34,433 bases of DNA from Acholeplasmatales bacterium (GTDB lineage: Bacteria > Bacillota_I > Bacilli_A > Izemoplasmatales > Izemoplasmataceae): positions 1 through 34,433 of the forward strand of contig RECF01000037.1 of assembly GCA_007694145.1 (NCBI GenBank), given 5' to 3'. Within the stretch, counting starts at the first letter, position 1. The number at the start of each line of letters is the position of its first letter. This document shows positions 1 through 34,433 of the stretch, piece by piece. Position numbers and translations under genes: made by a program. Under the pieces are notes generated by a model. The model was not told where the DNA came from, made no database searches, and saw only the letters and a program-made list of their open reading frames with translations.

Positions 1-1
1 G

Positions 2-316
2 TCCTTGGGGCGATGGGACAGCACGGTGGCGCTTGTCTTGGTTACGATTATGGTCGGACTCTATCATCGGTTTCAATCGAGATTACTTGACAAGGGAGAA
101 GGCTGGGTGGCGTTCGTTCAGGCGACGGCTTTGAGCTTGCTTCTTTTGGGCTTGACATGGGGGATGGCCGTGGTGGTTGGGATGGGCATTGTACTCATTT
201 TGATTCATCATCTGCCGTTAAAATCCGCCGGTACAAAGCGGCAAATTACCATAGTGGGCGTTGCGCTCACAAGTCTTGTTATATATGGTCTTCTAATCTT
301 TTCCAACCATCCTTGA
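2..316 (+). CDS. Integral membrane protein, C-terminal part (partial)
   Basis: The reading frame is open to the left edge of the window, so this is probably the 3' end of a longer gene; a TTG at position 5 could in principle start it, but the upstream ribosome binding site cannot be seen. About 104 residues remain. Three hydrophobic stretches are visible: one at the beginning (VALVLVTIMVGLY), a long double-length one in the middle (from ATALSLLLLG to VLILIHHL) and one at the end (IVGVALTSLVIYGLLIF), separated by short basic loops. The gene ends at TGA 314-316 and converges on ispG; the hairpin between them has its U-run only on the minus strand. I do not recognise the family, and no catalytic motif is visible. 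Confidence 0.5.
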   Translation, partial: SLGRWDSTVALVLVTIMVGLYHRFQSRLLDKGEGWVAFVQATALSLLLLGLTWGMAVVVGMGIVLILIHHLPLKSAGTKRQITIVGVALTSLVIYGLLIFSNHP

Positions 317-319
317 ACG

Positions 320-347
320 TAAAAAAAAGTCCGCAAAGTTGCGGACT
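320..347 (-). terminator. Rho-independent terminator of ispG
   Basis: A perfect 9-bp stem, AGTCCGCAA (328-336) with TTGCGGACT (339-347), is followed on the minus strand by a run of U residues (A-run at 321-328 on the plus strand). Its 5' arm touches the ispG stop codon at 347-349. On the plus strand no T-run follows, so it is directional for ispG. Confidence 0.85.
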
Positions 348-1414
348 CACTTGAAATTGTCTATCGCCTCAACGAGTGCCTCAAAAAGCTTTTCCTGAGG
401 CACTTTTTTGATGATTTTGCCTCTGATGAAAATCAGACCCTCACCATGTCCCCCAGCCACACCAATGTCCGCATCACGGGCTTCACCGGGCCCATTGACC
501 GCACACCCCATCACGGCAACTTTAAGTGGTTTAGGGTGGTTTTGCAAGTACGCTTCAACTTTAGCAAGCAATGGACCCATGTCGTAGGATAGTCGCCCGC
601 ATGTTGGACACGCAATCACCGTTGGCATCGTGTAGAGGCCATAGGCCGATAACAGTGTTTTAGCGACATCAAGTTCTTCATGCCGTGGTGCATGCAAACT
701 GATGCGGATGGTATCGCCGATGCCATGATAGAGCAAGGTTCCTAGACCTGCAGCGCTGATGATCGAGCCGCGTTCTTTTGAACCAGCTTCGGTAATGCCG
801 ATGTGTAACGGATAAGAAAATGTATCCGCAGCGAGCATGTAACTTTCGACAGCTAGACGGACGTCAGAGGCTTTGAGGCTGATGACAATGTCTTCAAACC
901 CATGGGCTTCAAGTTGTGACACGTGCTGTTTGGCACTTTCAACCATGGCGGTTGCCGTGCGTCCGTGAAACGCTTCGATCCGCGCGGGCAAACTGCCGGC
1001 GTTGACCCCAATGCGAATCGGGATACCCGCATCCTTACAAGCATAAGCGACCGCTTTGACATCGGCCTCCCGTTTGATGTTGCCGGGGTTGATGCGGATC
1101 TTGTCAATCCCGCTGGCAATGGCCTTCAAGGCCAGACGATGATCGAAATGAATATCTGCAACCAGTGGGACAGAGGTTTGCGCCTTGATGTACTTGATGG
1201 CAGAGGCGTCTTCCATATCGAGCACGGCAAGACGGACCAAATCCGCACCGGATGTGGCATAACGGTTAATCTCCTGGACCGTTTCATCGATGGCTTTGGT
1301 CCGGCCAAGTGTCATCGTTTGAAGGACGACACGGTTCTGTCCGCCGATTTGGACATCACCAACCATCACTTTTCGCGTGTCGGTACGTTTGCGCATGGGC
1401 ATCACCGATTTCAT
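347..1414 (-). CDS. ispG: 4-hydroxy-3-methylbut-2-enyl diphosphate synthase (IspG/GcpE)
   Basis: IspG converts methylerythritol cyclodiphosphate to hydroxymethylbutenyl diphosphate, the penultimate step of the MEP isoprenoid pathway, using a [4Fe-4S] cluster. The 355-residue protein aligns by memory along its length with Bacillus IspG: the TIM-barrel segment VADIHFDHRLALKA and IRINPGN near residues 86-112, and the C-terminal cluster domain with C269-P-T-C272 and C304-AVNGPGE311, giving the three cysteines and the glutamate ligand. The start is uncertain. ATG at 1414 has no Shine-Dalgarno sequence and lies inside a TATAAT box (1413-1418); ATG at 1396 (residue 7) follows a GGTG and would be the better start if that box is the promoter. 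The gene is alone on its strand, divergent from rpmG. Confidence 0.95.
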   Translation of the reverse strand: MKSVMPMRKRTDTRKVMVGDVQIGGQNRVVLQTMTLGRTKAIDETVQEINRYATSGADLVRLAVLDMEDASAIKYIKAQTSVPLVADIHFDHRLALKAIASGIDKIRINPGNIKREADVKAVAYACKDAGIPIRIGVNAGSLPARIEAFHGRTATAMVESAKQHVSQLEAHGFEDIVISLKASDVRLAVESYMLAADTFSYPLHIGITEAGSKERGSIISAAGLGTLLYHGIGDTIRISLHAPRHEELDVAKTLLSAYGLYTMPTVIACPTCGRLSYDMGPLLAKVEAYLQNHPKPLKVAVMGCAVNGPGEARDADIGVAGGHGEGLIFIRGKIIKKVPQEKLFEALVEAIDNFK

Positions 1415-1450
1415 TATAGCGATTAATGCATGGAAATGCTATGATTGGAC

Positions 1451-1479
1451 TTGATTTTTTCGAAATTTAAGTGTATGAT
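1451..1479 (+). promoter_or_regulatory. Sigma-A-type promoter of rpmG
   Basis: TTGATT (1451-1456) and TATGAT (1474-1479) are separated by 17 bp. The ribosome binding site GGAGG (1496-1500) and the rpmG start codon (1508) follow at normal distances. Confidence 0.65.
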
Positions 1480-1507
1480 GATATGGAGTTTGTGAGGAGG
1501 GTTGACG

Positions 1508-1657
1508 ATGCGCGTACAATTTGTCTTAAAGTGTACCGTCTGCGGTGATGAAAATTATAACTTGACCAAAAACAAAAAAACACATCCAAGCCGCATGGAA
1601 GTGCAAAAGTTTTGTAAGAAATGCAACACCAAAACATTACATCGCGAGAAAAAATAA
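1508..1657 (+). CDS. rpmG: 50S ribosomal protein L33
   Basis: This 49-residue basic protein starts MRVQFVLKCTVCGDENY and ends HREKK, the usual length and shape of bacterial L33, a zinc-ribbon protein of the large ribosomal subunit near the E site. Both zinc-binding CxxC pairs are present (C9/C12 and C36/C39), so it is the zinc-dependent (C+) form. The start ATG at 1508 is fixed by GGAGG eight bases upstream. It has its own promoter and is followed directly by a strong terminator, so it is largely a single-gene transcript; in Bacillus an rpmG copy also lies near glcK, which matches the next gene here. Confidence 0.93.
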   Translation: MRVQFVLKCTVCGDENYNLTKNKKTHPSRMEVQKFCKKCNTKTLHREKK

Positions 1658-1684
1658 AAAAAACTTCCCAGGAAGTTTTTTTTG
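1657..1684 (+). terminator. Rho-independent terminator after rpmG
   Basis: The stem ACTTCC/GGAAGT with loop CA, extended by flanking A and T runs, ends in eight T residues (1676-1683). The A-run on the other side could make it work weakly in both directions. The ribosome binding site of the next gene begins only three bases after the T-run. Confidence 0.85.
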
Positions 1685-1697
1685 GTAAGGAGCGGCT

Positions 1698-2630
1698 ATG
1701 CAATCATACATATTCGGTGTGGATATTGGTGGAACATCGATAAAAATCGGCTTGTTTGACAGGTTGGGAACGCTACTTGAAAAACGTAGCATCGAGACCG
1801 ATGTACGTGATGGTGGCATGAACATTATCGGCGATCTTGTCAAAGCTTTGAGGACCTTTGATGTCGAAGCGTCTTTGGTTGAAGGGATAGGCATCGGTGT
1901 GCCCGGCCCAGTCAAAGACGGGATTGTCGGCCAAGCCGTCAATCTGGGGTGGAAAAACTATGATGTCGGCGCGGTGATGTCGGCAGGTTGGGGTCTCCCA
2001 GTCAAGATTGCCATTCACAATGATGCCAATCTCGCTGCACTTGGAGAACAGGTGGCTGGGGCAGCACAAGATGTGAAGAATCTTGTTTTTTTCACGTTGG
2101 GAACCGGCGTGGGAGGCGGCATTGTGAGCGATGGCAAAATCATCGAAGGTGCACACGGCGCCGGCGGTGAAATTGGTCATATGCTTGTGGGCGACAAAGG
2201 TTTTGCTTGTGCCTGCGGTAACCGCGATTGCCTTGAAACCATTGCCAGCGCGTCCGGTATTAAGCGTCTAGCAGAACACTACGTCAACCATACAGCTATG
2301 CCGAGCCGTCTTCGTCAGGAGAGCTACTACAGTGCGAAGTATATTTTTGATTTGGCCATGGCGGACGATTTGCTTGCTGTGGCGATCATTGAAGATGTGA
2401 CGGATACATTGGCGCGAGCGGCGCAAATATTGTCGGTCGTCATCGATCCAGAAGCCTTCGTATTTGGCGGTGGTGTTTCTCGTGCCGGTGATTTCCTTAT
2501 CGATAAAATTCGCGAAAAATATCAGCGTATCGCCTTTCCCACTTTGCGCGATATACGGTTCGTGACGGCGCATCTTGGCAATGATGCGGGTATCTACGGC
2601 GCTTACAAGGCGGTGCGGGATGCGGATTGA
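1698..2630 (+). CDS. glcK: ROK-family glucokinase
   Basis: The 310-residue protein is a ROK-type sugar kinase, most likely glucokinase, which phosphorylates glucose at C6 with ATP. The phosphate-binding loop DIGGTSIKIG lies at residues 9-18, the catalytic aspartate is D109 in HNDANLAA, a second ATP motif LGTGVGGG is near 134-141, and the ROK zinc site is H161 with C171-A-C-G-x3-C178-x-E180. The start ATG is placed by AAGGAG at 1687-1692. The gene sits immediately behind the rpmG terminator with no room for a promoter in between, so it depends on read-through or on a promoter not visible here. It overlaps the next gene by 11 bases. Substrate is inferred from synteny with Bacillus glcK; another hexose is possible. 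Confidence 0.85.
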   Translation: MQSYIFGVDIGGTSIKIGLFDRLGTLLEKRSIETDVRDGGMNIIGDLVKALRTFDVEASLVEGIGIGVPGPVKDGIVGQAVNLGWKNYDVGAVMSAGWGLPVKIAIHNDANLAALGEQVAGAAQDVKNLVFFTLGTGVGGGIVSDGKIIEGAHGAGGEIGHMLVGDKGFACACGNRDCLETIASASGIKRLAEHYVNHTAMPSRLRQESYYSAKYIFDLAMADDLLAVAIIEDVTDTLARAAQILSVVIDPEAFVFGGGVSRAGDFLIDKIREKYQRIAFPTLRDIRFVTAHLGNDAGIYGAYKAVRDAD

Positions 2631-3237
2631 AAGCATTGTCAACGCCCTTGAGGAAAACACCTATGTCCTCGATGTGGGTCCGGATGTCCTCATCCTCGAT
2701 CCCGGCTCAAATACGCAGGCCCTGATGCGCACCCTTGAGACGATTGGAAAAGCACCGACCGCCGTGTTGCTGACCCATGGGCATATCGATCACATCAGTG
2801 GTCTGAATCGACTATTACAGGTTCATGACGTACCTGTTTGGATTCATGAGGCCGATGCGCCTATGTTGCATGATCCTGCTCTGAACCTCTCAAAGCAACT
2901 CGGTAACCACTTCAAGGTGTCTGAAACAGCGGATATTCGCACCTTCAATGAGGACACAGTCCTTGACATAGGGTTGCTGCGGGTGACCGTTTTCACGACC
3001 CCCGGGCATACGCCTGGCGGTGTATGTTATGCGCTAGAAGGGGTCGTTTTTTCCGGAGATACCTTGTTCAAACGTTCAGTGGGCAGAACCGATTTACCCG
3101 GTGGTTCCGTGCGCGCCTTACAACGGTCATTGCGAAAATTAATGCGTGCATTACCACCTGATACGAAGGTCTTGCCGGGTCATGGTCCATCAACGATGCT
3201 GCGCAACGAGCAACGTGATAATCCTTATCTTATCTAA
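2620..3237 (+). CDS. MBL-fold metallo-hydrolase (YqgX / glyoxalase II-like)
   Basis: A 205-residue metallo-beta-lactamase-fold hydrolase. Metal ligands are in order: H53-G-H55-I-D57-H58, H130 in TTPGHTPGG, D147 in FSGDTLF and H188 in LPGHGP, the pattern of hydroxyacylglutathione hydrolase-like proteins. An F-S-G-D-T-L-F-x5-G-R-T-D-L-P stretch is typical of the Bacillus YqgX group. The start is the ATG at 2620, preceded by AAGGCGGTG, and it overlaps the glucokinase stop, which indicates translational coupling; a start at 2575 would overlap by 56 bases and lacks support. The natural substrate of this group is not certain (thioester or glyoxal adduct is likely). It ends just before a terminator. 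Confidence 0.85.
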   Translation: MRIESIVNALEENTYVLDVGPDVLILDPGSNTQALMRTLETIGKAPTAVLLTHGHIDHISGLNRLLQVHDVPVWIHEADAPMLHDPALNLSKQLGNHFKVSETADIRTFNEDTVLDIGLLRVTVFTTPGHTPGGVCYALEGVVFSGDTLFKRSVGRTDLPGGSVRALQRSLRKLMRALPPDTKVLPGHGPSTMLRNEQRDNPYLI

Positions 3238-3260
3238 AAGCTGACGTTGTCAGTTTTTTT
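3236..3260 (+). terminator. Rho-independent terminator after the MBL hydrolase gene
   Basis: CTGAC-GTT-GTCAG (3241-3253) lengthened by AAA/TTT pairs and followed by eight T residues (3253-3261). It separates the glcK operon from the heat-shock promoter. Confidence 0.8.
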
Positions 3261-3270
3261 TGCACCCTTT

Positions 3271-3297
3271 TTAGCACTCATCACTTGACAGTGCTAT
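3271..3297. promoter_or_regulatory. CIRCE-like HrcA operator 1 (imperfect right half)
   Basis: The left arm TTAGCACTC (3271-3279) is a perfect CIRCE half. After a 9-base spacer the right arm reads CAGTGCTAT (3289-3297), matching the expected GAGTGCTAA at seven of nine positions. The element overlaps the -35 box, so bound HrcA would block RNA polymerase. Confidence 0.75.
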
Positions 3298-3313
3298 TTG
3301 GATGGTTTATAAT
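3285..3313 (+). promoter_or_regulatory. Sigma-A promoter of the hrcA-grpE-dnaK-dnaJ operon
   Basis: A consensus TTGACA (3285-3290) and a consensus TATAAT (3308-3313) are spaced by exactly 17 bp, the strongest-looking promoter in the window. Its -35 lies inside the first CIRCE-like operator and its expected start point falls at the beginning of the second. Confidence 0.9.
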
Positions 3314-3317
3314 ACCA

Positions 3318-3344
3318 TTAGCAAATCACCCATCCGAGTGCTAA
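3318..3344. promoter_or_regulatory. CIRCE-like HrcA operator 2 (imperfect left half)
   Basis: The right arm GAGTGCTAA (3336-3344) is a perfect CIRCE half; the left arm TTAGCAAAT (3318-3326) matches at six of nine positions with the standard 9-base spacer. It covers the expected transcription start and the leader just before the hrcA ribosome binding site. Confidence 0.75.
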
Positions 3345-3359
3345 AAGTGAGGTGGCATC

Positions 3360-4391
3360 ATGTTGACCGCGCGTCAAAACCTAGTTTTGAAACTGATTGT
3401 CAGTGAGTTTGTCAAATCAGCCGAACCTGTCGGCTCGCGCACTTTATCAAAAATGCTTGATTTCAGTCCCGCCACCATCCGCAACGAAATGGCCGATTTA
3501 GAAGAACTTGGATACTTAGAAAAAACCCACTCATCAAGCGGTCGGGTTCCGAGTGAAAAAGGGTATCACTATTATGTTGAACATCTGATTCAGGATAAAG
3601 AGCACGACTTGGACCTCACCCTGATTGACGATTTGTTCAGCAATGAAGATCTTGCCCGTGATGAGGCCATCCGTCAAGCGACCAACCTGTTGAGTCAGCT
3701 GACCAACTATACGACCATTTCTCTCGGTCCAAGTGCTCGTCATGCCCGGGTGAAAAAAATAGAACTCGTACCGCTCTATCAGGAACTTTGCGTGTTGCTT
3801 GTCATCACCAATCATGGACATGTCGAAAGTAAGAACATCACCTTGCCAAAAGGCACAAATGCGGACGAACTGAAGCGAATCATCGAAATCTTCAACGAGA
3901 TCCTGTACGATGTTCCAATCGCTCAAGTCAGCGAAAAGCTTCATTATGAAATCAATCATCAGCAAATCAAAGATCTTCTGAACTATAACCAAAAAATCAT
4001 CGATGCCTTTTTGGATGCGTTCACGCGTTTCACCCAAAGCAAATATTACTTGTCCGGCCAAAGCAACATGCTTTATCAGCCGGAGTTCAGTGACGTTGAA
4101 CGGGTCCGTGAACTGATGAACTTCTTTGAGAAAAATGATATTCTCAAGCTGGTCGAACACAGTGAAAACAATGGACTAACCGTCCGTATTGGTCGGGAGA
4201 ACCAAATGGCAGCCATGAAAAACTGCAGTGTCGTGATGGTTCCCTACGAGGTCGCTGGCGGCCAAAAAGGGACGATCGCTGTCGTCGGTCCGACCCGCAT
4301 GGCTTACCAAAAAGTCATTCCCCTACTTAAATATCTTGCCGCACACATGTCGAAACTATATGCTCGTGACGAGGAGGACCCAGATGAGTAA
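3360..4391 (+). CDS. hrcA: Heat-inducible transcription repressor HrcA
   Basis: HrcA is the repressor that binds CIRCE operators and is kept active by GroEL. The 343-residue protein has the N-terminal winged-helix domain, with the conserved YLEKTHSSSGRVPSEKGY segment near residues 53-70 and SPATIRNEMADLEELGYLEK before it, and the C-terminal half contains the HrcA-type GAF-like region ending with the GTIAVVGPTRMAY motif. The start ATG at 3360 follows GAGGTG (3349-3354). It is the first gene of the operon and is preceded by two CIRCE-like sites, so it should repress itself. Its last eight bases overlap grpE. Confidence 0.97.
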   Translation: MLTARQNLVLKLIVSEFVKSAEPVGSRTLSKMLDFSPATIRNEMADLEELGYLEKTHSSSGRVPSEKGYHYYVEHLIQDKEHDLDLTLIDDLFSNEDLARDEAIRQATNLLSQLTNYTTISLGPSARHARVKKIELVPLYQELCVLLVITNHGHVESKNITLPKGTNADELKRIIEIFNEILYDVPIAQVSEKLHYEINHQQIKDLLNYNQKIIDAFLDAFTRFTQSKYYLSGQSNMLYQPEFSDVERVRELMNFFEKNDILKLVEHSENNGLTVRIGRENQMAAMKNCSVVMVPYEVAGGQKGTIAVVGPTRMAYQKVIPLLKYLAAHMSKLYARDEEDPDE

Positions 4392-4968
4392 GAAAAAAGA
4401 ACCGCACCTAAATCCAGAACAAGAAAGTACAGAAAACACAGCACCACAAGAAGCGACTGAGACATCAGCGGAAAACGTAGTAGACAGTGCTGAAAGCGAC
4501 ACAATCGCCGAAAGCCCCGAATCAATCCAAGCCGCGCTTGAAGCAGAAGTCGCCGCTTTGCAAGACCAGCTTCTCAGAAACCAGGCCGAGCTGCAAAACT
4601 TCAAGCGTCGGATGACTGAAGAACGGATCAGAGATCGTGTGCTTGCCAATGTCGAACTGGTTCGTGCCCTGTTGACACCACTAGACGATTTTGAGCGGGG
4701 CCTCCTAAGTGAAGCCGACAATGAACAGGTAAAACCGCATCTCAAAGGCTTTGCGATGATTCGTAACAGCATTATCGAAGTACTGAAATCACAAGGACTT
4801 GAAGAAGTCGAAGCACGTGACCGCCCCTTCGACCCCAAAGTTCACCAGGCGGTCGCCACGGAAAAACAACCAGACATTGAACCAGGCAAAGTGACAGAAG
4901 TGTATCAAAAAGGTTATCTCTTCAAAGATCGCCTCATCCGTCCGGCCATGGTCAAAGTCAGTGAATAA
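4384..4968 (+). CDS. grpE: Nucleotide exchange factor GrpE
   Basis: GrpE releases ADP from DnaK in the Hsp70 cycle. The 194-residue protein has an acidic, low-complexity first 50 residues, a long central helix with coiled-coil character (LEAEVAALQDQLLRNQAEL then FKRRMTEERIRD), and the C-terminal beta domain with FDPKVHQAVATE and the closing GYLFKDRLIRPAMVKVS, which is diagnostic. The start ATG at 4384 overlaps the end of hrcA and is preceded by GAGGAGGA inside hrcA; the frame is open further upstream but the earlier ATG at 4336 lies deep in hrcA and adds residues absent from the family. Confidence 0.97.
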   Translation: MSKKKEPHLNPEQESTENTAPQEATETSAENVVDSAESDTIAESPESIQAALEAEVAALQDQLLRNQAELQNFKRRMTEERIRDRVLANVELVRALLTPLDDFERGLLSEADNEQVKPHLKGFAMIRNSIIEVLKSQGLEEVEARDRPFDPKVHQAVATEKQPDIEPGKVTEVYQKGYLFKDRLIRPAMVKVSE

Positions 4969-6819
<1,851 letters not shown>

Positions 6820-6827
6820 TGTGTGTG

Positions 6828-6855
6828 GTTTGAAGCAGCTTCGGCTGCTTCAAAC
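6828..6855 (+). other. Perfect 12-bp UUCG hairpin between dnaK and dnaJ
   Basis: GTTTGAAGCAGC (6828-6839), loop TTCG, and GCTGCTTCAAAC (6844-6855) form an uninterrupted stem capped by a very stable UUCG tetraloop. No T-run follows (the next bases are TCCTTTACGG), so it is not a classical terminator. It could slow or partly stop transcription, mark an RNA processing site, or protect the upstream dnaK message. Confidence 0.75.
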
Positions 6856-6877
6856 TCCTTTACGGAAGAGGTGAACT

Positions 6878-7984
6878 ATGAGCAAACGAGATTATTATGA
6901 GGTTTTGGGCGTAGAAAAAAATGCCAGCGACGCTGACATCAAGAGCGCCTATCGCAGACTCGCTCGAAAGTATCACCCCGATGTCAACAAAGAGGCGGAT
7001 GCCGAAACACGCTTCAAAGAGGTCCGCGAAGCGTATGAGGTGCTTTCAGATAGCAACAAGCGCGCACAGTATGACCGCTTTGGTCATCAAGCTTCCCAGG
7101 CTGGCGGATTTGGCGAAGGCTTTGGTGGTTTTGATTTTGACATCAATGATATTTTCTCATCCTTTTTTGGCGGTGGTCAAAAACGTGCCGGCGGCCGTAA
7201 CGCACCGCGGAAAGGTCAAGACATTCACAAACGCATGAAGGTGTCTTTCAAAGACGCCGTCATGGGCGCTAAAAAGACCATCCGGACCCAAGTATATGAG
7301 GAATGTTCAACGTGCCACGGAACGGGTGCCCACTCTAAACAGGACATCAACACATGTCCGAAGTGTCAAGGTTCCGGCTCGGTGACGGTCGAACAGCAAA
7401 CGCTTTTCGGTCGTGCGCGAACACAAACCACGTGCCCGCAATGCAGTGGTCGCGGTAAAATCGTGAGCAAGCCGTGTCAAACATGCCAAGGTGATGGTGT
7501 CGTTGGCAACGAGAAGACTGTCAATGTCAACATTCCAGAAGGTGTTGACAACAATAACCAGCTGCGCATGACCGGTTATGGACACAAAGGTATTAACGGC
7601 GGGCCACCTGGAGACTTGTACATTGTTTTTGAGGTTGAAGAGGATCCACTCTATGAGCGCCATGGGGATGATTTGGTGCTAGAACTACCCATTACCGTAG
7701 CGCAGGCTGCCCTTGGGGATGAAATTTTGGTGCCGACACCTTATGGTGATGTCAAGCTGAAAATCCCACCCGGTACCCAATCGCACAAAACATTCCGCTT
7801 GCGGGGCAAAGGTATGCCAAACTTGCGAAGTAAACGCAAGGGTGACGAGCACGTGGTCATCAAAGTGGTTACGCCGACGAAACTGACGAAAAAACAGCGC
7901 CAGCTGTTTGAACAGCTCGCTAAGACCGATCTCACAATAGAAGAAAGCATGTGGGATAAAATCAAAGGCCATTTCACATCGTGA
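6878..7984 (+). CDS. dnaJ: Molecular chaperone DnaJ (Hsp40)
   Basis: DnaJ delivers substrates to DnaK and stimulates its ATPase. The 368-residue protein is a full type I DnaJ: J domain with H33-P-D35, a Gly/Phe-rich stretch around residues 76-100, and the zinc-finger region with four CxxCxGxG repeats at C143/C146, C160/C163, C186/C189 and C200/C203, then the C-terminal substrate-binding domains. The start ATG follows GAAGAGGTG. It is the last gene of the CIRCE-controlled operon, 58 bases after dnaK, with a stable hairpin in the gap and a terminator right after its stop codon. Confidence 0.98.
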
Positions 7985-8011
7985 CGGAAACCACGTTTCC
8001 GTCTTTCTTTG
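7983..8011 (+). terminator. Rho-independent terminator of the heat-shock operon
   Basis: GACGGAAAC (7983-7991), loop CAC, GTTTCCGTC (7995-8003) and a broken T-run TTCTTT. The stem begins within the dnaJ stop codon. Confidence 0.8.
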
Positions 8012-8038
8012 TCTAGGTGGCGTCGGTTATGATACAAT
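8009..8038 (+). promoter_or_regulatory. Promoter of rsmE-mtaB
   Basis: TTGTCT (8009-8014) and TACAAT (8033-8038) with an 18-bp spacer; the -10 box is preceded by TGA, giving an extended -10. The -35 overlaps the T-run of the preceding terminator. Confidence 0.6.
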
Positions 8039-8055
8039 GAATCTTAGGTGATAAC

Positions 8056-8730
8056 ATGGAACGGTACCGGCTTTCAAGAACACAAGGCAACACCTGTTAT
8101 ATCGAAGAGGCACTCGATGTCCATCATCTCAACCATGTCGCGAAGAAACAACCAGGCGATAAAGTGGTTGCTTGTGATGAAAAAACATCGATGATCATCG
8201 AGATAACAGCATGTCATCAGCGGCATATTGAAGGCAAACACCAAGGCTTCAGTCCAAGGCGATCGGGGTGGTCACGAACGCTTTTTGGCCTGGCCAAAAT
8301 CGAGTCGAAAGCGTATCAAGCCTTACACGTTCAACTGATGGCGATGGGTGCGGACTTAATCATCCCGCTCACGAGTGATCAAACCCGCGTTTTTGATAAC
8401 GAGGCATCACTTGAAAACGAGGTGGAATCGGCACTATCTTTGACACGATTGCCGTTGAGTTCATTAAGGAAGACGCACATTCTCGTGCTCGGCCGACATC
8501 CACAAAGTACCCCTATCCATGACGCATTGAAGCTGACTCGGGCTGGTGACGATCTTTTGGTGCTAGTCGGTCCTGAAAGTGGCTGGTCTTCTACAGAAAT
8601 GAAACGGTTTGAAGAAGCGAAATCGGTGTGCTTTGTAAGTTTGGGTGATCGAGTTTTTCGTGCCGACACCGCCGCGCTTCTCAGCATGGGCGCCATTCAT
8701 GCCTATCGTCAAAGCGAGGTGTTAGGATGA
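8056..8730 (+). CDS. rsmE: 16S rRNA (uracil(1498)-N(3))-methyltransferase RsmE
   Basis: RsmE is a SPOUT (trefoil knot) methyltransferase that uses SAM to methylate U1498 in the decoding region of 16S rRNA. The 224-residue protein has an N-terminal PUA-like part and the C-terminal knot motifs: GPESGWSSTEM near residue 174 for SAM binding and LGDRVFRADTAALLSMGAI near 195-213, which corresponds to the family LGxRILRxETA motif. In Bacillus the gene (yqeU) also follows dnaJ, with prmA between them; prmA is absent here. The start ATG follows AGGTG. The last four bases overlap mtaB (ATGA), implying coupled translation. Confidence 0.93.
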   Translation: MERYRLSRTQGNTCYIEEALDVHHLNHVAKKQPGDKVVACDEKTSMIIEITACHQRHIEGKHQGFSPRRSGWSRTLFGLAKIESKAYQALHVQLMAMGADLIIPLTSDQTRVFDNEASLENEVESALSLTRLPLSSLRKTHILVLGRHPQSTPIHDALKLTRAGDDLLVLVGPESGWSSTEMKRFEEAKSVCFVSLGDRVFRADTAALLSMGAIHAYRQSEVLG

Positions 8731-10025
8731 ACGTCGCCTTCCAAACATTGGGTTGCAAAGTCAATCATTATGAATCAGAAGCGCTCATGACACTTTTCAA
8801 AGACGCAGGATTTGAAGTCGTCGACATCCGGGCGGTTGCCGATGTATATGTCATCAATACGTGCACGGTCACCAATCAAAGCGATGTCAAAAGCCGCAAG
8901 GCGATTCGTCAGGCCGTTCAGCGCAATCCTGAAGCTGTCGTAGCGGTAATCGGCTGTTATAGTCAAATGGATCCCGCGGCGATTGAGGCCATCGAGGGGG
9001 TCGACATCATCATGGGAACGAGTCAACGGGGACGGCTGATCGACCTCGTCTTTCGTTACCTGCGGGAAAGACGTCGTCAAACGTTGCTAGACGATGTCTT
9101 GCACACGGACAAAATGGACGAACTTGATGTAACCGGCTATGAAGCCATGACACGGGCGTATATCAAGATTCAGGATGGTTGCAACGCTTTTTGCAGTTTT
9201 TGCATCATTCCGTTTGCTCGGGGGCGGATGCGGAGCCGGCCGATCGCTTCCATTTTGCAAGAAGCACAGCGTTTGATTGCATCAGGCTACCGCGAACTGG
9301 TTCTTACCGGGATTCATACGGGTGGCTACGGTGAGGATTTGCAAGACGCCACATTGGACACCTTACTGCAAAGACTGGCACAATATCCTGATTTAGAACG
9401 ACTCAGGATTTCTTCGCTTGAAATAAACCAAATAACCGATCACTTTATTGAAAAGCTACTCCCGAAAGCTGTCTTCGCTAAGCATTTACACATCCCCTTA
9501 CAAAGTGGTTCAGACAGTGTCTTAAAAAGAATGCGTCGCCGCTATACCGTGGCGGAGTATGGAAAGGTCATTGCGAAAATACGCACACAGTTCCCCGATC
9601 TTGCGATAACGACCGACATCATCACCGGCTATCCTGAAGAGACAGACGCTGAGTTTCAAGAAACGGTGGCGACCTTGAAGTCCCTTGGTTTTTCCGAACT
9701 TCATGTTTTTCCTTACTCACGACGGCATGGCACCCCGGCCGCTAAGGTGATCGGCCAGATTCATGGCACCATCAAAAGCTTGCGCGTCAATACGTTGTTG
9801 TCACTGAATGAGACGCTTGCGCGCACATATAGGCAGCGCTTTATCGGAAAGCATCTGGACGTTTTGATCGAAACGTGTGGGGATGGACGCTGTATCGGCC
9901 ATAGTTCTGAGTACATTCGCGTGGTGGTCACGACCAACGAGGCACTTGAAAATCGTCGCATTCTTGCGACGCTTATCGATGACAATTATCCACTTGCGCG
10001 GGCAAGACTCGAAAAAACACTTTAA
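8727..10025 (+). CDS. mtaB: tRNA t6A37 methylthiotransferase MtaB
   Basis: MtaB is a radical SAM enzyme that adds a methylthio group to N6-threonylcarbamoyladenosine at position 37 of tRNAs reading ANN codons. The 432-residue protein shows the N-terminal methylthiotransferase domain with the three cysteines of the auxiliary cluster (C10, C46, C77), the radical SAM motif C152-x3-C156-x2-C159, and a C-terminal TRAM-like region. The sequence NTCTVTNQSDVKSRK and the GCKVNHYE start favour MtaB (Bacillus YqeV) over MiaB. It is coupled to rsmE by a four-base overlap, as in Bacillus, and ends at a weak terminator. Confidence 0.93.
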   Translation: MNVAFQTLGCKVNHYESEALMTLFKDAGFEVVDIRAVADVYVINTCTVTNQSDVKSRKAIRQAVQRNPEAVVAVIGCYSQMDPAAIEAIEGVDIIMGTSQRGRLIDLVFRYLRERRRQTLLDDVLHTDKMDELDVTGYEAMTRAYIKIQDGCNAFCSFCIIPFARGRMRSRPIASILQEAQRLIASGYRELVLTGIHTGGYGEDLQDATLDTLLQRLAQYPDLERLRISSLEINQITDHFIEKLLPKAVFAKHLHIPLQSGSDSVLKRMRRRYTVAEYGKVIAKIRTQFPDLAITTDIITGYPEETDAEFQETVATLKSLGFSELHVFPYSRRHGTPAAKVIGQIHGTIKSLRVNTLLSLNETLARTYRQRFIGKHLDVLIETCGDGRCIGHSSEYIRVVVTTNEALENRRILATLIDDNYPLARARLEKTL

Positions 10026-10050
10026 AAGACACTATCGAGGCGTCTTTTTA
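10024..10050 (+). terminator. Probable weak terminator after mtaB
   Basis: AAAAGAC (10024-10030) can pair with GTCTTTT (10042-10048), followed by T; the 11-base interior is large and mostly unpaired. The stop codon of mtaB lies in the 5' arm. Confidence 0.5.
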
Positions 10051-10070
10051 GCAACGTTGAGCGAAATAAC

Positions 10071-10099
10071 TTTACAAGCGCCCATAGATTTGTTATGAT
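10071..10099 (+). promoter_or_regulatory. Promoter of rpsU
   Basis: TTTACA (10071-10076) and TATGAT (10094-10099) at 17-bp spacing, with a TGT just before the -10 box (extended -10). Confidence 0.75.
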
Positions 10100-10125
10100 A
10101 TTTACGGTAAATTCACGAGTGGAAG

Positions 10126-10138
10126 GAGGGGAACCCTC
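10126..10138 (+). promoter_or_regulatory. Hairpin covering the rpsU ribosome binding site
   Basis: GAGGG (10126-10130), loop GAA, CCCTC (10134-10138) forms a 5-bp GC-rich stem that uses the Shine-Dalgarno bases and ends directly against the ATG at 10139. The full Shine-Dalgarno stretch is GGAAGGAGGGG (10121-10131). Such a structure could limit S21 translation; this is inference from sequence alone. Confidence 0.5.
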
Positions 10139-10312
10139 ATGGCAAAAACAGTCGTTAGAGACAATGAATCTTTAGAAGACGCGCTGCGTCGTTTTAAGCG
10201 CGATGTTTCTCGTTCAGGTACCCTTGCGGAAGCTCGTAAGCGAGAATATTATGTGAAACCCAGCGTTTCTAAGAAAATCAAGCAGCGCCAAAACAAAGCC
10301 AACAAGAAATAA
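10139..10312 (+). CDS. rpsU: 30S ribosomal protein S21
   Basis: A 57-residue very basic protein beginning [20 protein letters not shown] and containing the S21 segment [19 protein letters not shown], with a lysine-rich end. S21 sits near the anti-Shine-Dalgarno region of 16S rRNA and helps translation initiation. The start ATG at 10139 has a very strong upstream GGAAGGAGGGG. The gene has its own promoter and terminator, so it is transcribed alone; in Bacillus rpsU is followed by yqeY, which is missing here. It follows mtaB as in Bacillus. Confidence 0.95.
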
Positions 10313-10314
10313 AG

Positions 10315-10351
10315 AAAAAATGACGGTGAACTCATTCACCGTTGTTTTTTT
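10315..10351 (+). terminator. Rho-independent terminator of rpsU
   Basis: ACGGTGAA (10323-10330), loop CTCA, TTCACCGT (10335-10342), then TG and seven T residues. Confidence 0.88.
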
Positions 10352-10376
10352 CGATACGTCTATTCACACATGCGTG

Positions 10377-10385
10377 TGGTATAAT
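10377..10385 (+). promoter_or_regulatory. Extended -10 promoter of the phoH operon
   Basis: TGG-TATAAT (TATAAT at 10380-10385) is an extended -10 element with a perfect box; no good -35 is visible 17 bp upstream. It should drive phoH and possibly the long downstream run, since no other clear promoter or terminator is seen before 18231. Confidence 0.7.
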
Positions 10386-10415
10386 GGATATAACTTGAAA
10401 AAGGAGAATGATTGA

Positions 10416-11381
10416 TTGGACTTCAAACCGTTGAAAACCGCATTCAAGAACATCCATACTTTCAGCGAGGTGATCGGTGTAAACGATCGCCATTTGAGCG
10501 TACTCAACCATATCTTCAATGTGACCATCTTCACAAAGGGCGATGCCATCTATGTCAAAACCGATGATGCAGAGCTTTTATCACGCATTGAGGAGACTTT
10601 TGCGACGCTCATTCGTCTTGTTGATGCCGGGATTCACATCAGCGAACGCGATGTCATCTATGTCGCTAAGTTGATTGATACCCTCGACAAGCATACCATA
10701 CTCGATCACTACTTGAAACGTGCCGCGATAACTAAAACATTTACTGGTAAGCCTATTTACGCGAAAACCATCAATCAGCAACGCTATCTTGAAGCCATCG
10801 AGCGCGCCGATCTTGTGTTTTCTATCGGCCCAGCCGGAACAGGCAAGACGTATGTCGCCGTCATTCATGCTGTCAGTAAACTGAAAAACGGGGACATCAA
10901 AAAGATTATTTTAACGCGTCCGGCGGTGGAGGCGGGTGAGAATCTTGGGTTCTTGCCAGGTGATCTGAAAGAAAAAATCGATCCTTACCTACGTCCGCTC
11001 TATGATGCGCTTTATGAAGTGCTCGGTCATCGTCAAACCGATGATTTGATCGATAAAGGCGTCATCGAAATTGCCCCGCTTGCCTATATGCGAGGCCGTA
11101 CTCTTGAAAATGCCTTTGTAATTCTCGATGAAGCACAAAACACCACCAAAGGGCAGATGAAACTCTTTTTGACCCGACTCGGTTTTCATTCGAAGATGGT
11201 CGTCACGGGTGATTTGACCCAGATTGACTTGCCACCCAATGCGATGAGCGGCCTGATTCACGCAACGCAGTTGCTAGAAGGGGTCTCTGGCATTGAGGTC
11301 ATTCGATTTGAGCGAATTGATGTCATTCGCCATCCGCTCATTCAAAAAATATTGGAGCGATATGATGATGAATATCATTAA
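10416..11381 (+). CDS. phoH: PhoH-like ATPase
   Basis: A 321-residue PhoH family protein, a P-loop ATPase related to superfamily 1 helicases and linked to RNA metabolism. It has the Walker A loop GPAGTGKT at residues 138-145, the Walker B motif VILDEAQNTT at 235-244, and the conserved TRPAVEAGENLGFLPGD between them. The start is a TTG at 10416, nine bases after GGAG (10403-10406); the ATG at 10408 is in another frame and soon stops, so the TTG is the only fitting start. The gene overlaps ybeY by 17 bases. In Bacillus, pgpH lies between phoH and ybeY; here it is missing. Confidence 0.92.
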   Translation: MDFKPLKTAFKNIHTFSEVIGVNDRHLSVLNHIFNVTIFTKGDAIYVKTDDAELLSRIEETFATLIRLVDAGIHISERDVIYVAKLIDTLDKHTILDHYLKRAAITKTFTGKPIYAKTINQQRYLEAIERADLVFSIGPAGTGKTYVAVIHAVSKLKNGDIKKIILTRPAVEAGENLGFLPGDLKEKIDPYLRPLYDALYEVLGHRQTDDLIDKGVIEIAPLAYMRGRTLENAFVILDEAQNTTKGQMKLFLTRLGFHSKMVVTGDLTQIDLPPNAMSGLIHATQLLEGVSGIEVIRFERIDVIRHPLIQKILERYDDEYH

Positions 11382-11787
11382 CCAAACCGATGCATCGTTA
11401 CCGCTTAAAGAGATTACCCGCGTCATCAAGGCGGCTTATAAGCTCACAGGGACACCGAAAAAACGGTGTATCAATCTCGTTTTCACGCAGTTAGAGACGA
11501 TCAAATCGTTGAACCGAACGTTCCGTGAGATTGACCGCCCGACAGATGTGTTGTCTTTCCCAAGTGATATTGACGATGAGATTGGGGACGTCTTCATTGC
11601 TGTTACCGTGGCGAAACAGCAGGCTGAAGAGAATGGGCATTCACTGACACGTGAACTGGCATTTCTCGCTGTGCATGGCTTTTTGCACTGTATCGGCTAC
11701 GATCACGATGATCCCCAAGAAGCCGAAATTATGTTCGCTACGCAGGAACGCATTCTCGAACACGCTAAAATTCCCCGCCCGAGGTGA
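11365..11787 (+). CDS. ybeY: Endoribonuclease YbeY (rRNA maturation factor)
   Basis: YbeY is a zinc-dependent single-strand endoribonuclease needed for 16S rRNA 3'-end processing and ribosome quality control. The 140-residue protein carries the zinc motif H104-GFLH108-CIGYDH114 and the upstream DRPTDVLSFP segment at residues 57-66. Three ATGs follow one another (11362, 11365, 11368); GGAG at 11354-11357 is best spaced for the middle one. The start lies inside the end of phoH, so translation is probably coupled. It is followed by cdd after four bases; dgkA, usually found here in Bacillus, is absent. Confidence 0.94.
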   Translation: MMNIINQTDASLPLKEITRVIKAAYKLTGTPKKRCINLVFTQLETIKSLNRTFREIDRPTDVLSFPSDIDDEIGDVFIAVTVAKQQAEENGHSLTRELAFLAVHGFLHCIGYDHDDPQEAEIMFATQERILEHAKIPRPR

Positions 11788-11791
11788 TGGT

Positions 11792-12187
11792 ATGAAAGAT
11801 AAACTCCTTCAAGCAGCACGTGATGTCATGCAGCATGCGTATGTCAAGTACTCGCATTTTCCGGTTGCGGCGGCTTTGGCGCTCAGTGACGGCCGCATCG
11901 TGACCGGTGTCAACATTGAAAATGCTTCGTTTGGCTTGACCAACTGTGCTGAGCGCACGGCACTTTACAAGGCCTATAGCGAAGGTGTTAAAAAAGAAGA
12001 CATCGTCGCCATCTTAGTCACCACGCCCAAGTCGTTTCTCGTGTCACCTTGTGGCGCCTGCCGACAGGTGATGCGCGAGCTGATACCAGAACAAGCCGAT
12101 GTCTACCTTGTCGATGCGCAGGACCGCGTGACCCATCTTAAAAACATCGATCTGCTACCCTATGGCTTTACTGAGGATGATTTGTGA
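11792..12187 (+). CDS. cdd: Cytidine deaminase
   Basis: Cytidine deaminase converts cytidine and deoxycytidine to uridine and deoxyuridine in pyrimidine salvage. The 131-residue protein has the small tetrameric-type layout: substrate loop NIENASFGLTNCAER with zinc ligand C52 and catalytic E54, then PCGACRQ with ligands C87 and C90. The start ATG at 11792 follows GAGGTG, which overlaps the ybeY stop codon; the frame extends upstream into ybeY but without family similarity. The stop codon TGA (12185-12187) overlaps the first base of the era ATG, keeping the usual cdd-era order. Confidence 0.95.
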   Translation: MKDKLLQAARDVMQHAYVKYSHFPVAAALALSDGRIVTGVNIENASFGLTNCAERTALYKAYSEGVKKEDIVAILVTTPKSFLVSPCGACRQVMRELIPEQADVYLVDAQDRVTHLKNIDLLPYGFTEDDL

Positions 12188-13086
12188 TGCATCGTTCTGG
12201 ATTTGTGACCATAGTCGGCAAGCCTAACGTCGGCAAATCAACGTTCATCAACCAAATTGTCGGTGAAAAGATTGCCATTGTTTCGGAAAAGCCACAAACA
12301 ACGCGCAATACGATACGCGGCATCTACAATACTGATGAATGCCAGATTATTTTCATTGACACACCGGGTATTCACGCACCTAAGCATCGCCTTGGTGCCT
12401 TGATTAGCGACGCAGCCGTCAGTACACTCGGTGCAGTTGATCTGGTGCTTTGGATGATAAATGCCGTAGAGCCGATGGATGAAATCGATGCGACGATAGC
12501 CAAGCGGTTGAAAAGCATCCATACACCGACTTTCTTGATTTTGAACAAAACGGATTTGGCGGAAAACTTCGATCGCCTTGCGACCTTGGTGGAGAAGTAC
12601 CGTAATCTATTGGACTTTAAAGGCGTTTTTGGAATCAGCGCACTCAAAAACCAGCATCTCGATGCGTTGTTGAAAGATATCGCCGAAGCGTTGCCAGAAG
12701 GTCCGAAGTATTACCCTGAAGATCAAGTAACCGATCATCCTGAAAAGTTTATGATCGCTGAACTGGTCCGTGAAAAAGTTCTTCGGCTGACCCATGAAGA
12801 AGTCCCCCATAGTGTCACCGTACTTATCGACAGCATGGCCCCAGACGATGAACGCCCCCACCTGATGAACATCCATGCGACGGTCGTTGTAGAACGCGAT
12901 AGCCAAAAAGGCATCGTTATCGGCAAAGGGGGGCAGATGCTCAAGCAAATCGGCACAGCTGCCCGACATGATATTTTGGTGCTTCTCGGCATGAAAATCT
13001 ACCTCGATCTCCACGTCAAGGTCATCAAAAACTGGCGAAACAAAGACATCCACCTGCGTAACTTCGGATTCAATGAGAGTCTGTGA
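12187..13086 (+). CDS. era: GTPase Era
   Basis: Era is an essential GTPase that binds the 3' end of 16S rRNA during 30S assembly. The 299-residue protein has G1 GKPNVGKST near residues 11-19, the switch QTTRNTIRG, G3 DTPG, G4 NKTD, and a C-terminal KH domain with GIVIGKGGQMLKQIG. The start can be ATG 12187 or the in-frame GTG 12184 directly before it; GAGGA at 12173-12177 fits either. The TGATG overlap with cdd and the same arrangement with recO downstream suggest coupled translation. With YbeY three genes away, the cluster joins two 16S rRNA maturation factors. Confidence 0.96.
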   Translation: MHRSGFVTIVGKPNVGKSTFINQIVGEKIAIVSEKPQTTRNTIRGIYNTDECQIIFIDTPGIHAPKHRLGALISDAAVSTLGAVDLVLWMINAVEPMDEIDATIAKRLKSIHTPTFLILNKTDLAENFDRLATLVEKYRNLLDFKGVFGISALKNQHLDALLKDIAEALPEGPKYYPEDQVTDHPEKFMIAELVREKVLRLTHEEVPHSVTVLIDSMAPDDERPHLMNIHATVVVERDSQKGIVIGKGGQMLKQIGTAARHDILVLLGMKIYLDLHVKVIKNWRNKDIHLRNFGFNESL

Positions 13087-13817
13087 TGGAACCCCTCACA
13101 GAAGTCTATATTCTTCGAACACTGGATTATCGCGAATCAAGTCGATTACTGTTCTTGTATGGCAAGCAAGGTGTGCAGAGTGCTTTAGCACGGGGTGTCA
13201 AGAAACTTGACGCACCACACAGACACCTGGCTCAGACCGGTCATCTTGTCGAGGTGGCGCTCTCAACCTCTCGCTTGCCAACCGTTAAAACGATGCAACG
13301 CATCGAGCTGTACCAGCCCCTCAAGCAATCACTGCTTGCCCAAACGGTGAGTCAGGTAGCGCAAGAACTCATCTATTACAACACGACCGATACCGATGAT
13401 CATCTCAAACTGTTCGGCTTTCTGAAAAAGTGGCTAAAACAACTTGAGCACCACGCAGCGCATCCCTTTGCACCGATTGAACTTTTACTTGTCTTTGAAC
13501 TCAAGTTTTTTTACTTACTCGGCTATGGGATTCGGTTCACATCGTGTCATGTATGTGGCATCGACAAGCCACTTTATTTTGAACCGAAAACGGCCATGGT
13601 GGCGTGTGCAGACCATGTTGAACGGTTGGACGAAGCATGTGATGAGACACAGTTTGCCTTGCTCAAATGGGCACTGCATCTCGATGTCACCACCTACACC
13701 CCGAAATCGACATCCTTTGAACTGCTCCATCCATTGATGCAACTTGTCAATGGCTTACATTCCATGTTTCTCGGACATGTTCCTAAAGCAAGAACCATCC
13801 TGCAAACATTACTTTGA
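13086..13817 (+). CDS. recO: DNA repair protein RecO
   Basis: RecO helps load RecA on SSB-coated DNA in the RecFOR pathway. The 243-residue protein begins with the N-terminal OB-fold (TEVYILRTLDYRESSRLLFLYG) and has a C-terminal zinc-binding part with C154-H-V-C157 and C174. The fourth cysteine common in RecO is not seen; H177 in CADH sits at a comparable place. The start ATG at 13086 (or GTG 13083) overlaps the era stop codon; no strong Shine-Dalgarno sequence is visible, in line with coupling. era-recO-glyS is a conserved order in Gram-positive bacteria. Confidence 0.92.
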   Translation: MEPLTEVYILRTLDYRESSRLLFLYGKQGVQSALARGVKKLDAPHRHLAQTGHLVEVALSTSRLPTVKTMQRIELYQPLKQSLLAQTVSQVAQELIYYNTTDTDDHLKLFGFLKKWLKQLEHHAAHPFAPIELLLVFELKFFYLLGYGIRFTSCHVCGIDKPLYFEPKTAMVACADHVERLDEACDETQFALLKWALHLDVTTYTPKSTSFELLHPLMQLVNGLHSMFLGHVPKARTILQTLL

Positions 13818-13829
13818 GAAGGTGAACAG

Positions 13830-15203
13830 ATGAAAATCAACTTAGAACAACTCGTCGCATACGCAAAAAACCATGGATTTGTCTTCCAAGGCAGCGAACT
13901 GTATGGTGGTTTGGCCAATACGTGGGACTATGGTCCGCTCGGTGCCGCACTGAAAAACAATATCAAACAGTTGTGGTGGCAACGCTTTATTCAAGAGAAC
14001 CCTCATAACGTTGGACTCGACTCCAGTATTCTTATGAATCCAGCTGTCTGGAAAGCGAGTGGCCATATCGATAGTTTCAATGATCCCCTCAGCGATTGCA
14101 AACAGTGTCGAACACGTCACCGGGTCGACCATTTGGTGACCAAGCACGACCCCACAATCGATGCAGATGGCATGTCGTTAGAAGCCCTTGACGATTACGT
14201 TCGAACCCATCGCCTCAAATGTCCAAACTGCGGTGGGCACGACTTTACCCCAACCCGTCAGTTCAACCTGATGTTCAAGACCAGTCAAGGCGTCATCGAT
14301 GAAGCGGCCCAAGCCATTTATCTTCGGCCTGAGACGGCCCAAGGTATTTTCTTGAACTTTAAGAACATCCAACGGGCGATGCGTTTGAAGATACCGTTTG
14401 GTATTGGGCAAATCGGCAAAAGTTTCCGGAATGAAATCACGCCGGGCAACTTTATCTTCCGTACGCGTGAGTTTGAACAGATGGAACTTGAGTTTTTTTG
14501 TCAACCCGGAGAAGAAATTGGCTGGTTTGAGACGTATAAGAAAGATAGCTACCAGTTTTTGCTCGATCTCGGTTTGGCAGCGGACAACCTCCATATGCGA
14601 GACCATGCCGAAGAACAGCTGTCGCATTATTCCAATGCGACGACCGACATCGATTACCGCTACCCGTGGGGATTTGACGAACTGTGGGGTATTGCCTCAC
14701 GAACGGACTATGATTTACGTCAACATCAAACCCACTCGAAAGAGTCTCTTGAGTATTTTGATCCTGAAAGCAGTGAGAAGTACTTGCCCTATGTCATCGA
14801 ACCCTCACTCGGGGTTGAACGTTTGTTTTTGGCGTTGTTGTTTGAAGCGTATCAGGAAGAGACTTTAGACAACGGTGAAACCCGAATCCATTTGGCACTT
14901 CATCCTGCCTTGGCGCCTTACAAGGTGGCCATATTGCCTTTGATGAAGAAAAAACATGGCGAACAGGCCGTGGCTCTACATGCACGGTTAGCCAAGTATT
15001 TACCTGCCGTATATGATGAGACCGGCAACATCGGCAAGCGCTACCGTCGCCAAGATGCCATCGGCACCCCATTTGCCGTCACGGTTGACCATCAATCGCA
15101 AGAAGATGGTACGTATACATTGCGCGACCGCAACACCATGACGCAAATTCGTCTTGACGAAGCGGCGTTGTTACAGTATATCAAGGAGCAGTGTGTGTTC
15201 TAA
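13830..15203 (+). CDS. glyS: Glycyl-tRNA synthetase, dimeric single-chain type
   Basis: This class II synthetase charges tRNA-Gly. The 457-residue protein is the homodimeric (eukaryote/archaea-like) type found in Mollicutes, staphylococci and others, not the glyQ/glyS tetrameric type of Bacillus and E. coli. Visible marks are YGPLGAALKNN near the start, motif 2 with GKSFRNEI and FRTREFEQMELEFF, motif 3 with SLGVERLFLALL, and the C-terminal anticodon-binding domain with GKRYRRQDAIGTPFAVTVD. Two CxxC pairs (CKQC and CPNC) lie in the insertion around residues 91-130. The start ATG follows AGAAGGTG, 12 bases after recO. No T-box leader is visible. Confidence 0.95.
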   Translation: MKINLEQLVAYAKNHGFVFQGSELYGGLANTWDYGPLGAALKNNIKQLWWQRFIQENPHNVGLDSSILMNPAVWKASGHIDSFNDPLSDCKQCRTRHRVDHLVTKHDPTIDADGMSLEALDDYVRTHRLKCPNCGGHDFTPTRQFNLMFKTSQGVIDEAAQAIYLRPETAQGIFLNFKNIQRAMRLKIPFGIGQIGKSFRNEITPGNFIFRTREFEQMELEFFCQPGEEIGWFETYKKDSYQFLLDLGLAADNLHMRDHAEEQLSHYSNATTDIDYRYPWGFDELWGIASRTDYDLRQHQTHSKESLEYFDPESSEKYLPYVIEPSLGVERLFLALLFEAYQEETLDNGETRIHLALHPALAPYKVAILPLMKKKHGEQAVALHARLAKYLPAVYDETGNIGKRYRRQDAIGTPFAVTVDHQSQEDGTYTLRDRNTMTQIRLDEAALLQYIKEQCVF

Positions 15204-15230
15204 ACTCAAATCAGGACAGGTGGGACGGCC

Positions 15231-17018
15231 ATGGATGCGCCTAAGGCAAACATGCTTGAAACCGTGCTGCACAAAACCGACATCGTCGATTTGATCAACG
15301 AAGTGACGCCCTTGCAAAAACAAGGGGATGAGCATGTCGGATTGTGTCCTTTTCATCATGAAAAAACACCATCTTTCCGTGTCAATGAAGAAAAACAGGT
15401 GTACTATTGTTTTTCATGCAAAGCCAGTGGCAATGCCTTGACTTTTGTCAAGGAAAAGCAGGGCCTCTCAACCGGAGAAGCGATTCGCTTTCTCGCTGAA
15501 CGCGCCGGTATTGAGTTATCTGGTACCATCACAGAACGACCAAACAAGTCATACACCGACCTCAATGCCGAAGCGATGAAGTTTTTTGAGCTCCAACTGC
15601 ATCACACGAAACCCGGTATCCCGGCTAAGCAATACTTGTTAGCCCGCGGTTTCACCGAGGCGACCCTCCGTCATTTCAATCTCGGTTTTGCCCCGCGTGA
15701 ATGGCGTGCCCTTTACGAAGCGCTCAAACGTCTTGATGCGCTCGACACCGACATGACGGATCTTGGTCTCATTTATAGCCAAGACGAAATACGGGATGTG
15801 TTCAGGAACCGCATCATGTTTCCTATCCATGACGATGAAGGTTACGTCATAGGATTTTCCGGACGCACTTACGATGCGCACGATACGCAAAGTGCCAAAT
15901 ACATGAATACCACGTCAACCCCTGTGTTTGACAAGGGCACGGTGCTTTATAATCTACACCGGGTTCGACCGCACTTGAAGACAGCGAAACGGATCGTGCT
16001 CTTTGAAGGCTATGTCGATGTCATCCAGGCGTATCAAGCGGGTGTGCCCGAAGGTATTGCCATCATGGGAACGGCCTTAACACCCAAACATATCCAAAAA
16101 ATTAAGCGTCTCACCGATACGGTCATCTTGTGTCTTGATGGGGACAAAGCAGGTATAGAAGCCACCAACAAGTTTCTTGATACACTTGAAGCAGCCAAGC
16201 TAAAAACGTTTGTTAGCATGCTGCCTGAAGGGCTGGATCCAGACGACTTCATCCGCCAAGAAGGTGCTGAGGCATTCAAGAAGCAACTCGATGACGCACT
16301 TGATGGCAACAGTTATCGGTACCGCTTATACCATGAGGCTGCAAACTTAAACAAGTTGACCGATGTCGAACACTTCAAAAACAAAGTTTTCAAGATGATT
16401 GCACCGCTTGATGGTTACAATCGAACCCATTTTCTTAAAAGATTGTCCGAAGACCTCAATGTGTCCATCGAACTGATAGAGAGTGATTTTCGAGAAGCAA
16501 CCAAGTCATTCAAGACCATGCCACGGTACCGTCAAATTGCCCAAGTGGCCGTCACTGACAAGTTTGTCAAAGCCGAGCGGGGTCTAATCCATTACTTTCT
16601 AAGAGATCGCCATTACGAACGCAAGTTTCGCATGGAGTTTCGCGATGCGATGTTCAACGACAAACATGCCCGTGATGTCCAGCTTGAGATTTTTGAGTTT
16701 TATCGGATGAACCCGCATGACTTATGTATTGTTCCCACGTTGTTTCTTGTGCGTCTTAACGAGGCCCAACGTGCTTATTGCAAACAACACATTGAAATGG
16801 AAGACTATCCGTTCAACGAGGACGAGTATGAGGATTTTCTCGCTGTCATGCGTGAGCAAAATCGACGTGCTGAGATTAAACTTCTTAAAGCAAAATTGAA
16901 TGCGGCCACGACCATTCAGGAAAAAATCGAGTATCGCAAGGAAATCGACGATATGATAAGCAGGGGGAAAAAACATGGAAAAAGAGCAAGTCGCACAAGT
17001 CATTCAAGAGTTAATTGA
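15231..17018 (+). CDS. dnaG: DNA primase DnaG
   Basis: DnaG makes RNA primers for lagging-strand synthesis at the replication fork. The 595-residue protein has the N-terminal zinc finger C39-PFH42 ... C60-FSC63, the RNA polymerase core, and the Toprim domain with E259 in VLFEGYVDV and D303-G-D305; the C-terminal part should contact the DnaB helicase. The start ATG at 15231 follows GGTGGG; a second ATG at residue 8 is possible. Its last 44 bases overlap the start of rpoD in another frame, an unusually long overlap within the classic dnaG-rpoD macromolecular synthesis operon. Confidence 0.96.
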
Positions 17019-18231
17019 TGGCAGTAAGCTGAAAGGCTATGTGACCATCAAAGAAATCAAGCGCTATATCGATGAGAACGCGGATGAGTTTGACGAGATT
17101 ATCACGGAACTAGAAAAAGCCAATGTGGATGTGGTCAGTGAAGAGGACCTTGCAAGCTATAAGGTTCCGTCACTGAGTCTTGATGATGACGATGACATCG
17201 AGCCAGAAGACGATGAGAACTTTGTGCTAGATCTTGATTTCGCCAAAGACATTGAAGAAGAACTGCTCCATGACAAGTCATTTGAGTCGCAAGCCAGTAT
17301 CAAAGTCGATGACCCCGTCCGGATGTATCTTAAGGAAATTGGCCGGGTTGAGCTGCTCGATCCTGATCATGAGCTTGAACTCGCTCAACATATTTATTAT
17401 GCGGCACTGGCTAAAGAACAATATGAGCAAATGCAAGAAGACGATGACTCTGAACTGACTCAAAAGTACAAGAAAGAAGTCGAAGAGTTGCTCTATCGCG
17501 GCGAACTGGCCAAAAACAAACTCGTTGAGGCAAACTTGAGACTCGTGGTTTCCATTGCGAAAAAGTACGTCGGTCGCGGCATGCAGTTTCTCGATTTGAT
17601 TCAGGAAGGCAACATGGGTTTGATCAAGGCTGTCGGCAAGTTTGATCATACAAAAGGTTTTAAGTTTTCAACCTATGCAACCTGGTGGATTCGTCAGGCG
17701 ATTACCCGTGCCATCGCTGATCAGGCACGTACCATCCGCATTCCGGTTCACATGGTCGAGACCATCAACAAACTTGTTCGCACACAGCGCCAGCTCATTC
17801 AAGAACTCAAACGGGAACCGCAGCCCGAAGAGGTCGCCGAACGGATGGGTATCAGCGTAGAAAAAGTGCAAATCATTCAAAAAGTGGCCCAAGAGCCAAT
17901 CTCCCTTGAATCACCTGTCGGTGAAGAGGAAGATTCAAGCCTGGGGGATTTCATTGCCGACCAGGACACCTTGACGCCGCTGGAGTTCACCTCAAAAGAA
18001 ATGCTCAAACGGGAACTCGATAGCGTTCTTGAAACGTTGACTGACCGTGAAGAAAAAGTGTTGCGTATGCGTTTTGGCTTGCTGGATGGTCGGACACGAA
18101 CACTTGAAGAAGTCGGTCGGGAGTTCGGGGTCACACGAGAGAGAATCCGGCAAATTGAAGCGAAGGCCCTGCGCAAGCTAAGACATCCCTCCCGCAGTAA
18201 GAAACTACGAGATTTCATGGGCGGTCGATGA
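16975..18231 (+). CDS. rpoD: RNA polymerase primary sigma factor RpoD (SigA)
   Basis: The housekeeping sigma factor, 418 residues. Region 1.1 (about 1-65) is followed by an acidic linker rich in Asp (68-83), region 1.2 (111-140), a short acidic insertion, then region 2 (181-250) with [17 protein letters not shown] and the promoter-melting [18 protein letters not shown], region 3, and region 4 with the helix-turn-helix [20 protein letters not shown] near the C-terminus. The start ATG at 16975 follows a GGGGG tract inside the end of dnaG. Promoters across this window match its expected TTGACA/TATAAT preference. trmK begins four bases after its stop. Confidence 0.98.
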
Positions 18232-18234
18232 GAA

Positions 18235-18912
18235 GTGCGGGTATCTGAACGGCTCGAGGTTTGCCTTCGATATATCCAAGGATTCAACGTGCTATATGAT
18301 ATCGGTACCGATCATGCCTATTTGCCTATAGCGGCTATAAAACGCGGTCTTGTCCGCAAAGCGTATGCCGTCGACAATAAACAAGGCCCCCTTGAAAGTG
18401 CCCGCAATCATATCGCACATTATCACTTAGAAGACCGCGTCATCCCTATTTTAGCGGATGGCCTTGCAGCTTTGGAAAACGACGTGGATGTTGTGACGAT
18501 TGCTGGGCTAGGTGGTCCCTTGATTGCCCGTATACTTGAAAATTGTCCCACCAAAACCGTCCGTCGTCTTATCGTCCAAACAGCTGTTCAGGTGCAGGCC
18601 ATCCGCGTTTTGATTGACGCGGGCTGGTGTATTGTCGATGAAACGGTCATCCGTGAACAGGATGTCTACTACACGACAGTCGTGTTTGAAGTCGGGGCGC
18701 AGACATTGAATGAGCAAGAACGTGCCTTTGGCCCAATGTTGCTCAAGAAACGACCGGCGGTGTTTCTTGAGCAACTGCGACATGAAGCGGCATACTTGCG
18801 ATCGTTAACCGCAACCATCCCAGACCTAACGGCCCGGGCTCGGCAATCTAGACGATTACATGCTATTGAGGAGGTGCTTGATGAACGGTCAAATCATACG
18901 AACATTTTTTGA
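18235..18912 (+). CDS. trmK: tRNA (adenine(22)-N(1))-methyltransferase TrmK
   Basis: TrmK uses SAM to methylate N1 of adenine 22 in the D-loop region of tRNAs. The 225-residue protein has the Rossmann-fold motif I YDIGTDHAYLPI at residues 21-32, AYAVDNKQGPLESARNHI next, and the family motif TIAGLGGPLIARIL near 85-100. The C-terminal helical part is conserved in length. The start is GTG at 18235, four bases after the rpoD stop, with only a weak Shine-Dalgarno (possibly GGGCGG at the end of rpoD). The rpoD-trmK-nif3 order is the same as sigA-yqfN-yqfO in Bacillus. It overlaps the next gene by 32 bases. Confidence 0.93.
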   Translation: MRVSERLEVCLRYIQGFNVLYDIGTDHAYLPIAAIKRGLVRKAYAVDNKQGPLESARNHIAHYHLEDRVIPILADGLAALENDVDVVTIAGLGGPLIARILENCPTKTVRRLIVQTAVQVQAIRVLIDAGWCIVDETVIREQDVYYTTVVFEVGAQTLNEQERAFGPMLLKKRPAVFLEQLRHEAAYLRSLTATIPDLTARARQSRRLHAIEEVLDERSNHTNIF

Positions 18913-19663
18913 TACGCGCTATCCCTTGGATTTTGCGTATGCGTGGGATAATGTGGGCTTGCAAATCGGGACACTTGATAAAACCTTGACCGGCATCCTG
19001 ATTACGCTTGATGTGACACAGGACGTCGCAAAAGAAGCTTTGCAAAAAGGCGCCAATCTGATTATCAGCCATCACCCACTGATTTTCAAACCACTGGCTA
19101 ACATTGTGACCGACAGCTACAAGGGTCAGCTGATTGAGCAGCTGCTCAAATCGGGGATTACCGTCTATGTGTCACACACGAACTATGATTTAGGTCATAC
19201 TGGGATGAATCAAGTTCTCGCCGACCGACTTGCATTGACTGAACAAGCGGTGCTTGACCCAATCGATGACACGCACGGTCTTGGACGAATCGGTCGATTG
19301 CGTGAACCGCTTGGTCTAAACGCGGCGATTGCGTATATCAAGCAAGCGCTCAGTTTACGACATGCGCGCTTTATTGGGGTGATGGATGACGACACGCGCA
19401 TCCAAACACTTGCCATCAGTGGTGGCTCCGGGGCATCTCAGATGCATCATGTGAAGGCCAGTGGCGCGGACTTGTATCTAACGGGCGATGTGAGTTACCA
19501 TCAGGCCCATGACATGCGGCAACTTGGATTGCGGACCCTTGATATCGGCCATTATGCGGAACACCTTTTTGCACCGGCACTCAAGAAAGAGCTTGAGGAC
19601 TATGGTGTCAACGTGCCCATTTATGCCTCAAACATTAACCTTGATCCGTTTACTTTCGTATAA
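18881..19663 (+). CDS. Nif3-like dinuclear metal centre protein (YqfO family)
   Basis: A 260-residue Nif3/YbgI family protein with a dimetal site; the family is often labelled GTP cyclohydrolase I type 2 but the true reaction is unsettled. Metal ligands are visible in IISHHPLIF (H64, H65) and in the C-terminal DIGHYAEHLF; VSHTNYDLGHTGMN lies between. It is shorter than Bacillus YqfO (about 370 residues) because the PII-like middle insertion is missing. The start ATG at 18881 follows GGAGGTG within the end of trmK; the frame is open 21 bases further upstream but lacks a site there. The gene ends before a strong bidirectional terminator. Confidence 0.9.
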   Translation: MNGQIIRTFFDTRYPLDFAYAWDNVGLQIGTLDKTLTGILITLDVTQDVAKEALQKGANLIISHHPLIFKPLANIVTDSYKGQLIEQLLKSGITVYVSHTNYDLGHTGMNQVLADRLALTEQAVLDPIDDTHGLGRIGRLREPLGLNAAIAYIKQALSLRHARFIGVMDDDTRIQTLAISGGSGASQMHHVKASGADLYLTGDVSYHQAHDMRQLGLRTLDIGHYAEHLFAPALKKELEDYGVNVPIYASNINLDPFTFV

Positions 19664-19671
19664 GCATCGGA

Positions 19672-19713
19672 TAAAAAAAAGTGTCCTGAGCGCGGTGCTC
19701 GGACACTTTTTTA
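19672..19713. terminator. Bidirectional terminator between nif3 and the ferredoxin gene
   Basis: GTGTCC-T-GAGC, loop GCGGT, GCTC-GGACAC gives a ten-pair stem with one bulged T, flanked by eight A residues on the left and six T residues on the right. It can serve the plus-strand operon and the convergent ferredoxin gene. Confidence 0.88.
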
Positions 19714-19717
19714 CTTG

Positions 19718-19885
19718 TTATACTTCAATAATAGCTTCAACTGGGCAGACCGGTTCACAGGCGCCGCAATCGATGCAAACATCTTCATCGATGACGTAAA
19801 TATCACCTTCGGAAATACAGTCGACCGGACATTCCGCAACGCAAGCTGCACACGCGATACACGCATCAGTAATTCTTCTTGGCAT
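19718..19885 (-). CDS. 2[4Fe-4S] ferredoxin
   Basis: A 55-residue clostridial-type ferredoxin carrying two [4Fe-4S] clusters. The two motifs are C9-x2-C12-x2-C15-x3-C19-P and C37-x2-C40-x2-C43-x3-C47-P. Such proteins carry electrons at low potential between oxidoreductases; the partner cannot be read from the neighbours, though IspG and radical SAM enzymes in the same window need low-potential electrons. The start ATG at 19885 follows TAAGGAGGATGA, a near-perfect Shine-Dalgarno. It is a single-gene unit with its own promoter on the minus strand. Confidence 0.95.
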
Positions 19886-19915
19886 TGTTCATCCTCCTTA
19901 CGTTGAATTACTTTC

Positions 19916-19944
19916 ATTTTATATGATTGCGTGTGAATTGTAAA
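19916..19944 (-). promoter_or_regulatory. Promoter of the ferredoxin gene
   Basis: Read on the minus strand, TTTACA (19939-19944) and TAAAAT (19916-19921) are 17 bp apart, about 30 bases upstream of the start codon. Confidence 0.65.
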
Positions 19945-20020
19945 TATGATTTCCTTAAATCAAGGGCTTATTTAAAATCTTTATCATTACTTGGTGAGGC
20001 AATGTGCTCGCAGTCATAGA

Positions 20021-20037
20021 GGTTTGATTATCAAAGA
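20021..20037. promoter_or_regulatory. FabT-like palindrome upstream of the acyltransferase gene
   Basis: TTTGAT-T-ATCAAA (20023-20035) is a perfect palindrome whose core equals the FabT operator consensus as I remember it from streptococci and lactococci (ANTTTGATTATCAAATT). FabT is a MarR-type repressor of fatty acid genes that uses acyl-ACP as corepressor. The site lies 81 bp before the start of a PlsC-like acyltransferase gene. No fabT gene is in the window. Confidence 0.45.
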
Positions 20038-20072
20038 AAGAAAAATTCTTTACAGTCAATTTCTACATAATG

Positions 20073-20081
20073 TGCTATATT
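20073..20081 (+). promoter_or_regulatory. Possible extended -10 promoter for the acyltransferase operon
   Basis: TGC-TATATT (TATATT at 20076-20081) resembles an extended -10. A TTTACA at 20049-20054 is 21 bp away, too far for a standard pair. Tentative. Confidence 0.35.
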
Positions 20082-20115
20082 TAAAAATAGAGAAGACATC
20101 GATAGGAGGTGGCGT

Positions 20116-21306
20116 ATGAAAACGCGCTTTCGACACACGTTCACATTTTGGCTACTTCGAACGCCTTTTCGGATTTTTGCAAGGTTACGCTACAATTTTA
20201 CAGCGGTCAAGTTTCGACCCGACGCATCTTTGAAAGGTCCGTATCTCATCCTTTCAAACCATGCCATGGCCCTTGACCCGTTCTTTTTGGGGACAAGCTT
20301 TCGCGAACCGATTTACTTTGTCGCCTCTGATATGATTTTTTCTATCCGGTTTTGGTCGAGACTGATTCGTTTTTTGGTCAGTCCCATTCCGAAAACAAAA
20401 TACCGCTCAGACATGGAAACAGTCAAGGATATTATCAAAATCATCAAACAGGGGGGATCGGTGGGAGTGTTTCCCGAGGGAAACGCCACCTTCACTGGGG
20501 CAACCATGACCATTCAACCGGCCATCGCCAAACTTGTACGCAAGCTCAAAGTGCCCGTCTTATTCTACCGATTTGAAGGGTTGCACCTCACCAAACCGCG
20601 CTGGGCTGCGCATCCTCGCCGGGGACGTGCCATCGGCCATGTGCATCATGTGTGGCGTCCCGAAGACTATGCGACGCTGTCGGTGGATGCGATGATCACG
20701 TTTATTCGGGAACAGCTGTTTGTCGATGCGCTGGCTACGCAAAACCTCGCTTTGCGAGCGTATAAGGGGCGCAAGTTGGCAGAAGATCTAGAAAGTGCTT
20801 ATTTTCACTGTGCAGAATGCGATCGCTTGAATACGATTCGAACCGTTGACGACCATGTTTTTTGTCAAGCATGCGGTATGCGCATGCGTTATACACCGTA
20901 TGGATTCATTGAAGGTATGCGCGCTGGCAAGTACTATGCCACGACGGTGGCCTGGTATGAGGGTCAGCTCAAAGCGTTGAAACACCATTGGAGTCAGTAT
21001 GACGGCCACGCACCATTTTTCGAGGATGCCGGTGAAAAGGTTTTGGAAGTTACGCGGGCGACGCAAAAAAAACCACTTGGTCAAGCGACGCTGAAACTTT
21101 TTAAAGACCGACTTGTCATCGTGTTTGACAAGGGAGAAGAGGTAGTTTGGCCGCTTACATCACTAAAAGCGTCTGTCCAGCAAAAAAACAAGTTGATTTT
21201 GCACCATGTTGAACAACAGAAAACGTATTATTTTCTCAATCACCGCAAGCGTAACGCATTGAAGTATGTTCTGATGATTGAAACGATTAATGGAAGAGAG
21301 GTTTAA
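20116..21306 (+). CDS. PlsC-like lysophospholipid acyltransferase with zinc ribbon and C-terminal extension
   Basis: The first 210 residues form a glycerophosphate/lysophosphatidate acyltransferase domain with N48-H-x4-D54 (SNHAMALD) and the substrate motif VFPEGNATFTG at residues 118-128, expected to act at the membrane in phospholipid synthesis. Unlike ordinary PlsC (about 240 residues), the 396-residue protein continues with a zinc ribbon, C232-x2-C235 and C250-x2-C253, then about 110 residues ending in a beta-rich segment (ATLKLFKDRLVIVFDKGEEVVWPLTSL) that looks like a PH- or GRAM-type fold. The start ATG follows ATAGGAGGTGG. It is followed by a GltS-like gene after two bases, so the two are co-transcribed. 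The exact acyl acceptor is not known. Confidence 0.8.
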   Translation: MKTRFRHTFTFWLLRTPFRIFARLRYNFTAVKFRPDASLKGPYLILSNHAMALDPFFLGTSFREPIYFVASDMIFSIRFWSRLIRFLVSPIPKTKYRSDMETVKDIIKIIKQGGSVGVFPEGNATFTGATMTIQPAIAKLVRKLKVPVLFYRFEGLHLTKPRWAAHPRRGRAIGHVHHVWRPEDYATLSVDAMITFIREQLFVDALATQNLALRAYKGRKLAEDLESAYFHCAECDRLNTIRTVDDHVFCQACGMRMRYTPYGFIEGMRAGKYYATTVAWYEGQLKALKHHWSQYDGHAPFFEDAGEKVLEVTRATQKKPLGQATLKLFKDRLVIVFDKGEEVVWPLTSLKASVQQKNKLILHHVEQQKTYYFLNHRKRNALKYVLMIETINGREV

Positions 21307-21308
21307 GT

Positions 21309-22715
21309 ATGGATTTCAGTCAATTTGTCGTCTGGGAAGGTATTGTTTTGTTTGGCGTGTTAGCTGTATTGTTGTTGTTTGCCAATGTGTTGCGTCGGAA
21401 GATTCCTTTCTTGCGACGTAGCCTTCTGCCGACGGCAGTCATCGCCGGTTTCCTCGGGCTGTTGCTTAAAGAAACCGTCTATGCATGGTTGGTCGATGAA
21501 GCGCGGTATACAATCACCCTCGATCAGCTCCGTGTGATCACCTATCATACCATTGCTCTAGGTTTTATTGCGCTTGGTCTCAAGGTGAAAGCCGTTATGG
21601 ACATCAAGGTTCCCAAGAGCCGCAGTTTCTTTAGTGGCATGCTGATTGTCTCGCTTTACTTGATTCAAGGTTTTGTCGGCTTGTCGTTGACCATTTTGCT
21701 TGGTTATACCATCATGCCTGATTTGTTCAGGGCGGCAGGGATGCTGTTACCGATGGGATTTGGTCAAGGTCCCGGTCAGGCACAAAACATCGGTAATGTC
21801 TATGAGGTCACCTATGGCTTTGCCGGCGGGACGACCTTTGGGCTTGCGATTGCATCGGCTGGATTCTTGTGGGCGAGCATTGCGGGCGTCATTTACTTGA
21901 ATGTTTTGAAACGCAAAGGGCTCATTGATGCGACCGCAGAACACAAGTCCGTTTTGGTCAGTAGCCAAGAAATCGAGTCACCCGATGAAATCCCAGTTTC
22001 TGAAGCGATTGACAAGTTTTCAATCCAAGTTTCGCTGGTGCTGATGGTGTATTTGGCGACCTTCGGTTTCATTTACGGTGTTGCTGCTTGGATGGACACA
22101 GGTGTACTCGGTGATTTTGGAATTCAAACCATCAAACCACTTGTGGTTGGGTTCAACTTTATTTTTGGGATGCTACTGGCACTTTTATTCAAGCAAATAT
22201 TTCTTTGGTTGCGTAAAAAACGCATTATGACTAGGCAGTACCCGAACAACTATATGCTAAACCGGATTGCTGGCATGATTTTTGACTTTATGATTGTTGC
22301 GGCCATTACGGCTATTCGTGTTGAAGATCTTTCAATGTTGTGGATTCCCTTCTTTATTTTAGTCTTTGCGGCGGGCTTTGCAACCTTGTTTGCCACCCGT
22401 TATCTTACAAGCCGTATTTACCCGGAGTATCCTATACCCGCCATGATGGGCATGTTCGGCATGTTGACGGGAACGGCAAGTACTGGGATCGTTTTGTTGC
22501 GTGAGGTCGATCCAAACTTCAAAACGCCTGCGGCTAACGATTTGGTCATCGGCTCTTCGACAGCCATTTTATTCGGCTTCCCGATTTTACTGCTGGTGGG
22601 CATCGCACCACAAAGTACGACACTTATGTTTGTGACACTCGGACTGATTACGTTGCTGGGGGCGTTGTTCATCGGTTTGCTCCTTTGGTTGAACCCGCGA
22701 ACACCTAAAGCCTGA
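21309..22715 (+). CDS. GltS-family sodium/glutamate-type symporter
   Basis: A 468-residue integral membrane protein with about 11-12 hydrophobic segments arranged in two halves. The LLPTAVIAGFLGLLLK segment near residues 40-55 and the glycine-rich GFGQGPGQAQNIGNVYE region near 150-170 with GGTTFGLAIASAGF after it match the conserved re-entrant parts of GltS sodium:glutamate carriers. A second glycine-rich stretch, GMLTGTASTGIVLLREVD, sits near residue 380 in the second half. The substrate could be glutamate or another organic acid. It lies two bases after the acyltransferase gene, with AGAGG as ribosome binding site. No clear terminator follows before the next promoter. Confidence 0.82.
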   Translation: MDFSQFVVWEGIVLFGVLAVLLLFANVLRRKIPFLRRSLLPTAVIAGFLGLLLKETVYAWLVDEARYTITLDQLRVITYHTIALGFIALGLKVKAVMDIKVPKSRSFFSGMLIVSLYLIQGFVGLSLTILLGYTIMPDLFRAAGMLLPMGFGQGPGQAQNIGNVYEVTYGFAGGTTFGLAIASAGFLWASIAGVIYLNVLKRKGLIDATAEHKSVLVSSQEIESPDEIPVSEAIDKFSIQVSLVLMVYLATFGFIYGVAAWMDTGVLGDFGIQTIKPLVVGFNFIFGMLLALLFKQIFLWLRKKRIMTRQYPNNYMLNRIAGMIFDFMIVAAITAIRVEDLSMLWIPFFILVFAAGFATLFATRYLTSRIYPEYPIPAMMGMFGMLTGTASTGIVLLREVDPNFKTPAANDLVIGSSTAILFGFPILLLVGIAPQSTTLMFVTLGLITLLGALFIGLLLWLNPRTPKA

Positions 22716-22739
22716 GCCACAATTATTGAGGACTTTTGC

Positions 22740-22768
22740 TTGTCTTTTCAGTACCGTTCGTGTACAAT
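22740..22768 (+). promoter_or_regulatory. Promoter of yneF
   Basis: TTGTCT (22740-22745) and TACAAT (22763-22768) are separated by 17 bp, 30 bases upstream of the yneF start. Confidence 0.65.
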
Positions 22769-22797
22769 GAATGAGGACGAAAGACAGGAGTGATATT

Positions 22798-23010
22798 ATG
22801 GTATGGTACGCGTATCTTTTCATTGTACTTGCACTACTCATCGGCGCCATTCTAGGGTTTTTTCTTGCCCAACGCTACTTCAAACGCTATCTGGCGAAGA
22901 ATCCCCCCATCAATGAAAAAATGGTGCGGGCGATGATGACCCAAATGGGTAGAAAACCCTCAGAAAAGCAAGTGCGTCAAGTGATGGCTTCCATGAATCA
23001 ATTCAAATAA
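22798..23010 (+). CDS. YneF family small membrane protein (UPF0154)
   Basis: A 70-residue protein with one N-terminal transmembrane helix (residues 4-24, ending LGFFLAQRYFKRYL), followed by a cytoplasmic part NPPINEKMVRAMMTQMGRKPSEKQ, which is the conserved core of the YneF/UPF0154 family of Bacilli and Mollicutes. The function is unknown. The start ATG at 22798 follows CAGGAGTG; an earlier in-frame ATG at 22771 overlaps the promoter and is unlikely. It has its own promoter and terminator. Confidence 0.88.
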   Translation: MVWYAYLFIVLALLIGAILGFFLAQRYFKRYLAKNPPINEKMVRAMMTQMGRKPSEKQVRQVMASMNQFK

Positions 23011-23016
23011 GTCACT

Positions 23017-23046
23017 AAAAACCGCTTATATGGGCGGTTTTTATTT
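23017..23046 (+). terminator. Rho-independent terminator after yneF
   Basis: AAAAACCGC (23017-23025), loop TTATATGG, GCGGTTTTT (23034-23042). It closes the yneF transcript. Confidence 0.85.
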
Positions 23047-23056
23047 TGTGAAAACA

Positions 23057-23084
23057 TTTACATCACAACCACGCTTGATATAGC
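23057..23084 (+). promoter_or_regulatory. Promoter of the lysine riboswitch and ABC operon
   Basis: TTTACA (23057-23062) and TATAGC (23079-23084) with a 16-bp spacer; the -10 is preceded by TGA (extended -10). The -10 lies between the arms of an inverted repeat, CACAACC (23064-23070) and GGTTGTG (23091-23097). Confidence 0.6.
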
Positions 23085-23102
23085 ATAGAGGGTTGTGTTA
23101 CT

Positions 23103-23272
23103 GTTAGCTCAACATAAAAAAATAGAGGTCGCGATGCAGATGAGTACCTGGTGGAGCCGGTAGGCTGTGAAACCAGAGAAAGGCAACCATCGCCGAATAT
23201 GTAGTCAGACATGAGTGCATATGGGCCAGCGGGGAACACCCGTTGGACTCCTACTTCGGTAGAGGCGCTAAC
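23103..23272 (+). ncRNA. Lysine riboswitch aptamer (L-box)
   Basis: The leader carries the conserved blocks of the L-box in order: AGAGGTCGCG (23124-23133), TGAGTA (23141-23146), TGTGAAA (23166-23172), GAAAGG (23178-23183) and GCCGAA (23192-23197). Helices fit too: CTGGT/ACCAG (P2), ATATG/CATAT (P3), CCAGCGGG/CCCGTTGG (P4) and CTAC-TTCG-GTAG (P5), followed by GGCGCTA. P1 is unusual: only TAG/CTA pair next to the core, while GTTAGC (23103-23108) can pair with GCTAAC (23267-23272). Lysine binding is expected to turn off the downstream ABC importer. Identification rests on recalled consensus, not on a covariance search. Confidence 0.87.
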
Positions 23273-23295
23273 ATACTCCCTAACTAGGTTGTTTT

Positions 23296-23320
23296 AGTGT
23301 CCTTCGTGGCACTTTTTTTT
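23296..23320 (+). terminator. Riboswitch-controlled terminator
   Basis: AGTGTC (23296-23301), loop CTTCGT, GGCACT (23308-23313) and eight T residues (23313-23320). It stands between the lysine aptamer and the first importer gene, the position of an expression platform. Part of its 5' arm and loop (TCCTTCGT, 23300-23307) is also complementary to the Shine-Dalgarno region at 23327-23334. Confidence 0.75.
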
Positions 23321-23343
23321 ATGAAAACGAAGGAGGTAACACG

Positions 23344-24141
23344 ATGAAAAAAATCTTTATGGTATGCTTTGTCACGCTGGCGGTCTTCCTGATTCAGGCT
23401 TGCGGTGTTGACGAAAACAGTCTGGTGGTCGGGATGGAGTGCGATTACGCACCATTCAACTGGACAACAAGCGATGACACCGCCGAACCGGTGTCAGGCA
23501 CGAACTATTATTGTGACGGTTATGATATGATGATTGCTCGGCAACTCGCTGCATCCCTTGGACGTGAGTTGGTGGTGCGTCAAGTGGCGTGGGAAGGCTT
23601 GATTCCCGCGTTGTTAAGTGGTGAAATCGACGTGATTATTGCAGGGATGAGTCCGACACCGGAGCGGGCTGAAACGGTCTTGTTCACCGATGCATACTAT
23701 GTTAGTGCGCAAGTGTTTGTTGTGCAGTCTGGCAGCACGTATGCGCAAGCGGAAACACTTGATGATTTCGCTGGTGCGCGCGTGATCGCTCAGCTAGGCA
23801 CCTTGCAAGACCGCTTGATTCCCCAAATCCCCGACGTGGTGCACCGGGGCGCTTTAGAAACCTATGCGAGTCTCGTCACTGAGGTGCTGAGTGGGGCTTC
23901 GGATGCCTTGATTGCAGAATGGCCTGTCGCTTTGAGCATTACTCAAACCAATCCATCACTGACTTGGGTCGATTTGGGGGAGGCGGGTTTCATACTTGAA
24001 GCAAGCGATGTGTCCGTGAGTATCGCTTTGCGGCAGGCGGATGTGGCTTTGCAAGTTGACATCAACGAGATTTTGGCAGCCATCAGTTTAGAGACCCGTC
24101 AAAGCTGGATGCAGGATGCACTTGAAAGACAAGGTGATTGA
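23344..24141 (+). CDS. Amino acid ABC transporter substrate-binding lipoprotein (probably lysine)
   Basis: A 265-residue periplasmic-binding-protein family 3 member, anchored outside the membrane as a lipoprotein: a basic start and hydrophobic stretch lead to the lipobox IQAC with C20 as the lipid-bearing residue. Family marks are VGMECDYAPFNW, the GYDMMIARQLAASLGREL segment, and GEIDVIIAGMSPTPERAETVLFTDAYY. The ATG at 23344 follows AAGGAGG. It is the first gene after a lysine riboswitch, so the importer most likely takes up lysine; the sequence alone would only say polar amino acid. The stop overlaps the region just before the permease gene. Confidence 0.9.
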   Translation: MKKIFMVCFVTLAVFLIQACGVDENSLVVGMECDYAPFNWTTSDDTAEPVSGTNYYCDGYDMMIARQLAASLGRELVVRQVAWEGLIPALLSGEIDVIIAGMSPTPERAETVLFTDAYYVSAQVFVVQSGSTYAQAETLDDFAGARVIAQLGTLQDRLIPQIPDVVHRGALETYASLVTEVLSGASDALIAEWPVALSITQTNPSLTWVDLGEAGFILEASDVSVSIALRQADVALQVDINEILAAISLETRQSWMQDALERQGD

Positions 24142-24146
24142 CAACG

Positions 24147-24890
24147 ATGACGGTCATGGCAACATCGTTTGGTGAACGGTTAGTAAACATGTTCATCGAC
24201 CATCACGATCTCCTGCTTTACGGCGTACGAAACACGTTGATTCTGGCCATTTTCGGAACGATTTTCGGGTTGCTGCTCGCCTTGGTGCTTGTCGTGTTTC
24301 GCCTAGGGGGATTTCAGGTGAGCAGTGGGTGGTTTCGCCACTTGCAAAAGCGGGTGTTGAAAATTGCAACCGCTTTATATATCGGCTTCTTTCGCGGTAC
24401 ACCGATGATGGTCCAGGCGATGATTTTGTACTATGGCTTGCAGACGGCAGGGGTTCGTATTCCGGTTTTGATGGCTGGTCTTGTCGTTGTCAGTCTCAAT
24501 ACTGCTGCGTATCTGACGGAGATACTCAAAGCCGGCATTCTTTCACTTGATGCTGGTCAGTCAGAGGCGGCGCTGTCACTTGGGCTTACGCCGGGGCAAA
24601 CCTATCGACGTGTCGTGTTTCCTCAAGCACTCCGGAATATGTTGCCAGCCATCGGCAATGAACTTGTTGTGAACATCAAAGATACAGCTGTACTCAGTGT
24701 CATCGGTGTATCGGAACTATTCTTTATGGGACGGCGGGTCGGCAGCGCTAGCTATCGGTTCACCGAAGCCTTTGTGCTTGTATCGATTCTCTATCTTGTA
24801 TTGGTCAATGCGGCCGTCTTTCTTCTGATGCGGTTGACACGGCATCGCAAATCATCGCTGCCAGTCAGTGATAGTGGGGTGCTCGTATGA
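24147..24890 (+). CDS. Amino acid ABC transporter permease (probably lysine)
   Basis: A 247-residue inner-membrane subunit of the HisMQ type with about five hydrophobic helices. FFRGTPMMVQAMILYYG near residue 80 and the EAA loop EAALSLGLTPGQTYRRVVFP near residue 145, which contacts the ATPase, are typical of polar amino acid importers. A single permease gene implies a homodimer. The ATG at 24147 is best supported by AAGGTG (24131-24136); the TTG at 24138 overlaps the previous stop codon and has no spacing to a ribosome binding site. Its last four bases overlap the ATPase gene. Confidence 0.9.
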   Translation: MTVMATSFGERLVNMFIDHHDLLLYGVRNTLILAIFGTIFGLLLALVLVVFRLGGFQVSSGWFRHLQKRVLKIATALYIGFFRGTPMMVQAMILYYGLQTAGVRIPVLMAGLVVVSLNTAAYLTEILKAGILSLDAGQSEAALSLGLTPGQTYRRVVFPQALRNMLPAIGNELVVNIKDTAVLSVIGVSELFFMGRRVGSASYRFTEAFVLVSILYLVLVNAAVFLLMRLTRHRKSSLPVSDSGVLV

Positions 24891-25621
24891 CGCTTGCCCT
24901 GATAAACTTGACGAAAGACTTTGGTGAAGGACCGATATTGCAAGATGTATCGGTTGTGTTCAATCCGGGTGAAATCACGTGCATCATCGGACCATCAGGT
25001 TCTGGTAAAAGCACGTTGCTTAGAATGCTCAATCGGCTTGAAGCACCGACACGTGGCCACATCATGGTTGATGGTGAACCGCTCAAAGAGACTGACAAAG
25101 CTTTGCAACGCCACCGGGCGCGTACCGGCATGGTCTTTCAAGCCTTTCATCTGTTCAATCACCTGAGTGTGCTTGACAACTGCATGTTAGCCCCTATTAC
25201 CGTCTTAAAACTGAACAAAACCGATGCCATGCAACGCGCCATGGGTGCACTCGAAGAAGTCGACATGGCTGGTTATGCCCACCGCCGGCCCATCACGTTG
25301 TCTGGTGGGCAGAAACAACGGGTTGCCATCGCACGCGCTTTGAGCATGACGCCTCAAGTTCTCTTGTTCGATGAACCGACCAGCGCGCTCGATCCGGAGA
25401 TGGTTCAAGAAGTACTCCAGGCGATGCGTCGTGTCGTCGCCAAGAAAATCACCATGATACTCGTCACACACGAAATGACCTTTGCGGCAGAAATTGCTGA
25501 CCGCATCCTATTTATGGATGAGGGGCAAATCATTGAAGATCGTCCTGGGCGCGCGTTGCTCGATGATCCGGAGCATCCGCGGACCCGACAATTTTTGAAA
25601 TCATGGCGAGGCAAGACATAA
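24887..25621 (+). CDS. Amino acid ABC transporter ATP-binding protein (probably lysine)
   Basis: A 244-residue ABC ATPase of the GlnQ/HisP group that powers the importer from the cytoplasm. It contains Walker A GPSGSGKST near residues 36-44, the Q-loop MVFQAFHLFNHLSVLDN, the signature LSGGQKQRVAIARAL, Walker B VLLFDEPTSALDPE, and the switch histidine in LVTHEM. The ATG at 24887 overlaps the permease stop (ATGA), so the two are coupled. The operon ends at a strong terminator shared with the convergent radical SAM gene. Confidence 0.94.
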   Translation: MTLALINLTKDFGEGPILQDVSVVFNPGEITCIIGPSGSGKSTLLRMLNRLEAPTRGHIMVDGEPLKETDKALQRHRARTGMVFQAFHLFNHLSVLDNCMLAPITVLKLNKTDAMQRAMGALEEVDMAGYAHRRPITLSGGQKQRVAIARALSMTPQVLLFDEPTSALDPEMVQEVLQAMRRVVAKKITMILVTHEMTFAAEIADRILFMDEGQIIEDRPGRALLDDPEHPRTRQFLKSWRGKT

Positions 25622-25678
25622 AAAAATGAAACCTTGTCCCGGATGCATCAAAGCATCGGTTGGACAAGGTTTTTTTTA
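25621..25678. terminator. Bidirectional terminator between the ABC operon and the radical SAM gene
   Basis: ACCTTGTCC (25631-25639) pairs with GGACAAGGT (25662-25670), with an inner GATGC/GCATC stem (25642-25646 and 25653-25657). Eight T residues follow on the plus strand; an A-run at 25621-25626 provides Us on the minus strand. The minus-strand stop codon TAA at 25676-25678 lies in the T-run. Confidence 0.85.
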
Positions 25679-26602
25679 GTGTTTGAGTCGATAACTCGTC
25701 AGACCTTTCATCGATGAAGCCCTGACGCGCGGGTCTTGATTTAATCGTTTAAGAATCCGTGTGGCATCGCTTTGCCGATGTTTCATAAATACTTCGATTT
25801 CATGTCGGTGCAAAGGATGGGTACGAATGATGTTCAAGATGGCCTCATAATCATCGGTAACTGCGCTTTGATAAACGCCTTCGGCCAACGCTTCAATCGA
25901 GATGCCTTCGAGCGCTTCAGCAAACATCATGACGCGCTTTAGCGGTGGAACCTGTGCGGACTTGTCCGTCCCTGCTCGAAGGGGGACATTGATGTATAGG
26001 CGATCATAGCGGATGCCTTTCAATGTTTGCTTGAAAGCACGCAAGGACTGTGCACTGTCATTAATATCCTTCAAAAGCATCACTTCAAGCCATAGTTCAC
26101 CATGAAATTCTTGTGAGAACTGCTTGAGATATACGGTGCTTGCTTTAAGATTAACGTGAGGATGTGGTCGGTGAATCGTTTCCGCAAGCGAGACAGGCTC
26201 AGACATCACAGTCGGCAAAACGATGTCAGCCTCAAGTGCGGCATCAAAGACATCGCGATGGTCAAAACGTGCACCATTCGTGATGAGGGTTACCGGTTTG
26301 TCAGTGCAAGTCTTTAAGCGGATAAGCAGCTTTTTCAAGTCACGGTACAACGTAGGTTCACCCAAACCAGACACTGTGACGGTGTCGTATGCGATGCCGC
26401 TCTTTAAGAAGGTGTTGAATGCGGCAATCAAGGTCTCAACAGCCACACCTTGTGCAGGTGTATTTGTCAAGGCAGCCGTCGGACCGAGTTGACAGTAGAG
26501 GCAGTCGAAGTTGCAATATTTTGTGATGAACGGACTGATGCCAAGTGATCGCCCTAAGCGTCTTGAGAGAACCGGACCATATAAATAAGCGCTGTCACGC
26601 AT
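25676..26602 (-). CDS. Radical SAM protein (COG0731-type)
   Basis: A 308-residue radical SAM enzyme with the cluster motif C30-x3-C34-x2-C37 (CNFDCLYCQLG) preceded by YGPVLSRRLGRSLGISP, the hallmark of the COG0731 group, which is related to wybutosine-type tRNA enzymes but of unknown function in bacteria. VSGLGEPTLY and ITNGARF correspond to the SAM-binding strands. A helical C-terminal extension of about 90 residues follows. The start is placed at ATG 26602, overlapping the GGDEF stop by eight bases; ATG 26611 is also possible, and neither has a clear Shine-Dalgarno. It is the third gene of the minus-strand operon with the cobalamin and GGDEF proteins. Confidence 0.82.
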   Translation of the reverse strand: MRDSAYLYGPVLSRRLGRSLGISPFITKYCNFDCLYCQLGPTAALTNTPAQGVAVETLIAAFNTFLKSGIAYDTVTVSGLGEPTLYRDLKKLLIRLKTCTDKPVTLITNGARFDHRDVFDAALEADIVLPTVMSEPVSLAETIHRPHPHVNLKASTVYLKQFSQEFHGELWLEVMLLKDINDSAQSLRAFKQTLKGIRYDRLYINVPLRAGTDKSAQVPPLKRVMMFAEALEGISIEALAEGVYQSAVTDDYEAILNIIRTHPLHRHEIEVFMKHRQSDATRILKRLNQDPRVRASSMKGLTSYRLKH

Positions 26603-27578
26603 GGAAATCATGCCGTTTTTTGTTGCGTAGGGCTTTATGGCGGTACATGCGTTCATCTGCCTGCATCATGGCTCTCTCTAAGTCGGCCAGCAGGCTGTTT
26701 CTTTCAAGCAAGCTGTCACCATAGGCAGCGGATAACGTGGCATCGAGCGTCACCAGGTGTTGATCAAGTGCCGTCATCCATGTTTTGAGATCGGGCATGT
26801 TCGTTTCAGGAATTGTCAAAGCAAACTCATCGCCACCGAGTCGATAAGCTTCCCCACCATAAGGTTGAATGTGTTCATCGATGTAGTGGGCAAAAGCTTT
26901 GAGAACCCTGTCTCCTTGATGGTGCCCGAGTCGGTCATTGATCGATTTGAAACCGTTCAAGTCAACCATGACCAAACGTTGGATGGTTTGCTTTGAACAG
27001 GCAATTACATCATGGAAAAAAGCGCGGCGATTTTTAAGTTGAGTCAGTTCATCACGCATGCTTGTCTCATGCAAGATATGGTTCAGTTTTTCCAACTCAC
27101 GATTTTTTTGGGCCAGCTCGCGCTGCGTATTGACCAATTCACTGTTTAGGGCAGTCCATTCACGTAAGTAGGCGGCGGTGGCTTCGTCATGGCTGTAGTG
27201 TTTGAAAGCCTGCGCCTGTCGTAAGCTGTTGAGCTGTTCGCTATTAATCCGAATGATTTCACTGAGGACCGTCAAGGTTTCTTGGCGTTCCTTGAGGCTA
27301 AGCATGACGATTTGTGTGCCAGTTTTGAGCAACGCGACCGATAAAATCAAATGGCCGTGTGTTTCGTTGAGAAGCAGTTCACCACCAAAACTGTGTCCGT
27401 GTTCAAGTGTATCTTTGAGATAATCAAGAAAGCGTTGAATCGAATCGGTATCCAAATAGTAGACAAAGTGTGTTCCAGCTTGAAATTGCGGATAAGAACC
27501 TTCATGTTTGACAGCCTCGACAATGCGCCCTTCAAGGTCGAGGACAAGGCCTAGTGTTGTCAGTTTAGAGTCCGACAA
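26595..27578 (-). CDS. GGDEF-domain protein, putative diguanylate cyclase
   Basis: The 327-residue protein has an N-terminal sensor-like alpha/beta region (residues 1-100, PAS-like in pattern), a helical coiled-coil linker (about 100-170), and a C-terminal GGDEF domain. Active-site residues for making cyclic di-GMP are present: D206 in VDLNGFKSIND, N214, D215 and G248-GDEF252. The RxxD inhibitory site before the motif is missing (P239 and G242 stand in its place), so product inhibition by that route is not expected. The start is a TTG at 27578, with AGGTAGG upstream, overlapping the stop of the cobalamin-binding protein by 14 bases; no other start codon lies near. The close coupling suggests the two proteins form one signalling unit. 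Confidence 0.88.
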   Translation of the reverse strand: MSDSKLTTLGLVLDLEGRIVEAVKHEGSYPQFQAGTHFVYYLDTDSIQRFLDYLKDTLEHGHSFGGELLLNETHGHLILSVALLKTGTQIVMLSLKERQETLTVLSEIIRINSEQLNSLRQAQAFKHYSHDEATAAYLREWTALNSELVNTQRELAQKNRELEKLNHILHETSMRDELTQLKNRRAFFHDVIACSKQTIQRLVMVDLNGFKSINDRLGHHQGDRVLKAFAHYIDEHIQPYGGEAYRLGGDEFALTIPETNMPDLKTWMTALDQHLVTLDATLSAAYGDSLLERNSLLADLERAMMQADERMYRHKALRNKKRHDFHA

Positions 27579-28566
27579 GATGACGACCTACCTCAAGTGC
27601 CGAGGCTGCATTTCGTGCATGGCCATCGGCTCCAAAACGATTGTACAAGCTCTCATCCCCTGAAAAAGCCTGCCCGCCAATGAGGATTTTCGGTGCCCCA
27701 CCCGGAAGGCGTTCTCGGAGTTTATCTAGCGTCTCTTGCAAGGCGCTCAGGTGCAAGGGCAGGGTGACACTCAAGCAAACAAGATCTGGTTGAAATGACT
27801 CAGCGAAACGAACGATTTCATCCGGAGGCATGTTCGCGCCAAGATAATGTGTCTGGAAACCGTCAAGTTCAAAAAAATCAGTGACCATCCGGATGCCGAT
27901 TTCATGCAGTTCAGTGCCAATGGCTGTAGACAGCAATTTCTTGCCGTGCTTTGGCGATGCAAAAATTTCTTCGTAGAAGTTTGCCATGATCGACTGCGTG
28001 ATAACGGTTGCGAGATGCTCATCCGCCACATGGATGGTTCCCGTTTGCCATAAACGACCGACTTCATAAAGACTCGGCTGCAAGATGTCAAGATAAATGT
28101 CTTTGAGCGATGACCCTGTTTCGCGCAACTTTAAAATGTGCGCACGCGCAGCGTGACGGTCTTTGTTCAGCACGTAACGCAAGTAAGTCGCCGTATCGGG
28201 CTTTGTCACATACGAGACGCCGTTCTCATCTACACTAAACGTATTTGGATCGATCGCATCAAGCAGCGTTCGTTGTTCTAAAGACAAATGCGGTGCAAGC
28301 CGTGTTTGAATCAACACGTACAGTTGACCCGCAACAGCCTTGTCGATGCCCGCGTGATGCAAAGCGACCGCCAACCATGAAAAGTACGCTTTGATTATCG
28401 AGGGTTTTTCATGTTTCAAGCCTTCCAAAGTAAAAAGCAGCGAATAGCGGATATCGCGCAAGGACTTTTCAATGTAGCGCGTAGAGCGGTCAAGATAATC
28501 AGGGACCATGTCGGCAAGAATCTGTTGAATGAGTGCGTCTTGGTTTTTTTCAATCGTGCCAAGCAT
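27565..28566 (-). CDS. Cobalamin-binding sensor-like protein (CarH-type B12 module, no DNA-binding domain)
   Basis: A 333-residue protein. Residues 1-110 are helical and not recognised. Residues 125-200 form the cap four-helix bundle of B12-binding proteins, with W173-x9-E183-H184 (WQTGTIHVADEH), the signature of B12 photoreceptors such as CarH and LitR. Residues 208-330 form the Rossmann-type B12 domain with E219-L-H221-x-x-G224 (lower axial histidine), SVTL at 266-269 and GGQ at 297-299. No MerR helix-turn-helix and no methyltransferase partner domain is present. The start ATG at 28566 follows GAGGTG. The gene leads an operon with a GGDEF and a radical SAM gene, so a cofactor- or light-dependent control of cyclic di-GMP is the most likely role; a redox or B12-level sensor is the alternative. 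Confidence 0.83.
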   Translation of the reverse strand: MLGTIEKNQDALIQQILADMVPDYLDRSTRYIEKSLRDIRYSLLFTLEGLKHEKPSIIKAYFSWLAVALHHAGIDKAVAGQLYVLIQTRLAPHLSLEQRTLLDAIDPNTFSVDENGVSYVTKPDTATYLRYVLNKDRHAARAHILKLRETGSSLKDIYLDILQPSLYEVGRLWQTGTIHVADEHLATVITQSIMANFYEEIFASPKHGKKLLSTAIGTELHEIGIRMVTDFFELDGFQTHYLGANMPPDEIVRFAESFQPDLVCLSVTLPLHLSALQETLDKLRERLPGGAPKILIGGQAFSGDESLYNRFGADGHARNAASALEVGRHLVGL

Positions 28567-28594
28567 ACCATCACCTCAGTGTCCATATATGATT

Positions 28595-28603
28595 ATTATA
28601 GCA
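28595..28603 (-). promoter_or_regulatory. Extended -10 promoter of the cobalamin/GGDEF operon
   Basis: On the minus strand TGC-TATAAT (TATAAT at 28595-28600) is a perfect extended -10. The -35 position (28618-28623, GTGTCG) is weak and lies in a palindrome. Confidence 0.7.
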
Positions 28604-28610
28604 AAATAGT

Positions 28611-28624
28611 CGTGTTTCGACACG
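28611..28624. repeat. Inverted repeat over the -35 of the cobalamin/GGDEF operon
   Basis: CGTGT-TTCG-ACACG (28611-28624) is a perfect 5-bp inverted repeat with a 4-base centre, sitting on the weak -35. It may be an operator; the binding protein is unknown. Confidence 0.45.
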
Positions 28625-28631
28625 CTGTATT

Positions 28632-28660
28632 AAAAAAGAACAAGCACCAGGGCTTGTTCT
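28632..28660 (-). terminator. Rho-independent terminator of plsY
   Basis: On the minus strand AGAACAAGC, loop CCTGGT, GCTTGTTCT (plus-strand arms 28637-28645 and 28652-28660) is followed by a U-run (A at 28632-28637). Its 5' arm overlaps the plsY stop codon. Confidence 0.87.
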
Positions 28661-29354
28661 AGTCTGTACGCGGACCATCTTCTTTGAGAAGACGTTTGCG
28701 GCTTTGCAAAAAACTGCTCTTTGGTTCAATGCCTTTGGCGATTTTGATGAAGTTGCCTTTATGTCGGTAAACAATCATCAGCGTGCCAAGGGTTGTAATG
28801 ATGGGCATGATCCAATCACCCGAAGGTCCGAAGAGAAATAGCCGGATGCCAGATTCAGCACCTAAGATGAAGACTCCATAACTTGTAAGCGCCAAAGCAA
28901 GGGTACCAGTGCATGAGGCGATGCTGACATAACGGGTGATTTTCAACGTCACGATATAGCCAAGCAAGCCAACAAGACCCAGAACCGGTGCATAGAACAA
29001 GAAAATGCCCACACCCGTTGCCACGGCCTTTCCACCTTTAAAGCGCAAAAAGACTGGGAAAATATGACCCACGGCCGAAACAAATCCGAACAACAAAAGT
29101 GGCACACCGGTGTCAGGCAGTAAACCTAGACGAATCATGAGAATCATGAAACCGCCCTTGAAGACATCGAGGATGAAGACAAGCGTCCCGAGATTTTTAC
29201 CAAGCACACGATAGGCGTTTGTCGTTCCGGGGTTTCCAGAACCGTGCTCACGGATGTCGATATTTTTAAACACCTTGCCGATGATGACGGAAAAGGGGAT
29301 CGACCCAACAAGGTAAGCCAAGACCAATAACATGATAATGATAACAATATCCAT
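28659..29354 (-). CDS. plsY: Acyl-phosphate:glycerol-3-phosphate acyltransferase PlsY
   Basis: PlsY transfers an acyl chain from acyl-phosphate to glycerol-3-phosphate, the first step of phospholipid synthesis in Gram-positive bacteria. The 231-residue integral membrane protein shows the conserved loops HGSGNPGTTNAYRVLG near residues 37-52 and GHIFPVFLRFKGGKAVATG near 95-115, with several transmembrane helices between. The start ATG at 29354 follows GGAGGG; an upstream in-frame ATG at 29375 has no support. The C-terminal cytoplasmic tail is basic. The gene is divergent from parE, the arrangement seen for yneS-parE in Bacillus. Confidence 0.95.
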   Translation of the reverse strand: MDIVIIIMLLVLAYLVGSIPFSVIIGKVFKNIDIREHGSGNPGTTNAYRVLGKNLGTLVFILDVFKGGFMILMIRLGLLPDTGVPLLLFGFVSAVGHIFPVFLRFKGGKAVATGVGIFLFYAPVLGLVGLLGYIVTLKITRYVSIASCTGTLALALTSYGVFILGAESGIRLFLFGPSGDWIMPIITTLGTLMIVYRHKGNFIKIAKGIEPKSSFLQSRKRLLKEDGPRTD

Positions 29355-29388
29355 TTTAACCCTCCGCTTTTGCAAACAACCTTTTTTG

Positions 29389-29397
29389 ATTATATCA
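29389..29397 (-). promoter_or_regulatory. Extended -10 promoter of plsY
   Basis: On the minus strand TGA-TATAAT (TATAAT at 29389-29394). No good -35 is seen. It is about 35 bases before the plsY start. Confidence 0.65.
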
Positions 29398-29437
29398 TAA
29401 TAAAATGCAAATTACACTACTAATGAAACCGTGATTT

Positions 29438-29446
29438 TGATATAAT
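29438..29446 (+). promoter_or_regulatory. Extended -10 promoter of parE-parC
   Basis: TGA-TATAAT with TATAAT at 29441-29446 and no good -35. It diverges from the plsY promoter; the two -10 boxes are about 46 bp apart. Confidence 0.65.
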
Positions 29447-29480
29447 AGTATGATGAGTTGAACTAAAGGACGTGGAACCC

Positions 29481-31418
29481 ATGACGCTAAAAACACTTGA
29501 TCAGTACGGTGCCGACTCCATCCAGATTCTTGAAGAGCTGGAGGCGGTTCGCAAACGCCCCGGCATGTATGTTGGCTCGACCGATGCACGCGGGCTCCAT
29601 CATCTCGTTTGGGAAATCGTTGACAATGCTATTGATGAAGCATTGGCCGGTTATGGCAATGATATCATTGTGACGGTAAAAGAAGACAACAGTGTCGTTG
29701 TTCAAGACTTTGGACGCGGTGTGCCTGTTGAGAATCATGTGAGTGGTAAAAGCGCGATTGAAATCATCTACACGCGCCTGCATGCCGGTGGTAAGTTCGG
29801 ACAAGCCGGTGGCTACAAAGTTTCAGGCGGCTTGCATGGTGTAGGTGCAAGTGTTGTCAACGCACTCAGTGAGTTTCTTCATGTTACCGTCAACCGAAAT
29901 AGCCGTAGCTATGTCATGATATTTGAAGACGGCGGCCGAAAAGTATCCGATCTCAGCGAAGTGGGTGAGAGTCGTAAAAACGGTACGACAGTGTGGTTTA
30001 AGCCCGATTCCAACGTCTTTTCCACCACAGTGTTCAACTTCCAAACACTTTCAGAACGTCTTCGCGAAAGCGCGTATCTCATCAAAGGATTAAAAGTAAC
30101 CCTGATTGATGAACGGTCCAAGCAAAAGGAAGTATATTTGTATCATGACGGGATTCTCTCCTATATCGATTATTTGAACCAGAATCGCCAAACCGTTCAC
30201 CCCACACTGTTTTTTGAAGGGGTGCACGAGCACATTGAAGTCGAGGTTGCATTTCAGTTTACCAAAACATACACCGATCAGCTTTACTCCTTTGTCAACA
30301 ATGTCCGGACCCGAGACGGTGGAACCCATGAAACCGGCTTCAAGACAGCCTTTACGAAGATTTTTAATGAGTATGCTTTGCGCACCGGCTTGTTGAAGGA
30401 CAAAAGCAAAAAACTTGAAGGTGCGGATATTCGTGAAGGACTCAGTGCGATTATCTCTATTCGTATTCCTGAGTATCTCCTTCAGTTTGAAGGTCAAACA
30501 AAAAACAAGCTTGGAACATCAGAAGCTCGTACCGCAGTTGAACAAGTCGTCTCAGAAAACATGACATACTTTTTTGAAGAAAACCCCAGTGTGACCAGCA
30601 CACTCATCGACCGGGCTCTGAAGGCGCAAAACGCAAGAGAAGCGGCGCGTAAAGCACGTGAAGAAGCCCGAATGGAAAAAAAAGGAAAAAAACGTGAGCC
30701 TTTGTTGTCGGGCAAACTCGCACCGGCTCAATCGAAAGATCGCCACAGAACCGAACTGTACCTTGTCGAAGGTGATTCGGCGGGGGGCTCGGCCAAACAA
30801 GCCCGTGATCGTCGCTACCAGGCGATTTTGCCTTTGCGCGGCAAAGTCATCAACACCGAAAAAGCCCGCATCGAAGACGTGTTGAAAAACGAAGAAATCA
30901 ATACCATCATCCACACGATTGGTGCCGGTCTGAGTTCGGACTTCGATCTTGAACAGTGCAATTATGCGAAAATTATCATCATGACGGACGCCGACACAGA
31001 CGGAGCGCATATCCAGGTGCTCCTACTCACCTTCTTTTTCCGCTACATGCGTAAACTTGTCGAGGCTGGCAAAGTCTATATTGCCTTGCCACCGCTATAC
31101 AAGTTCACCTATCGCAATCAGCGCAAAGATAACGTGACCTATGCCTGGACAAACGAAGCCCTAGCCGAGCTGCTTCAAAACCACAAGAACGGTTCGGTCC
31201 AACGTTTCAAGGGGCTTGGAGAAATGAACGCCGACCAGCTTTTTGATACAACGATGAATCCTAAGACACGCACGTTGATCCGGGTCACCATAGACGATTT
31301 GGCGGATACGGAAAAACGCATCCGCATTTTGATGGGTGATCAAGTTGAACCGCGTCGTGACTGGATTGAATCAAACGTCGTTTTCACCAATGAAGACAAC
31401 TTTACAATAAAGGAGTAG
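29481..31418 (+). CDS. parE: DNA topoisomerase IV subunit B (ParE)
   Basis: ParE is the ATPase subunit of topoisomerase IV, which separates linked daughter chromosomes. The 645-residue protein has the GHKL ATP site with EIVDNAIDEA, GRGVPVE and VSGGLHGVGASVVNALS in the first 120 residues, the transducer domain, and the Toprim domain with EGDSAGGSAKQARDR, LPLRGKVINTEKA and MTDADTDGAHI. The ATG at 29481 is preferred because AAGGA lies ten bases upstream; the in-frame GTG at 29472 is too close to it. Assignment as ParE rather than GyrB rests on the plsY neighbour and on the partner protein. Confidence 0.93.
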   Translation: MTLKTLDQYGADSIQILEELEAVRKRPGMYVGSTDARGLHHLVWEIVDNAIDEALAGYGNDIIVTVKEDNSVVVQDFGRGVPVENHVSGKSAIEIIYTRLHAGGKFGQAGGYKVSGGLHGVGASVVNALSEFLHVTVNRNSRSYVMIFEDGGRKVSDLSEVGESRKNGTTVWFKPDSNVFSTTVFNFQTLSERLRESAYLIKGLKVTLIDERSKQKEVYLYHDGILSYIDYLNQNRQTVHPTLFFEGVHEHIEVEVAFQFTKTYTDQLYSFVNNVRTRDGGTHETGFKTAFTKIFNEYALRTGLLKDKSKKLEGADIREGLSAIISIRIPEYLLQFEGQTKNKLGTSEARTAVEQVVSENMTYFFEENPSVTSTLIDRALKAQNAREAARKAREEARMEKKGKKREPLLSGKLAPAQSKDRHRTELYLVEGDSAGGSAKQARDRRYQAILPLRGKVINTEKARIEDVLKNEEINTIIHTIGAGLSSDFDLEQCNYAKIIIMTDADTDGAHIQVLLLTFFFRYMRKLVEAGKVYIALPPLYKFTYRNQRKDNVTYAWTNEALAELLQNHKNGSVQRFKGLGEMNADQLFDTTMNPKTRTLIRVTIDDLADTEKRIRILMGDQVEPRRDWIESNVVFTNEDNFTIKE

Positions 31419-31421
31419 ACC

Positions 31422-33944
31422 ATGGCCGATAAGATAAAAGACGCATTAGATACATTCATCGAAGGCCGCATCCTTGACGAAAACCTTGAAGACATCGTCG
31501 GGGATCGTTTCGGCAGGTACTCCAAATACATCATCCAGGACCGAGCCTTACCGGATGTTCGCGACGGGTTGAAGCCGGTACAACGACGTATTCTCTATGC
31601 GATGCATATGCTAGGACTTTACCATGACAAGCCTTACAAAAAATCCGCACGGATTGTTGGGGATGTCATCGGTAAGTATCACCCACACGGTGACTCAAGC
31701 GTCTATGAAGCGTTAGTACGCATGAGCCAAGATTTCAAGATGCGGATTCCCTTGATTGACATGCACGGTAACAATGGCTCTATTGATGGCGATACGGCTG
31801 CGGCTATGCGATATACCGAAGCCCGTATGAGTCCGATGGCAGCGTATTTGCTTAGAGATATCGACAAACGGACAGTCAACTTCATTCCGAACTTTGATGA
31901 TGAAGAGTATGAACCGATCGTCCTGCCATCACGTTATCCGAATTTGCTTGTCAATGGTGCGACCGGTATTTCCGCGGGTTACGCAACGGAGATTCCCCCC
32001 CACAATCTTGGTGAAATCATCCAAGGGGTTATCAAACGCATCGACAAACCGGACTGCACCATTGAAGATATGCTCGTGTTGATCAAAGGACCTGACTTTC
32101 CCACCGGTGCCATTGTTCAGGGAGAACAAGGCATTCGTGAAGCCTTCACCACCGGTAAAGGGCGTATCATGATTAAATCGGTCGCCCACTTTGAGGACCA
32201 TAAGATTGTCGTCACAGAAATACCTTATGAAGTGAACAAGGCGACGCTTGTCCGTAAAATCGATGAACTGCGACTGGGTAAGAAAATCGACGGCATTGCC
32301 GAAGTCCGCGATGAATCCGACAAAGAAGGACTGCGCATTGTCATCGAAGTCAAGAAAGAGTTCGACCCTGAAGCGGTGCTCAACTTCTTGCACAAGAAAA
32401 CCGATCTGACCCGTTCATATAACTACAATATGGTAGCCATCAACAACAAGCGTCCGGAACTGATGGGAATCTTGAACATTTTTGACAGTTATATCTACCA
32501 TCAAAAAGAAGTGGTGACGAACCGTTCAAACTTTGAGTTGCGGAAAGCCCAAAAACGGCTGCATATCGTCGAAGGCATCATCCGCCTCAGCGATATCGTC
32601 GATGCCGTGGTGGCCCTCATTCGCGCCTCAAAAGGCAAAAGTGATGCCAAAGAGCAGCTGATCAAGACCTATGCGTTTAGCGATGAACAGGCTGAAGCAA
32701 TCTTGACCTTGCAACTCTATCGCTTGTCAAATACGGATTTGAAGGCCTTGATGAAAGAACAAGATCAACTTGCAGGCTGGATTACGACACTCAATGACAT
32801 CCTTCACAACGAGGATACATTGAAGAAAGTCATCAAAAAAGAACTGCGTGAAGTCGCGAAGGCTGTCAAAAGCCCTCGACGCAGTCTCATCGAAGAAGAA
32901 ATCGAACGCATCACCTTCCAGGAACAAGAACTGATTCAGTCCGAGCAAGTGATGGTCGGACTGACGAAGGACGGTTACGTTCGTCAAGCCTCCATTCGCA
33001 GTTATAAAGCGACAGAAAATGCGACGCTCAAAGAAACGGACGCGTTTATGTTTGTCGGTGAAGTGTCGACACTTGATACGTTGCTCGTTTTTACCAATCA
33101 CGGCAATTACATCTTCTTGCCTATTTACAAAATCCCAGAAGCAAAGTGGAAAGAACTCGGCACCCATTTGAATCAGCTGATGCAGATTGAACTCAATGAA
33201 GAAATCATCCATGTCAGCCATGTGACGGATTTCCAAGCGGAAAAACACCTGCTCTTCACGACACGTGACAATCTTGTCAAGTTGACGGCGCTTGAAGACT
33301 TTTACGCGCTTCGCTACAACAAACCCTTGCGGGCGATGGGCATGAATGAGGGCGACCGACTTGTGCATGTCAGCGCGGTCGATCATTTACAGGGCGAAGT
33401 GGTTACATTAAGCGATTACGGACATGCCCTCCGCTATGACTTGTCCGAAATACCGGTGACATCCACAGTGGCCAAAGGGGTCAAGGCGATGAACTTGAAT
33501 CCCAAGTATCACCTAGCCGCCTCGATCGCCCTCAAAGATTATCACGATTTACTCATCCTCACAACCCGGGGTACCATCAAGCGGCTGCACGTCGAAGAGA
33601 TTCCCAAAAAACGGCGCAGTCTCAAAGGAGAACTGATTTTACGTCAACCAGGAAGCAACCCTTACCTCGTCGCCGATGTTGGTTTGTTGAACAATGCCCA
33701 GTATCGCCATCGTGCCACCGTCCATGTTATTACCACCAAAGCCCACGTGCGTGTCAGCGCATTCGATCTCAAACGGGGTGTTGCCGAAACCGGCAAACGC
33801 TTCATTTTACCGAAACTCGGTCAGCCTCGCCACATGATTATAGAAGCTATGGTACCCGAAGAACATTTACAACCGTTGTCCGATTATGAAATGCGCCCCA
33901 CACCCGAAGCGAAACAACCCAGTCTGTTCGACGATATCGAATAA
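31422..33944 (+). CDS. parC: DNA topoisomerase IV subunit A (ParC)
   Basis: ParC is the DNA-cleaving subunit of topoisomerase IV. The 840-residue protein has the winged-helix breakage domain with catalytic tyrosine Y131 ([12 protein letters not shown]), the quinolone region [11 protein letters not shown] at 87-97 with the sensitive-type S92 and E96, a coiled-coil tower, and a C-terminal beta-pinwheel that lacks a clear GyrA box (QRRGGRG), supporting ParC over GyrA. It starts four bases after the parE stop, with AAAGGAG upstream. The C-terminus ends with a short acidic tail (PSLFDDIE). Confidence 0.94.
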
Positions 33945-33959
33945 GAAGCGGTGATTGCC

Positions 33960-34433
33960 TTGTATTGTCTAGCCATGATTGAGCAAGCAAAAATACCCAA
34001 CGACATCATCAAAATTTATTTGAACCTTTATCCCTTTATCGGCCGCAACCACGAAATGCTTGGTGTGGTTGCGCGCGATTTTGACGTACTGCTTGAAGAA
34101 ACAATCAAGACGGACAGTTATTATTTTGCCAAATTGTGCGGTCTAGAACTTTCAGATACGCGTGCCCGACAAATTTTGATGCGTGACGTACAACCAAAGA
34201 ACAAGGAAGAACGATTGCTTAAGAATATCAAAAAAGCCTTTACCAAGATACACCATGAGACCGATACATTCAGTTTGAATCTCATGGAGTTGTATGATTT
34301 GTTGAAGTTTCTGTACCAGGATGTCGAACGGGCGCAGTTGTTGGCGTTTGCAAAGCTTGAAAAACGCAAGGATGACCGAAAGTCACTGTTGCAAAGTTCC
34401 GCTTCGACTAAGCGTGAAGCGCTTGGACAGTTG
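33960..34433 (+). CDS. Unrecognised protein, N-terminal part (runs off the window)
   Basis: An open frame runs from just after parC to the right edge with no stop. The likely start is TTG at 33960, preceded by GGTGAT (33950-33955), which matches the anti-Shine-Dalgarno sequence; the ATG at 33975 has no ribosome binding site at a normal distance. The visible 158 residues are mostly helical and charged, with no signal peptide or membrane segment; a Lys/Arg-rich stretch (EKRKDDRKSLLQSSASTKRE) is near the end of the window. I do not recognise the family from this part. It is probably co-transcribed with parC because only 15 bases separate them and no terminator is seen. Confidence 0.6.
   Translation, partial: MYCLAMIEQAKIPNDIIKIYLNLYPFIGRNHEMLGVVARDFDVLLEETIKTDSYYFAKLCGLELSDTRARQILMRDVQPKNKEERLLKNIKKAFTKIHHETDTFSLNLMELYDLLKFLYQDVERAQLLAFAKLEKRKDDRKSLLQSSASTKREALGQL

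Follow-up and report, generated by a model that had tools for sequence, protein, structure and literature searches.

The window, which is the whole 34,433-nucleotide stretch of DNA analysed here, contains a gene for a B12-binding protein that overlaps a gene for a GGDEF protein. The question raised by this locus is whether the two genes form one signalling unit and, if so, what it senses and how its output is controlled. Three open reading frames had been predicted on the minus strand, and all of them were found in place. The B12-binding sensor of 333 aa is encoded at 27565..28566 (-) and the GGDEF partner of 327 aa at 26595..27578 (-). The partner gene starts with a TTG codon at 27578, with AGGTAGG just before it. 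The predicted 14-nt overlap of the two genes is correct, and both the overlap and the TTG start are kept in the nearest relative, Candidatus Izimaplasma CSBr16_137 (locus L057). The partner gene in turn overlaps a gene for a radical SAM protein with a CxxxCxxC motif (25676..26602 (-)). This second overlap held up as well, with another start codon. Instead of 26656 as listed, the start is more likely at 26602, which would give a protein of 308 aa and an overlap of 8 nt, the same as in that relative. An intrinsic terminator after plsY (28637..28660 (-)) separates plsY from the sensor gene, 5' of which lies a promoter-like site containing TATAAT (28592..28620 (-)), a consensus match found at chance frequency. 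A hairpin (25629..25672 (-), z -6.4) 3' of the radical SAM gene is a likely terminator common to the convergent genes. Because of the plsY terminator, the TATAAT-like box and the strong hairpin, the predicted single transcript of three genes is plausible. The three genes did not stand as a functional set, since the radical SAM gene adjoins the pair only within the same genus, and it was dropped as a third component. Elsewhere in the window, a lysine riboswitch at 23115-23278 (+) scored 60.9 bits and lies immediately 5' of three genes for an amino-acid ABC transporter (23344-25621).

The cobalamin module of the sensor is complete. Pfam assigned B12-binding_2 to residues 128-195 (the helical cap) and B12-binding to residues 212-324 (the Rossmann part). 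The two predicted signatures, W173-x9-E183-H184 and E219-x-H221-x-x-G224, are both present, and the CarH-type adenosylcobalamin-binding domain at 27595..28185 (-) carries G170xxW173, E183-H184, H221 and G243xxxP247. As predicted, no MerR DNA-binding domain was found with Pfam, so the protein lacks this mark of the CarH/LitR transcription factors. The description as a CarH-type module was thus right for this domain and incomplete for the protein, of which residues 1-120 had gone unnoticed. They form a phycobiliprotein-like globin, called photoglobin (28213..28566 (-); residues 1-118, about 120, with D38 and W64). No Pfam model matched residues 1-120 of the window protein alone. When a profile of 46 homologous N-termini was compared with the PDB, the matches listed were phycobiliproteins and photocobilins, together with the engineered phycobiliprotein smURFP. 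The E-values were 7.5e-8 for the allophycocyanin-type ApcF, 9.4e-6 for the C-terminal domain of SasPcob and 8.2e-5 for AbPcob. The Pfam Phycobilisome family (PF00502) was matched individually by 28 of the 46 aligned N-termini with a best E of 2.5e-11, the window protein alone not being one of those that matched. A full-length sensor profile matched SasPcob over its two halves, with their order swapped. The AlphaFold2 model of the sensor alone was confident (pLDDT 94.4, pTM 0.90), and its globin domain is all-helical. In Foldseek, the cobalamin domain resembled known B12 domains, namely those of CtMerR, SasPcob and CarH. Because the domain order is swapped, Foldseek ranks the cobalamin domain only, and the identity of the globin rests on the profile evidence. 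On the photoglobin profile and Pfam matches, and on the alignment with SasPcob at D38 and W64, the window protein is judged from its sequence to be a free-standing photocobilin whose globin comes first.

The residues expected of such a sensor were compared among 73 homologues gathered with the pattern HE[IML]GxRM[IV]xD. Since H221, E222, G224, R226, M227 and D230 are part of this pattern, their invariance among the 73 is built in, and W173, E183, H184, W64 and D38 are the residues independent of it. In the deposited SasPcob chain, the residues aligned with D38 and W64 are 264 and 290, which correspond to Asp270 and Trp296 with a numbering offset of 6, checked on Trp61 (chain residue 55). Asp270 is the key biliverdin residue in SasPcob, and Trp296 touches both the corrin and the bilin (PMC10979010). 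D38 is conserved in 69 of the 73 homologues and W64 in all of them. The position of the chromophore cysteine of phycobiliproteins is Ser35 in the window protein and cysteine in 15/73 homologues; SasPcob also has no cysteine there and binds biliverdin non-covalently. The published signature of light-responsive cobalamin-binding domains consists of GxxW, EH, GxxH and GxxxP (PMC11796333). Three of these motifs, GxxW, EH and GxxxP, are present in 73/73 homologues. At the glycine of GxxH, the window protein has Thr218, and glycine is kept in 47/73. The W, E and H residues of the motif, including W173, E183 and H184, likewise do not vary among 17 relatives collected on whole-protein similarity. His132 of CarH, the second light-state ligand at the bis-His position, corresponds to Gln174 in the window sensor, and SasPcob likewise has glutamine.

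The conservation of the gene pair in relatives had been set beforehand as a point on which the original prediction could fail. In a survey of 61 genomes drawn from the genus, family and order to which the window belongs, 18 photocobilin copies were collected besides that of the window, and a GGDEF gene is directly 3' of the photocobilin gene in all 18, mostly overlapping it. The chance of such an adjacency is estimated at about 1 per cent per copy from the 24 GGDEF domains in the genome. Among short B12-binding relatives without the globin, a GGDEF neighbour was found in 0/12. In one subgroup of the order, the partner has AGDEF or SGDEF instead of GGDEF (L046-L051, L053, L054, L056, L169 and L170), and most sensors of that subgroup have histidine after the conserved tryptophan. 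The pairing also spans phyla. A single scan covering 84,980 species genomes yielded 538 relatives, of which the best 80 loci were analysed. These come from Izemoplasmatales, Clostridia, Halanaerobium, Paenibacillus, Heliobacterium, Bacteroidota, Chloroflexota, Thermodesulfobacteriota, Thiotrichaceae, Spirochaetota, Methanolobus and Asgard archaea. A same-strand downstream gene is present in 79 of the 80 loci and nearly always encodes a signalling protein. The genes of photocobilin and partner overlap in 37 of the best 80 loci, and overlap or are separated by at most 20 nt in 67.

The partner is more than a cyclase. Its GGDEF catalytic domain (26628..27059 (-); Pfam and inspection) has the GGDEF motif and the metal and GTP residues intact, as predicted, and no RxxD I-site was seen by inspection of this domain. 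With an iterative profile seeded with the GGDEF partners of the order, the N-terminal region of about 130 residues was found to be common to 73 of 78 partners and to that of L116, and it was absent from the roughly 1,200 other open reading frames of those loci. In the window partner, this region covers residues ~5-135 (27174..27578 (-)) and is followed by a coiled coil and the GGDEF domain. The final labels placed the domain in 76/80 loci, with a histidine kinase behind it in 53, GGDEF in 18 and a truncated or unclassified output in 5. Two more histidine-kinase partners, L078 and L080, do not have the domain, which makes 55 histidine-kinase outputs against 18 GGDEF outputs across the 80 loci. 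The kinase identity was confirmed on representatives with Pfam HisKA and HATPase. The Paenibacillus partners (L077, L118 and L124) are about 700 aa long, and that of L077 was recognised in a domain scan as a hybrid kinase with HisKA, HATPase, receiver and Hpt behind the docking domain. In most relatives the partner is a histidine kinase, so the output of the system is not inherently c-di-GMP. The predicted signalling pair of B12 protein and cyclase is therefore upheld as a strongly conserved pair and not as one whose output is always c-di-GMP. The N-terminal domain matched no Pfam family, and its comparison with PDB sequences gave no convincing match. Its core is predicted to be PAS-like, with two strands, helices, three strands and a long helix (overall pLDDT of the partner model 75, core mostly >90). 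The fold search returned generic PAS domains, including PpsR N-Q-PAS1 and AppA-PpsR2. The conserved sequence of the domain is L-x-C-D-x-x-G-x-I ... INNEQxNxLR.

The partner domain and the photoglobin were also searched independently in 295 genomes of the phylum. Each was found in six genomes, four of which are common to both (P about 7e-7 for this co-occurrence), and all five credible matches of the partner domain in this sample adjoin a photocobilin. Weak matches in G177 (a ParA-like protein) and in G279 and G241 (photoglobin) were judged spurious. An orphan GGDEF protein with the docking domain was observed in a genome of the same family (G011, L148:5302-6267), and no photocobilin was detected in that 89% complete genome. 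In another genome, G193, the photocobilin and the partner are both broken by stop codons (L167:4162-5611), a case of joint decay.

The genome to which the window belongs is a 1.86 Mb assembly, 92.6% complete and close to Izemoplasmatales metagenome bins. Judging from these relatives, this is probably an anaerobe of sediment or brine. A PduO-type adenosyltransferase and the AdoCbl-dependent lysine 5,6-aminomutase are encoded in it. A photolyase gene (L156:1317-2699) is present in this anaerobe-like genome, on a contig shared with lysine 5,6-aminomutase and cobalamin adenosyltransferase genes. Five c-di-GMP-I riboswitches occur as two tandem arrays of two and three (G000:C46:2943-3131 and G000:C71:11664-11990). 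They precede genes for a type-IV-pilin-like protein and for two proteins that are probably exported, with GGDEF and GGDEF-EAL genes alongside. A PilZ effector was sought in this genome as well and none was found, and the riboswitches are the likeliest readout of c-di-GMP in it. No heme oxygenase was found in the 92.6% complete genome. Therefore, any bilin would need another source, or else the globin may be a coupler, as suggested for AbDPcob.

The two overlapping genes are probably a two-gene photocobilin switch, and other explanations of the locus have to be set against this. The sensor could be a B12 methyl-carrier, that is the corrinoid protein of a methyltransferase, or another metabolic cobalamin protein with a GGDEF gene as an incidental neighbour. 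NCBIfam corrinoid methyltransferase families did match the sensor weakly, but none passed the cut-off and CarH was the better match. Moreover, such a protein would not be expected from the globin domain or from the downstream signalling proteins with their common dedicated domain in nearly all of the 80 loci. A corrinoid methyltransferase protein was rejected on these three grounds, and a metabolic role of this kind is scarcely credible. The neighbourhood could also reflect nothing but inheritance and co-transcription, with two proteins that serve the same process without touching each other. The related loci do have a common ancestry. However, the N-terminal domain of the partner is kept across at least three switches of output type on the photocobilin tree. 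The same domain is absent from the other nearby genes and occurs once in the own genome despite its 24 GGDEF domains, and the joint breakage of both genes in G193 points in the same direction. An arrangement without contact is therefore decidedly unlikely.

What the pair responds to is a separate matter. It could sense the availability of AdoCbl, so that the AdoCbl-bound and apo forms set the activity of the partner and any light sensitivity is incidental. The AdoCbl enzyme and the adenosyltransferase of the organism, together with its probable anaerobic life in sediment or brine, agree with this explanation, as does the report that AdoCbl binding alone lowers the activity of AbDPcob (PMC10979010). 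On the other hand, no variation was seen in the Trp and Glu-His residues, which cap the adenosyl group and are the mark of photoreceptor cobalamin domains, and a phycobiliprotein-type globin is fused to the cobalamin domain in the whole family. The presence of a photolyase gene suggests a cell for which exposure to light is of consequence, and no cobalamin riboswitch was found within the window. Sensing of AdoCbl availability in place of light is thus rather unlikely. The best reading of the window pair is a light- or B12-controlled cyclase that works through a separate sensor protein.

For this two-gene switch we infer cobalamin binding, possible bilin binding, a light response, protein contact and the sign of the effect, and the following mechanism is proposed. 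The sensor would bind adenosylcobalamin in the base-off/His-on mode through H221, with W173 and E183-H184 above the adenosyl group. Green light would break the Co-C bond and move the E-H helix, which lies at the dimer interface. Placed beside the corrin, the photoglobin may hold a bilin or be a structural coupler only. By direct contact with the N-terminal PAS-like domain of its co-translated partner, the sensor would hand on its state, and the coiled coil of the partner would then set the geometry and activity of the GGDEF dimer. Light or AdoCbl status would then change c-di-GMP, which may act on the five riboswitches in the own genome. The same kind of sensor and docking domain would, in other lineages, drive a histidine kinase and hence a phosphorelay. 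In broader terms, we lean towards a widespread 'split photocobilin' system, in which a light sensor using B12, and perhaps bilin, would act through a PAS-like docking domain on interchangeable outputs, c-di-GMP or phosphorelay, in non-photosynthetic anaerobes, in many bacterial phyla and in Asgard archaea. The conserved unit suggests a role for free-standing photocobilins. Because natural co-encoded partners exist in many genomes and a candidate docking domain is at hand, this role is directly testable. A further implication is that c-di-GMP and phosphorelays may be under light or B12 control in lineages where photosensing has been little considered, and the modular parts of the pair could be applied in optogenetics.

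Schneider et al. reportedly described in 2022 the photoglobin family as non-heme globins associated both with B12-binding domains and with signalling genes. The cobalamin-binding module, its fold match and its W, E-H and H residues are shared with CarH and CtMerR, whereas the window sensor has no DNA-binding domain and its output is a separate protein. AerR, a B12 antirepressor, resembles the window sensor in being a free B12-binding photoreceptor whose target is a separate protein, the PAS protein CrtJ/PpsR (PMC5362033). The two systems differ in output, which is DNA binding there and a cyclase or kinase here, and no sequence relation of the partner domain to CrtJ/PpsR was detected. There is also a close likeness to the photocobilins SasPcob and AbDPcob of Zhang et al. 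2024, in which a photoglobin is joined to a CarH-type AdoCbl domain with the Trp, Glu-His and lower His residues, the Asp and Trp of the bilin site and a connection to a diguanylate cyclase (PMC10979010). Both domain orders and a photocobilin-cyclase fusion are already published (PMC10979010). The order of SasPcob is reversed relative to the window sensor, where the globin is N-terminal. The cyclase of AbDPcob is fused to the photocobilin, whereas that of the window is encoded by a separate overlapping gene and has its own PAS-like docking domain. No description of such a two-gene unit, with a dedicated partner domain and an exchangeable output, was found in the literature searched. In AbDPcob, AdoCbl lowers the turnover of the cyclase and light raises it more than 10-fold. 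Photocobilins in isolated form also affect the activity of a cyclase in trans through protein contact (PMC10979010). That work called it 'less clear' what standalone photocobilins do, and tried SasPcob on the cyclase of another organism (PMC10979010). The window pair would be a natural arrangement for this in trans case of photocobilin and cyclase.
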